Shown: positions 1-64,000 of the stretch, one piece after another | Layout: each line of letters begins with the position of its first letter | Position numbering within the stretch: the first letter of the stretch is position 1 | DNA from: Saxibacter everestensis | Lineage (GTDB): Bacteria; Actinomycetota; Actinomycetes; Actinomycetales; Brevibacteriaceae | Length of the DNA stretch: 64,000 nt | Reading direction: 5' to 3' | NCBI RefSeq assembly: GCF_025787225.1 | Contig: NZ_CP090958.1 | Coordinates: forward strand, 1,021,856 to 1,085,855 | The notes under the pieces: model-generated | What the model saw: the letters and a program-made list of their open reading frames with translations, nothing else | Told to the model about the DNA's origin: nothing | Database searches by the model: none | Position numbers and translations under genes: made by a program

Positions 1-383
1 TCTATGCTTCGGTCCGGTTGGACGTTCGACGGATCGAGACCCTGAAGGAAGGAACCGACGCGGTCGGTAACCGTACTCGGGTGAAGGTCGTGAAGAACAA
101 GGTTGCGCCTCCCTTCAAACAGGCCGAGTTCGACATTATCTACGGCAAGGGGATCTCCCGAGAGGGCAGCCTGATCGACATGGGCGTCGAGAACGGAATC
201 GTGCGCAAGTCCGGTTCATGGTTCACCTATGACGGCGACCAGCTCGGCCAGGGCAAGGAAAATGTCCGCAACTTCCTGCGTGATAATCCAGACCTTGCCA
301 ATGAGATCGAGAAGCGGATCAAGGAAAAGCTCGGTCTTGGCCCGAAGGTCGACCAGCCTGCCGAGCCCGACGTCGACTTCTAG
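1..383 (+). CDS. recA: RecA recombinase, C-terminal part (partial)
   Basis: Only the last 127 or so codons are present; the reading frame is open from base 3 and the gene continues upstream of the window. RecA is the strand-exchange ATPase of homologous recombination and the co-protease that triggers LexA self-cleavage. The visible part runs from the end of the ATPase core ([16 protein letters not shown]) through [18 protein letters not shown], typical of RecA loop and core end, into the C-terminal domain with [17 protein letters not shown] and an acidic tail ending in DVDF. It is followed after 8 bases by recX, the usual actinobacterial arrangement. The family assignment is firm; the start and upstream control region cannot be seen. 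Confidence 0.97.
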
Positions 384-391
384 GTCGTCGA

Positions 392-1069
392 ATGGCTTCG
401 GTGCAACCGGATGAATCGAAGCCGGAGCTCCTGGAGAAGCTCCGGCACGCCATCGCCGCAAAGAGCACGGAAACCGAACTACGGGATGGTGCCGGCACGG
501 GCGCGATCGCTGATTGCTCGGACACGGAAGGCTCGGTTGCTGATGGCTCGGACACTGATGGCTCGGTTGCGGATGTCGAGACTGAGTCGGCATCCGCAGA
601 CGATGCGGTCCGGCAGGCAAAGAGCCTGGCGCTGCGGCAACTAGGCATTCGCGATCATTCTCGTCACGAACTTGAGCAGAAGCTGATCGGAAAAGAAGTC
701 GAACCCGGGGTGGCACGAGCAGTGCTCGACCGGCTCGAAGCCGTCTCCTTGATCGATGATGCCGAGTATGCGAAGAGCTATGTCCGCGCCAAGCGCGAAA
801 ACCGGGGCCTGGCCAGGAATGCGCTGTCCCGGGAGCTGAAGACCCGTGGACTGTCGGGTGAGCATATTGCGGCGGCTCTGGACCAAGTGTGCGATGACGA
901 CGAATTCGCCAGCGCAAGACTGCTGGTGGAGAAGAAGGCGAGATCCAGTGTGTCTCTTGACCGGGAGAAGCGAGTCCGCCGTCTGGTCAGCATGCTGGGC
1001 CGGAAGGGCTATCCGCCGGCAATGAGTTTCACGATCGTCAACGATGTCCTGGACGCGGAGCGTGAGTGA
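392..1069 (+). CDS. recX: RecX family regulatory protein
   Basis: RecX binds RecA filaments and damps RecA activity. The 225-residue protein has the conserved core from about residue 70 to the end: AKSLALRQLGIRDHSRHELEQ, then YAKSYVRAK and NALSRELKTRG, the RecX three-helix repeats. It starts with ATG 8 bases after the recA stop, so it is probably cotranscribed with recA. The first 70 residues are not conserved RecX sequence; they hold a Ser/Asp/Gly-rich direct repeat (a 30-bp unit at 511-540 and 541-570, three mismatches) encoding SDTxGSVAD twice. The disordered N-terminal extension makes it longer than the usual 150-180 residue RecX. Family call is secure; a later start inside the extension cannot be excluded. 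Confidence 0.9.
   Translation: MASVQPDESKPELLEKLRHAIAAKSTETELRDGAGTGAIADCSDTEGSVADGSDTDGSVADVETESASADDAVRQAKSLALRQLGIRDHSRHELEQKLIGKEVEPGVARAVLDRLEAVSLIDDAEYAKSYVRAKRENRGLARNALSRELKTRGLSGEHIAAALDQVCDDDEFASARLLVEKKARSSVSLDREKRVRRLVSMLGRKGYPPAMSFTIVNDVLDAERE
511..570 (+). repeat. 30-bp in-frame tandem repeat in recX
   Basis: Two adjacent 30-bp units (511-540 and 541-570) differing at three positions, encoding the repeated SDT(E/D)GSVAD segment of the RecX N-terminal extension. It is one of several short in-frame duplications in this window. Confidence 0.85.
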
Positions 1070-1111
1070 GTTACGGCTGCTGGGGTATTGCGGCGTATCC
1101 TTGACAGCGAT

Positions 1112-2656
1112 ATGACCACATCACTCACCACCCACAATGTCTCCGCCGACTCCGGGTCTGGCCGCAGCTACGAAGTTCGAACTTTCGGCTGCCAGATGAA
1201 CGTCCACGATTCCGAGCGGCTGTCCGGCCTGCTTGATTCCGCCGGGTATCAGCGGTCCGAGGGACGAGGTCAGGCCGATGTGGTGGTGTTCAACACCTGC
1301 GCGGTTCGGGAGAATGCCGACAACAAGCTGTATGGCAACCTCGGACAACTCGCAGAGGTCAAGCGTGAACACCCGGATCTGCAGATTGCCGTCGGCGGAT
1401 GCCTGGCGCAGAAGGACCGCGACACGATAGTGAAGCGCGCGCCCTGGGTGGACGTGGTCTTCGGAACACACAACATCGGATCGCTGCCGAGCCTGCTGGA
1501 ACGCGCACGGCACAACCAGCAGGCCGAGGTCGAAATCCTCGAGGCACTGGAGACCTTCCCCTCAACCTTGCCCACGCGTCGGGAATCGGCGTACGCGGGC
1601 TGGGTCTCCATTTCCGTGGGCTGCAACAACACCTGCACGTTCTGCATCGTCCCGGCCCTCCGCGGCAAGGAACGCGACCGTAGGCCGGGCGACATTCTCG
1701 CCGAGGTCGAGGCGCTGGTTGCCGATGGCGCCATCGAGGTCACGCTGCTTGGCCAGAACGTCAATTCGTATGGTTCCGAGTTCCGCGACAAGGGAGCGTT
1801 CGCCAAGCTGCTGCGCGCAGTCGGCCAGATTGAGGGGCTTCAACGGGTGCGCTTTACCAGCCCGCACCCGGCAGCGTTCACGGACGACGTGATCGAAGCA
1901 ATGGCCGAAACCCCGACCGTTATGCCGCAGCTGCACATGCCGTTGCAGTCTGGGTCGGACCAGATCCTGAAACAGATGCGGCGCTCGTATCGCTCGGCGA
2001 AGTTCCTCGGCATCCTTGACCGGGTGCGATCCGCTATCCCCGAGGCGGCGATCACCACGGACATCATTGTCGGTTTTCCGGGTGAGAGCGATCAGGATTT
2101 CGAGGACACGCTTGAGGTGGTTCGAAAGTCCCGGTTTGCCCAGGCATTCACCTTCCAGTACTCCAAGCGGCCTGGCACTCCGGCAGCCGATCTGCCAGAC
2201 CAGCTTCCGAAGCACGTGGTCCAGGAAAGGTATGAGCGGCTCGCGGCGCTGCAGGACGAGATTTCCTGGCAGGAGAACAAGCGTCAGATCGGTCGCACAG
2301 TCAAGGTTCTGGTCGCCGAGGGCGAGGGCCGTAAGGACGGTGCGTCGCACCGACTCTCCGGCCGCGCCGAAGACAACCGGCTTGTGCACTTCACTGTGCC
2401 GGAGAACGGCGCCGTTCCGCGACCGGGAGATCTGGTCAGCACCGAAGTCACGGATGCCAAGCCCTTCTACCTACTGGCCGACAGTTCCCGGAGCTACATC
2501 CTGGAACGTACCCGGGCCGGTGACGCCTGGGATCGAAGGCAGGCCGACTCCTGCGGCGTACCGGCGCCCGGCAGCACGGACGGCGGCAACGGTAAGCCGA
2601 AAGTGATGCTGGGGATGCCGAGCATCGGGCTCCGGCCGGCAAGCCACGCGAAATGA
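1112..2656 (+). CDS. miaB: tRNA-2-methylthio-N6-dimethylallyladenosine synthase MiaB
   Basis: Radical-SAM methylthiotransferase that adds the 2-methylthio group to i6A37 of tRNAs reading U-initial codons. Domains in order: N-terminal MTTase domain (residues 19-140) with three cluster cysteines near 27, 63 and 97 ([21 protein letters not shown]); radical-SAM domain with CNNTCTFC at 171-178; C-terminal TRAM domain ending near YILERT. A 40-50 residue tail of unknown role follows. I choose ATG 1112 rather than the upstream in-frame TTG at 1088 because conserved sequence begins after it. The stop overlaps the next ATG by 4 bases (ATGA), so it is coupled to the following gene; miaA, which makes its substrate, lies one gene further on. 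Confidence 0.97.
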
Positions 2657-3561
2657 CATCGGGTGTCGGAGCACTCGTTTTCTGGCCACAGACGCCGCTT
2701 CTGATTGACGGCGTCAATGCCGACGACGACGCCGCGCTGGCCGAACTGAGATCAGCGTGCAGCGCGGCCTTCGCTGCCGCGAGGAAGGCCACCGGCGCGG
2801 ATGCACAAATTCTTGTGCTGGCCGAGCGCCCGGACGACGCCGGACCAGCCGGCGAACCGGCGTCCACCGGACCAGCCGGCGAACCGGCGTCCACCGGACC
2901 AGCCGGCGAACCGGCGTCCACCGGCGTTAGTTACGGCACCCTGGCGGGCTTCGGTGTCGAACGGACGGTCCTGCTTCGCAATGGAAGGCTGGAACCGGAT
3001 TCGGTCCCACCGGACGATGCAGTGCCGCTGGGCCCGAACGCGACGGTGGCTCTGCTGTTGCTCGCCGAGATCTCGGCTGCGGATGCCGGTCCGATTCGGG
3101 TAGTCGAGCTTGACCGGCCCGGTTTCGACCCCGGACACATCGACAGCTCCGGGCAGTTCGAAACCACGGCACCGGTCGCGTGGTTGCTGGAGATATCGGC
3201 ATCCCGGCCAACAATCGTCCTCGTGTGCGGCGATGGCAGCGCGCGCTCGACCAGGATGTCGCCGGGCCCCTATCACCCGGACGCCGATGGCTTCGACCAG
3301 CAGATCTTCGGTGCGCTGTCCGAATCGGATCCGGAGGCGCTGATCAGGGCGACCACTACCGATTCGACCGAGCTGCAGGTTTCCGGCGTCGCCGCGTGGC
3401 GGACCGCGGCCGCCCTGGCGCATCTGCTGCCGGAAAGCGCCGCGACGGACGGTTCCGGGGCAGAAAACGGCTTCCGCACCGCCGTCCGCTTCACGAACCG
3501 CCCGTTCGGTGTGCGATATTTCGTCGCGACCTGGACCCTGACCAAGCCATCTTCCAGCTAG
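2653..3561 (+). CDS. class III extradiol dioxygenase subunit B-like protein, function unknown
   Basis: A 302-residue protein that matches the conserved actinobacterial family found between miaB and miaA. Typical features are the LVCGDGSAR segment (about residue 193), the [16 protein letters not shown] stretch and [16 protein letters not shown]. The family has the fold name of class III extradiol ring-cleaving dioxygenases, but no ring-cleavage activity or metal site can be asserted from the sequence. It contains three perfect tandem copies of a 27-bp unit (2842-2922) encoding GPAGEPAST three times, inserted in a surface-loop-like position around residues 64-90. It is translationally coupled to miaB (4-base overlap) and ends 7 bases before miaA, so a link to tRNA modification is plausible by context only. 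Confidence 0.8.
2842..2922 (+). repeat. three perfect 27-bp tandem repeats (GPAGEPAST x3)
   Basis: Units at 2842-2868, 2869-2895 and 2896-2922 are identical. Perfect identity, including third codon positions, points to a recent expansion. The repeat is in frame within the dioxygenase-like gene and adds two extra nonapeptides. Confidence 0.97.
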
Positions 3562-3568
3562 GGCCGGC

Positions 3569-4498
3569 GTGCACACCACAACACCGCCACTGGCTATCGC
3601 CGTCATCGGTGCCACGGCGACCGGAAAGTCCGACCTCGCCCTCGACCTGGCCGAGGAGCTCGGGGCGGAGATCGTCAACGCAGACGCGATGCAGTTCTAT
3701 CGCGGGATGGATATCGGCACAGCTAAGCTTCCGGTTTCCCACCGTCGTGGAATCGCGCACCATCTGCTCGACATACTGGATGTCACCGAAGATGCCTCAG
3801 TTGCCCGCTACCAGCAGGATGCGCGGGCGGTGGTCAGGACGCTGCGCGATCAGTCGAGTCCGGCGATCCTGGTCGGCGGCTCCGGGCTCTACGTGCGAGC
3901 CGTCGTCGACGATCTTGAGTTTCCTGGACACGACCCTCAGATCCGCGCGGCACTCGAGCGTCGTGCCGAGACCGAAGGGCCAGGAGTGCTCTACCAAGAG
4001 CTTCTGACCCGAGACCCGGCCGCGGCGGAAAAGATCGCGCCGGCAAACGTGCGACGCGTCGTCCGTGCCCTTGAGGTGATCGAGCTGACCGGTCAGCCGT
4101 TCAGCGCAACGCTCCCGGAGTACCGCTACGTTATGCCGACTGTCCAGCTTGGCCTGCGGCTTGACCGAGGCATACTCGATGACAGGATCGCCCGCCGCGT
4201 TGTCACGATGTGGGACCAGGGGCTGGTCGACGAGGTGCGAACGCTCGAGGAGCGCGGTTTGCGCTCCGGCACGACCGCGCGGCGGGCACTTGGCTACGCG
4301 CAGATCCTGGACTACTTCGATGGCCGATGTTCGCAGGACGAGGCGATCGAGGCCACTATCGTGCAGACCCGGCAGTTCGCGCGGCGCCAGGAAACCTGGT
4401 TCAGACGGGACAAACGGGTGGACTGGCTCGATGCGTCGAGTTCCCCGGCGACTCTGCTCCGGGAGGCGCGAGGTGTGGTCGAGGCGTGGAAGCAATAG
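3569..4498 (+). CDS. miaA: tRNA dimethylallyltransferase MiaA
   Basis: Transfers the dimethylallyl group to N6 of A37 in tRNA, the step before MiaB. The 309-residue protein begins with a P-loop (IGATATGKSD, residues 13-22), followed by NADAMQFYRGMDIGTAK, the DMAPP/tRNA-binding motif, and LVGGSGLYVRAV and RRALGYAQ further on. GTG start at 3569, 7 bases after the previous stop. It precedes dapF by 9 bases; the miaB-X-miaA-dapF order is standard in actinobacteria. Confidence 0.97.
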   Translation: MHTTTPPLAIAVIGATATGKSDLALDLAEELGAEIVNADAMQFYRGMDIGTAKLPVSHRRGIAHHLLDILDVTEDASVARYQQDARAVVRTLRDQSSPAILVGGSGLYVRAVVDDLEFPGHDPQIRAALERRAETEGPGVLYQELLTRDPAAAEKIAPANVRRVVRALEVIELTGQPFSATLPEYRYVMPTVQLGLRLDRGILDDRIARRVVTMWDQGLVDEVRTLEERGLRSGTTARRALGYAQILDYFDGRCSQDEAIEATIVQTRQFARRQETWFRRDKRVDWLDASSSPATLLREARGVVEAWKQ

Positions 4499-4507
4499 GC
4501 TTGTGAC

Positions 4508-5419
4508 GTGATGGATACAGCAGCGCTTCCCGACATCAGGTTCACCAAGGGCCACGGCACCGGCAATGACTTCATCCTGATTGAGGATCCCGACGGCTCG
4601 GTCGCGCTGACGCCGGATCAGGTCGCTGCCCTTGCCGATCGCCACTTCGGCATCGGCGCGGACGGCGTCATCCGGGTTGTCCGAAGCGCCGCACTGACCG
4701 ATCCGATGGCGGTCGCGGCGGCACAGGATGGCGCAGAGTGGTTCATGGACTACTCCAATGCCGACGGCTCGGTGGCGGAAATGTGCGGCAACGGCGTGCG
4801 CGTCTTCGTGCACTACCTGTTCGAGAACGAACTCGTCACCGGCACGTCCGTTGTCCGGGTCGGTACCCGCGCCGGCGTGAAAACTGTCACCCGGATTCAG
4901 GATCCCTATCACGACGGCACGGCTGCCTGGTATTCGGCCGAGATGGGAAACTGGTCATTTCCGGAATCCACCGACCGCGGGGCCGATGCCCTGGTCCGAA
5001 TCGACGACCTTGACGTTCCGCGCGCGGGGTTGAGCGTCGACATGGGAAATCCGCACACCGTCGTGGCGCTTGCCACCGACGACGAACTTGACGGCCTCAG
5101 CCTGGTCGCCGCTCCTGAGGTGTCGCCGACGCCGCAGCACGGCACCAACGTCGAGCTCATCGTTCCCGGCGAGTCAGCGGGCGAGGAGGGCAGCCTGAGG
5201 ATGCGAGTACACGAGCGCGGGGTCGGGGAAACCCAATCCTGCGGGACGGGATCCTGCGCCGCGGCGCTTGCCGCCCGATTCTGGGCGGGCGCTGGCGCGC
5301 CCGACCGCTGGAGGGTCGAGGTTCCGGGCGGCACCGTCCGGGTCGATGTTCGCGGCCAGGAAGTGGACCTGGCCGGTCCGGCAGCCCTGGTAGCCCGCGG
5401 CGAGGTCAGCCGCGCTTGA
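4508..5419 (+). CDS. dapF: diaminopimelate epimerase DapF
   Basis: Converts LL- to meso-diaminopimelate for lysine and peptidoglycan synthesis. Both catalytic cysteines are in place: EMCGNGVRVF in the N-terminal half and TQSCGTGSCAAAL in the C-terminal half; GHGTGNDFILI is the N-terminal signature. 303 residues from GTG 4508; the adjoining ATG at 4511 is an equally good start. The 3' end overlaps the 3' end of the convergent methyltransferase gene by 14 bases (5406-5419), so the two transcripts must converge here. Confidence 0.97.
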   Translation: MMDTAALPDIRFTKGHGTGNDFILIEDPDGSVALTPDQVAALADRHFGIGADGVIRVVRSAALTDPMAVAAAQDGAEWFMDYSNADGSVAEMCGNGVRVFVHYLFENELVTGTSVVRVGTRAGVKTVTRIQDPYHDGTAAWYSAEMGNWSFPESTDRGADALVRIDDLDVPRAGLSVDMGNPHTVVALATDDELDGLSLVAAPEVSPTPQHGTNVELIVPGESAGEEGSLRMRVHERGVGETQSCGTGSCAAALAARFWAGAGAPDRWRVEVPGGTVRVDVRGQEVDLAGPAALVARGEVSRA

Positions 5420-6050
5420 CCTTGAGCACCCGGTAGCCTTTCGAGTTCGATTCCCGGCTGGTGATGAAGTCCGGTGGAAGCTCTTCGTCAAGCCATTTCT
5501 GCAGCGAGTCGGCCCCTAGTTTCTTCGCGACGACGAGCCAGGCCTCGCCGCCGTCCGCCAATCGGGGCAGCCAGGTCTCCAACAGGCCATGCAGTGCCGC
5601 CTTGCCCACCCGGATCGGCGGATTCGACCACACCATGTCGAAGCGGAGGTGTTCGGGAACATCGTCGGCCGTCACGGCGTTGATACTGGTAAGATTCAGC
5701 GCTTTCGCGTTGAGCGCCGTCAGATCCAGGGATCGGGAGTTAATGTCGACTGCCCATACCGTCAGTTCGGGAGACTGGAGCGCCGCACTCAGCGCGATCG
5801 GTCCCCAGCCGCAGCCGAGATCGAGTAGCGATCCGCGCGGTGGAGGGCTCGGCACGGCATCCAGCAGAACCTTTGTTCCGGGATCCAGCCGCTGGGGACT
5901 AAAGGTTCCTGCGGCGGTGGTCAGTTCGACGTCACGGCCGGCGAGACGTACCGCAATTGTCTGGCGTTTGTCGTCGCTGCCGGGATTTTCGGAGAAATAG
6001 TGATCTGGAGCCATGGTGCTGTCAAGCCTAAACGAAAATTCATTAGCCAC
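5406..6050 (-). CDS. class I SAM-dependent methyltransferase, RsmC-like
   Basis: A 214-residue methyltransferase-small-domain protein. The SAM-binding glycine-rich motif is LLDLGCGWGPIAL, and the catalytic motif WSNPPIRVG is the NPP(I/F/Y) type used by exocyclic-amine N-methyltransferases such as RsmC and RlmG, so a guanine in rRNA is the likely target; the exact nucleotide is not deducible. It is half the length of E. coli RsmC, corresponding to the catalytic domain only. The start is ATG at 6050 or the in-frame ATG at 6014. It lies opposite to its neighbours between dapF and hflX, as in other actinobacteria, and shares only 58 bases of divergent spacing with hflX. Confidence 0.85.
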   Translation of the reverse strand: MANEFSFRLDSTMAPDHYFSENPGSDDKRQTIAVRLAGRDVELTTAAGTFSPQRLDPGTKVLLDAVPSPPPRGSLLDLGCGWGPIALSAALQSPELTVWAVDINSRSLDLTALNAKALNLTSINAVTADDVPEHLRFDMVWSNPPIRVGKAALHGLLETWLPRLADGGEAWLVVAKKLGADSLQKWLDEELPPDFITSRESNSKGYRVLKVKRG

Positions 6051-6108
6051 TGCCCCGGCAATCGTGGGATTCTAGGACAAGGAAAGTCGTTGAGAGGAAG
6101 AGATATTA

Positions 6109-7590
6109 GTGCAGCATCCTGATCCGCATACACCGGTGGCCGAAGATGCGATCGATGATGTGGTGAGTCGGGTGCTTTCACGGGCCGGAACCGCCGTCGA
6201 TCCGCAGACCGACGAACACAGCAGCCATGACGGTGACCAGTACGATCTTGAGGATCGGCGTGCGCTTCGACGCGTCGCCGGGCTGTCCACGGAACTCGAG
6301 GACGTCACCGAGGTTGAGTACCGGCAGCTCCGGCTGGAACGAGTGGTGCTGGCCGGGCTGTGGACCTCTGGCACCGCAACCGACGCGGAGAATTCGATGC
6401 GTGAGCTGGCTGCCCTCGCCGAAACCGCGGGCTCAGAGGTTCTGGACGGCGTTATGCAACGGCGGCAGAAGCCGGATCCTGGTACCTTTCTTGGTGCCGG
6501 CAAAGCCGATGAATTGCGCGCGATAGTCGCGGCCACCGAGGCGGATACAGTCATCTGCGACGGCGAGCTGTCGCCATCACAGCGGCGTGGCCTCGAAGAC
6601 ATCATCAAGGTCAAGGTGATCGACAGGGTTGCTCTTATCCTGGACATCTTCGCCCAGCACGCCAAGTCCCGTGAGGGCAAGGCGCAGGTTGAACTCGCGC
6701 AGCTTGAGTACCTGCTGCCGCGCCTGCGCGGCTGGGGTGACTCGATGTCCCGCCAGGCTGGTGGCCGGGTCGCCGGGGGTGCCGGGATCGGGTCGCGCGG
6801 ACCCGGTGAGACGAAGATCGAGCTGGATCGCCGCCGGATTCGGACCAGAATGGCGAAACTGCGCCGGGAAATCTCGGGTATGAAGCCGGCCCGGGAGACG
6901 ATGCGCTCGTCCAGGCATCGCAACGCGATTCCGTCTGTCGCCATCGTCGGTTATACGAATGCCGGTAAATCCTCGCTGCTCAACTACCTGACCGGCGCCG
7001 GGGTTCTGGTTGAAAATGCGCTGTTCGCGACCCTCGACCCGACGGTTCGCCATGCTCTCACCCCGGAGGGCAGGAGCTACACGTTCACGGACACAGTCGG
7101 TTTCGTCCGGCACCTGCCGCACCAGTTGGTTGAGGCGTTTCGTTCCACGCTTGAGGAAGCGGCGGAGGCAGACGTTCTGTTGCATGTCGTCGACGTGTCG
7201 CACCCTGACCCGGAAGGACAGCTCGCCGCTGTCCGGGATGTGCTGGCTGACGTCGACACGAGCGAGATCCCGGAGATCGTCGCGCTGAACAAGGCCGATA
7301 TCGCCGATCCGTTCGTCGTCGAACGGCTGCGTCAGCGCGAGAAGCACGCGGTCGTCGTGTCGGCCCGCACCGGACACGGTCTTGAGGAACTGCGTGAAGT
7401 CATCGCGGGGCTCTTGCCACAGCCCAATGTCGACATCGATGTGTTGCTGCCGTTCTCACGAGGCGACCTGGTCTCCCGGATTCACGACCACGGTGACATT
7501 CTCGAGCTGTCGCACGTGGCCGAGGGCACCCGGGTGCACGCGAAGGTCCGTTCCGACCTGGCCGGCGACCTCGTCGACTTCGCGGTGTAA
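6109..7590 (+). CDS. hflX: GTPase HflX
   Basis: Ribosome-associated GTPase that splits stalled ribosomes under stress. The 493-residue protein has an N-terminal HflX domain with GTFLGAGKADELR and the following helical region ending in GPGETKIELDRRRIR, then a G domain: GYTNAGKSSLLN (G1, about residue 282), DTVGFVRHLP (G3) and ALNKADI (G4). A C-terminal domain closes the protein. GTG start at 6109 with a GAGAGGAAGAG Shine-Dalgarno-like stretch 6-16 bases upstream. About 60 extra residues at the N-terminus precede conserved sequence, as in other actinobacterial HflX. Confidence 0.96.
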   Translation: MQHPDPHTPVAEDAIDDVVSRVLSRAGTAVDPQTDEHSSHDGDQYDLEDRRALRRVAGLSTELEDVTEVEYRQLRLERVVLAGLWTSGTATDAENSMRELAALAETAGSEVLDGVMQRRQKPDPGTFLGAGKADELRAIVAATEADTVICDGELSPSQRRGLEDIIKVKVIDRVALILDIFAQHAKSREGKAQVELAQLEYLLPRLRGWGDSMSRQAGGRVAGGAGIGSRGPGETKIELDRRRIRTRMAKLRREISGMKPARETMRSSRHRNAIPSVAIVGYTNAGKSSLLNYLTGAGVLVENALFATLDPTVRHALTPEGRSYTFTDTVGFVRHLPHQLVEAFRSTLEEAAEADVLLHVVDVSHPDPEGQLAAVRDVLADVDTSEIPEIVALNKADIADPFVVERLRQREKHAVVVSARTGHGLEELREVIAGLLPQPNVDIDVLLPFSRGDLVSRIHDHGDILELSHVAEGTRVHAKVRSDLAGDLVDFAV

Positions 7591-7610
7591 CCGGCCGCTC
7601 TCAAGTCGAC

Positions 7611-7616
7611 TAGAGT
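7611..7616 (+). promoter_or_regulatory. candidate -10 element, possible leaderless start of the helicase gene
   Basis: TAGAGT lies 7 bases upstream of the GTG start at 7624, which would place transcription start at or next to the start codon. No convincing -35 hexamer and no Shine-Dalgarno is seen. Inferred from spacing only. Confidence 0.4.
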
Positions 7617-7623
7617 TTCTCCA

Positions 7624-9657
7624 GTGGGAAACAGTGACGGCGAATCGTTGAATGCGAAGCGCTCCCAGGCGGCCACCAAGGACGACCCCGTCGCGGACAT
7701 GCTCAGCGTTGCGGTTGAAGCCGTCAACGGCACCCGCCGTCCCGGCCAGGAGCAAATGGCCGATGCAGTCGCCGACGCACTGCGCAGCGGCAAGCACCTG
7801 CTGGTCCAGGCCGGCACCGGCACCGGAAAATCCCTTGCCTATCTGGTGCCCGCCATCGAACATGCCCTGGCCACCAGCACGCCAGTGGTGATTTCGACCG
7901 CAACGCTTGCCCTGCAGTCCCAGATCGTGGCCCGGGATCTTCCTCGCCTGGTGAAGGCATTGAAAGGCAAGGTCTCCCGGCCACCGAACATCGCTCTGGT
8001 CAAGGGTCGCCGAAACTACCTGTGCCAGCACAAGCTCGACGGCGGATACCCGGATGATTCCGCCGGGATGCTGTTCGACCTCGGCGCCGACATCAGCCCG
8101 CATGTACCGCCGGCAGCTGGTGCCGCAGGCTCCAGCAAGCTCGGCGAAGAAGTGAAACGGCTGCGCGAATGGGCCGCCGAAACCGAGACCGGAGACAGGG
8201 ACGAATTGGTTCCCGGTGTCAGCGAAAGAGCCTGGTCGCAGGTTTCGGTGAACGCGTTCGACTGCCTTGGAGCAGCCAAGTGCCCGGTCGCCGACGCCTG
8301 CTTCAGTGAACGTTCCCGGGCGCTGGCGGCGGACGCCGACGTCGTCGTGACAAATCATGCGCTTCTGGCCATCGATTCGTTCGGTGAGCCCAACATTCTG
8401 CCCGAACATGACAGCGTGATCATCGATGAAGCGCACGAGCTGATGGACCGGGTCACCTCTGCGCTTGCCGGCCGCCTGACCAGTGCGATGGTGGGCACCG
8501 CAGCGTCATCCGTGCGCAAGAACACTGCGGCATCGGCCGGTCAGCTCGACCGGGCCGCCGAGCAGCTCACCGAGGCCCTGGCGGAGAGCCCTGCCGGGCT
8601 GCTCCGCCGCGGCCTGCCCGACGAACTTGGTATGGCGGTCACCGCGGTGCGTGATGCCGCCAGGGCGGCACTGGCCGACACCTCGGGGGAGTCGAAGGAG
8701 ACGGCGAACGCCGGGCGGCAGGTCACCAGGGCGAGGCTTCAGGAAGTCTTCGAACTAGGTGAGCGAGTGCTGGAGCGCACCGAATACGATGTGGTCTGGG
8801 TGGAACGCTCCACCTTCCGGGACCAGGAGACCGTCTCATTACATATCGCCCCGCTGTCGGTCGCGGCCAAGATGCGGGCCGGTCTTTTCGCCGAGCGGAC
8901 TGTTGTCGCGACCTCGGCGACTCTGACATTGGGCGGGACGTTTGACGCTGTGGCTGGTTCGCTCGGTTTGCTGGGCGATGGCGCCCCGGCATGGCAGGGT
9001 CTGGACGTCGGCTCGCCGTTCGACTATCCACGGCAGGGCATTCTCTATGTCGCCAAACACCTGGCGCCGCCCGGCCGCAGTGGGATGAACGAGGACGTCC
9101 TGAGTGAGATAGCAGAGCTGATCAACGCCTCCGGAGGCGGAGCGCTTGGGTTGTTCTCCTCCCGCCGTGCCGCGGAGGCGGCAGCGGCCGAAATGCGTAC
9201 CCGCGTCGAGGTGCCGATCATGTGCCAGGGGGAGGATGCGACACCCACACTGGTCCGCCGGTTCGCCGCGAGCCGGTCCGCCTGCCTATTCGGCACGCTC
9301 TCGCTGTGGCAGGGCGTCGACGTGCCCGGCGATAGTTGCCGACTCGTCATCATCGACCGCATTCCATTTCCCCGCCCCGACGACCCGCTGTCCTCGGCGC
9401 GCACCGAGGCAGCCGCCTCCCGTGGCGCGAACGGCTTCATGACAGTTGCCGCGACCCATGCCGCGATCCGGCTGGCCCAGGGAGCCGGTCGACTGATTCG
9501 GACCAGCACCGATCGTGGCGTGGTGGCGATCCTGGACTCCCGGCTGGCGACCGCGAGGTATGGCGGCTTCCTCCGGGCCTCACTGCCTCAGCTCTGGGCG
9601 ACCACAGATCCGGAAATAGTGCGTGGAGCGCTCACACGGCTCGACGCGCCCGGATAG
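7624..9657 (+). CDS. ATP-dependent DNA helicase, DinG/XPD-like
   Basis: A 677-residue superfamily 2 helicase. Motifs in order: Walker A QAGTGTGKSLAYLVPAI (about residue 61-77), an iron-sulfur-type cysteine cluster (NYLCQHK, then CLGAAKCPVADACF), DEAH box VIIDEAHEL, and motif VI QGAGRLIRTSTDRG near the C-terminus. This is the DinG/YoaA group, which unwinds damaged, forked or R-loop DNA in a 5'-3' direction. All four Fe-S cysteines appear present. It begins with GTG 33 bases after hflX and ends one base before the convergent map gene; no terminator is visible at that junction. No LexA box is seen upstream. Confidence 0.92.
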   Translation: MGNSDGESLNAKRSQAATKDDPVADMLSVAVEAVNGTRRPGQEQMADAVADALRSGKHLLVQAGTGTGKSLAYLVPAIEHALATSTPVVISTATLALQSQIVARDLPRLVKALKGKVSRPPNIALVKGRRNYLCQHKLDGGYPDDSAGMLFDLGADISPHVPPAAGAAGSSKLGEEVKRLREWAAETETGDRDELVPGVSERAWSQVSVNAFDCLGAAKCPVADACFSERSRALAADADVVVTNHALLAIDSFGEPNILPEHDSVIIDEAHELMDRVTSALAGRLTSAMVGTAASSVRKNTAASAGQLDRAAEQLTEALAESPAGLLRRGLPDELGMAVTAVRDAARAALADTSGESKETANAGRQVTRARLQEVFELGERVLERTEYDVVWVERSTFRDQETVSLHIAPLSVAAKMRAGLFAERTVVATSATLTLGGTFDAVAGSLGLLGDGAPAWQGLDVGSPFDYPRQGILYVAKHLAPPGRSGMNEDVLSEIAELINASGGGALGLFSSRRAAEAAAAEMRTRVEVPIMCQGEDATPTLVRRFAASRSACLFGTLSLWQGVDVPGDSCRLVIIDRIPFPRPDDPLSSARTEAAASRGANGFMTVAATHAAIRLAQGAGRLIRTSTDRGVVAILDSRLATARYGGFLRASLPQLWATTDPEIVRGALTRLDAPG

Positions 9658-9658
9658 C

Positions 9659-10441
9659 TCACGGCTGCGTCCGTCTCGGCAAGGTGAGGATTTCGGCTCC
9701 GTCTTGGGTGATGGCGATCGTGTGTTCACTGTGGGCTGTGCGACAGCCGGTCGCACTTCGGAGCGTCCACCCGTCGGCATCGGTGACGAGTTCGGCGGTG
9801 TCCGCCATGACCCATGGCTCCAGTGCGAGCAGCAGCCCAGGGCGCAGCTTGTACCCGCGGCCGGGTCTTCCGGTGTTCGCCACGTGCGGGTCCTGGTGCA
9901 TCGTTGATCCGATGCCATGACCTCCGAACTCGGTGTTGATCGGGTACCCCGCTTCGCTGAGCACCGAGCCGATGGCATGGGAGATATCGCCGATCCGGGC
10001 CCCGGGTCCGGCAGCGGCTATCCCTGCGCTCAGTGCGCGTTCGGTGGCGCTGATCATCGCGACGCTCTCCGGCGGCTTCGATTCGCCCACGACGAAGCTG
10101 ATGGCGGAGTCCGCAGCGACGTCGCCCTTGGAGACGGCGAGGTCCAGTGTCAGCAGGTCGCCGTCGGCAAGCGTGTAGTCGTGTGGCAGTCCGTGGAGCA
10201 CGGCGTCGTTGACGGCCGTGCAGATGTAGTGGCCGAACGGCCCGCGTCCGAAGGATGGCGCGTAGTCGACATAGCAGGACTGCGCTCCGGCCTCGACGAT
10301 CATGGCCGCGGCCCAGCGGTCGATGTCCAGGAGGTTCGTGCCGATCGTGGTGCGGTTCTTCAGTGACTGCAGAATGTCGGCGACCAGGGCGCCAGTGGCC
10401 TTTGCCTGTGCCAGTTCGGTGGCGTTCAGTATCTCGATCAT
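9659..10441 (-). CDS. map: type I methionine aminopeptidase
   Basis: Removes N-terminal methionine from nascent proteins; metalloenzyme. The 260-residue chain has the pita-bread fold signature residues: aspartates in LLTLDLAV and VAADSAISF, histidine in FGGHGIG, and glutamates in ALEPWVMA and the final TIAITQDGAEIL segment. Residue YICTAVNDAVLHGLP is characteristic. ATG at 10441. It is transcribed divergently from a small HTH regulator across a 66-bp gap holding an inverted repeat, suggesting shared control. Confidence 0.95.
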   Translation of the reverse strand: MIEILNATELAQAKATGALVADILQSLKNRTTIGTNLLDIDRWAAAMIVEAGAQSCYVDYAPSFGRGPFGHYICTAVNDAVLHGLPHDYTLADGDLLTLDLAVSKGDVAADSAISFVVGESKPPESVAMISATERALSAGIAAAGPGARIGDISHAIGSVLSEAGYPINTEFGGHGIGSTMHQDPHVANTGRPGRGYKLRPGLLLALEPWVMADTAELVTDADGWTLRSATGCRTAHSEHTIAITQDGAEILTLPRRTQP

Positions 10442-10470
10442 GCGGAATCCTTCTCATGCAGCCAATAACT

Positions 10471-10494
10471 ATACCGGTCATACTATCCCGGTAT
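10471..10494. promoter_or_regulatory. inverted repeat between map and the HTH gene, candidate operator
   Basis: ATACCGG (10471-10477) and CCGGTAT (10488-10494) are perfect inverted half-sites with a 10-base spacer containing TACTAT, a possible -10. It sits in the 66-bp divergent gap and is a good candidate for autoregulatory binding by the adjacent XRE-type protein. Binding is inferred. Confidence 0.6.
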
Positions 10495-10507
10495 TAGAAT
10501 TGGATCC

Positions 10508-10804
10508 ATGGTCAGGTTGCCGCTCACTCCAGCAGAGGTCGAGCGCGGAGAGCGCCTTGGTGCCCTGTTGCGTCGAACCAGGGGAGAGCGCTCGATGCTC
10601 GAGACCGCGCTCGACGCACGCGTTTCACCGGAGACCCTCCGGAAGATCGAGACGGGCAGGGTGGCGACCCCTGCCTTCCCAACTATCGCTGCGATCGCTG
10701 ACGTCCTCGGCCTGTCTCTAGATGCGGTGTGGGCCGAGATCAACCAGCCCGAACAGTCGGCCCGAATAGGCAACGCCCCAGTCAGTGCGGCTCGCGCGGG
10801 CTAA
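10508..10804 (+). CDS. small XRE-family helix-turn-helix regulator
   Basis: A 98-residue protein that is almost only DNA-binding domain: ERLGALLRRTRGERSMLETALDARVSPETLRKIETGRVATPAFPTI has the helix-turn-helix with the recognition helix SPETLRKIETG, as in XRE/Cro-type regulators. It is divergent from map, and an inverted repeat lies directly upstream. There is no effector-binding domain, so it probably acts as a dimer with no ligand domain. Targets besides its own promoter and map cannot be told. The pairing map/HTH is seen in other actinobacteria. Confidence 0.85.
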   Translation: MVRLPLTPAEVERGERLGALLRRTRGERSMLETALDARVSPETLRKIETGRVATPAFPTIAAIADVLGLSLDAVWAEINQPEQSARIGNAPVSAARAG

Positions 10805-10815
10805 AACCGTGCTGA

Positions 10816-11589
10816 CTATACGCTGCGCAGTACCGCTACGACACGGCCCATAACCGTCGCCTCATCGCCGTTAATCGGCTCGAACGATGGGTTATGCGGC
10901 AACAACCAGATGTGCTTGCCGTCCCGCTTCAGCGTCTTCACGGTCGCATCGCCGTCCAGCATGGCGGCGACGATCTCACCGTTCTCCGCCGTCGGCTGCT
11001 GCCGGACGACCACCCAGTCACCGTCGCAGATAGCGGCATCGATCATCGAATCGCCGACCACCTTGAGCAGGAACAACTCGCCGTTGCCGACGAGCTGGCG
11101 GGGTAGGGCGAAGACATCGTCAACGGCTTGTTCCGCGAGGATCGGACCGCCGGCGGCAATTCGGCCGACCACCGGCACCATTGTCGTGTTGGCCGATGTT
11201 TCCGCCGAGACAGGCACCTCGAAGTCGCTGGCGTTCATCACCTCGATGGCGCGCGGACGTTTGGGGTCCCGGCGCAGGAACCCCAGTCGTTCGAGCTGGC
11301 TCAGCTGGTGCGCAACGCTGGAGAGGCTGGCCAGGCCGACCGCCTTGCCGATCTCGCGCATGCTTGGCGGATAGCCGCGGACGGCCACCGAATGCCGGAT
11401 GGTCTCGAGGACCAACTGCTGACGCGCGGTGAGCCGGCGGAAGTTCGGCACGTCCTGCAGTTCGTGCACCGAGGCTTCGCTGAGGCCGTGCATGCTTTCG
11501 GTACGGGCTCTGGCGTCAGCGATATCGGAGTCGATCTCGTCGTTGCGGGGGCGGCCGATCCTTCGGCTTGGCTTCTCTGAGTCCGTCAC
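10816..11589 (-). CDS. lexA: LexA repressor
   Basis: SOS repressor, cleaved when RecA filaments form. The N-terminal winged HTH is recognisable ([26 protein letters not shown]), and the C-terminal peptidase domain has the cleavage site in RIAAGGPIL (Ala-Gly), the nucleophile serine in VGDSMIDAA and the general-base lysine in ATVKTLKRD. 257 residues; GTG start at 11589 with GAGGATC upstream as likely ribosome binding site. About 50 residues at the N-terminus precede the conserved HTH, longer than E. coli but usual for actinobacteria. Two LexA boxes lie in the 380-base divergent gap, so the gene is likely autoregulated. Confidence 0.97.
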
Positions 11590-11820
11590 GGGAGATCCTC
11601 ATCTGTCGGTGCTGCTGGCTCGTATCTGCGTCCGGCCTGCCAGTCAACCGGCCCGTTTCCCCAAGCTGCGGGGACCGCCATAGCGCGGAACCGGAGTGAC
11701 TGTCAGTGCTGGCTGTAAGGCTGTGCCTAGTAGAAGACCAAGTAAGAGGTCAGCTAAGAAACGTACAACCGCGGCAGCCAGCCGGTGTAGTCCCAGCCTA
11801 GTCAAACGGACGCCGGGATT

Positions 11821-11834
11821 CAAACGTTTGTTCG
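11821..11834. promoter_or_regulatory. LexA (SOS) box 1
   Basis: CAAACGTTTGTTCG matches the actinobacterial LexA consensus CGAAC-N4-GTTCG with a single mismatch in the left half-site. Position suits repression of lexA (start at 11589) or of both divergent promoters. Confidence 0.75.
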
Positions 11835-11899
11835 AGGAATTTTCGAATAACTGTGGACAAGTGTTCGAATCGGGTGGTACTAATAGTACATACCTTCTA

Positions 11900-11915
11900 T
11901 CGAACAGACGTTCGA
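11900..11915. promoter_or_regulatory. LexA (SOS) box 2, perfect palindrome
   Basis: TCGAACAGACGTTCGA is a complete CGAAC-N4-GTTCG operator with flanking T and A also symmetric. It lies 55 bases before the LysM gene start and 79 bases from box 1 (start to start). Confidence 0.9.
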
Positions 11916-11969
11916 CCGCTGGATGGTTCGACTGGCAGCTCGATACGACGCACAAAGGAGATTGGACAG

Positions 11970-12326
11970 ATGAGTTCAACGATTGCAGCAACCGGATTCG
12001 CCGGTGTTCGACTAAATCGCCGCGGTCGCCTGGTCATGTCCGTGCTGGCGGCGCTCGTTCTGATTGGCGCAGTGCTTGCGCTCTCTGCCACGTTCAGCGT
12101 TGTCTCGGGGATGCTGTTTCATGCCGAGGCTCAGGCAAATTCTTCCACCGCAGAGGTGGTTGAGTACGTCACAGTGCAGGACGGTCAGACGCTGTGGGGG
12201 ATTGCAAGCGAAGCGGCCCCGAACTCCGACCCGCGCGACACGATTACCAAAATCGTCGAACTGAACCAGTTGGACGGCACCGTGGTGCGGACCGGCCAGC
12301 GTCTGGCGATTCCGGAGTACCAGTAA
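11970..12326 (+). CDS. LysM domain membrane protein, probable SOS-induced cell-division regulator
   Basis: A 118-residue protein with one membrane segment (about residues 20-45, MSVLAALVLIGAVLALSATF) and a C-terminal extracytoplasmic LysM domain (YVTVQDGQTLWGIASEAA ... GQRLAIPEY) that binds peptidoglycan. Start ATG at 11970 is set by AAAGGAG nine bases upstream. Divergence from lexA with LexA boxes matches the position of the mycobacterial Rv2719c/ChiZ and corynebacterial DivS genes, SOS-induced factors that slow division after DNA damage; equivalence is inferred from position and architecture, not shown. No catalytic domain is seen here. Confidence 0.85.
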   Translation: MSSTIAATGFAGVRLNRRGRLVMSVLAALVLIGAVLALSATFSVVSGMLFHAEAQANSSTAEVVEYVTVQDGQTLWGIASEAAPNSDPRDTITKIVELNQLDGTVVRTGQRLAIPEYQ

Positions 12327-12329
12327 ACT
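12324..12329 (+). promoter_or_regulatory. candidate -10 for the his genes
   Basis: TAAACT overlaps the LysM stop and ends 6 bases before the hisC GTG, so the transcript could be leaderless. No clear -35 is seen; low support. Confidence 0.35.
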
Positions 12330-12335
12330 TTAGGG

Positions 12336-13448
12336 GTGACTAGAGCATCCCTTAACGATCTTCCGCTTCGAGACGACCTGCGTGGCCGCCAGCCGTACGG
12401 CGCCCCCCAGCTGGATGTCAATGTCCGCCTGAATGTGAACGAGAACTCCTATGCAGTTCCGGAATCGGTCGCCCTGGCCATCGTTGAAGCCGTTGCCGCC
12501 CAGGTGCGCACGCTCAATCGGTACCCCGACCGCGAGTTCACCGCGCTTCGGGAGAAGCTGGCGAAGTACCTCAATGCGGGGTTGGATGACGAGCACAGAC
12601 TGACCGCGGACAATATCTGGGCCGCGAACGGGTCCAATGAAGTGCTTCAGCAGATCGTGCAGGCATTCGGTGGACACGACCGAACCGCATTGGGCTTTGT
12701 TCCCAGCTACTCGATGCATCCGATCATCAGCCAGGGCATCTCAACACGATGGATGGCCGTCGATCGCGATGCCGATTTCCAGGTCGATCGGGAGGACGCC
12801 GTCAGGGCGGTTACCGAACTTCAGCCTGATGTTGTCTTCCTGTGCACGCCGAACAACCCCTCGGGCACCGCGCTGGATCTCGCCACGATCGAAGCCATTT
12901 ACGATGTCGCTCCGGGAATCGTGATTGTCGATGAGGCCTATGCGGAGTTCTCTCGTAGCGGAACCCGATCGGCTTTGACGCTGTTGCCGGGCCGCGAGCG
13001 GCTCATAGTCTCGCGCACCATGAGTAAGGCGTTCTCGCTCGCCGGGGCGCGCGTAGGCTATCTTGCCGCCGATCCCGCGGTGACTGATGCCATCCGGCTG
13101 GTCCGGCTGCCGTACCACCTTTCGGCTCTCACTCAGGCGGCCGCCGGTGCGGCGCTGGATCACTCCGACGAGCTGCTTGGCAACGTGGAAGCCCTGAAGG
13201 CGCAGCGGGATAGAATTGTGCAGACGCTTCCGCGGTTCGGCGTTCGCCCGTTTCCCTCCGACTCGAACTTCGTCTTGTTCGGGGGGCTGTCCGACGCACA
13301 CACGGTATGGCAGCGTCTGCTCGATCGCGGAATCCTTATCCGCGATGTCGGCATCCCGGGGCATCTCCGCGTCAATGCCGGCACCGAAGCCGAGACCAGC
13401 GCTTTCCTCGATGCGCTGGGCGAAATCCTAGGAGAAACACCGCAGTGA
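12336..13448 (+). CDS. hisC: histidinol-phosphate aminotransferase
   Basis: PLP enzyme converting imidazole-acetol phosphate to histidinol phosphate. The 370-residue protein has the fold-type I motifs RLNVNENSY near the N-terminus, [22 protein letters not shown], and the PLP-lysine region [20 protein letters not shown] start at 12336, 9 bases after the LysM stop. hisD, which normally precedes hisC in this block in related actinobacteria, is absent. It overlaps hisB by 4 bases. Confidence 0.96.
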
Positions 13449-14065
13449 GTGCCAACACCACAGTCAGCGTCCGACGGGCGACCCGCGAAAGGGTCACCAG
13501 CGAGTCCACTGTCTCCGTCAGCGTCAACCTGGACGGAACAGGTGTTTCCGACATCTCGACCTCGGTGCCGTTCTACGACCACATGCTGACTGCCTTGTCG
13601 AAGCACTCGTTGATCGACCTGACGGTCAAGTCACACGGCGACACCGATATTGACGCGCACCACACGGTGGAGGACACCGCGATCGTGCTCGGCGACGCGC
13701 TGAAGGATGCGCTCGGCGACAAGGCCGGAATCCGTCGATTTGGCGATGCAACCGTTCCGTTGGACGAGGCTCTCGCCCAAGCTGTGGTAGACGTCTCCGG
13801 GCGTCCCTACGTCGTTCACACCGGAGAGCCCGAAGGCCAGCAGTACCACCTGATCGGCGGTCACTTCACCGGCTCACTGACTCGGCACGTCGTCGAGTCA
13901 CTTGCGCTGCATGCGGGTATTGCGGTTCACCTTCGCCTGCTGGCCGGCCGCGATCCCCACCACATCGTGGAGGCCCAGTTCAAGGCGTTGGCCCGCGCAT
14001 TGCGGATGGCAGTCGAACCGGATCCGCGCGTCACCGGCATTCCCAGCACGAAGGGCGCGCTGTGA
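13445..14065 (+). CDS. hisB: imidazoleglycerol-phosphate dehydratase
   Basis: Mn-dependent dehydratase of histidine synthesis, 206 residues, monofunctional type. Signature metal-binding motifs [17 protein letters not shown] and [14 protein letters not shown] plus [13 protein letters not shown] are present. The start is GTG 13445 ([18 protein letters not shown]), overlapping the hisC stop in GTGA; the longer upstream open frame is the antisense-free part of hisC and not conserved. Its stop overlaps the GTG of the next gene. Confidence 0.97.
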
Positions 14066-14712
14066 GCGGCGAGACCGATCCTGGCGTCGCTGAAAATGGG
14101 CGAGTCGCGCGCGACAACCGGGTCGTCGTCCTCACGCCGTTCGCAAAGGCTGACCAGTTGGCAGCGGCCTGCGTGTTGGCGAAGATCCACGGTCATGTTG
14201 TGCCGGTGGGTGACTTCAATGCCGTGGTGGTTGCCGAACCAGATCTAGAGCTGGCCCGCGAACAGGCTGCCAGCCTCTCGAAGCTTTCCGGACGGAACGA
14301 AGTGTTGCTCCTGGTCCGTGACGGTGGCCAGATCGATTCCTCACAGTGGCGTCGCGGACTGCACGAGGCGGATGTTCCGGCTGGCCTGGCGCTGTCCAAA
14401 TTGCCCGATGTCCTGGAGAAGGTGCTGCTCGGAAGCGTGGAGGCCGCCGAGGTATCGGGCAGTATCGACACCAGGTCGATGAGCCGGCTAGAGGCGAGCG
14501 CCGCGACGATGAGTCCGGAGCGGATGAGGACTGCGCGAACCGCGATGCTCTGGCTACTCGGTGGTTTACTCGCCTTCGTCTTGCTGATCGTATTTGTGGT
14601 CATCGCCGTCGCCGGCAACTCGACGGCGTGGTTCGGCGCAGTCGTGACCGCGCTCCTGACGGCCGCGGCGGCCTGGCGGGCGATGCGGCTGCTGCGCGGA
14701 GGGAAAACCTGA
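14062..14712 (+). CDS. conserved his-operon membrane protein of unknown function
   Basis: A 216-residue protein with a soluble N-terminal part (residues 1-165) and two membrane segments at the C-terminus ([20 protein letters not shown] and the following [17 protein letters not shown]). No known enzymatic motif is seen. It lies between hisB and hisH with GTGA overlap on one side and a 1-base TGATG overlap on the other, a position it also holds in other Micrococcales, so it is expressed with the histidine genes. A role in histidine synthesis is not established; I cannot name a family. Confidence 0.75.
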
Positions 14713-15326
14713 TGACTAGCCCATCGGTTGTGGTGCTCGATTACGGCTCGGGCAACGTCCGTTCTGCGTTCCGTGCAGTGGAGCGCACCGGTGCCTCGGT
14801 CGAACTCACACCGTCCGTCGACAAAGCGATGGCCGCCGATGGCGTGGTGATCCCCGGGGTGGGAGCTTTTTCCTCGGTGGTCGCCGATCTGCGCAGGGTG
14901 GGCGGAGACAGGCTGATTGCGGATCGGCTCGCTGACCAGAAGCCAGTGCTGGCAATCTGCGTCGGCCTGCAGGTGCTCTTCACCGAGGGGGTCGAGGGCG
15001 GCGAGCAAAGCACAGGTCTTGGTATTTGGCCTGGAACGGTACGCAGGCTGGCGGCGCCCGTTGTACCGCACATGGGCTGGGCCACGGTCGAAGCGCCCAC
15101 CGACTCGGTGTTGTTCGATGGAATTGGTTCGGAACGGTTTTACTTCGTGCATTCCTATGCCGCCACCCAAGCTCCCGATAATACGTCGGTGACTTGGGCA
15201 GAGCACGGCGAGCGCTTTGTGGCGGCCGTCGAGGACGGCGCGTTGAGCGCAACGCAGTTCCACCCCGAGAAGTCCGGTGACGCGGGCCGCAGACTGTTGA
15301 CCAATTGGGTGAACACCCTGCGGTAG
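14712..15326 (+). CDS. hisH: imidazole glycerol phosphate synthase, glutaminase subunit HisH
   Basis: Class I glutamine amidotransferase that supplies ammonia to HisF. 204 residues with [12 protein letters not shown] at the N-terminus, the nucleophile cysteine in [11 protein letters not shown] and the catalytic His-Glu in [12 protein letters not shown] 14712 overlaps the preceding stop by one base. The partner hisF is not in this window. Confidence 0.96.
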
Positions 15327-15388
15327 GCGCTGTGCCGCTGGTATCCGCGATCTACGTCGACCCATATTCTTCACAGCAAAGGAACACA

Positions 15389-16132
15389 ATGCCAGAGATC
15401 AACGACAGCCCCCGGCTGGTCCTGCTTCCGGCCGTCGATGTCGCCGACGGTAAGGCCGTCCGCCTGGTACAGGGCGAGGCAGGGACCGAAACCGACTACG
15501 GCAGCCCGCTTGACGCGGCCCGCGCCTGGGAAGACGATGGCGCCGAATGGATTCATCTTGTCGACCTGGATGCTGCCTTCGGCCGTGGCGACAACCAGAG
15601 CCTGCTCCGCAAGGTGACGCAATCGCTGAACATCAAAGTCGAGCTTTCCGGCGGTATCCGCGACACCGAGTCGCTGGAGCGCGCGCTCGACACCGGTGCC
15701 GAGCGGGTCAATATCGGCACAGCCGCGCTGGAGAACCCGGAATGGACCGCCGAGATTATCCGCGACTACGGCTCGAAAGTGGCGATCGGTCTCGACGTCC
15801 GCGGCTCGACATTGGCCGCCCGCGGCTGGACCAAGGACGGCGGCGACCTCTGGGAGGTGCTTGACACCCTTGAGGAAGCCGGCTGCTCCCGCTATGTGGT
15901 CACGGATGTCACCAAGGACGGCACCCTGCAGGGACCGAACACCGAACTGTTAACCGCAATCTGTCGGCGCACGAACAGCCCGGTTGTCGCTTCGGGCGGA
16001 ATCTCGAGCCTCGACGATCTGCGGGCACTCCGCGAGCTGGTGCCCACGGGCGTCGACTCCGCCATCGTGGGTAAGGCGCTGTACGCGCGGAAGTTCACGC
16101 TGCCCGAGGCGCTCGACGTCGCCGGTCGCTGA
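15389..16132 (+). CDS. priA: phosphoribosyl isomerase A (HisA/TrpF bifunctional type)
   Basis: Beta-alpha barrel isomerase of 247 residues; in actinobacteria this protein (PriA) usually serves both histidine and tryptophan synthesis. Motifs: [21 protein letters not shown] at the N-terminus with the catalytic Asp, [24 protein letters not shown] and [13 protein letters not shown] with the second catalytic Asp. ATG 15389 is preceded by AAAGGAAC. The dual function is known for the family and inferred here. Gap to hisH is 62 bases. Confidence 0.95.
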
Positions 16133-16134
16133 TC

Positions 16135-16899
16135 GTGGCCTCCTCTGACTCGGCAGGAGTGCCCTGGGCCGGCCGAGAGCTGAAGCCAAACCCGTTCGCC
16201 GGCGACTCGGGCCAACCCGAGGTGGCCTTACTCGCCGCGCTCGAGGCATGCTCTCAGGCCTCCGAGCTGAATCCGCAGCGGCACGTAGACGTGATCGAAG
16301 CGCTGCGCGAATCACGGCTGTTCGTACCGATCGTGGCTAGTCTGGACGAAGCCGCAACCGACGCGAGTGGGCTCACTCACGACAAAAGCGCCGAGATGGC
16401 AATGGTCACGCTCGCCGCCGAGGATGGGCGGGCAACCGCACCCGGATTCACCGGCATCGAGCAACTGATCGGATGGAACCCCGAGGCCCGGCCGATTCCG
16501 GTCGAGTCGCTGCGGCTGATGCTTTCGGCTGTCGATGAGGGCGCCCAGCTGGTCGTCATCGACCCGGGCGCTCCGCACATGTTTCTGGTTCGCCGGCCGG
16601 CCGTCTGGTCACTCGCTCAGGGCCGGCAGTGGATTCCGGCCTGGGCAAATCGGCGCGTCGCGGATGAGATCGCGCGGCTCGCCGCCGCAGACAGCGTGAT
16701 AACCGCTACCGAGCTGCGGCCGGGAAGTGCCAGGCCGTCGGCCGGGGGAGCCGAGGTCGGCATCGTCGTCGATGTGCCGGCTGGCACGGACGACGCCGCG
16801 TTGAAAACTGCGCTGGACAGATTCCGGCGGAAACTGGCCGCTAGTTCGCTTATCACCGAGCTGGTCGACTCGTTGATCGTTTCGGTCAGGACCGTTTAG
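16135..16899 (+). CDS. SseB-family protein
   Basis: A 254-residue protein with the SseB N-terminal fold: ALRESRLFVPIVASLDE, MAMVTLAAEDGRATAPGFTGIEQLIGW, then AQLVVIDPGAPHMFLVRRPAVWSLAQG. The family is widespread in actinobacteria; its molecular function is poorly known. It starts 2 bases after priA (GTG 16135) and ends the conserved his block. The following ~5 kb is unlike the expected gene order, which would place the DUF1844 gene and infC next. Confidence 0.85.
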   Translation: MASSDSAGVPWAGRELKPNPFAGDSGQPEVALLAALEACSQASELNPQRHVDVIEALRESRLFVPIVASLDEAATDASGLTHDKSAEMAMVTLAAEDGRATAPGFTGIEQLIGWNPEARPIPVESLRLMLSAVDEGAQLVVIDPGAPHMFLVRRPAVWSLAQGRQWIPAWANRRVADEIARLAAADSVITATELRPGSARPSAGGAEVGIVVDVPAGTDDAALKTALDRFRRKLAASSLITELVDSLIVSVRTV

Positions 16900-16907
16900 C
16901 CAGCCCG
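16897..16907 (+). repeat. left copy of an 11-bp direct repeat flanking an inserted segment
   Basis: TAGCCAGCCCG begins at the SseB stop codon; an identical copy lies at 18870-18880, just outside the inositol monophosphatase gene. Between them lie the recombinase fragment, GNAT gene and IS remnant. Short, so chance identity is possible. Confidence 0.45.
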
Positions 16908-16939
16908 TCTAGCTGGCCCGTGTCAGCCACCTCGCCTAG

Positions 16940-16974
16940 TCCACATGGTGTGAATGGCACACCTACCATGTGGA
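16940..16974. promoter_or_regulatory. 10-bp perfect inverted repeat after SseB
   Basis: TCCACATGGT (16940-16949) and ACCATGTGGA (16965-16974) are perfect inverted repeats, 15 bases apart. No T-run follows, so a terminator is unlikely; an operator or a recombinase site is possible because a serine-recombinase fragment follows at once. Confidence 0.5.
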
Positions 16975-16999
16975 GGCGAAGGGTGATGCTGCGGAAATA

Positions 17000-17134
17000 G
17001 TGGGGCCTGTAGAGCAGGTATTGGTGTACGTAGGAATCTCGGAGGATCGTACCGGCGAGGAGGCGGGGGTCAATCGGCAACGGGAGGATTGTTTGGAGCT
17101 GTGCAGTCGTTTGGGAAGTCAAGATGACAAGTAG
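17000..17134 (+). pseudogene. serine recombinase (resolvase/invertase family), N-terminal fragment
   Basis: The frame from 17000 or 17024 encodes VYVGISEDRTGEEAGVNRQ followed by REDCLELCSRLG, the start of large serine recombinases (usual pattern Y-x-RIS-D-x-x-G-x-x-x-GV-x-RQ-x-x-D). The catalytic serine position is kept (GISED), but the conserved Arg before Ile is Gly here. The frame stops at TAG 17132-17134 after 36-44 codons, a small part of the usual 400-600 residues. The gene is thus a truncated relic, and the GNAT gene starts inside its end. Confidence 0.7.
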
Positions 17135-17918
17135 TTCGGAAGAAGCTGTTGAGGCCGCGGAACTGGCTGTGTTCGCTCGTAAGAAACTTTCGCTCGATGC
17201 GGCGGCAGGGGCAAGGTTGCCGGGCAGGTTCGAATCGTTCAGCTTTGGTGGGTTACGCGCGAGTCTGGCGACTGGAGATCAGTATGACTTTTTGAACACC
17301 ATAGAGGGCGTAACCGATCAATCGGTCGAGGCTCTGCCCGAGATCATCAAGAGGTTCCCGAATCCACGCCGACTAACAATCGTCGCCACTTCACCATCAC
17401 AGAACCTCCTCGGCTGGTTACGAGGCGAGGGTTACGAGCCGGCCCCCGTGCGACCAGTTGCCTTCCTTGATTTGGGTGCGCGTTGTGAACCTGCCCGAGT
17501 GGGCGCTGTCCCGTGGCGGATACGCGGAGTCGCCACCCAGAAGGATATGGCACTCTTCTTGGACCTTCTTGATGGAGGATACATGGCCTCGAGCGAGGTG
17601 GGTGCTTTGATCCGGACCGAGCATGCTCTTCCTGCAGTCCGTGCCTTCATCGCTTCGCGCAACGGTCAACCGCTGGCCGCAGCTGCGATGTCCCTGCACG
17701 CCACATGTGCGGTTCTCGGCGGGGCCTCCACACTTCCGGCGGCACGAGACCTTGGCGCCCAAACCGCGCTCTTGGCCCACCGGCTCTCACTTGCGGCAAA
17801 CCTGGGCGCCTCACTGGCCGCGGCCACGGCGGCACCGGCATCACCAAGCATTGGCAACCTGACGAAACTCGGGTTCACTGTAGTCGCGCGGACGGCCTGG
17901 TGTATGTCAACCGAATAA
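17124..17918 (+). CDS. GNAT-family N-acetyltransferase-like protein
   Basis: A 264-residue protein whose C-terminal half fits a GNAT domain: FIASRNGQPLAAAAMSLH is a beta strand pair, GGASTLPAARDLGAQTALLAHRL is the acetyl-CoA binding region (family pattern T-x-P-x-R-x-x-G-x-Q-x-x-L, with D where R/G is usual) and GNLTKLGFTVVARTAW is the typical end. The substrate is unknown. Start ATG 17124 overlaps the recombinase relic. It stands alone in an insertion between SseB and DUF1844 and has no neighbours of obvious related function. Confidence 0.7.
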   Translation: MTSSSEEAVEAAELAVFARKKLSLDAAAGARLPGRFESFSFGGLRASLATGDQYDFLNTIEGVTDQSVEALPEIIKRFPNPRRLTIVATSPSQNLLGWLRGEGYEPAPVRPVAFLDLGARCEPARVGAVPWRIRGVATQKDMALFLDLLDGGYMASSEVGALIRTEHALPAVRAFIASRNGQPLAAAAMSLHATCAVLGGASTLPAARDLGAQTALLAHRLSLAANLGASLAAATAAPASPSIGNLTKLGFTVVARTAWCMSTE

Positions 17919-17961
17919 ACCGTTCACTGAGGACGGGTTTCCGAAGTTGAGTAAGGTCCGT

Positions 17962-17993
17962 GGCGGGCGGGCGGGCGGGCGGGCGGGCGGGGG
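17962..17993 (+). repeat. GGGC tetranucleotide tandem repeat
   Basis: About seven consecutive GGCG/GGGC units, perfect, in the intergenic region between the GNAT gene and the IS relic. Possible G-quadruplex-forming and slippage-prone; non-coding. Confidence 0.9.
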
Positions 17994-18002
17994 CATAAAC
18001 CT

Positions 18003-18231
18003 GTGACCCCGCATTCGAAGATCGACGAGATCGTTGAGCTGAGCAGGAAATCGACGCCCGAGGCCCACACGCATTGGTCGGAGCGAACGATGGCGAAACG
18101 CTCTGGTGTTTCTCCTGCACAGGTATAACGGTCCCGGGAAGCCGCGGTTGAAGCCGCATCTGGTAGAGCTTTTCACGCTCCTCACGGATCCGCGGTTCGA
18201 AGACTCGGCCCGAGAAGCGTTAGATCCGTAA
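18003..18231 (+). pseudogene. IS630-family transposase relic
   Basis: Frame 1 from 18003 reads TPHSKIDEIVELSRKSTPEA then HTHWSERTMAKRSGVSPAQV and stops at TAA 18126-18128. Frame 2 resumes at 18148 with LKPHLVELFTLLTDPRFEDS and stops at 18229-18231. THWS..MA....GVS, LKPH and F-L-x-x-DP-x-F are the well-known order in IS630/IS630-like transposases, where a single frame contains all of it. The region between the two segments is about two bases short of the expected spacing and contains a stop, so the gene is frameshifted, and the DDE catalytic part is missing. No terminal inverted repeats could be assigned. Confidence 0.8.
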
Positions 18232-18773
18232 GTCAGAATCGCGAACGGACTGCTGGCCATTGGGCCGGTCCTTCACATCGCAACTGGCAGCTGGCATCCA
18301 TAGACGCCCCGGATGACTCTGGGCTCAATAATCCAAACGACCTGGCTTTGCCCTTGCCCGGTCTCGCTCATGGGCGATCCTGCTTGAACTAGTTGAACCG
18401 TCGTATGGACGCCTGGGAACGTCACGTCGAGGGGCATCCCAAACAGCTTTTCTTACAGACTCTAAAGCGATCTCTGCAGGATCGGGATGTCCGTACTCCA
18501 TTCTTCGAGTCCGGCGAACAAGGTCACCTTCCCACGTATCCTCCGCGGTCCTACTGTCTTGAAGCTGGTCTTCGCCTGACTCGGCAGTTGGCATACGTGA
18601 CCGCAAGTCCCTCAGTAACAGATCCAACTCCGCGCTAGGAAACTACATGTGTACTCGGATGAGGGCGGCTTCGAACCTAGCGGCTGGGCAAGAAAGCCTA
18701 CCGTTGGACTGCCTCGACCTGTTGAATCCTAACCAGCCAGGCCGCCGCTCGCTTAACTGTAAATTCCGAAGCG

Positions 18774-18845
18774 ACTCGCGGTTTGATAGGGGCATCCCTG
18801 CCTGGCAAGCCACGCAGGGATGCCCCTATCAAGACCGCTGCGAGT
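18774..18845. repeat. large imperfect palindrome (19-bp perfect arms)
   Basis: TTGATAGGGGCATCCCTGC (18783-18801) and its exact reverse complement (18814-18832) are separated by 12 bases; outside them ACTCG-CGGT (18774-18782) pairs with ACCGC-TG-CGAGT (18834-18845) apart from a small bulge. The stem could act as a terminator, but there is no T-run on either side. It may be an IS end, a miniature inverted-repeat element or a palindromic scar. Core decamer GGGGCATCCC recurs at 18431-18440. Confidence 0.9.
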
Positions 18846-18869
18846 GGTGTCCATTTACGCCATGTGGTG

Positions 18870-18880
18870 TAGCCAGCCCG
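18870..18880 (+). repeat. right copy of the 11-bp direct repeat
   Basis: TAGCCAGCCCG, identical to 16897-16907, followed in both places after a short gap by GTCAGCC. It lies 2 bases outside the 3' end of the inositol monophosphatase gene. Confidence 0.45.
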
Positions 18881-18882
18881 CG

Positions 18883-19650
18883 TCAGCCGCTCAGCGCCTC
18901 GGAGAGTTCCCGGACCGCCGAGGACCCACCGGCGATCGACCAGATCCGGCCATTGACCTCGACCTGTGCGGTGCTTCCGCCAACTCCCTCGACAATTGCC
19001 TTTCCCGGCAGCCAGTCCCACTCCGGACAGCTGTGCTGGAACCAGCAACCGTTTCGCCCCTCGGCGACTCCGGCCAGATCCATCGAGCCGGAACCGAACA
19101 TCCGCAGCGTCGCCGGTCGCCGAGCGGCCTGCATGAACGGTGCTGCCACATCTGGTTCGGTGATAAGCGCCGGATGCAGGTAAGTGGCTGCGCTCAGCTG
19201 AGACAGCGGAAGGTCAGCGACCGCAGGCAGAAGTTCGCCGTTGCGCAACGTGGGCATGCCGGGGCCGCCAAACCATAACAGGTCGTCGTGCGGATGGTAG
19301 ATCGCGCCGAGAATTACGCCGGATTCGTCTTTTAACGCTATTGCTGAACACCAGTAGGTTGATCCGGCCAGAAAGTTGTAGGTTCCGTCGACCGGATCGA
19401 TGACCCAGGATCTTCCGGAGGTTCCAGCATGGTTCGCTCCTTCTTCGCCGACGATCGCGTCATCCGGGCGGAGCCTCCGGAGCCTGGAGACAACGAGCGC
19501 CTCGGCATCGCGGTCGGCCGCGGTGACGATGTCGGAGACAGACGTTTTTTGCTCCGCTGATAGGCCACCCCGTCGCATCCGCTGTGCAAGGGCGCCGGCA
19601 GCGCGCACCAGTTCCGCGGCCAGTTCGGCGTCGGTGGTCTCCTGGGGCAT
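18883..19650 (-). CDS. inositol monophosphatase family protein
   Basis: A 255-residue Mg-dependent sugar-phosphatase of the inositol monophosphatase/histidinol-phosphatase (HisN)/fructose-1,6-bisphosphatase superfamily. Metal and substrate motifs: TAADRDAEALV, IVGEEGAN, WVIDPVDGTYNFLAGS and WDWLPGKAIVEGVGG. ATG 19650 is supported by AAAGGAACC directly upstream; the longer open frame to 19749 is rejected. Substrate is not certain; histidinol phosphate (HisN) is attractive because the his genes are nearby and no other histidinol phosphatase is visible, but inositol phosphate is equally possible. Confidence 0.88.
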   Translation of the reverse strand: MPQETTDAELAAELVRAAGALAQRMRRGGLSAEQKTSVSDIVTAADRDAEALVVSRLRRLRPDDAIVGEEGANHAGTSGRSWVIDPVDGTYNFLAGSTYWCSAIALKDESGVILGAIYHPHDDLLWFGGPGMPTLRNGELLPAVADLPLSQLSAATYLHPALITEPDVAAPFMQAARRPATLRMFGSGSMDLAGVAEGRNGCWFQHSCPEWDWLPGKAIVEGVGGSTAQVEVNGRIWSIAGGSSAVRELSEALSG

Positions 19651-19757
19651 AGGTTCCTTTCGAGCTTGACGCCGCGGCTGGGGTGTATCCGGCGCCGGGT
19701 CCGCTGTCACTACCGTATCGCTCGCCGTCGGCATCCCGTTCGGAAGCACAAATGCAA

Positions 19758-19797
19758 CAAGCCCCGGGTCAGCCTGTTACGGCTGATCCGGGGCTTG
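19758..19797 (-). terminator. hairpin terminator between katA and the monophosphatase gene
   Basis: Near-perfect 17-bp stem, CAAGCCCCGG-TCAGCC paired with GGCTGA-CCGGGGCTTG around a 6-base loop, downstream of katA (leftward). On the minus strand it is followed by TTGCATTTGTG, a weak U-rich tail. It likely ends the furA-katA transcript. Confidence 0.7.
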
Positions 19798-19836
19798 GTC
19801 GCCCTCTACCTACCCAAAGTAGGACTGGGCTTTAAG

Positions 19837-21360
19837 TCAGGCGCGAAGCAAGGCTTCGTCCGTCTCGGTGCCCGGGCTGGAGTTTCCTACCGTGTCGCCC
19901 TCGTTCTGGGCCTGTGCGGCGCGAACGACGTTCTCGATCCGGTTTCCGATCTCGGTGTCGACGCTCTTCCAGTACTGGAAGGCCTTGAGCAGGATCGGCT
20001 CGGACACACCACCGAGCAGGTGCCCGGAAACGTTGCCGACCAGGCGGTTGCGCTCTTCGTCGTTCAACACCTCGCGGACCAGCGTGCCTGGCTGCGTGAA
20101 GTCGTCATCTTCGGCATGCAGGTTGTATGCGCTGCGAACCAGATCGCCATCGGCCTCGAAATTGTTCTCGGTGACCCGGCTGACATCGGCATGCGGGCCG
20201 CCGTAGGAATTCGGAGCGAACTCCGGACGGTCCTTCGGGTAGTCACGGAAGCTCATCTGGCCATCCCGGCTATAAGAGCTCACCGGGGTCTTCGGCGCGT
20301 TGACCGGCAGCTGCGCGTAGTTTGCGCCGATCCGGTAGCGCTGGGCGTCAGCGTAGGCGAAGACCCGACCCATCAGCATCTTGTCCGGCGACAGTCCGAT
20401 ACCAGGTACCAGGGTCGACGGAGCAAACGCGGCCTGCTCGATCTCGGTGAAGTAGTCGACCGGATTCCGGTTGAGCTCCAGCTGGCCGACCTCGATCAGC
20501 GGGTAGTCGGAGTGCGGCCATACCTTGGTCACGTCGAAGGGGTTGAAGCGGTAAGCCTTCGCATCCTCGTACGGCATGACCTGGACCTTGAGAGTCCAGC
20601 TCGGGAACTCTTCGCGGTTGATCGCTTCCTGCAGGTCGCGGCGGTGGTAGTCACCATCGATGCCGGCCATCGCATCGGCATCTTCCTGGCTGAAGAATTC
20701 GTGCCCCTGGTTGGACTTGAAGTGGTACTTGACCCAGAACCGCTCGCCCTCGGCGTTGATCCACTGGTAGGTGTGCGAACCGTAGCCGTTCTGGTGCCGC
20801 CACGTCTTGGGGATGCCGCGGTCGCCCATCAGCCAGGTGACCTGGTGTGCGCTTGCCGGGACCTGGGTCCAGAAGTCCCACTGGATATTGTTATCGCGCA
20901 GGCCGGTGTGGCTCTGGCGCTTCTGGGAGTGAATGAAATCCGGGAACTGGATGGTGTCGCGAATGAAGAACACCGGGGTGTTGTTGCCGACCAGGTCGTA
21001 GTTTCCCTCGTCGGTGTAGAACTTGAGCGCGAAGCCACGAGGATCCCGCCATGTGTCGGGGGAGCCCTGCTCGCCGGCGACAGTGGAGAAACGCAGCAGA
21101 GTTTCGGTCTCGGCGTTTGGCTGGAACAGGGAGGCCTTCGTGTACCGGCTGACGTCCGCTGTTGTCTTGAACGTTCCGAAAGCTCCGCCACCCTTGGCGT
21201 GCACAACGCGCTCGGGGACCCGCTCACGGTTGAAATGGGCGAGCTTTTCGATCAGGTAGTGGTCCTGCAGCAGGATGGGGCCGTTGGGGCCTACCGTCAG
21301 CGAGTGCTGGTCGCTGCCGACCGGTGCACCGAAATCGTTCGTTGTGAACGGTTCACTCAT
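19837..21360 (-). CDS. katA: catalase (heme, small-subunit clade)
   Basis: Heme catalase of 507 residues, detoxifying hydrogen peroxide. The catalytic histidine is near residue 54 ([12 protein letters not shown]), the active-site Asn in [11 protein letters not shown] region, and the heme-ligand tyrosine in [34 protein letters not shown] is the heme-side conserved block. ATG 21360 overlaps the furA stop by 8 bases, so furA and katA are coupled; the Fur-family protein is probably its repressor, as in mycobacterial furA-katG. A terminator hairpin lies downstream at 19758-19797. Confidence 0.97.
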
Positions 21361-21844
21361 ATTTCCTCCTCGTGGAAACTTGCGTTCCTCTTATATCGCC
21401 GATGTGCTCGCCGTTGCGGACATCGAAGCAACTGGGGCATAGGCCCCAGAAAATGATCTCGGCCTCATCGATGGCGAAGCCGGAAGTTTCTTGCGGACTC
21501 AGGCACGGGGCATGCCCCTCGTCGCATGCGACGTCGACTATCGCCTCACAGCCCCGGCAGACCAGGTGGTGGTGATTGTCGTGCCTGTGCAGTTCATAGC
21601 GGGCGGCCGCGGCGCCGGAAGGATCGATTCGCCGGACTATCTCGGCCGAGTTCAGCGCGTGTAAGACGTCGTAGATCGCCTGGGTGGACACGGAGCCAAG
21701 CTTCGCCCGAACGTCACGGGTAATCGTCTCGGCATCAACGTGAGAACTGCTCCGGAGCACGTCCAGAACCGCCAGTCGCGGGGCGGTGACCCGTAAACCG
21801 GCATCGCGTAGCGCAGTAACGCTATCGAAGTCCTTGGCTGGCAT
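21353..21844 (-). CDS. furA: Fur-family transcriptional regulator, FurA-like
   Basis: A 163-residue metal-dependent repressor. N-terminal winged helix ([20 protein letters not shown] and the [11 protein letters not shown] recognition segment), metal ligand cluster [14 protein letters not shown] and C-terminal CPSC zinc site. It overlaps katA by 8 bases and is the first gene of the operon. By context it is a peroxide-responsive repressor of katA; the metal (Fe, Mn or Zn) is not deducible. An AT-rich palindrome lies upstream. Confidence 0.92.
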
Positions 21845-21871
21845 GCTCCCAGCTAATCAGCTTGTCTGGAA

Positions 21872-21883
21872 TTATTCAAATAA
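21872..21883. promoter_or_regulatory. AT-rich palindrome upstream of furA, candidate Fur operator
   Basis: TTATTCAAATAA is a TTATT/AATAA palindrome 28 bases before the furA start, in an AT-rich patch in an otherwise GC-rich region. Autoregulation by FurA is inferred. Confidence 0.5.
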
Positions 21884-21986
21884 CGGAATCAAGCCAGTTA
21901 GTTGGCCACTCGGGCGGCCATCTATTGTTTGGCCGTTCGTTAGCAAGGCCGACCATCCGTTGGCTGGGGCCAACGAGTCGGCTCGG

Positions 21987-22376
21987 TTAATTCACCGGGC
22001 CGGTGTACTTCTCGCCCGGTCCCTGGCCGGGGGCGTCCGGCAAGTTCGACGCTTCGCGGAAGGCGAGCTGCAGGCTTCGCAATCCGTCGCGCAGCGGTCG
22101 GGCGTGCTGGTCGCCGATCTCTGTTGATGCGGCGGTTATCAGCCCGGCGAGGGCTGTAATGAGCTTCCGTGCCTCGTCGAGGTCCTTGAGGTCCTCGGCT
22201 TTCTCGTGCTCGGTGTCCTCGCTCAGTCCGCACTTCACCGCGGCGGCGCTCATCAGGTGCACGGCGGCGGCCCCGATGATTTCAACGGCTGGAACTTCGG
22301 AGATGTCGCGGACGGCGTTGGCGGGAGCGTCGTCGGCGTCCTCACTACGTGGTGGATTCGTGCCAGAGTCGGTCAT
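21987..22376 (-). CDS. DUF1844 domain protein
   Basis: A 129-residue acidic protein with the DUF1844 core EIIGAAAVHLMSAAAVKCGL and DLDEARKLITALAGLI. The N-terminal 25 residues are polar and probably disordered. The family is typical of actinobacteria, lies next to infC, and has no known function. It is transcribed away from infC; the 285-base gap holds the infC leader. Confidence 0.85.
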   Translation of the reverse strand: MTDSGTNPPRSEDADDAPANAVRDISEVPAVEIIGAAAVHLMSAAAVKCGLSEDTEHEKAEDLKDLDEARKLITALAGLITAASTEIGDQHARPLRDGLRSLQLAFREASNLPDAPGQGPGEKYTGPVN

Positions 22377-22661
22377 GCTGATAACCTTGTCACAGACCGA
22401 CTGAAGATCTTCAATCGCGTAGCCTGGTTCAGTTCACTGAGCCGGGAGCCGGTATGATGGTATTCAGTATGCAAGTGGAGGCCTTCTCCCACCTGAGTTT
22501 TCGCGATCTTTAGTCAGCGGCCGGGTAAGTGTCATCGCAGTACATATGGCGTCCGTCATTAGTGCCTGCCGGTGTTTCTAGGCTCCCAATTGCTTCGGCA
22601 GTTCGGGGGCCTTCCTCGTTCTGTGCGTCGGGTTGAATTTGAGGATTAAAGGAGCACACAC
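22377..22661 (+). promoter_or_regulatory. infC leader and promoter region
   Basis: 285 bases without a gene before infC. TATGAT at 22453-22458 is a plausible -10, with TTCAGT at 22428 as a weak -35 19 bases upstream. A small hairpin GTGGAG-GCCTT-CTCCCAC lies at 22475-22492 near the presumed 5' end. AAAGGAG at 22648-22654 is the ribosome binding site, 7 bases before an ATT start. The leader after the TSS is about 190 bases, enough for structure-based control; no known riboswitch or L20-leader consensus is recognised. Confidence 0.55.
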
Positions 22662-23318
22662 ATTAGCGAGCCCCGCATTAATGATCGGATCCGCGTACCT
22701 GAGGTGCGTCTGGTTGGACCTAATGGCGAGCAGGTCGGCATTGTCGCGATTGACAAGGCGCTCAGCCTTGCAGCCGAGGCGGATCTGGACCTCGTAGAGG
22801 TCGCTCCGCAGGCAAAGCCTCCTGTGGCGAAGCTCATGGATTTTGGCAAGTTCAAGTACGAGTCCGCCATGAAGGCGCGTGAGGCTCGTAAGAACCAGGC
22901 CAACACGGTTCTGAAGGAAATTCGTTTCCGGTTGAAGATCGATGCGCATGACTACGACACCAAAAAGGGTCACGTCACGCGCTTCCTTGCGGCCGGCGAC
23001 AAGGTCAAGGTGATGATCATGTTCCGCGGCCGTGAGCAGTCCCGGCCCGAAATGGGCATGCGACTTCTCAACAAGCTGGCGGAAGAAGTTGCCGACCTCG
23101 GCGCGGTGGAGTCTTCTCCGCGCGTCGATGGCCGCAACATGGTTATGGTCATCGGGCCGCACCGCAGTAAGGCAGACGCCAAGGCAGACGCCCGACGGGC
23201 TGCACAGCGTGACGAAGCCAATGCCAGGAATGCTGCCAAGGCAGATTCCGCGGGGGAGGCTTCAACTGAGGCTCCGGCCGAGGCTTCAACTGAGGCTCCG
23301 GCCGAGGAAGAGAAGTAA
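22662..23318 (+). CDS. infC: translation initiation factor IF-3 (ATT start)
   Basis: IF-3 checks the initiator tRNA/start-codon pairing on the 30S subunit. Conserved sequence begins [24 protein letters not shown], so the start must be upstream of the first GTG at 22704; ATT at 22662 with AAAGGAG 7 bases before it is the only suitable start, giving 218 residues. N-terminal domain (1-80) is followed by a linker and C-terminal domain ([19 protein letters not shown]). A non-standard ATT/ATC start is the basis of infC autoregulation in other bacteria. A disordered tail carries two perfect 24-bp repeats (EASTEAPA). It precedes rpmI and rplT. Confidence 0.95.
23256..23303 (+). repeat. two perfect 24-bp tandem repeats at the infC 3' end
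   Basis: Units 23256-23279 and 23280-23303 are identical and encode EASTEAPA twice in the disordered tail of IF-3. Confidence 0.95.
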
Positions 23319-23401
23319 CCTGCGGTCTTAAAACCCGGCAGGAAGACATCGACGCGGTGATTGTTAAAGATCTCCGCACAGTTAAAGGAGTGACGGCATC
23401 C

Positions 23402-23596
23402 ATGCCGAAGCAGAAGACTCACAGCGGTGCAAAGAAGCGGTTCCGTATTACGGGATCGGGCAAGATCATGCGCGAGCAGGTCAACAAGCGCCACCTGGCC
23501 GAGCACAAGTCCTCGCGCCGCAAGCGCCGCCTGCAGATCGACCAGGTCATGGCGCCAGCCGATGCAGCGAAAGCCAAGAAGCTCCTCGGCCACTGA
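23402..23596 (+). CDS. rpmI: 50S ribosomal protein L35
   Basis: A 64-residue basic ribosomal protein; MPKQKTHSGAKKRFRITGSGK is the L35 N-terminus and KHKSSRRKRRL-like lysine/arginine runs are present (HLAEHKSSRRKRRLQID). ATG 23402 with AAAGGAG at 23384-23390. It is the middle gene of the infC-rpmI-rplT operon; L20 of this operon is a known autoregulator elsewhere, but no L20 binding site is recognised here. Confidence 0.98.
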   Translation: MPKQKTHSGAKKRFRITGSGKIMREQVNKRHLAEHKSSRRKRRLQIDQVMAPADAAKAKKLLGH

Positions 23597-23638
23597 GCTA
23601 AGAGCACCCTAATTTTTTAATATCTAAGGAGTATTTAC

Positions 23639-24031
23639 GTGGCACGCGTAAAGCGGGCGGTCAACGCCCATAAGAAGCGTCGGGTTATTCTGGAGCGCGC
23701 CAGCGGCTACCGCGGCCAGCGCTCGCGCCTGTACCGCAAGGCAAAAGAGCAGGTCACCCACTCGCTGGTTTACAGCTACCGTGACCGCCGCGCCCGCAAG
23801 GGTGACTTCCGTCGTCTGTGGATTCAGCGGATCAACGCCGCTGCCCGCGCCAACGACATCACGTACAACCGCTTCATTCAGGGCCTGAAGGCTGCTGGGG
23901 TCGAAGTTGATCGTCGTATGCTGGCCGAGCTTGCCGTTCACGACGCAGTCACGTTCACCGCGCTGGTCGGTATCGCCAAGGGCAGCCTGCCAAGTGACGT
24001 CAACGCACCGAAGGCAGATTCCGCTGCGTAA
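23639..24031 (+). CDS. rplT: 50S ribosomal protein L20
   Basis: 130 residues with [39 protein letters not shown] and [19 protein letters not shown], all diagnostic of L20, an early assembly protein of the 50S subunit. GTG start at 23639 preceded by AAGGAG at about 23625-23630. It is 42 bases after rpmI and 18 bases before the RNA methyltransferase gene. Confidence 0.98.
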
Positions 24032-24049
24032 AGCGATCAGGGCCTGATC

Positions 24050-24919
24050 GTGGCCCAGGAATCGTTTGAGCATGAGCGCCTAGCCGGACCGATCGTCTCG
24101 AATCCTCGTTCAGAGCGAGTTCGGGAGTTCGCGAAACTGGCTAGGCGCTCTGCGCGTTCCAAGGCGGGCAAGTTCCTCGTAGAGGGACCGCAGGCCGTGC
24201 GCGAGGCACTTCTGCTGCATGGAGCCGGGCGTTCCGAGCGCACCCTGATCAAGGCGGCGTGGATGACGGCGGCCGCGGCAGAGCGGCATCCTGACCTGCT
24301 TGATTCCGCCGCGATCGCGGGCGTGGAGTTCCGGCAGATAACCGATGAGGCACTCAGCGTGCTCACCGAAACCGTTGCCGCGCAAGGGGTCGTCATCGCC
24401 TGTGAGTTCATCGATGTCAGGCTCGACGACGTTATTGCGCAGCAGCCAAAACTCGTTGCCGTGCTGGCGCACGTGCGGGATCCTGGCAACGCCGGAACCG
24501 TGCTGCGGGCCGCCGATGCCGCGGGTGCGGACGCCGTCGTGCTCACCGACGCGAGTGTTGACGTCTACAACCCCAAGACAGTGCGCTCGACGGCCGGCAG
24601 TCTCTTCCACCTGCCGGTGGTGACCAACATTGCACTTAGCGCCGCTGTCGAGCAGTTGCAGGCGGCGGATATCCGCGTGCTGGCCGCCGACGGACACGAA
24701 CCCGCCCTCGATTTGCACACGCTGCCTTGTGATGGCGTGTCGCTGGCTGACCCCACAGCGTGGGTCTTCGGTAACGAGGCATGGGGACTGCCGCCGGAGG
24801 ATCGTGAACTGGCCGATGCGATCGTCAAGGTGCCGATGTACGGTGCGGCGGAGAGCCTGAACCTGGCCGTTGCGGCCTCGCTGTGCCTGTACGAATCGGC
24901 AAGGGCGCAACGAGGGTAG
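24050..24919 (+). CDS. TrmH/SpoU-family RNA 2'-O-ribose methyltransferase
   Basis: A 289-residue SPOUT methyltransferase with an N-terminal substrate-binding domain (KAGKFLVEGPQAVREALL) and the C-terminal trefoil-knot domain: LAHVRDPGNAGTVLRAADAAGADAVVL (motif 1), VFGNEAWGLPPEDRELAD (motif 2) and IVKVPMYGAAESLNLAVAASLCLYE (motif 3). The position after rplT matches the actinobacterial RlmB/TsnR-like gene, so rRNA is the likely target, with exact nucleotide unknown. GTG start at 24050. A hairpin lies directly after its stop (24915-24946). Confidence 0.93.
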   Translation: MAQESFEHERLAGPIVSNPRSERVREFAKLARRSARSKAGKFLVEGPQAVREALLLHGAGRSERTLIKAAWMTAAAAERHPDLLDSAAIAGVEFRQITDEALSVLTETVAAQGVVIACEFIDVRLDDVIAQQPKLVAVLAHVRDPGNAGTVLRAADAAGADAVVLTDASVDVYNPKTVRSTAGSLFHLPVVTNIALSAAVEQLQAADIRVLAADGHEPALDLHTLPCDGVSLADPTAWVFGNEAWGLPPEDRELADAIVKVPMYGAAESLNLAVAASLCLYESARAQRG

Positions 24920-24946
24920 AGCGGATAGCCTCGATCTCGCTCTACC
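24915..24946 (+). terminator. hairpin after the RNA methyltransferase gene
   Basis: GGTAGAGCG (24915-24923) and CGCTCTACC (24938-24946) form a 9-bp perfect stem with a 14-base loop. No T-tract follows, so it may be a weak or factor-dependent terminator. A TAGACT -10-like element for pheS occurs at 24979-24984. Confidence 0.45.
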
Positions 24947-24968
24947 AGACGTGCCCCCGTCCTGATAG

Positions 24969-26068
<1,100 letters not shown>

Positions 26069-26069
<1 letters not shown>

Positions 26070-28588
26070 TGCTCGTCCCACTGAACTGGCTCGCGGATTA
26101 CACGAAACTGGGCGACTCATCCGCGGAGGAAATCGCCGAACAGCTCGCCGGAATCGGGCTCGAAGAAGAAGATCTTTTCGGCCCCGTTGTGTCCGGGCCG
26201 CTTGTCGTCGGCCGCGTGCTGACGATCGAGCCCGAGCCACAGAAGAATGGCAAGACGATCAACTGGTGCTCGGTCGATGTCGGCGAGGACGCGCCGCGCG
26301 GCATCGTTTGCGGTGCGCACAACTTCGGCACGAGCGATCTCGTCGTCGTGGCCCTGTCCGGAGCGGTACTTCCGGGCGATTTCGCCATCGCCGCTCGTAA
26401 GACCTACGGCCATGTCTCCGACGGGATGATCTGCTCCACCAAAGAGCTCGGCCTCGGCGAGGACCATGACGGCATTATTGTGCTGAGCGAGCTCGGCCTG
26501 GACGCCACGCCCGGCGATGACGCGATCCCGCTGCTCGGCCTGGACCACACCACGCTCGACGTCAATGTCACACCCGATCGCGGCTACCAGCTCAGTCTTC
26601 GGGGGATTGCACGCGAATATGCGCAGCTTACCGGCCAGGCGTTCGCCGACCCGGCCGATATCGAGATCCCCGATGCAGGCACGCTGCCGGATGCCTTCCC
26701 GGTCGAGCTTCGCGACCAGACTCCTCTCGCGGCTAAGCCGGGGTGTGACCGGTTCATCACCAGGATCGTGCGCGGCATTGACCCGACCGCGAAATCTCCG
26801 TACTGGATGCAACGCCGCCTGCTGCAGGCCGGAATGCGCCCGATTTCCCTTATCGTCGACGTGACGAACTATGTGATGCTGGCGCTTGGCCAGCCCCTGC
26901 ACGCCTACGATCTCGGCCTGCTCGGTGAGAAGATCGTGGTCCGCCGGGCCATCGCGGGGGAGACGCTGACAACGCTGGACGATGTGAAGCGCAAGCTTGA
27001 CCCGGAAGATCTGTTGATCACGGACGAAACGGCCGACGGCACCTCGCGGATCATCGGCCTCGCCGCAGTAATGGGTGGCGCCGACGCCGAGGTCGGCGAC
27101 AGCACCAAGGATGTGGTGATCGAGGCCGCCCACTTCGACACTATTTCGATCGCCCGGTCCGCGCGCAGGCACAAGCTCTCCACCGAGGCGTCCCGACGTT
27201 TCGAGCGTGGCGTCGACCATAACCTCGCGCCGTTCGCCGCCGAACTTACCGTTCGACTGCTGGTTGAATACGGCGCGGGTAAGGCCGACGAAGCAGTCAC
27301 CGACGTCGACAATCGCGAACCGCAGAACACCGTTCGGATGCCGCTCACCCTCCCAGCACAGCTCGTCGGCGTTGACTATGCCGACGATGAGGTCGTTGGC
27401 CTGCTCGAGGCAATGGGTGCGGCTGTCACTCGTGATGGAGAAGACGTCGTGGTAACGCCGCCGAGTTGGCGGCAGGACCTGGTCCGCAGTGTCGATCTGG
27501 TGGAGGAAGTGGCCCGGCTTGGCGGCTACTCCCGAATTCCTTCCGTGGTGCCGGATGGAAAAGCCGGTGCGGGACTGACCCTCGCGCAACGCGTGCGCCG
27601 CCAGGTGTCCAACCGACTGACGGTTCTTGGACTCGACGAGGTGCTCAGCTATCCCTTCACCGCGGCCAAGCGTCACGAGGAGTTCGGCCTGCCTGCCGAT
27701 GATCCGCGGCGCTTCAACGCGAAACTGGCTAATCCGTTGTCCGATGAGCTGCCGCTAATGCGGACCACGCTGCTGGCGACGCTTGTCGACGTGGCAACCC
27801 GCAACATCGGCCGTGGCCTGAAGGAGGTCTCGATTTTCGAGGCAGGCCTGGTCACCCAACCGTCCGGGCCAAAACTGGCACATGCGCCAAGGTTCGAGCC
27901 CGGAATTCTGCCCTCCGACGCGGAACGCAACACGGTGTTCGCTGCGGTTCCGCCACAGCCGCTGCACTACGCCGGTGTCCTCACCGGTGCTCGCGAGCAC
28001 GCTGGCTGGTGGGGCAAGGGCCGACCGGCCGACGCGGCCGACGCCATCGAACTCGCCCGGGCCATCGCCGACGTGCGGGGCCTGGAACTGAGTGTGGCGT
28101 CCGTCCACTATGAACCATGGCATCCAGGCCGCTGTGCCGAGTTGAGGCTGCCAAGTGGTGCGTTGTTCGGACACGCCGGCGAGCTGCATCCGAAGGTTTG
28201 CGAAGCCCTTGAACTGCCTGCCCGCGCAGTGGCATTCGAGGTGAATCTGGACGCCCTGATTGCCGAAGCGGCGCCGGCCCGTAGCACCGAAGTGCTTTCG
28301 TCGTTCCCGGTCTCGCGCCAGGACGTCGCGCTGATCGTCGACTCGGCAGTTCCGGCCGCCGACGTGACCGCCGCGCTGCAGTCGGGTGCCGGTGAACTGC
28401 TCGAATCGATTGAGCTTTTCGACGTGTTCGAGGGCGAGCAGGCAGGCGTTGGCAGGAAGTCGCTGGCGTACCGTCTGGTCTTCCGCGCCCTGGACCGGAC
28501 ACTGACCGCCGATGAAACGTCAGCGATGCGCCAGGCGGCGACTTCGGTGGCCGTCGAGCGCTTCGACGCCGTCGTGCGGGGCGAGTAG
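26069..28588 (+). CDS. pheT: phenylalanyl-tRNA synthetase beta chain
   Basis: Large PheRS subunit, 839 residues. Domains: tRNA-binding EMAP-like domain (residues 42-150, IVCGAHNFGTSDLVVVALSGAVLPG), B3/B4 core with the editing site (YWMQRRLLQAGMRPISLIVDVTNYVM), B5 and the inactive class II-like core, and the C-terminal ferredoxin-fold anticodon-binding domain (SSFPVSRQDVALIVDSAVPAADV). ATG 26069 overlaps the last base of the pheS stop (TGATG). A long upstream open frame merely continues within pheS. Confidence 0.97.
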
Positions 28589-29443
28589 ATGCCAGTCGCC
28601 TTGGTTACCGGAGGTTCCCGCGGTCTGGGCCAGCACCTGGCCGCGGGGCTGCTCGACGCGGGGTGGCATGTTGCGCTGACCGCTCGGAGTGAGGACTCCG
28701 CAAACGCCGCCGCCGAGGTGATTGCCGGCAGGGCAGCCGAGTCTTCCCGGGCTGAGTCTTCCGGGTCCGCCGAGACTTCCCGGTCCGCCGAGGTTATCGG
28801 GATTGAAATGGACGTAACACGTCCGGAATCGGTATTAGCCGGCGCAGCCAAACTTGAGCAGTTCGCCGATGCGAAGGGCCTGCCGATCGAACTCGTTGTG
28901 AACAACGCGGGAGCGATCGAAAGCCACGAGGCCGCCCCTTGGTCGGTTGACGGCGCGGACTGGTGGCACGTCATCGAGACAAACCTGCGTGGACCGTTCA
29001 ACGTGCTGCAGGCGGTCGCCCCGAAGATGCTGGCGCGTTCGGCCGACGGGAACGTCGTCGGCCGGATTGTCGACATCAATTCAGGTGGCGGAGCGCTCGG
29101 CATGGATGACTACTCCGCATACGGCGCATCCAAGGCGGGCTTGTTCCGGCTGGCCGGCGCGATCCAGCGCCACGGAGCCGCACATGGCCTGCGGATCTTT
29201 GAACTCGCTCCCGGTGTGATCCAGACGGATATGACCGCGGGGATGCCGATGCATAAGGGACGAGGCTCCGCCGATTGGACCGAACCCGCGCAGGTTGTCG
29301 AGCTGCTGCTCGCCATCGCGAGTGGTGAACTGGACGAGTTTTCCGGGCGTTACCTGCGCGCCGGAACTGACACTGTGCAGGGTCTCAAACAGGAGGCTCT
29401 CGCCGGTCTGTCCGACGATGCCAGACGGCTTCGGGTCAGGTAA
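28589..29443 (+). CDS. SDR-family NAD(P)-dependent oxidoreductase
   Basis: Classical short-chain dehydrogenase/reductase of 284 residues: TGGSRGLG cofactor loop (residues 7-14), NNAG (near 109), catalytic Ser-Tyr-Lys with DINSGGG and YSAYGASK, and PGVIQTDM after it. ATG follows the pheT stop directly. A Ser/Glu-rich repetitive segment (AESSRAESSGSAETSRSAE, around residues 49-69, bases 28736-28795) is inserted after the Rossmann beta-2 strand, where NAD(P) specificity is set in typical SDRs, and is unusual. Substrate unknown. Confidence 0.9.
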   Translation: MPVALVTGGSRGLGQHLAAGLLDAGWHVALTARSEDSANAAAEVIAGRAAESSRAESSGSAETSRSAEVIGIEMDVTRPESVLAGAAKLEQFADAKGLPIELVVNNAGAIESHEAAPWSVDGADWWHVIETNLRGPFNVLQAVAPKMLARSADGNVVGRIVDINSGGGALGMDDYSAYGASKAGLFRLAGAIQRHGAAHGLRIFELAPGVIQTDMTAGMPMHKGRGSADWTEPAQVVELLLAIASGELDEFSGRYLRAGTDTVQGLKQEALAGLSDDARRLRVR

Positions 29444-29451
29444 CCGTTCCG

Positions 29452-30324
29452 CTAATCATCCGACTCCGGTGAACAGTCCGGGCCGGCCGGATTAGACGAG
29501 CAGTTCTCCGAGACGCCGTACCGATGGTAGCGCTTCACATCGATAGGGATCGCCTCGCTTGGCACTGCCGCCTGTCCGTCGATGTCAATCCATGGTCCGC
29601 CTGCAACTGAGAATTCACCCCGATAGTGCGTGGTCAGCACGACGCCGAAGTTCCCCGGTTTCGCATACACGTGATAGAAAGCCGGGTCCTCGCCCTGCGC
29701 GATGGGTTTCCCCTTCTGGCTGGTTGTCGTGGTGCCGCCATCGCCGAAGTTCCAGGTGAAGGCGACCGGCGTGGCACGGACCCGTACCGGGAAGCCGAGC
29801 AGCGTCATGTTGATGATGTGCTGTTCCGCGTTCGTGTACATATTTGTCCGATGCTGCGTCACGGTCCAGCCATCGGGCTGGAACAGCGGACGGAATTCCT
29901 TGAGATCGAAGTTCTGGAAGTCACTCTGGTCCACGTAGGGCATGGTGGGTGGCGGCGGAATCAGCTTCGGGCCCTGGTTGTTGAACTGGTCGCAGATTAG
30001 GTAGTCGGACCCGTCGCTGTCCGGCGGCTGCGATGGAAGCTGCCGGCCATAGCACTGCTCGTCGTCGGACCAGTAACCGTTCTTCTTGCTGCAGGGGACC
30101 GACTTGCCGCCTTTCTGGCAGCCGTCCTGCTTCGGCTGGGTCTTCCGCGGCCGCTCGGGAGACTTGGGGGCATCGCGCTCGGGGCCGTGTAGCTGGCAGG
30201 AGTTATTAAACCGCCCTTTGATCCGGCAATCGCCGGCCGCGTAGGCGGGGATGGCGGCGGCCGTCAGCGTGGAAGCCAGCACAAACACAACTAACAGTCC
30301 GGCTGTGTGTCTTTGTCTATCCAT
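29452..30324 (-). CDS. secreted PKD-domain protein of unknown function
   Basis: About 290 residues with a signal peptide (TAGLLVVFVLASTLTAAAIPAYA-A, ending near residue 35), a cysteine-rich disordered part with eight cysteines (residues 37-115) and a C-terminal PKD-like domain with the signature VAFTWNFGDGGTTTTSQKGK. PKD domains are extracellular beta-sandwich modules for protein-protein or carbohydrate contact. I use ATG 30324 (MDRQRHTAG), although ATG 30339 is in frame. It follows the lipoprotein-like gene in the same direction with a short overlap, so the two are likely coexpressed. No enzymatic motif is seen. Confidence 0.7.
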   Translation of the reverse strand: MDRQRHTAGLLVVFVLASTLTAAAIPAYAAGDCRIKGRFNNSCQLHGPERDAPKSPERPRKTQPKQDGCQKGGKSVPCSKKNGYWSDDEQCYGRQLPSQPPDSDGSDYLICDQFNNQGPKLIPPPPTMPYVDQSDFQNFDLKEFRPLFQPDGWTVTQHRTNMYTNAEQHIINMTLLGFPVRVRATPVAFTWNFGDGGTTTTSQKGKPIAQGEDPAFYHVYAKPGNFGVVLTTHYRGEFSVAGGPWIDIDGQAAVPSEAIPIDVKRYHRYGVSENCSSNPAGPDCSPESDD

Positions 30325-30332
30325 CGGTCGAC

Positions 30333-31016
30333 CTAACATGCCGATTCGTCCTGCTTGAGGTCACCCACCAACCACGGCGAATTTCCGCTTTCGCGCCAGA
30401 TTGAGTATGTCGATGGCCAACGGGTTCGACGATCGCCGTGTAGCGTCGACTTTCCCTCAGCGTCAACTACGTCCGTTCGGGAGACGTCAACGCATGCATA
30501 GAGGGTAACCGCGGATTTTCCACCGTTTTCGGCGTTAGCGACGTCGATTGCCTTGACCTCAGCCGAGTCATAGCTGGATTTTCCTGTCACATGTTGTCGG
30601 TCCTCTCGGAGCGTTTTCGCACCGTTGAGTTCCGCCTCAAGCAGGATGCTGGTAGCCACTTCGGCTAGCCGATCTGGATTCATCCCGCCATCGTGACTGA
30701 CGTCATCGCTGACCTTCAAGTACCTGTCGAACGCCTTGATTGCCTCCCGGGCTGCCTCGGTTTCTTCCACGGTCAACTTGAGCTTGGTCGGCACCCGAGC
30801 CGTGTCATCCGAAACGCCGCCGTCGCCATCGCCCGGTCCGTTATCGCCCCCTTCCGGATTTTCGGAAGAGGGGAGTGCGTCTGATGGAGGAGCCGATGTG
30901 CTCTCGCCACCTTCAGGTGGTGAACCGGCGCCGGTAGGGCTGCAGGCTGCACCGCTAATCAGCGCCACGGCACACGCGCCCGCCACGATTGATCTGACCA
31001 CTCCGCGGCAATTCAT
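30333..31016 (-). CDS. secreted/lipoprotein-like protein of unknown function
   Basis: About 227 residues: hydrophobic N-terminal segment (RSIVAGACAVALISGAAC), a Pro/Gly/Ser/Asp-rich linker (residues 30-70), and a globular C-terminal part with RYLKVSDDVSHDGGMNPDRL and YACVDVSRTDVVDAEGK. GAAC is an imperfect lipobox (Gly at -3), so lipidation is uncertain. ATG 31016 is chosen over the upstream open frame that extends to 31202 because the hydrophobic signal starts here. It precedes the PKD-domain gene; such small membrane-anchored/PKD pairs are frequent and uncharacterised in actinobacteria. Confidence 0.65.
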   Translation of the reverse strand: MNCRGVVRSIVAGACAVALISGAACSPTGAGSPPEGGESTSAPPSDALPSSENPEGGDNGPGDGDGGVSDDTARVPTKLKLTVEETEAAREAIKAFDRYLKVSDDVSHDGGMNPDRLAEVATSILLEAELNGAKTLREDRQHVTGKSSYDSAEVKAIDVANAENGGKSAVTLYACVDVSRTDVVDAEGKSTLHGDRRTRWPSTYSIWRESGNSPWLVGDLKQDESAC

Positions 31017-31168
31017 GGCCAGACCATACCGGGATTGCAGAGGCCGTGACAGCGTTATCGCGGCAAATTGTGGATAACTCGCCGCCGATCCCGGCATTGA
31101 TGGCGCAACAAAGCCGACGATTGGGATGCCCAGCCACAAATCGGACAGCCCGGCCGGCCGCCCGCGAA

Positions 31169-31190
31169 GGATCGCGAGCTGGGTGCAGGA
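31169..31190 (+). repeat. REP-like repeat, copy A (forward)
   Basis: GGATCGCGAGCTGGGTGCAG. The same core appears inverted at 31209-31236 and 31279-31306, so three copies lie within about 140 bases between the lipoprotein-like gene and the quinone oxidoreductase gene. Confidence 0.75.
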
Positions 31191-31208
31191 CCGCGCGCGC
31201 ATTCAGGC

Positions 31209-31236
31209 GCAATCTTGCACGGGGCTCGCGATCCTC
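31209..31236 (-). repeat. REP-like repeat, copy B (inverted)
   Basis: Reads GAGGATCGCGAGCCCCGTGC on the minus strand, with GATTGC-side extension AAGATTGC. It forms an inverted pair with copy A and a 24-base direct repeat, 70 bases apart, with copy C (22 of 24 identical). Confidence 0.8.
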
Positions 31237-31278
31237 GGATGGTCGCAGCAAACCCGTTCCGAAAGCGCTGGACAGGCC

Positions 31279-31306
31279 GCAATCTTGCACGCGGCTCGCG
31301 ACACTC
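31279..31306 (-). repeat. REP-like repeat, copy C (inverted)
   Basis: Shares GCAATCTTGCAC-G-GGCTCGCGA with copy B on the plus strand. It lies just after the 3' end of the quinone oxidoreductase gene (stop at 31310). Confidence 0.8.
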
Positions 31307-31309
31307 AGA

Positions 31310-32287
31310 TTACGGCAGCAGCACGATCTTTCCGGTCGTCTTGCGTCCCTCGAGGTCCCGCTGCGCCTGTGCTGCCTCGGACAACGGGTAGCTGGCGCCG
31401 ATCCGGAAGTTCAGCCAGCCTTCCTGCACTCCCTGGAGCAACATTTCGGCGCGGGAAAGCAGCTCTTCGCGGGTCTGGGTGAAGTGCACGAGGGTTGGAC
31501 GGCTAACGCTGAGCGATCCGCCTGAGTTGAGTCGCTGCAGGTCGAACGGCGGAACCTGACCGCTGGATCCGCCGAACAGCACCAGGAGTCCGCGTACCGC
31601 CAGCGAGTCCAGGCTTGCGTCGAACGTCGCCTTCCCGACACCGTCGTACACCACGTCCACGCCCTGTCCGTTGGTCAATCCGCGCACAGTCGCCGCGATA
31701 TCCACACCGTCGCCGTACAGGAAGACGTCGTCTGCACCGGCCTGACGGGAGAGCTCTGCCTTCTCCTCGGTGCCAACGGTGGTAATCACCCGGGCGCCAA
31801 GCTTTTTCAGCAGCTGGGTCAGCACCAGGCCCACCCCGCCTGCGCCGGCGTGAACAAGTGCCGTGGTGCCTTCGCGGGCAGCGAAGCTCGATGTTGCCAG
31901 GTAGTGCGCCGTCATCCCCTGCAACGGCAGCGCCGCAGCAGTTTCGTCATCGACGTTGTCGGGCACCGGAATAGCCTGGTCGGCGCCGACGATGACCTGT
32001 TCCGAGTAGCTTCCGTGCGCGTTATGCCAGGCGACCCGATCGCCAACGCTGAAGTTGTCGACCCCGGGACCCACGTCCCGGACAACTCCGGCGCCTTCCA
32101 CCCCCGGCACATGCGGGAACTGCATCGGGTACACGCCCGAGCGACGGTAGGTGTCAATGAAATTGATTCCGATCGCCTTCGGTTCGACGAGCAACTCGCC
32201 TGCGCCTGCCGAAACGTCCTCAACGTCTACGTACTCCAGGACCTCAGGTCCGCCGGCCTGGGTTGCCTGAATCGCTTTATGTGTCAC
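31310..32287 (-). CDS. NADPH:quinone oxidoreductase, MDR superfamily
   Basis: A 325-residue zinc-free medium-chain reductase of the quinone oxidoreductase group: [28 protein letters not shown], Rossmann motif [20 protein letters not shown], and [18 protein letters not shown]. The first half lacks zinc ligands, as in Qor. Its products are reduced quinones or detoxified alkenals; the physiological substrate is not known. It has a 12-bp tandem repeat directly upstream (32299-32346) in place of a normal leader, and argC is divergent 237 bases away. Confidence 0.9.
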
Positions 32288-32298
32288 CGAGAATCTCC

Positions 32299-32346
32299 TT
32301 GGGGCTGAAGTTGGGGCTGAAGTTGGGGCTGAAGTTGGGGCTGAAG
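32299..32346 (+). repeat. four perfect 12-bp tandem repeats
   Basis: TTGGGGCTGAAG occurs four times without mismatch, 12 bases before the start of the leftward quinone oxidoreductase gene (on its 5' side). Perfect copy number suggests recent slippage; it may sit in the transcript leader. Confidence 0.95.
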
Positions 32347-32487
32347 TGGGTAAGCTGGCTCACAGCTATCCTCCTCTATATCAGCCGCGAGTCCCGAGGG
32401 CGCCCGCAGCTGGGACAAAGCAAACCTGGTACAACGGTTGTCAAGGCAAACGCCGGCATCCGTGAGCGAATTCCAGTCAAACCCAAA

Positions 32488-32516
32488 TTGCATGTTCAAG
32501 CTATTGAGCGTATATA
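32488..32516 (+). promoter_or_regulatory. argC promoter, probably leaderless mRNA
   Basis: -35-like TTGCAT (32488-32493), 17-base spacer, -10-like TATATA (32511-32516, within TATATATATA). Expected transcription start is at 32523-32524, the argC ATG itself. No Shine-Dalgarno precedes the ATG. TTGCATGTTCAA overlapping the -35 could be an ArgR site. Confidence 0.65.
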
Positions 32517-32523
32517 TATACAT

Positions 32524-33591
32524 ATGCCACTTTCAGTCGCGGTTTCGGGAGCCACCGGGTACGCCGGGGGCGAGGTCTTGCGCCTGCTGAGTTCGCACCC
32601 CGAACTACAGGTCTCAACCCTCGCCGGCCATCAGAGTGCCGGCTCGCTTCTCGGCGAGCACCAGCCGCATCTTGTGCGCTTCGCCGACCGGCAAATCGTT
32701 GCCACAACGGCCGAGGACCTTGCCGGTCACGATGTCATCTTCCTGGCGCTGCCACACGGCGCCTCGGGGGCGATCGCCGCCGAGATAGCGCGGCTGAGCC
32801 CTGAAAGTCTCGTGGTCGATCTCGGCGCAGATCACCGCTTGGTCAGCGCCGAGGCCTGGCAGAAGTTCTATGGATCCGACCACCCCGGGACCTGGACCTA
32901 CGGACTGCCCGAGCTGCAACTGCCCGAGGGCAAGCAACGCGAGCAGATTCCCGGCACCAAGCGGCTGGCCGTTCCGGGCTGTAACGTCACCGCCGTCACG
33001 CTTGCCACCGCGCCATTGCTCGCCGCGGGCCTGATCGAGCCCGACGATCTGGTTGCGGTGCTGGCCAACGGGCCTTCAGGAGCCGGTAAGTCCGCGAAAA
33101 CTCATTTGCTCGCCTCGGAGATCCTCGGCTCGGCTTCGCCGTATGGCGTTGGCGGAGGCCATCGGCACGTTCCGGAGATCGAACAGAACCTGAACTGGAG
33201 CGTCGGCGCGGACGCGGCAACCGGCCCGGTGCGTATCTCCTTCACTCCGACCCTTGTCCCGATGGCCCGCGGCATCCTTGCCACGGTCACCGCCCGGATC
33301 AAGGATGGCGTGACTCAGGCGGCGCTTCGCGCGGCAGTGCAGACAAGTTATGGCGATGAGCCATTCGTCCATCTGCTACCCGAGGGACAGTGGCCACAGA
33401 CCGCATCGACAGTCGGCGCCAACACGTCCCTGATCCAGCTCGCTCTCGATGAACGGGCCGGCCGGGTCGTCGTGACCTGTGTGCTCGACAATCTGGTCAA
33501 GGGCACCGCCGGTCAGGCGCTGCAGGCAACCCACCTGGCGCTCGGCCTCCCCGAAACGCTTGCACTGCCATTAGAAGGAGTAGCTCCGTGA
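32524..33591 (+). CDS. argC: N-acetyl-gamma-glutamyl-phosphate reductase
   Basis: NADPH-dependent third step of arginine synthesis, 355 residues. [19 protein letters not shown] is the N-terminal Rossmann motif, [11 protein letters not shown] contains the catalytic cysteine, and [14 protein letters not shown] is conserved. ATG 32524 follows TATATATACAT without a Shine-Dalgarno, so translation is likely leaderless. The longer upstream open frame is rejected because conservation starts here. It opens a run of eight arg genes, overlapping argJ by 4 bases. Confidence 0.97.
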
Positions 33592-34742
33592 GTGTCACAG
33601 CCGCAAAAGGATTCCGTGCCTCCGGTGTCACCGCCGGACTCAAGCCCAGCGGAAAGCCCGATCTGGCCCTCGTGGTGAACGACGGGCCGCGTTTCGACGC
33701 CGCCGCGGTCTACACCTCGAACCGTTGCAAGGCCAACCCTGTGCTGTGGAGCGAGCAGGCGTCAGCCGACGGCGTTGTGCGCGCCGTGGTGCTCAACTCC
33801 GGCGGGGCGAACTGCTACACGGGTCAGCGCGGCTTCCAGACCACCCACAAGACTGCGGAACGCGTTGCCGAAAAGGTCGGCATCGGCGCGATCGACGTCG
33901 TGGTCTGTTCCACCGGACTGATCGGCGTGCGGCTCTTCGAGGAGAAGCTGCTGGCCGGAGTTGACGCCGCCGCTGCCGAGCTGGACTCCGAGGGCGGGAT
34001 GGCGGCCGCGACCGCAATCATGACGACGGACACCCGGGCGAAAACAGTGGCTATCACGGACGCCGCCGGATTCAGCGTTGGCGGCATCGCTAAGGGTGCG
34101 GGGATGCTGGCGCCGGGCCTGGCGACGATGCTGGTCGTGCTGACAACGGATGCCATCGCAGATCAGGAAGCGCTCGATGCCGCCCTGCGCAACGCAACGG
34201 CAGAGACCTTCGACCGGCTCGACACCGACGGCTGCATGTCCACCAATGACACAGTTGTGCTGATGGCCTCTGGCGCCTCCGGCATCGAGGCCGAGCCGGA
34301 AGCACTGAACGCGGCGGTCCTTGCCGCCTGCCAGTCGCTCACAGCGCAACTGCACGTCGATGCCGAGGGAGCGCACCACGACATCGCCATCACGACGAGA
34401 GGCGCGGACTCGGTCGATGACGCCGTCGCCGCAAGCCGTTCCGTGGCCCGTTCGAACCTGTTCAAGGCGGCCGTTTTCGGCAACGACCCGAATTGGGGCC
34501 GGGTTCTGGCAGCCATCGGCACGACCGATGCGAAGTTCGAGCCGGCCGATATCGACGTGGCGATCAATGACGTGTGGGTCTGCAAGGCAGGAACGCCCGA
34601 CGCCGACGTCAGCCTGGTGGACCTCACGCCGCGGGAGGTGAGCATCGTGATCGACCTGCATGCGGGCACGCACGAAGCCACCATCTGGACATCGGACCTC
34701 ACGCACGATTACGTCGAAGAGAACAGCGCGTACTCCACATGA
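33588..34742 (+). CDS. argJ: bifunctional ornithine/glutamate acetyltransferase ArgJ
   Basis: Recycles the acetyl group by transferring it from N-acetylornithine to glutamate; 384 residues. It is self-cleaving; the nucleophile threonine is in the conserved [17 protein letters not shown] stretch (Thr of ATML), about residue 185. [11 protein letters not shown] and [15 protein letters not shown] near the C-terminal half are typical. GTG at 33588 overlaps argC (GTGA). With ArgJ present the pathway is the cyclic acetyl-recycling type. Confidence 0.96.
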
Positions 34743-35703
34743 GTGACATCGATCAGAGACTGGCCACGGCGCAGGACAAGGCGGCGACACTCGTCGAGGC
34801 CCTGCCCTGGCTGGAGCAGTTCAACGGAGCAACCGTCGTGGTGAAGTATGGCGGAAACGCCATGCAGAACGACGAGCTGAAGCAAGCATTCGCCGAGGAC
34901 ATCATCTTCCTGCGCTACGCCGGGCTGAAACCGATCGTGGTGCACGGCGGAGGTCCGCAGATCTCATCGATGCTGAAGAAGCTCGGCATCGAGTCCGAAT
35001 TTCGCGGCGGGCTGCGGGTAACCAACCCGGAGGCGATGGACGTCGTCCGGATGGTGCTCACCGGTCAGGTCGGTCGCGAACTCGTGGGCAGAATCAACAC
35101 GCACGGGCCATTGGCTGTGGGCCTCTCCGGTGAGGATGCCGGCCTGCTGCAGGCGCGCCGTACCGGAACGGTGATCGACGGCGAAGAGGTCGACCTCGGA
35201 CTCGTCGGCGAGGTCGTCGGGGTTGACCGGCAGGCCATCGACGACCTGCTGGATGCCGGTCGCATCCCGGTGATTTCAACGGTCGCTCCGGATATCGACG
35301 GTCCGCCGGGTCAGGTTCTGAATGTGAACGCCGACACGGCAGCATCCGCGGTCGCCGCCTCGCTGGGCGCGGAGAAGCTCGTCATCCTCACCGACGTCGA
35401 GGGGCTGTACTCGAACTGGCCGGACAAGTCCTCGCTGATTTCGGTGATCGGCGTCTCCGAACTCGAAGAACTGCTTCCCGGTCTGGAATCGGGCATGATC
35501 CCGAAGATGCATGCCGCGGCTCAGGCCGTGCGGGCCGGAGTGAAACAGTCACACATCATCGACGGCCGCCTGGCGCATTCCATCCTGCTCGAAATCTTCA
35601 CCTCTGCGGGCATCGGCACCATGGTGCTGCCCGACACAGAGGTCGCAGCGGCGGAGCACGGGCACGCCGAGGCGCTCATCAGCGAAAGTATCGAAGGTCA
35701 GCA

Positions 35704-35707
<4 letters not shown>
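34739..35707 (+). CDS. argB: acetylglutamate kinase
   Basis: Second committed step of arginine synthesis; 322 residues. [10 protein letters not shown] and [20 protein letters not shown] are the substrate loops, AGLLQARR and [13 protein letters not shown] follow, with GGMIPKMHA-like sequence [18 protein letters not shown] 34739 overlaps argJ by 4 bases. In actinobacteria the enzyme is a target of arginine feedback; an N-terminal extension of about 25 residues precedes the kinase fold, as in the arginine-sensitive type. Confidence 0.96.
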
Positions 35708-38437
<2,730 letters not shown>

Positions 38438-38504
38438 ACAGAACTTGTAACGTACGAATCGCGCAAATTTTCATAGTTCGCAATATCTGAAGGAGAAACA
38501 CAAA
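38438..38504 (+). promoter_or_regulatory. argR-argG gap with ribosome binding site
   Basis: 67 bases. AAGGAGA (38490-38496) is a strong Shine-Dalgarno for the TTG start of argG. An AT-rich stretch with GCAAATTTTCATAGTTCGC is weakly symmetric and could be a secondary promoter or ArgR site; not firm. Confidence 0.5.
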
Positions 38505-41173
<2,669 letters not shown>

Positions 41174-41177
41174 GACG

Positions 41178-41981
41178 ATGCCGGTCACAGGCTACGAAAG
41201 CGATGGGGTCCCCGTCGTCTCGTACTGCCTCACCGACTTTTCCGGTCGGGTGATCGCCGAGCGGGAACCCGACCGGACGTTCTATGCCGCGTCGACAGTC
41301 AAGCTCGGTGTGTTGATCGCCGCAATGCGCGCCGTCGACGACGGCAGGCTCGATCTGGATCAGCTGCTGACCGTCCGGCATACCTTCCGCTCAATGGCGC
41401 CGTCCGGCGAGGAATTCGGGATGGATGCCGACGAGATCGACGTCGGCATGCCGCCAGCCGGGTCGCGACTCTGCCTAAGGGACGTGCTCTGGCGGATGGT
41501 CGCGGTGTCCTCCAACGAGGCCACCAATATGACAGTCGAGCTCGTCGGATTTCCGGCTATTGCGGAGGCCTTCGCCCTGTGCGGCGCCCGGAGCGCCAAG
41601 ATGGAGCGGTTCATCTGCGATGGCCCGGCACGTGACCACGGGCTGACTCACCTGATGACCGCACGCGATTTGGCCGCAATAGTCCGGACCATCGTCACCG
41701 GCGCTGCGGCATCCGAAGCGAGCACCGCCGAGATGCTGCGAATGCTGGAAGATCAGCAGTTCGACTACCTCGCCCGGGGGCTGCCCGCGGGCATCCGCTC
41801 CGGATCGAAATCGGGCTGGGTGGCGGGAATCCAGCATGATGGCGGATATGTGTCTCCCAGCGGTCATCTCGATGCCGATGAGAACTACGTACTCGCGGTG
41901 TGCACGCGGGGGTATGCCGAACCGGACGCCACCGAAATGCTTGCCGCCATGTCCCGCTTCGCTTACCAACTGCAAAAGTAG
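41178..41981 (+). CDS. class A beta-lactamase-like serine hydrolase
   Basis: A 267-residue protein with the three penicillin-binding/beta-lactamase motifs: S39-T-V-K42 (SxxK), S110-S-N112 (SxN) and K210-S-G212 (KTG equivalent), in the usual order and spacing. There is no signal peptide (it begins MPVTGYESDGVPVVSYCLTD) and I find no clear Glu-x-x-x-Asn in the omega loop, so it may be a cytoplasmic hydrolase rather than a resistance beta-lactamase. It starts 4 bases after argH, so may be cotranscribed with the arg genes. Substrate unknown. Confidence 0.75.
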   Translation: MPVTGYESDGVPVVSYCLTDFSGRVIAEREPDRTFYAASTVKLGVLIAAMRAVDDGRLDLDQLLTVRHTFRSMAPSGEEFGMDADEIDVGMPPAGSRLCLRDVLWRMVAVSSNEATNMTVELVGFPAIAEAFALCGARSAKMERFICDGPARDHGLTHLMTARDLAAIVRTIVTGAAASEASTAEMLRMLEDQQFDYLARGLPAGIRSGSKSGWVAGIQHDGGYVSPSGHLDADENYVLAVCTRGYAEPDATEMLAAMSRFAYQLQK

Positions 41982-42077
41982 CCTTCTCATCTCACTATCC
42001 GGATCCGTCCGAAATATCGGACGCATCCGCAGCGATGGCTCTTTTCCTGCCGGGGATCGGTGCGCGATGCTTCAAGT

Positions 42078-43508
42078 ATGAGCAAAAACGTGATCGCGGA
42101 CACATCAAAGCCGGCATTCGGCGTCGAAGCTCGCTCCATCGGATACATTCCACGCTCCGAGCGATACGGTCGGCCATTCAACCAGTTCACCCTCTGGTTC
42201 GGTTCGAATCTGCAGATCACCGCGGTCGTCACCGGAGCGCTCGCCGTGGTGCTCGGCGGCGATGTGGTCTTCTCGATACTCGGCCTCTTCATCGGTCAGC
42301 TGCTCGGTGGGGTGGTGATGGCGCTGCATTCGGTGCAGGGCCCGCGGCTCGGACTTCCGCAGATGATCTCCTCCCGGGCGCAGTTCGGCGTCTACGGCGC
42401 GGTGATTCCGCTGGCGCTCGTTGTCCTGATGTACATCGGCTTCGCGGCGAGCGGCACTGTCCTGGCTGGCCAGGCAGTTGCGGGCCTGCTCGGCTCGACG
42501 GATGCGGTGGGCATCGTGATTTTCGGCGTCGCAACGGCGGTGATCGCGATTATCGGTTACCGGCTGATCCACGTGATGGGTCGGATAGCCAGCGTCATCG
42601 GCGCCCTCGCGTTCCTGTACCTGACGATACGGCTGATCGCCGCTTCGTCCCCTGATGTGCTGAGCAACGCGAACTTCACGTGGGCGAGCTTCTTTCTGGC
42701 AATGTCCCTTTCCGCCTCGTGGCAGATCGCCTACGGGCCGTATGTCGCCGACTACTCGCGCTATCTTCCGGCCAGCACGCCGGCATGGAAGACCTTCGCT
42801 TCGACGCTGAGCGGTTCCGTGCTTGCCTCGCAGTGGTCGATGACCTTCGGCGTGCTTGCAGCCGCGATCGCAGGCGACCAATTCTCCGGCGACGAGGTCG
42901 GCTTCGTGGTGAGCCTCGGCGGGACCGGCATCGTTGCGGCCGCGCTCTATTTCGTAATTGCCCTTGGCAAGCTGTGCGTCAACGTGCTCAATGCCTACGG
43001 CGGCTTTATGTCGGTTGTCACCACGGTGACCGGCTTCGCCGGCCATCGCGAGATCAGCCGCACAGCCAGGACGCTCTACGTTTGCGGCATCATGCTGGTT
43101 GCGACCCTCACGGCGCTGCTGGGTCGCGGCTCATTCCTGGAGGCGTTCTCGACATTCCTGTTGTTCCTGTTGACGTTCTTCACGCCGTGGAGCGCGATCA
43201 ACCTGGTGGACTTCTACTTCATCTCCAAGGAGCGTTACGACGTTCCCGCCCTGAGCGACGTGAACGGCCGCTACGGACGGTGGCGCTGGGACGCCATTAT
43301 TTGCTACGCGATCGGGCTCGCGGCCCAGGCGCCATTCCTATACACGAGTTTTTACACGGGACCGTTCGTCAACATGCTCGGCCATACCGATATCTCCTGG
43401 ATCGTCGGTGTCATCGTGCCGGGCATCGCGTACTACCTGTTGGCGAGACGACGCAGGCATCTCGTGCCGGACCGGCTCATCCTTCCCGACGAGGCGCCGC
43501 TGCCGTGA
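42078..43508 (+). CDS. NCS1-family nucleobase/allantoin-type permease
   Basis: A 476-residue membrane transporter with about 12 hydrophobic segments. N-terminal motif RSIGYIPRSERYGRPFNQFTLWFG and QMISSRAQFGVYGAVIPLALV, plus ADYSRYLP, are typical of the purine-cytosine permease/NCS1 family, which imports nucleobases, allantoin, hydantoins or thiamine-related compounds by cation symport. The substrate cannot be assigned. Start is ATG 42078 (MSKNVIADTSK) or in-frame GTG 42060. No partner enzyme is adjacent. Confidence 0.85.
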   Translation: MSKNVIADTSKPAFGVEARSIGYIPRSERYGRPFNQFTLWFGSNLQITAVVTGALAVVLGGDVVFSILGLFIGQLLGGVVMALHSVQGPRLGLPQMISSRAQFGVYGAVIPLALVVLMYIGFAASGTVLAGQAVAGLLGSTDAVGIVIFGVATAVIAIIGYRLIHVMGRIASVIGALAFLYLTIRLIAASSPDVLSNANFTWASFFLAMSLSASWQIAYGPYVADYSRYLPASTPAWKTFASTLSGSVLASQWSMTFGVLAAAIAGDQFSGDEVGFVVSLGGTGIVAAALYFVIALGKLCVNVLNAYGGFMSVVTTVTGFAGHREISRTARTLYVCGIMLVATLTALLGRGSFLEAFSTFLLFLLTFFTPWSAINLVDFYFISKERYDVPALSDVNGRYGRWRWDAIICYAIGLAAQAPFLYTSFYTGPFVNMLGHTDISWIVGVIVPGIAYYLLARRRRHLVPDRLILPDEAPLP

Positions 43509-43667
43509 GCCATGGCAGGGGTCGCGCCGCCTCTTCGGGTTCGGAGTCCGGCGGCGGCACGCTCCTCGCCGGACGACGTCGGGCGTCAAACGATCCGGCT
43601 GCGCTGCGGCGGCCGGTTCCGGCTAGGATTCATAGCGCAACTGTCGCAGACGAAGAAAGGCTCAATC

Positions 43668-44945
43668 GTGAGTGATGTCCTGGGCGAATTACAGCAGCGG
43701 GGCCTGGTTGCCCTGACTACTGAAGAGGCGGCTCTGAGGGCTGCCCTCGCCGAAGGACCTGTCACCTATTACGTTGGCTTCGATCCCACGGCGCCAAGTC
43801 TGCATATGGGTAACCTGGTTCAGCTGCTGCTGGCACGGCATCTTCAGGATGCGGGGCACAGGCCGCTGATGCTGGTAGGCGGCGCCACTGGCCTGATCGG
43901 CGATCCGCGGATGTCGGGTGAACGAACCCTGAATGACCGCGAGGTCGTGGCCGGCTGGATCGACAAGATCCGGGGCCAGATCGAACGGTTCATCGACTTC
44001 GACGGCCCGTATGCCGCAAGGATGGTTAACAACCTCGACTGGACCGGGGAAGTCTCTGCCATCGACTTCCTGCGCGATATCGGCAAGCACTTCAGTGTCA
44101 ACAGGATGCTGGCCAAAGAGGCGGTCAGCGCCCGGCTCAACAGCGAACACGGAATCAGCTTCACCGAGTTCAGCTACCAGGTGCTGCAGGGCAACGACTA
44201 CCTCGAACTGTTCCGGCGTTACGGTTGCACGCTGCAAACCGGCGGGTCCGATCAGTGGGGAAATCTGACCTCCGGCGTCGACCTGATCCGCAGGGTGGAG
44301 CGGACTCCGGTGCATGCATTGGCCACGCCGTTGATCACCAAGGCTGACGGCACCAAGTTCGGCAAGACCGAATCGGGCACGATCTGGCTGGATTCCGACC
44401 TCACCTCGCCGTACGCCTTTTTGCAGTTCTGGCTGAACGCCGACGACAGGGACGTGATCAAGTACCTGAAGGTGTTCTCGTTCCGGAGTCTTGCCGAAAT
44501 CGCCAAGCTGGAGCAGCAAACAAACGAGCGCCCGCAGGCCCGAGCTGCGCAGCGAGCACTTGCCGAGGACGTCACGACGCTCGTCCATGGTCCGGAGCTG
44601 ACCGCGAAGGCTTTGGCGGCGACCGAGGCGTTATTCGGCGGCGGCGAAATCCGCGGCCTCGACGTGGAGACCCTCGGGCACGTGGTGGCAGAACTGCCGA
44701 GTGGCACGGTTTCCCGGTCGGGAGTGCTTGCCGGCGAAGTAGGGGCCGTCGATGCGCTGGTCAGCAGCGGACTTGTTGCGAGCAAGGGTGCCGCCCGACG
44801 CGCGATCAAAGAAGGCGGCGCGTACGTGAACAACGTCAAGGTGACGGCGGAAGATGCCGTGATTGCCGCCGATGACTTGCTGGGGGAGCGTTACGTTCTG
44901 CTGCGCCGCGGCAAGAAGACCCTCGGCGCACTGACCGCGGAGTAA
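43668..44945 (+). CDS. tyrS: tyrosyl-tRNA synthetase
   Basis: Class I tRNA synthetase, 425 residues. HIGH-type motif PSLHMGNLVQ, tyrosine pocket LQGNDYLELFRRYG, KMSKS-type loop TKADGTKFGKTESG, and a C-terminal S4 domain (GAARRAIKEGGAYVNNVKV) for tRNA binding. GTG 43668 with GAAAGG about 10 bases upstream is the start; the longer open frame to 43512 lacks conservation. TAGGAT at about 43624 may be its -10. A strong terminator follows at 44959-45010. Confidence 0.96.
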   Translation: MSDVLGELQQRGLVALTTEEAALRAALAEGPVTYYVGFDPTAPSLHMGNLVQLLLARHLQDAGHRPLMLVGGATGLIGDPRMSGERTLNDREVVAGWIDKIRGQIERFIDFDGPYAARMVNNLDWTGEVSAIDFLRDIGKHFSVNRMLAKEAVSARLNSEHGISFTEFSYQVLQGNDYLELFRRYGCTLQTGGSDQWGNLTSGVDLIRRVERTPVHALATPLITKADGTKFGKTESGTIWLDSDLTSPYAFLQFWLNADDRDVIKYLKVFSFRSLAEIAKLEQQTNERPQARAAQRALAEDVTTLVHGPELTAKALAATEALFGGGEIRGLDVETLGHVVAELPSGTVSRSGVLAGEVGAVDALVSSGLVASKGAARRAIKEGGAYVNNVKVTAEDAVIAADDLLGERYVLLRRGKKTLGALTAE

Positions 44946-44958
44946 CCAGGCACAAGCG

Positions 44959-45010
44959 AAGAGCGATGGGCGTTACGGGAGACCTCCCGTGACGCCCATC
45001 GCTCTTTTCT
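44959..45010 (+). terminator. rho-independent terminator of tyrS
   Basis: AAGAGCGATGGGCGTTACGGGA pairs almost perfectly with TCCCGTGACGCCCATCGCTCTT around GACC, and the downstream strand ends in TTTTCT. It separates tyrS from the rRNA operon. Confidence 0.95.
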
Positions 45011-45263
45011 GCGGGGGCTTTGCCGGTGTGGTGGGTTGGTGTGGTGGGGGTCACGGGGGTTGGGTTTGCGTTGGTGGTGGGGGTTGGGTATGTTTGTCTC
45101 TGTTGCCTGTTTCTGGGGCGGCGCTGGTCTGGGTGTTCTCCTGGTGGCGTGGTCTGGGTGGGTGATATTCCCTTTTAATTGATGGTGTGGCGTTTATTGT
45201 CGTGTCTTTGTTTGGGGGACTGTTTTTCTCGCTTTGTTGTTTCTGCCGGGCTTTGTGGTGGAT

Positions 45264-45293
45264 TTGGCGGGCGGGGGGAATGGGTGGTAAAGT
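45264..45293 (+). promoter_or_regulatory. candidate rRNA promoter
   Basis: TTGGCG (-35), 18-base spacer and TAAAGT (-10), giving a start near 45300, 275 bases upstream of the 16S. A second candidate lies at 45066-45094. Both are pattern-based. Confidence 0.6.
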
Positions 45294-45351
45294 TTTGAAA
45301 AGCGCCGAGCGATACAGGCCCTGTCGGGGTTGGTGGGTTTCGGATAGCGTT

Positions 45352-45387
45352 TGTTCTTTGAGAACTCAATAGCGTGTTTATGTGATG
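45352..45387 (+). promoter_or_regulatory. 16S 5' processing arm and boxA-like antitermination motif
   Basis: TTTGAGAACTCAATAGCGTG is the boxA-like motif typical of high-GC Gram-positive rrn leaders. The stretch 45352-45387 is complementary, with G-U pairs and a small internal loop, to 47376-47411 after the 16S, forming the processing stem that brackets the 16S rRNA. Confidence 0.7.
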
Positions 45388-45576
45388 TGTTGATGCCATA
45401 TGTTTGTTGGCGCGCATGTTATGCCTTACTTTGTGGGGTGTGGTGTGTGTGCTGTTTTGGCAGGAAACATTAAGATAATAATTTCGAGCAATTGACGGTG
45501 ACTGGTCCTTTCGGGGATTGGTTGTTGTTTTGCTAGTTTTTGTCTTTTCTTGCTGGGACGATGCTTTTTGTATGTT

Positions 45577-47105
<1,529 letters not shown>

Positions 47106-47375
47106 AGCAGTTAGTACCGTGCAGGATGTTTCGGGGATTCGTTCCTCGGGGGATGTTGTGTGGTGATGACGGCCATTACCGTGGCGAGTGTTCACGGGTG
47201 GTTAGCTCAAGGGTGGAACATCAATGCTTTAAGCCTGCTGAGACTCGTGACCGCGCACTTGAGTGTGTGTGGTTGTGGGGAGGCTGGGCTGGTGGTGTCA
47301 GTGAGTACGCTGTCCCGACGTTAATCCGTTGGGTGGTTGGAAGGCTGGCGCGTGCTGGTTTGGTTGGTGGCTGGG

Positions 47376-47411
47376 TATCACATGAACACGCTGTTGGGCC
47401 CTGGGAGAACA
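47376..47411 (+). promoter_or_regulatory. 16S processing stem, 3' arm
   Basis: CACATGAACACGCTGTTGGG and flanks pair with the leader at 45352-45387, mostly through Watson-Crick and G-U pairs. Likely RNase III substrate. Confidence 0.65.
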
Positions 47412-47523
47412 GGCGCCCTACCCGTTGTGCTCGTAACAGAGTGTGGGGGGTGGGTGGCTGGTTTTTCTTGTGTGGACCATCGTCGAAGCCTGCGTTTTTG
47501 TGGGTGGGTGTGGTGGGGCTGCT

Positions 47524-47551
47524 GGTGGTTTGAGAACTGTATAGTGGACGC
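47524..47551 (+). promoter_or_regulatory. 23S processing stem, 5' arm with boxA-like motif
   Basis: GGTGGTTTGAGAACTGTATA and TAGTGGACGC pair with 50803-50830 (GCGTCCACTATACGGTTC, CCAAACCACC); nearly perfect over 28 bases. The boxA-like TTTGAGAACT lies in the stem. Confidence 0.75.
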
Positions 47552-47592
47552 GAGCATCTTATTTATTTTTATGGGTTTGTGTGTGTTTTGTG

Positions 47593-50757
<3,165 letters not shown>

Positions 50758-50802
50758 ACACACTCACGACAAAGAATCCATAACAAGTGTGTAAGAAACG
50801 CT

Positions 50803-50830
50803 GCGTCCACTATACGGTTCCCAAACCACC
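50803..50830 (+). promoter_or_regulatory. 23S processing stem, 3' arm
   Basis: Reverse-complementary to 47524-47551 in the ITS; the pair brackets the whole 23S rRNA. A GC-rich hairpin CACCCCCCGG/CCCGGGGGTG at 50838-50864 follows in the 23S-5S spacer. Confidence 0.75.
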
Positions 50831-50954
50831 AAACAACCACCCCCCGGCCATAAACCCGGGGGTGTCACACTATTCACAACAACTACATAAGCTAACTGTT
50901 GTGACCCACACACTTCACCACCCCCACCACTGTGCGGGGGTCTGGTGACACAGG

Positions 50955-51073
50955 GTTACGGCGGCCATAGCGGCAGGGAAACGCCCGGCTCCATTCCGAA
51001 CCCGGAAGCTAAGCCTGCCAGCGCCGATGGTACTGCACGGGGGACCGTGTGGGAGAGTAGGACACCGCCGGAC
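50955..51073 (+). rRNA. 5S ribosomal RNA
   Basis: GTTACGGCGGCCATAGCGGC to GGACACCGCCGGAC; helix I ends pair (GGCGG/CCGCC). Conserved loop sequences CCGAACCCGGAAGCTAAG and GATGGTACTGCA are present. About 119 bases, directly followed by the operon terminator. Confidence 0.97.
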
Positions 51074-51085
51074 AACCATTCAAGC

Positions 51086-51130
51086 AAGGGGCCTGAGGCT
51101 ACCAGACGGTAGCCTCAGGCCCCTTTCTTC
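51086..51130 (+). terminator. rRNA operon terminator
   Basis: AAGGGGCCTGAGGCTACC pairs perfectly with GGTAGCCTCAGGCCCCTT around AGAC, followed by TCTTC and T-rich DNA. A strong intrinsic terminator. Confidence 0.95.
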
Positions 51131-51262
51131 ATTTCACGACACATCGCCCACGATGACCACCACCCGTCCACAACCTCGCCGCGCGAGTCCACTGGTCCTG
51201 GTGTGGGATAATTGATCGAGCTACTCACGCTTCAAAAAGCCAATTGCATAGAGGAGAGACTC
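51131..51262 (+). other. short gap before the TPR gene
   Basis: 132 bases. GAGGAGAG at 51251-51258 is the ribosome binding site for ATG 51263. GGGATAATTG around 51204 might supply a -10 (TAATTG); no -35 or operator is recognised. Confidence 0.4.
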
Positions 51263-54139
51263 ATGTCTCCGCGAGATTTTGACAGTGAACGACCGCGCCA
51301 GGATCGGCGTGACGACCGCGGCCCCAGCCGTGACGACCGCGCTCCACGACGCGAAGGTGAGCGCAGCTCAGGATTCAAGCGCAATGAGCGCCCGAACAGC
51401 AACCCGAATAGTCGCAGCGATGATCGGCGTCCGCCGCGTGATGGCGAGCGTTCGTCCGGCAGCTTTACACCTAACGATCGGCGTCCGCCGCGTGATGGCG
51501 AGCGCGGGTCCGGCCGATTCACCCCTAATGACCGTCGTCCTGCGCGTGATGGTGAGCGTTCGGATCGCGGTCCGGGGACGTTCAACCGTGATGACCGGGG
51601 CGACCGTCGTCCAGCGCGCGACGGCGAGCGGAGCTTTGACCGGAATGACCGTGGGGATCGGCGTCCGACGCGCGATGGTGAGCGTGGTTCCGGCAGGTTT
51701 ACGCCTAATGACCGTGGTCCTCGTTCCTTTAACCGTGATGACCGGGGCGACCGTCGTCCGCCGCGCGATGGCGAGCGGAGCTTCGTCCGTAACGACCGTG
51801 GTGGAGAGCGTTCAGATCGTGGTCCGCGTTCCTTCAACCGTGATGACCGGGGAGACCGTCGTCCGCCGCGTGATGGCGAGCGTTCATTCAACCGTGATGA
51901 CCGTGGGGATCGTCGTCCGCCGCGTGATGGCGAGCGTGGTTCCGGCAGGTTTACGCCTAATGACCGTGGTCCTCGTTCATTCAACCGTGACGATCGTGGG
52001 GATCGTCGTCCGCCGCGTGATGGCGAGCGTTCATTTAACCGTGATGATCGTGGGGATCGTCGTCCGCCGCGTGATGGCGAGCGTTCATTTAACCGTGATG
52101 ACCGCGGCAGCGAGCGTCCGCGTTCCTTCAACCGTGATGACCGTGGAGACCGTCGTCCGCCGCGTGATGGCGAGCGACGGTTCGACCGTAACGACCGCGG
52201 GGCTGAGCGTTCGGATCGTGGTCCGCGTTCATTCAACCGTGATGACCGCGGGGATCGTCGTCCGCCGCGTGATGGCGAGCGTTCATTTAACCGTGATGAC
52301 CGCGGCAGCGAGCGTCCGCGTTCCTTCAACCGTGATGACCGTGGGGATCGTCGTCCGCCGCGCGATGGCGAGCGTAGGTTCGACCGTAACGACCGCGGGG
52401 CTGAGCGTTCGGATCGTGGTCCGCGTTCATTCAACCGTGATGACCGTGGGGATCGTCGTCCGCCGCGCGACGGCGAGCGTTCATTTAACCGTGATGACCG
52501 CGGCAGCGAGCGTCCGCGTTCCTTCAACCGTGACGATCGTGGGGATCGTCGTGCGCCGCGCGATGGTGAGCGGAGCTTTGACCGGAATGACCGTCGTCCT
52601 GCGCGTGATGCTGAGCGTTCGGATCGTGGTCCGCGTTCATTTAACCGTGATGACCGTGGGGATCGTCGTCCGCCGCGCGATGGCGAGCGGAGGTTCGACC
52701 GTAACGACCGCGGGGCTGAGCGTTCGGATCGACCGACGGAGCACAGCCGGTCGCGTCCGCCTCAGTACATTCGAGACAATTTCCGCGCGCCGCAGATTCC
52801 GGCCGACATCACTGGTCAGGAGCTGGACAAGGAAGCGCGCGCCGAGCTCCGCGGACTCTCCAAGGACAACGCGGAGCGGGTCAGCCAGCACCTGGTTGCC
52901 GCAGGCCGACTTCTGGACACCGATCCTGAGCTCGCCTATGAACATGCGCAGGCCGCAGTTCGCCGCGGTGGCCGGATCGGCATCGTGCGCGAGGGGCTCG
53001 GCCTGGTCGCGTACGCGTTGGGCAAATACGATGAAGCGGTTCGCGAGCTGCGCACCCATCGGCGGCTGAGCGGGTCGAACCACAACCTCGCGCTGCTTGC
53101 CGACTCCGAACGCGGCCGCGGCCGACCTGCCAAAGCAATCGAAATGCTCGGGTACCCCGAGCTAAGCGACCTGGATGAGGCCGACCGGATCGAACTGGTC
53201 CTGGTCGCGGCCGGTGCGCACAGCGACCTCGGTCAGCTGGACGAGGCGCAGCGACTGCTGGAGGCCGAGAACCTGCTCGCGCGCCCTAGCGGTCATCTGG
53301 TCCGGCTGCAGTCTGCCTATTCGGACCTGCTTCGACTTCGCGGTGACGCGGTCGAGGCCGACAAGTGGGAGAAGCTTGCTCGCCGGACTGCTGCCTCTGC
53401 CGGCGCGCTGTTCGGCGACGAGGAACCGGATCCGAACGAGGAGATTGAAATCTTCGAACTGGCCGAGGAGACCGACGTAGACGTGTCCGGTGAGAGCGAC
53501 GCTCAGCTGGCCACATCAGCGGACGGTGAATCCGGCGACCAGGAAATCGTCGAGGAATTCGGCCATGAAGATGATTTCGTTGTCGGCACGGAGTCTGCCG
53601 ACGCCGAGACAGAAGCGCTAATTGCCGGCGAGTTCGCTGCCGAGGATGTTGCTGCCGAAATCGGGTCAACGAAGTCGACGGACGATGAGTCCGGTGACGA
53701 CGACACGCCTGCGGACGATGAGCCTATCGACGAGGATTCCGACGATGATGAACTCGATGACGATGAGCCTATCGACGAGGATTCCGAGGATGGCGAACTC
53801 GATGGACAACCTGCTACCGCCGAGGTGACTGGAGACGCCCCAGCCGAAGAACGGGACGAGCGGAACAGCGACGACAGCGTGCCAGCGCAGGAGACGGACA
53901 CTTCGGTCGATCAGGTATCGCTAGCTGAAGACGACGCCGCGGTGGAAGAGCAGCTGATGGCGGAAGCAGCCGAAGATGATGAAGCTGTCTCCCCGCTGGA
54001 TAGCGAATCCACCGAAGCGGATAGCGAATCCACCGAAGCGGATGGTGGATCCACCGAAGCGCCGGACGGCGAACCGCTGCCCACTCTGTTCGATGACCTC
54101 GGTGGAGCTGATTCCACCGACGGTGACAGCAGGAAATGA
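51263..54139 (+). CDS. TPR-like protein with giant Arg/Asp repeat region and acidic tail
   Basis: A 958-residue protein in three parts. (1) Residues 1-490: low-complexity Arg/Asp/Gly/Pro/Ser/Asn with roughly 15 copies of FNRDDRG in units like RSFNRDDRGDRRPPRDGE, i.e. tandem 54-bp repeats within higher-order 198-bp repeats. (2) Residues 493-720: helical TPR-like domain (SKDNAERVSQHLVAAGRLL, AYEHAQAAVRRGGRIGIVRE, LGQLDEAQRLLEAENLLARP), matching the conserved TPR protein located here in actinobacteria (equivalent of Rv1691). (3) Residues 720-958: Asp/Glu-rich tail with repeated DDEPIDEDS and DSESTEA. The ATG is set by GAGGAGAG. Coupled (ATGA) to the HAD gene. Function unknown; disordered RNA-binding or condensate-forming role is inference. 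Confidence 0.85.
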   Translation: MSPRDFDSERPRQDRRDDRGPSRDDRAPRREGERSSGFKRNERPNSNPNSRSDDRRPPRDGERSSGSFTPNDRRPPRDGERGSGRFTPNDRRPARDGERSDRGPGTFNRDDRGDRRPARDGERSFDRNDRGDRRPTRDGERGSGRFTPNDRGPRSFNRDDRGDRRPPRDGERSFVRNDRGGERSDRGPRSFNRDDRGDRRPPRDGERSFNRDDRGDRRPPRDGERGSGRFTPNDRGPRSFNRDDRGDRRPPRDGERSFNRDDRGDRRPPRDGERSFNRDDRGSERPRSFNRDDRGDRRPPRDGERRFDRNDRGAERSDRGPRSFNRDDRGDRRPPRDGERSFNRDDRGSERPRSFNRDDRGDRRPPRDGERRFDRNDRGAERSDRGPRSFNRDDRGDRRPPRDGERSFNRDDRGSERPRSFNRDDRGDRRAPRDGERSFDRNDRRPARDAERSDRGPRSFNRDDRGDRRPPRDGERRFDRNDRGAERSDRPTEHSRSRPPQYIRDNFRAPQIPADITGQELDKEARAELRGLSKDNAERVSQHLVAAGRLLDTDPELAYEHAQAAVRRGGRIGIVREGLGLVAYALGKYDEAVRELRTHRRLSGSNHNLALLADSERGRGRPAKAIEMLGYPELSDLDEADRIELVLVAAGAHSDLGQLDEAQRLLEAENLLARPSGHLVRLQSAYSDLLRLRGDAVEADKWEKLARRTAASAGALFGDEEPDPNEEIEIFELAEETDVDVSGESDAQLATSADGESGDQEIVEEFGHEDDFVVGTESADAETEALIAGEFAAEDVAAEIGSTKSTDDESGDDDTPADDEPIDEDSDDDELDDDEPIDEDSEDGELDGQPATAEVTGDAPAEERDERNSDDSVPAQETDTSVDQVSLAEDDAAVEEQLMAEAAEDDEAVSPLDSESTEADSESTEADGGSTEAPDGEPLPTLFDDLGGADSTDGDSRK
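51440..52735 (+). repeat. 54-bp tandem repeats nested in 198-bp repeats
   Basis: Basic unit of 54 bases encoding RSFNRDDRGDRRPPRDGE and variants. A 198-base higher-order unit recurs with starts near 52106, 52304 and 52502 (encoding GSERPRSFNRDDRG and following sequence). Identity is high, including synonymous positions, in the 3' half and lower in the 5' half. Confidence 0.9.
53714..53803 (+). repeat. two 45-bp repeats in the acidic tail
   Basis: Units 53714-53758 and 53759-53803 encode DDEPIDEDSDDDELD and DDEPIDEDSEDGELD. Together with three 21-bp units at 53999-54061 (DSESTEA x2 and DGGSTEA) they show that the tail also expanded by duplication. Confidence 0.9.
53999..54061 (+). repeat. three 21-bp tandem repeats in the acidic tail
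   Basis: Units 53999-54019, 54020-54040 (identical) and 54041-54061 (divergent first third) encode DSESTEA, DSESTEA, DGGSTEA. Confidence 0.95.
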
Positions 54140-55095
54140 TGCTTATCGACGCGTACGACGCCGTCCTGTGTGACCTGGACGGCGTCGTATACGAAGGTCC
54201 GCACGCTATCCCGGGCGCCAGCCAGGCGGTAGAGCAGATAGTTCAGTCCGGCCGCCGCACGCTGTACATCACCAATAACGCCTCTCGGACCACCGAGGCG
54301 GTCGCACAGCATCTGAGCGATCTTGCCATTCCGACTAAAGCCGATGACGTTGTCAGCTCGGCGCAGGCTGCCGCGCGCGTGCTGGCAACCGAGCACCCTG
54401 CCGGCTCGCCGATATTAGTTGTCGGCGGCGCCGGCCTGGAAGATGCGCTGTCGGACGAGGGACTGGTCCCGGTTCGCTCGGTCGACGATTCTCCGGCGGC
54501 CGTCGTGCAGGGTTTTGACCCCGAAGTCGGCTGGAAGCAACTCGCGGAAGCGACTTTCGCGGTTCGCGCCGGCGTGCCTTGGATAGCAACGAACATCGAC
54601 CTGACTATCCCGGTCGAACGCGGGATTGCGCCGGGCAACGGCACGCTGGTGAGCGTTGTAGAACAGGCGACCGGAGTGACTCCCCGAGTGGCAGGTAAGC
54701 CTGAGCCGGCGATCTTCGAGACCGCGGTGCGCAGGGCGGATGCGAAGAACGCGATCATGGTCGGGGATCGGCTGGACACCGATATCGCCGGTGCCAACCG
54801 GGCAGGGATCGACTCGCTACTCGTGCTGACCGGCATCACCGGATTGCGTGAACTTGCCGAAGCTCGAGGCATCGATCGGCCTACGCATATCGCCGATTCG
54901 ATTTCCGGGTTGTTCGACTCCATGCCGGCCGTGCGCAGCGACGATGACGGATTTCACTGCGGCGCCGCACACGCGGTCGTAGTTGACGGAAAGCTGATCC
55001 GGGAAGGCGCCGGCGCCGAGCTGGCGCGCGCAGTCAGCTCCGCGGTCTGGGCCGCTGTGGATGCTGGAACCGAAGTGGACCTGGACGGACTGTAG
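54136..55095 (+). CDS. HAD-IIA family sugar/nucleotide phosphatase
   Basis: A 319-residue haloacid dehalogenase-type phosphatase: nucleophile Asp in AVLCDLDGVVYEG, cap-region YITNNASRTTEAVAQHL (subclass IIA), KPEPAIFETAV and VGDRLDTDIAGANRAGIDSLLVLTG for the Mg-binding Asp. HAD-IIA members act on phosphoglycolate, nucleotides or sugar phosphates; the substrate is unknown. ATG 54136 overlaps the TPR stop, with a second in-frame ATG at 54139. The same gene order occurs in Mycobacterium (Rv1692). Confidence 0.9.
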   Translation: MMLIDAYDAVLCDLDGVVYEGPHAIPGASQAVEQIVQSGRRTLYITNNASRTTEAVAQHLSDLAIPTKADDVVSSAQAAARVLATEHPAGSPILVVGGAGLEDALSDEGLVPVRSVDDSPAAVVQGFDPEVGWKQLAEATFAVRAGVPWIATNIDLTIPVERGIAPGNGTLVSVVEQATGVTPRVAGKPEPAIFETAVRRADAKNAIMVGDRLDTDIAGANRAGIDSLLVLTGITGLRELAEARGIDRPTHIADSISGLFDSMPAVRSDDDGFHCGAAHAVVVDGKLIREGAGAELARAVSSAVWAAVDAGTEVDLDGL

Positions 55096-55119
55096 ACGCG
55101 TAAGCGATACGGTAGCCAG

Positions 55120-55305
55120 ATGAGCGAAGTTCCAAGCCCGCAGAACGTGCCCGCACCCGAGTCGGCTCCGGAGACCAGCGGTGACGCTGAGGTGGATGCG
55201 GTGATAGAGCGGATCGATCAGGTCGCTGAGCTGCCGCTTAAGGAACGCCCAGAGGCGTTCAACGAACTCTATCGCCAGCTGTCGGCGCAGCTTGACGAGC
55301 AGTGA
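55120..55305 (+). CDS. small conserved actinobacterial protein
   Basis: A 61-residue acidic protein: proline-rich disordered start (MSEVPSPQNVPAPESAPET) and a helical C-terminal half (AEVDAVIERIDQVAELPLKE, EAFNELYRQLSAQLDEQ) that looks amphipathic. It occupies the position of Rv1693 between the HAD gene and tlyA and overlaps tlyA by 4 bases (GTGA). Function unknown. Confidence 0.75.
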   Translation: MSEVPSPQNVPAPESAPETSGDAEVDAVIERIDQVAELPLKERPEAFNELYRQLSAQLDEQ

Positions 55306-56222
55306 CGCCCGAAAAACCGGTCAGGCTCGATCAGGAACTGGTCAGGCGTGGGCTGGCTCGTTCTCGCACCCAGGCGGCTCAGTACATTGCGGCTGACGTG
55401 GTCCGCGTCGGCGGCCGGCCCGCGGTGAAAGCCGCGCAGCCAGTGGCGAGCGATGACGACATCGTCGTGACGGAGCAGGAAGCCTACGTGTCCCGGGCCG
55501 CGCACAAGCTCTCCGGCGCGCTGCGTTACTTCGGCACTGTGACCGGCGAGGCCGGCAGCGTGACCGGCGAGGCCGGCACCGCGACTAGCGAGGCCGGCAC
55601 CGCGGCAGGCTCCCTGGTCCGCGGCAGGCGGTGCCTCGATGCCGGCGCGTCCACTGGCGGGTTCACCCAGGTTCTGCTGGAGGCCGGTGCCTCGGAAGTC
55701 GTGGCCGTCGATGTCGGCCACGACCAGTTCGCTCCCGAGCTCGCGCGACGGCCGGATGTCACTTCGCTTGAGGGCACAAATGTCCGCGGTATCGGCCCCG
55801 ACGACATCACCGGCGCCGTCGATATCGTCGTCGCCGACCTCTCGTTCATCTCGCTCACCCTGGTGCTGCCAGCCCTGCGCCGCTGCGTCCGGGACGATGG
55901 CGACCTGTTCCTGATGGTCAAACCGCAATTCGAGCTGAAGCGCTCCGATCTCGACGGCAGTGGCGTTGTCCGCGACCCGGCAAAGCACGGCCAGGCCCTC
56001 CGCTCGGTCGCGGCAACGGCCGGGACCTTGAATCTCAGGGCGGTCGCCATCTGCCGATCGGAGCTGCCCGGACCCAGCGGGAATATCGAGTTTTTCATCT
56101 GGTTCAAACCCCTGGTACCCGAAGCCGCCGACCGCTCGTCAGAACCAAACCCTATGCTCGTAATTGAAGAGTTCGCATCGCAGCTCACATCACGCCAGAC
56201 ACAACGGAGGGGGCAGACATGA
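55302..56222 (+). CDS. tlyA: TlyA family rRNA 2'-O-methyltransferase
   Basis: Ribose methyltransferase of 16S C1409 and 23S C1920, needed for capreomycin/viomycin sensitivity in mycobacteria. N-terminal S4 domain (LDQELVRRGLARSRTQAAQYI) and C-terminal FtsJ-like domain with LDAGASTGGFTQVLLEAGA, DLSFISLTLVLP and MVKPQFELKRSDLDGSG. 306 residues. Between the two domains it has an unusual 21-bp x3 tandem repeat (55539-55601; VTGEAGSVTGEAGTATSEAGT) that lengthens the linker. GTG 55302 overlaps the previous stop. The S4 and SAM motifs are intact. Confidence 0.94.
   Translation: MTPEKPVRLDQELVRRGLARSRTQAAQYIAADVVRVGGRPAVKAAQPVASDDDIVVTEQEAYVSRAAHKLSGALRYFGTVTGEAGSVTGEAGTATSEAGTAAGSLVRGRRCLDAGASTGGFTQVLLEAGASEVVAVDVGHDQFAPELARRPDVTSLEGTNVRGIGPDDITGAVDIVVADLSFISLTLVLPALRRCVRDDGDLFLMVKPQFELKRSDLDGSGVVRDPAKHGQALRSVAATAGTLNLRAVAICRSELPGPSGNIEFFIWFKPLVPEAADRSSEPNPMLVIEEFASQLTSRQTQRRGQT
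55539..55601 (+). repeat. three 21-bp repeats in tlyA
   Basis: Units at 55539-55559, 55560-55580 and 55581-55601 encode VTGEAGS, VTGEAGT and ATSEAGT; the first two are nearly identical. They lie between the S4 and methyltransferase domains. Confidence 0.85.
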
Positions 56223-57142
56223 GTCGGCAGATACTTTTACTAACCCACACCGGTCGATCAGAGGCCCTCGAATCTGCACAGGCGGTTCGCCAGATGCTGG
56301 CGCTGGACGGCCTGATCCCGGTGATGTTCGCCAAGGAATCCGAGGAGCTCGACGTGGCCCTTGGCAAGGGGCCTTCCGCAACCAGGCTTCTGCACGACGA
56401 TGACCTGCCAGAGGCTCTCGATGACATCGAGCTTGTTATGGTGCTCGGCGGCGACGGGACCATTCTGCGGGCCGCCGAGTACGTCCGCGGCAGCCAGGCG
56501 CCTCTGCTCGGCGTGAATCTCGGCCACGTTGGATTCCTGGCCGAAAGCGAACGGGAAGACCTTGCCCTTGCCGTGCACAAGGTGGCCGCCAACGACTACC
56601 GAGTCGAAGAGCGGATGACGCTCGATGTCGTCGTCACCGTCGATGACGAGGTGATCGCCCGGACCTGGGCGGTCAATGAGGCGACCGTCGAAAAGGCAAG
56701 CCGGGAACGGATGCTTGAACTCGTTCTTGAGGTCGACGGCCGGCCGCTGTCGACCTTTGGATGCGACGGCGTGGTGATGGCGACGCCGACCGGTTCCACC
56801 GCTTACGCCTTCTCGGCTGGCGGCCCGGTGGTCTGGCCGGAGGTCGAGGCCCTGTTGATGGTGCCGCTCAGCGCGCACGCCCTTTTCGCCCGGCCGGTCG
56901 TGGTCGGCCCGTCGTCCACGCTGGCGGTCGAGGTTCTGGACCGCACCGACGGCTCGGGCGTGCTTTGGTGCGATGGACGACGCACAGTTGAACTCCCGCC
57001 GGGTGCCCGGATCGAGGTCAGCCGCTCGGCCGTGCCGATCCGGCTGGCCCGACTCAGCCAGGGCCCGTTCACAGACCGCTTGGTGGCGAAATTCCAGTTG
57101 CCGGTGACCGGATGGCGCGGCCCGGGGGATGCGCATGATTGA
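56219..57142 (+). CDS. nadK: NAD kinase
   Basis: Phosphorylates NAD to NADP; 307 residues. VLGGDGTILRAAEYV is the catalytic GGDG motif, WAVNEATVEKASRERMLELVLEVDG and GSTAYAFSAGGPVVWPEVEALLMVP are the substrate and C-terminal sites. ATG 56219 overlaps the tlyA stop by 4 bases. Its last codons overlap a 16-bp duplication (57133-57164) that also contains the start of recN. Confidence 0.96.
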   Translation: MSRQILLLTHTGRSEALESAQAVRQMLALDGLIPVMFAKESEELDVALGKGPSATRLLHDDDLPEALDDIELVMVLGGDGTILRAAEYVRGSQAPLLGVNLGHVGFLAESEREDLALAVHKVAANDYRVEERMTLDVVVTVDDEVIARTWAVNEATVEKASRERMLELVLEVDGRPLSTFGCDGVVMATPTGSTAYAFSAGGPVVWPEVEALLMVPLSAHALFARPVVVGPSSTLAVEVLDRTDGSGVLWCDGRRTVELPPGARIEVSRSAVPIRLARLSQGPFTDRLVAKFQLPVTGWRGPGDAHD

Positions 57143-57164
57143 GGAACTGCATGATTGAGGAACT
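57133..57164 (+). repeat. 16-bp tandem duplication at the nadK/recN junction
   Basis: GCATGATTGAGGAACT occurs twice in tandem (57133-57148, 57149-57164). The nadK stop TGA (57140-57142) lies in copy 1, the recN ATG (57151) in copy 2, and GAGGAACT of copy 1 serves as the recN Shine-Dalgarno. Copy 1 also encodes a 7-codon frame ending in TGA. The ancestral layout was likely an 8-base nadK/recN overlap. Confidence 0.95.
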
Positions 57165-58899
57165 AAGGATCCGGGACCTCGGAGTCATCTCCGAGGCAAC
57201 GGTCGAACTCGGCCCTGGCCTGACAGTGGTATCGGGTGAGACCGGGGCTGGGAAGACCATGGTCGTCACCGCGCTTGGCCTGCTGCTCGGCGCGCGCGCC
57301 GACAGCGGTGCGGTGCGGGCAGGAGCCAAACAGGCATCGGTCGACGGCAGCCTGCGACTCCCCGCCGACTCCCGAGCGGCAGCCAGGATCGACGAGGCTG
57401 GAGGCGAGATCGAGGACGACGGCATCGTGCTCTCCCGATCGGTGTTAGCCTCCGGGCGGTCCCGGGGCTTCGCCGGCGGCAGAAGCGTGCCTGTGGGGGT
57501 CCTGGTCGATGTCGGTGCCGAACTGGTTACTGTGCACGGCCAGTCCGAACAGATCAGGCTTCGATCAGCCACGGCACAGCGCGACATCCTGGATCGCTTC
57601 GCCGGCCCGAAGCTGGCCGCCGAGCTGACCGAGTATCGGGCAGCATATTCCGGCTGGCGCGCTGCGTCGGACGAGTTGGAGACCCTTCGGGCCGAATCAT
57701 CCAAGCGCACCCAGGAAGCGGACCTGCTGCGCTTCGGGCTGGAAGAAATCTCCCAGGTGGAAGCTCAGCCGGGTGAGGACGCCGAACTGAAGTCCCGCGC
57801 CAATCGGCTGGCACACGAAGAAGACCTGCGGATCGCCGCAGAACAATCGGTGCTCGCGGTCACCGGAGGAGACGACTTCGAAGCGACATCCGTCATTGCG
57901 CTGCTCGATACGGCGACCCGCGCCCTTGCCGCGGTCGAAGAACACGATGGGCAGTTGGCGAAACTCGCCGACCGGTGCCGCGACCTCGGCTATCAGGCAG
58001 CCGATCTCGGTGCCGAGCTCGCCAGTTACGCGACCGGGCTTGAGGCCGGTGGCGCCGAGGAGCTTGCCGGGATCGAGCAGCGGCGAGCCGAACTGGCCAA
58101 GCTGACCCGCAAGTATGGCGAAACCATCGACGACGTGCTGCGCTGGGAACGTGAAGGGGTTGACCGGCTGGCAGCGATCGACGGGGACGACGACCGGATC
58201 GCCGAGCTTGAGCAGTCCCGCGATCGCCAGCACGAAGCGGCACGTCAGCATGCCGACAAGCTGCACGCGCTCAGAATCAAGGCAGCAGAGAAACTCGGCA
58301 CGCTGGTGAGTGCGGAACTCCACGCACTGTCGATGCCCAATGCCAAGCTCGTGGTCGACGTGACCGACCGCGGGCAGCTCGGCTCGCACGGAGCTGACGA
58401 CGTTGCCCTGCTGCTCGCTCCGCACCAGGGTTCAACGCCGCGTGAAATCTCGAAAGGCGCCTCAGGTGGCGAACTGTCCCGGGTGATGCTTGCCCTAGAG
58501 GTAGTCATTGCCGGGGTCGATCCGGTGCCGACATTTGTTTTCGACGAGGTTGATTCCGGTGTGGGTGGCAAAGCCGCGGTCGAAATTGGCCGAAGGCTGG
58601 CGAAGCTTGCCCAGTCTGCGCAGGTCCTCGTTGTTACCCACCTTCCGCAGGTCGCGGCCTGGGCCGACGCGCACCTGCAGGTATCGAAGACCGCAGACAG
58701 CGCGGCGGGCATAACCCTCAGCGATGTCCGAACCCTTGACCTCGACGAGCGGAAAATCGAGCTGGCAAGAATGCTCGCCGGAGATGACGAGTCCGAAGCA
58801 GCTCTGACCCACGCCGGAGAGCTGCTGGATTCCGCCGCAGCCGAGCGCGGTAGCTGGAAGCAGGCAGCCGCGGCAAGGGCAGCCACGGCGAAGAGCTGA
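57151..58899 (+). CDS. recN: DNA repair protein RecN
   Basis: SMC-like ATPase acting in double-strand break repair, 582 residues. Walker A GETGAGKT at residues 29-36, central coiled-coil (about 160-350), ABC signature SGGELSRVMLAL and Walker B PTFVFDEVDSGVGGKAA. Start ATG 57151 (MIEELRIRDLGVISE) in the duplicated segment; TTG 57139 would add four residues. No LexA box is seen directly upstream, so SOS control is not evident. It stands in the nadK-recN-steA cluster seen in Mycobacterium (Rv1695-Rv1697). Confidence 0.96.
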   Translation: MIEELRIRDLGVISEATVELGPGLTVVSGETGAGKTMVVTALGLLLGARADSGAVRAGAKQASVDGSLRLPADSRAAARIDEAGGEIEDDGIVLSRSVLASGRSRGFAGGRSVPVGVLVDVGAELVTVHGQSEQIRLRSATAQRDILDRFAGPKLAAELTEYRAAYSGWRAASDELETLRAESSKRTQEADLLRFGLEEISQVEAQPGEDAELKSRANRLAHEEDLRIAAEQSVLAVTGGDDFEATSVIALLDTATRALAAVEEHDGQLAKLADRCRDLGYQAADLGAELASYATGLEAGGAEELAGIEQRRAELAKLTRKYGETIDDVLRWEREGVDRLAAIDGDDDRIAELEQSRDRQHEAARQHADKLHALRIKAAEKLGTLVSAELHALSMPNAKLVVDVTDRGQLGSHGADDVALLLAPHQGSTPREISKGASGGELSRVMLALEVVIAGVDPVPTFVFDEVDSGVGGKAAVEIGRRLAKLAQSAQVLVVTHLPQVAAWADAHLQVSKTADSAAGITLSDVRTLDLDERKIELARMLAGDDESEAALTHAGELLDSAAAERGSWKQAAAARAATAKS

Positions 58900-59024
58900 C
58901 CGAAGTGAAGGGCTGAAGCACGCCGAAAGCCCCCGCCGAATGAGAGCAGGCTAACAGCGCTTCCAACCGCCGGAGTGCGTGTAGGAATCGCAACTTGCGC
59001 TGCGACATGGGAAAATGAATCTTG
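58900..59024 (+). other. recN-steA gap
   Basis: 125 bases without a gene. No terminator, promoter or repeat is recognised; a possible -10 TAAAGG-like segment at 59040 lies inside the next gene. Confidence 0.5.
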
Positions 59025-60221
59025 ATGAAGCTGCGCAGGGTAAAGGAACAGGACACATCGGTTGCCGATGGGATGTCGGCGACCGCTCGAGTAGACCCTC
59101 GAACCAAAGACCTGACGAAGCGCCTGGAGCCCGGCGATATCGCGGTTATCAACCACGAAGACATCGACCGGGTCTCCGCCGAGGCGCTCGTCGGCTGCCG
59201 GCCGAAGGCGGTTGTCAACGCCGCCCGGTCGATCTCGGGTCGCTACCCGAATCTGGGGCCGGAAATCCTGGTGAACGCCGGAATTCCACTGATTGACGGC
59301 GTCGGCGAAGAGATTATGAGCAAGGTCACGGAAGGGGAGTCGCTCACCATCGAGGGTGGCCGGCTCCTGCTCGGCGACGAGCTGGTCGGCGAGGGCACTG
59401 TGCAGACCTCCGAGCAGGTCAGCGCGGATATGACCGAGGCCGAGGCAGGCATGTCCGTCGTGCTGGAATCATTCGTGACCAACACGATCGAGTACATCCG
59501 CAAAGAGCGCGATCTGCTGCTTGACCGGGTCGGGGTGCCCCATGTGCGCACCAAGATCGAAGGCCGGCAGGTGCTCATCGTGGTGCGTGGTTACCACTAC
59601 AAAGAAGACCTGGCGATGCTCAAGCCGTATATCCGCGAGTATCGTCCGATCCTGATCGGCGTCGATGGCGGCGCGGACGCCATCCTGGAAGCCGGACAGG
59701 TGCCGGACATGATTGTCGGGGACATGGACTCCGTGTCTGACAAGGCACTCTCCTGTGGCGCCGAACTTGTCGTGCATGCCTACCGGGACGGCCGGGCGCC
59801 GGGACTCGAACGCCTTCAGGAACTCGGCGTCGAATGCGTCGTCTTCCCTGCCACAGGCACCAGCGAAGACGTTGCCATGCTGCTTGCCGATGATAAGGGC
59901 GCCAACCTGATCGTCGCCGTGGGAACTCACGACACCTTGATCGAGTTTCTGGACAAGGGGCGGAAGGGAATGGCGAGCACATTCCTGACCCGGCTCCGGG
60001 TCGGGTCCAAACTGATTGACGCCAAGGGAGTGTCCCGGCTCTACCGGCAACGAATTTCCAACCTGCAGATGACGCTGTTGGCATTGGCCGGTCTGCTGGC
60101 AGTGCTGGTCGCCCTGGCCGCGACCGCGGCCGGGCAGACGCTATTCGGCCTCGTCGCAGCAAATTTTGATGGAGTCATCTCCTGGGTCCGACACCTTTTC
60201 GGCGGATCCAGTGCTGGCTGA
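59025..60221 (+). CDS. steA: SteA-type cytokinetic ring / envelope protein
   Basis: A 398-residue protein with the conserved order of actinobacterial SteA (Rv1697 type): AVINHEDIDRVSAEALVGCRP, RSISGRYPNLGPEILV, a central YHYKEDLAMLKPYI and GVDGGADAILEAGQVPDMIVGDMDSVSDKA, then a C-terminal membrane helix (about residues 346-375, MTLLALAGLLAVLVALAA). Corynebacterial SteA/SteB are membrane-tethered proteins at the septum affecting cell separation. Start ATG 59025 (TTG 59022 also in frame). The next gene is the partner SteB, 24 bases away. Confidence 0.9.
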   Translation: MKLRRVKEQDTSVADGMSATARVDPRTKDLTKRLEPGDIAVINHEDIDRVSAEALVGCRPKAVVNAARSISGRYPNLGPEILVNAGIPLIDGVGEEIMSKVTEGESLTIEGGRLLLGDELVGEGTVQTSEQVSADMTEAEAGMSVVLESFVTNTIEYIRKERDLLLDRVGVPHVRTKIEGRQVLIVVRGYHYKEDLAMLKPYIREYRPILIGVDGGADAILEAGQVPDMIVGDMDSVSDKALSCGAELVVHAYRDGRAPGLERLQELGVECVVFPATGTSEDVAMLLADDKGANLIVAVGTHDTLIEFLDKGRKGMASTFLTRLRVGSKLIDAKGVSRLYRQRISNLQMTLLALAGLLAVLVALAATAAGQTLFGLVAANFDGVISWVRHLFGGSSAG

Positions 60222-60245
60222 GCATGCAAAGGAACCGCAACTACT

Positions 60246-61238
60246 GTGATCGATTTTCGCTACCACCTCGTCTCGCTGATATCAGTCTTTCTGGCCCTGG
60301 CGGTGGGCATCATCCTGGGTGCCGGCCCGCTGAAGGAGTCCATCGGCGACTCATTGTCGACCCAGGTCGAAGCGTTGCGCACCGATCGGGATAACCTGCG
60401 CGAGCAGGCAGCGACCGCCGAGAACAACGCGAAGAATCAGGATGCGTTTCTTGCCGAGGTCGGTCCGCAGCTGGTCTCCGGACAGCTCGGCGGCCGCACC
60501 GTGAACATCATTGCGCTGCCCGATGCCGAGAACGACGCTGTGGACGCGGTCGAGGAATCACTGAAAGCCGCCGGCGCCACGGTTGCCGGCCGGGTAACTG
60601 TCAATGAGACATTCGCCAGCGGCACCGAACGGGACGCCCTGGCTCAGACGCTTCGAACCGAAGACCCCGAGCTGCCAACGGACAGCACGTCCGCGACTCT
60701 TTCGGCCGCGCTGGCGCAGTCGCTCGTCGTCCCCAATCTTGCCGACGCCGAGGGCGACAAGGCAAGGAAGAACCTGCTGCCGCAGCTCGCCGAGGCAAAG
60801 GTTGTCTCGGCGGAGCCCGACAATCTCGGCCTGGCCACCCTGAGCGTCGTCATCGACGGCGAAGATGAAACCAGCCTGCCGACCGCATCCAGCTCGGCCA
60901 CCTCAAGCGAGGTCGCGGAGCAGAATGCCGATCAGCGCAAAACGACAGAGGAACCGTATGTCGCGCTGCTCGGCGCCCTGAAACAGGATTCGGCTGGAGT
61001 GGTCGCCTCCGGAACCGCGAAATCGGCGACGAACGGTCTGCTTACCGAACTTCGCGACGGTGACACCGACGTTTCGACGGTGGACAACGTCAACCTGGCT
61101 TCCGGGCCGATCGTGACGACGCTCGCGCTGCGGGAACAGCTCGGCGGCGGCTCCGGCCACTATGGCTACGCAGACGGCGCGGACGCGGTCCTGCCGGAAA
61201 AGCAAACGGCAGAGCCGGCGCCTGAAAAGGACAAATGA
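60246..61238 (+). CDS. steB: SteB/MctB-type membrane protein
   Basis: A 330-residue protein with an N-terminal membrane helix (YHLVSLISVFLALAVGIILG, residues 6-25), a coiled-coil-like stretch (residues 38-62) and an extracytoplasmic domain (VNIIALPDAENDAVDAVEESL). The family covers MctB (Rv1698, channel/copper) and corynebacterial SteB, partner of SteA; the position downstream of steA favours SteB. A GTG start at 60246. It overlaps the following gene by 4 bases (ATGATGA). Confidence 0.88.
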   Translation: MIDFRYHLVSLISVFLALAVGIILGAGPLKESIGDSLSTQVEALRTDRDNLREQAATAENNAKNQDAFLAEVGPQLVSGQLGGRTVNIIALPDAENDAVDAVEESLKAAGATVAGRVTVNETFASGTERDALAQTLRTEDPELPTDSTSATLSAALAQSLVVPNLADAEGDKARKNLLPQLAEAKVVSAEPDNLGLATLSVVIDGEDETSLPTASSSATSSEVAEQNADQRKTTEEPYVALLGALKQDSAGVVASGTAKSATNGLLTELRDGDTDVSTVDNVNLASGPIVTTLALREQLGGGSGHYGYADGADAVLPEKQTAEPAPEKDK

Positions 61239-62110
61239 TGAGCTGGCTACGGAACGCCGCCGGCGCGCTCACCGCGGCGGCCTCGACCGCCGGAGTCCTG
61301 GCGGCGCGAAAGCACCTTCCCGGCGCCGCGAAATTCGATCGGACGAACCACAAGGGCGAACAGGTCACCCTGCTAGAGGGGCCGGCGTACACCACCGGTG
61401 CGATCGCCGGAATCGCCATCGGCGATGTCGAGTCGCCGCACGTGCGAGCGGCCGCCCTGCTCGCCACCGTGGGCGCGGGCGCCTTCGGTGCCGTGGACGA
61501 CCTGGCCGAGCGTGGAAGCTCCAAAGGACTCCGCGGCCATATTGGCGCGCTGGTCCGGGGTGAGCTGACAACCGGAGCGCTGAAGGTGCTCGGGATCTCG
61601 GCGGCGGGAATCGCCTCGGCCGCACTTGTGCTCGACAAGGACCCGAAGACCAGCGTTGCCGGCCACCTGGCAGATATCGTCGTCGCCGGCGGCGTGGTGG
61701 CCGGAAGTGCGAACCTGTTCAATCTGCTCGACCTGAGGCCGGGCAGGGCGTTGAAGGCGGCTATCGGCACCGGCGCCCTGCAGGCGGGTTATGCCGGCCT
61801 GAAGGGCGGCGACCCAAATGCCGGCCTGCTATCGGCGACCGCAGGAGCCATCGCCGGAAGCTGGAAGTCAGACCTCAGTTCCCGGTCCATGTTGGGGGAC
61901 TCCGGCGCGAATGCCGCCGGAGCACTACTCGGCGTGCACACGATCTGCACCGCGCCACGGTGGGTGCGTGCGGCGGCCCTTGCCGGAATCGTCGGCCTGA
62001 CGCTGGCCAGCGAAAAAGTCAGTTTCACCAAGGTGATCGAGTCGACGCCTGTGCTTCGTGACGTCGACGCCTGGGGTCGCGGCGTGCCGCGGCATTCAGC
62101 CGGCTCGTGA
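61235..62110 (+). CDS. MraY/WecA-like polyprenyl-phosphate transferase family membrane protein
   Basis: A 291-residue multispan membrane protein. It shares family motifs of MraY/WecA enzymes: GAVDDLAERGSSKGLRGH (Asp pair near residue 88), SANLFNLLDLRPGR (usual N-x-x-N-x-x-DG) and GDSGANAAGALLG (usual GDSG-x-x-xLG). MraY and WecA move a phospho-sugar to undecaprenyl phosphate. The protein is shorter and the motifs are diverged, so activity is uncertain. It lies between steB and murJ, which suggests a role in envelope synthesis. ATG overlaps steB. Confidence 0.75.
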   Translation: MMSWLRNAAGALTAAASTAGVLAARKHLPGAAKFDRTNHKGEQVTLLEGPAYTTGAIAGIAIGDVESPHVRAAALLATVGAGAFGAVDDLAERGSSKGLRGHIGALVRGELTTGALKVLGISAAGIASAALVLDKDPKTSVAGHLADIVVAGGVVAGSANLFNLLDLRPGRALKAAIGTGALQAGYAGLKGGDPNAGLLSATAGAIAGSWKSDLSSRSMLGDSGANAAGALLGVHTICTAPRWVRAAALAGIVGLTLASEKVSFTKVIESTPVLRDVDAWGRGVPRHSAGS

Positions 62111-63759
62111 AACTTGTCAAGGTCGGCGCGGGATTTGCGTCGGCTGCGGCGCTCGTCGCAATCATCACCCTGCTATCGCGCGTCGTCGGCTTCGGCCGCT
62201 GGCTGGTCTTCGCGCCGACGGTCGGCTCTGAAGGCGTCGGTACCGCGTACCAGAGCGCCAACCTGGTGCCCAATATCCTGTTCGAGGTCGCGGTCGGCGG
62301 CGCGCTCGCCGGCGCCATTGTGCCGCTGCTTGCCGGTCCGATCTCTCGCGGCGCACGGCACGAAACCTCCCGGATAGCCTCCGCCCTGCTGACCTGGGCG
62401 ATCACCATCCTGTTTCCGGCCTCGATTCTGCTCGCCCTCCTGAGCCGGCCGCTCGCGGAGCTGATCGTCTCCTCAGGCGATAGTGCGCAGCAGGCGGCCG
62501 GGACTGTGGACCTGGCCGGCCGGCTGCTCCTGGTGTTCTCACCCCAGCTTCTGCTCTACGGCATCGGCGCGGTGCTGACCGGGGTGTTGCAGGCGCACCG
62601 GAAGTTCCTCTGGCCAGCCTTTGTGCCTTTACTGTCATCGCTGGTCGTTATCGGTGCCTACCTGGGCTACGGCGCGGTGACCGACGGCTCGATTCCGCAG
62701 CCCGCCGACGTTTCCGCCGGCGCCGAAGCGCTTCTGGCTTGGGGCACTACGGCAGGAGTTGTGGCGATATCTCTCCCGCTGCTACTGCCAACCCGGTCAA
62801 CCGGCGTCAGGCTGCGTCCCACCTGGAGGTTCCCGGACGGCGTGGCCAGGCGAGCCATCAGCCTGGCAGGCGCGGGCATCGTGGCGCTGCTTGCTCAGCA
62901 GGCAGCCGCGGTGGTGATGTTGACCTTCGCCAACCGCCACGGTGGCGAGAGCGTGCTGCCGGTTTTCAACTACACCCAGGCCGTGTACCTGCTGCCGTAT
63001 GCGGTGCTTATCGTTCCGCTGGCGACGGTTGCTTTCCCGCGACTGAGTGAACTTGCCGGGGCCGGAAACAAGGCCGAATTCGCCGAGCACGCAGCTCGAA
63101 CGACCAGGGTCGTCGTCGCCACCAACGCGCTGAGCATTTCGGCTCTGATAGCCGCGGCAATACCGGTCGGGCAATTCTTCGCCAACTTGCGCACCGAAGG
63201 ATCCACCGAGCCGTCCGAGGTCCTGCTCAGCATGGGCTCCGCGGTCGCCCTGATGGCCGTAGGTCTCTGGGGCTGGGGACTCGTGGCGCACCTCAGCCGC
63301 GCGCTGTACGCCCTGGAACGCGGCAGGCAGGCGGCAACGGCGACCGGAATCGGCTGGGCCGTTGCCGCGGCCGGTTACATCGGCTTCGGAGTCTTGTTCG
63401 CACGGCTGCTGCCGGGCGACCGGGGGAGCGCAACCCTGTTCGGCCTGGCCGCAGGAAACTCGCTCGGCATGCTGGTGGCCGGGGTGTTGCTGCTGATCGC
63501 GCTGCGCCGCTGCGCAGGCAAAGACGCCGTGCGCGACCTGCCCCGCACCATAATCGTCAGCACGGCAGGCAGCGTGGTGGCCGCGGCGGCCGGCTGGTTC
63601 GCTGCCGCGTGGCTGCTGCGGGTCGCCGAGCCGATCGGTCCGGTCAGCTCCGCGCTTGTCGCCGGAATTTTCGCCGCGCTGCTGGCTATCGCTATCGTTG
63701 TCGCCGTCGTGGTACTTGCCGACCGTTCGACCATAGCGGCCGCCAAAGCGCTCCGTTGA
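62107..63759 (+). CDS. murJ: MurJ/MviN-family lipid II flippase
   Basis: A 550-residue membrane protein with about 14 hydrophobic helices; LLSRVVGFGRWLVFA at the N-terminus, FNYTQAVYLLPYAVLIVPLATVAFPRLSE in the core and conserved arginines are characteristic of MurJ flippases, which move lipid II across the membrane. GTG 62107 overlaps the MraY-like gene by 4 bases. Together with that gene it forms an envelope module. The family includes non-MurJ MviN homologs, so strict MurJ function is likely but not certain. Confidence 0.88.
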   Translation: MKLVKVGAGFASAAALVAIITLLSRVVGFGRWLVFAPTVGSEGVGTAYQSANLVPNILFEVAVGGALAGAIVPLLAGPISRGARHETSRIASALLTWAITILFPASILLALLSRPLAELIVSSGDSAQQAAGTVDLAGRLLLVFSPQLLLYGIGAVLTGVLQAHRKFLWPAFVPLLSSLVVIGAYLGYGAVTDGSIPQPADVSAGAEALLAWGTTAGVVAISLPLLLPTRSTGVRLRPTWRFPDGVARRAISLAGAGIVALLAQQAAAVVMLTFANRHGGESVLPVFNYTQAVYLLPYAVLIVPLATVAFPRLSELAGAGNKAEFAEHAARTTRVVVATNALSISALIAAAIPVGQFFANLRTEGSTEPSEVLLSMGSAVALMAVGLWGWGLVAHLSRALYALERGRQAATATGIGWAVAAAGYIGFGVLFARLLPGDRGSATLFGLAAGNSLGMLVAGVLLLIALRRCAGKDAVRDLPRTIIVSTAGSVVAAAAGWFAAAWLLRVAEPIGPVSSALVAGIFAALLAIAIVVAVVVLADRSTIAAAKALR

Positions 63760-63815
63760 CCGCGAGCTGCCGGCGAGACGACTAAGAGAAACGCTACAGA
63801 TTGGGGGAACGGCTG

Positions 63816-64000
63816 ATGAGGATCGCGTTGTTGCTCGGCTCATCTGCCGGAGGTGTCGGCACGCATGTCGCCTCACTGGCGAGGGAATTCGGCCGGACGG
63901 GCCAGCCAGTCACTGTGATCGGCCCGCAGGCAACCGACAAACAGTTCGGCTTCTCCGGGACCGGCGGCGTCGAGTTCATCCCACTCGAGGTGCCGACCCG
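63816..64000 (+). CDS. glycosyltransferase family 4 protein, N-terminal part (partial)
   Basis: The window ends inside this gene. The 61 visible residues MRIALLLGSSAGGVGTHVAS and LAREFGRTGQPVTVIGPQAT match the N-terminal Rossmann domain of GT-B glycosyltransferases (family 4), where GGVGTH is the donor/acceptor loop. ATG 63816 with GGGGGAAC 6 bases upstream. Placed after murJ, a role in cell-envelope glycan synthesis is plausible but unproven. Confidence 0.75.
   Translation, partial: MRIALLLGSSAGGVGTHVASLAREFGRTGQPVTVIGPQATDKQFGFSGTGGVEFIPLEVPT

Follow-up and report, generated by a model that had tools for sequence, protein, structure and literature searches.

The closest described counterpart of the gene analysed here is Rv1691, which belongs to the operon lprJ-Rv1691-Rv1692-Rv1693-tlyA-ppnK-recN (PMC3072309). 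In one study its Mycobacterium smegmatis orthologue MSMEG_3754, a "TPR-repeat-containing protein", was picked from a high-confidence anti-RNA polymerase (anti-RNAP) set, the anti-RNAP list comprising 275 formaldehyde-crosslinked proteins. MSMEG_3754 co-purified with RNAP, its FLAG pull-down is described as containing no DNA, and the authors allow for an association with RNA (PMC7092591). The protein is also listed in the ClpC1 interactome, in a table that includes Rho, RNAP subunits, RNase E and many ribosomal proteins and for which the authors note contaminants (PMC10433963). Neither the co-purification with RNAP nor the ClpC1 listing is specific.

Other described systems recall parts of the protein. 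Eukaryotic arginine-enriched mixed-charge domains are Arg-rich, highly charged, near-balanced and well mixed, and eukaryotic low-complexity domains are tied to a codon bias in which purine-rich codons are used (PMC12629991). RGG/RG proteins contain Arg/Gly-rich low-complexity regions. In Bacteroides, a condensate-forming Rho provides an example of a disordered region carried by a bacterial protein acting on RNA (PMC13269538). Searches of an open-access library returned no description of a protein that combines an Arg-rich arm with a TPR core and an acidic tail.

The window, i.e., the whole stretch of 64,000 nucleotides of Saxibacter everestensis DNA that was analysed, carries such a gene at 51263..54139 on the forward strand, like all the features given below. 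The ORF listing and its translation give a product of 958 amino acids, the length already proposed in an earlier note on this DNA. Its ATG follows a Shine-Dalgarno-like GAGGAG (51251..51256, read off the sequence) and is supported by the sister-genus protein L058, which opens with MSPKD, the window protein opening with MSPRD. The product consists of a disordered Arg/Asp mixed-charge arm (residues 1-491, 51263..52735), a conserved TPR core (residues 492-722, 52736..53428) and an acidic tail (residues 723-958, 53429..54136). The tail, announced as a 230-residue Asp/Glu stretch, measures 236 amino acids with 20% D, 18% E and a net charge of -86.

The window protein resembles Rv1691/MSMEG_3754 by its gene neighbourhood, as judged from the published operon order (PMC3072309), and the earlier attribution of the core to the Rv1691 position thus holds; orthology is drawn from this order and from what has been stated in print about orthologues (PMC7092591, PMC3072309). 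The genomes called here Mycobacterium-like, whose genus was taken as Mycobacterium from the PPE genes of four genomes tested, all gave one core match each (15 of 15 searched). They share with the window protein a homologous core and an Arg-rich N-terminus, but their arms have only about 40-60 residues and their tail is nearly absent. The RNAP data therefore speak for the core at most.

The core could be modelled with confidence. AlphaFold2, run on the core with 42 relatives, predicts an all-helical structure of 13 helices (mean pLDDT 91.5) arranged as a right-handed superhelix of paired helices, as is characteristic of the TPR superfamily. The TPR-like domain of the earlier note is thus borne out despite weak Pfam evidence, every match of the core to Pfam TPR models lying below the curated cut-offs and the full-length protein giving none. 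The PDB matches of the model are TPR proteins of many functions (best Z 15.5), and Foldseek returned a single match at E <=0.001. Searching for solved relatives by sequence gave two marginal SRP72 matches (E 0.06-0.07), taken as generic TPR similarity. An AT-hook match (18.5 bits, cut-off 17.4) lies within a predicted TPR helix and is probably spurious. At E 0.01, Pfam and NCBIfam revealed no recognised RNA-binding or enzymatic domain in the window protein.

Both flanks of the core appear disordered. When the full protein was modelled with five Brevibacterium relatives, the arm had pLDDT values mostly in the 30s and lacked secondary structure, and the tail also scored low except for one short helix; this alignment holds six sequences, so that the core scores lower there as well. 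None of the arm being folded by AlphaFold2, the repeats are not predicted to be globular, which favours the earlier note. In the same way, a charge-hydropathy index calls disordered 128/128 arms, 125/128 tails and 1/128 cores in the comparative set described below.

The window arm is composed of 31% R, 18% D, 11% G, 10% P, 6% E and 5.5% F, with 0.2% K and almost no aliphatic residues. It is highly repetitive: 6-mers occurring more than once cover 88% of it, RSFNRDDRGDRRPPRDGE is found in 10 exact copies, and the 18-residue unit occurs 13 times when at least 12 matches out of 18 are asked for. Tandem arrays are also detected in the underlying DNA (scores up to 1145). The repeats announced earlier are therefore real, although "about 450 residues of near-perfect repeats" overstates them a little: exact units extend over residues 154-475 (51722..52687) and the stretch N-terminal of residue 154 is looser. 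Among the 13 copies, pS reaches 0.374 and pN 0.034, the latter being biased downwards since copies were picked by similarity. The copies vary far more at synonymous than at amino-acid sites, so the repetition exceeds chance. In the sister genus, whose core is 77% identical, the arm has 102 residues, which suggests that the bulk of the window repeats probably arose after that split.

Codon usage also sets the arm apart. CGT makes up 69% of its Arg codons versus 3% in the remainder of the gene. In the relatives, too, the arm has the larger CGT share in 35/37 family, 44/50 order and 25/29 class genes. This bias may serve translation, follow from the growth of the repeats or resemble the codon bias of eukaryotic low-complexity domains. 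A search of its own genome with the window arm matched only the arm itself and its antisense strand; as this search also missed Rho (see below), it does not inform on the uniqueness of the arm.

The core is widespread, being found in 60/60 family, 151/159 order, 223/246 class and 52/119 phylum genomes sampled, mostly in single copy; the genus of the window is represented in this sample by its own genome only. From the matches listed, 160 loci were picked by hand (40 of the 60 family genomes, 60 from the order, 40 from the class and 20 from the sister class), favouring good scores and long contigs and not at random. Three sister-class loci without a core match on re-search and four loci without a start codon were dropped, leaving 153 with a usable ORF. 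Excluding the 17 sister-class proteins, four truncated by contig ends and five doubtful ones, the set used for arm statistics comprises 128 proteins (39 from the family, 53 from the order, 35 from the class and the window protein). Start codons in relatives were assigned from the Shine-Dalgarno score, which means that individual arm lengths may be in error. Comparison of N-terminal lengths, suggested by the earlier note as a check, gave arms of 36-733 residues. With 491 residues, the window arm ranks first of 40 in the family and 12th of 128 overall; a long arm is thus not peculiar to this genome, which corrects the earlier note.

The repeat units vary by lineage (RSFNRDDRG, GGYQGNRRE, REGGFRGGD, RRDDRGDRP, ERRPYGDRN). 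Arm composition is conserved among relatives, in agreement with the earlier note. Net charge is positive in all 128 arms and negative in all 128 tails, and the median Arg/(Arg+Lys) ratio is 0.98 in arms against 0.78 in cores. Together with the disorder index, this supports the polyampholyte arm and the charge segregation first proposed for the window protein. Opposite charges are interleaved beyond shuffles (z below -2) in 93 of the 95 arms of at least 150 residues, against 2 of 71 tails. The window arm itself is well mixed (z -4.8 against shuffles), with a charged fraction of 0.55 and a net charge per residue of +0.07. It falls within the mixed-charge limits applied (Arg-rich, charged fraction of at least 0.35, net charge per residue within 0.25, thresholds used for polyampholytes), as do 37/39 family, 43/53 order and 21/35 class arms.

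The trait common to these arms lies in how their charges are arranged and not in an RGG or FR motif, since RD/DR dipeptides are enriched (z above 2) in 52/113 arms, while RG/GR is depleted (z below -2) in 47/113 and aromatic-Arg neighbours in 37/113; neither of the latter two can be the common denominator. These arms do resemble RGG/RG proteins by their Arg/Gly-rich low complexity, and at least three RGG occur in 34/39 family, 29/53 order and 21/35 class arms. The window arm contains one RGG in 491 residues and no tri-RGG box, so the label does not fit the window protein. The likeness to RGG/RD-type proteins put forward earlier thus stands for its RD half, i.e., the Arg mixed-charge domain, and falls for its RGG half. 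Similarly, a motif [LM][FY]D+[LFYM] seen in the tail of the window protein and in 5/39 family tails was discarded as a family feature, since it is found in 0/53 order and 0/35 class tails.

Judged by its sequence, the window protein is a TPR scaffold that carries a mixed-charge domain rich in arginine. This domain differs from the eukaryotic ones in being bacterial, in having a TPR core and an acidic tail attached, and in using mainly CGT for Arg where the eukaryotic domains use purine-rich codons (PMC12629991). With the Bacteroides Rho (PMC13269538) the window protein shares no homology.

Do these charge rules reflect a function of the arm? An alternative reading, which we consider unlikely, is that only the TPR core matters, the arm being a near-neutral repeat expansion in high-GC genomes, an entropic bristle or a solubility tag, and rRNA adjacency an inherited gene order without function. 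Arm length indeed shifts fast, from 491 residues in the window protein to 102 in the sister genus and 36 in two Brevibacteriaceae, short-armed relatives retain the core, and linkage to rRNA can be lost. However, the charges are also interleaved in non-repetitive arms (26 of 31 arms of at least 100 residues go beyond shuffles, and all 31 lean that way). The constant sign of the charge, the preference for Arg over Lys in arms and a pN well below pS among repeat copies also speak against a passive expansion.

Lengths of arm and tail give moderate support to a joint role of both. They are correlated over the 128 proteins (Spearman 0.51), and the rank correlation of contrasts on the core tree is 0.47-0.58. 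For these contrasts the Pearson r is -0.12 if no branch is removed, and it becomes 0.59-0.60 when branch sums below 0.01-0.1 are taken out, a step decided after the null result had been seen.

The gene lies behind an rRNA operon, itself preceded by an ORF at 43512..44945 that looks tyrS-like. The 16S (45577..47099), 23S (47592..50757) and 5S (50957..51073) genes follow, the last ending 189 nt before the start codon. Downstream, a HAD-family hydrolase gene (54136..55095) overlaps the stop codon of the arm-TPR gene by its ATG (ATGA), and precedes a gene for a TlyA-like rRNA methyltransferase (55302..56222; S4 and FtsJ domains, below the NCBIfam TlyA cut-off). The next ORFs presumably encode an NAD kinase and RecN. 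The neighbourhood is thus as the earlier note had it, rRNA operon upstream and TlyA downstream, with the hydrolase gene in between.

This arrangement is not restricted to the window. 5S or 23S sequence precedes the start by at most 1 kb in 46/58 order loci (9 lack it, 3 reach a contig end), 32/39 class loci (4 lack it, 3 reach a contig end) and 8/17 sister-class loci (7 lack it, 2 reach a contig end), the median distance from 5S to start being 135 nt in 76 order and class loci. Since bacterial genomes contain few rRNA operons but thousands of genes, the probability of a chance linkage of this kind would lie well below 1% in each genome. Besides the window, it is found in 1/39 Brevibacteriaceae loci, many of the other 38 being long-armed; six further family loci have a 5S gene 1.1-4.3 kb upstream, suggesting that the operon was displaced or lost in this family. 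The 5S gene adjoins the core gene in 8/13 Mycobacterium-like genomes and is absent within 1.5 kb in the other five, including two with 49 and 79 PPE matches. Adjacency to rRNA is thus an old, widely inherited feature that was lost in some lineages. The mycobacterial pattern fits the placement of rrnB behind tyrS reported for M. kumamotonense (PMC10218544).

Simple co-transcription of the gene with the rRNA can be rejected in the window, where a strong terminator-like hairpin (51086..51125, 18 pairs) separates the gene from 5S; a search of 50900-51400 gave no sigma-70-like promoter. Such hairpins are present in 37/76 5S-to-start intervals versus 22/380 shuffles, so read-through from the rRNA may differ among lineages.

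The downstream genes raise another explanation, namely that the TPR protein serves the neighbouring HAD phosphatase as adaptor or regulator. The overlap of the two genes, a HAD match downstream in 39/39 family and 52/58 order loci, and the occurrence of both in a single reading frame in relative L186 (one of the five doubtful proteins left out of the arm statistics) argue for it. This match is found in only 17/39 class and 0/17 sister-class loci, and TlyA in 38/39 family, 46/58 order, 8/39 class and 1/17 sister-class loci, counts that are limited by the DNA fetched (for HAD, about 2.5 kb downstream and one query). As this explanation also leaves the arm and the rRNA linkage unaccounted for, it appears improbable. 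The least probable reading of all, in which the protein has nothing to do with RNA and acts as a chaperone or as a protease adaptor, could draw on the ClpC1 listing of MSMEG_3754, on the peptide binding frequent among TPR folds and on the generic fold matches of the core, but the ClpC1 table is rich in RNA proteins, with contaminants noted by its authors, and neither the rRNA linkage nor the arm would be explained.

An RNA link of the protein gains indirect support from the RNAP co-purification of MSMEG_3754 (PMC7092591) and from Rho. The Rho protein of the same genome, like the window arm, carries an R/D/N-rich mixed-charge stretch, in which the mixing measure applied goes further (0.33) than in the arm (0.28). 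This actinobacterial insertion sits on a known RNA helicase that has no domain in common with the window protein. Among three DEAD-box ORFs examined (18 DEAD matches in the genome), one has an R/D/G-rich C-terminus; this comparison covered Rho and these three ORFs, i.e., RNA proteins only.

We therefore favour, tentatively, a TPR scaffold associated with RNA, RNAP or ribosome assembly and provided with an R/D arm and an acidic brake, of which the window protein would be a long-armed member within an actinobacterial family of rRNA-linked scaffolds. The analysis shows the architecture of the protein, how far it is conserved, its predicted disorder, the segregated and interleaved charges and the inherited rRNA linkage; RNA binding, a partner, tail-arm competition and any condensation are inferred. 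A component of the transcription or ribosome-assembly machinery would be the docking site of the TPR superhelix. Through numerous weak contacts, the Arg-rich interleaved arm would touch RNA, with nascent rRNA as the first candidate, and further R/D-rich RNA proteins, Rho among them. In proteins that have one, the acidic tail would compete with RNA for the arm and so tune these contacts. Against the scaffold stand the 38/39 family loci and 5/13 Mycobacterium-like genomes without nearby rRNA, the Pearson r of -0.12 between arm and tail with all branches, the depletion of RG/GR and aromatic-Arg neighbours in many arms, and the terminator between 5S and the gene.

A bolder version, which we consider doubtful, would make the family the scaffold of a nucleolus-like actinobacterial body gathering nascent rRNA, RNAP, Rho and helicases through an R/D mixed-charge grammar common to them, with the tail as a built-in brake. 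If true, bacteria would have come independently to use the arginine mixed-charge condensation code of eukaryotic speckles.

The arms change fast in sequence and length and yet obey a strict charge grammar, which provides a natural series from about 40 to more than 700 residues on one core. This series makes it possible to test whether dedicated scaffolds organise rRNA synthesis in bacteria, and which properties are kept by selection in disordered regions devoid of sequence conservation. Mostly single-copy, present in 223/246 class genomes sampled and usually encoded behind an rRNA operon, the protein may help to organise RNA or ribosome production.

The Arg/Asp arm of the 958-residue protein (arm at 51263-52735) is distinguished by its codon use as well as by its composition. 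CGT accounts for 69% of its Arg codons vs 3% elsewhere in the gene, and a preference in the same direction was found in 104 of the 116 relatives tested. Because the codons of the arm are repetitive and biased, a 431-codon frame remains open antisense to it on the minus strand (51232-52527); this frame is not regarded as a gene. Another long mixed-charge stretch, rich in R, D and N, precedes the helicase part of Rho in the same genome (locus L318).

At the other end of the protein, the acidic tail has its terminus (region 54075-54110) close to the short motif PTLFDDL. Similar PLFDL-like motifs occur in five Brevibacteriaceae tails vs about 0.1 expected in shuffles, and in none of the 88 tails from the wider order and class.

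Upstream of the rRNA operon lie ORFs (35704-41173) that resemble argD, argF, argR, argG and argH. Downstream, the TlyA-like protein (55302-56222) contains a short Ala/Gly/Thr/Glu-rich repeat insertion (VTGEAGSVTGEAGTATSEAGTAAG, residues about 76-106), located between its S4 and methyltransferase parts and absent from the three relatives compared (loci L058, L094 and L103). In another relative (locus L186, genome G327), a single reading frame, whose start codon is doubtful, appears to hold both the TPR core and the HAD phosphatase; it may be a natural fusion.
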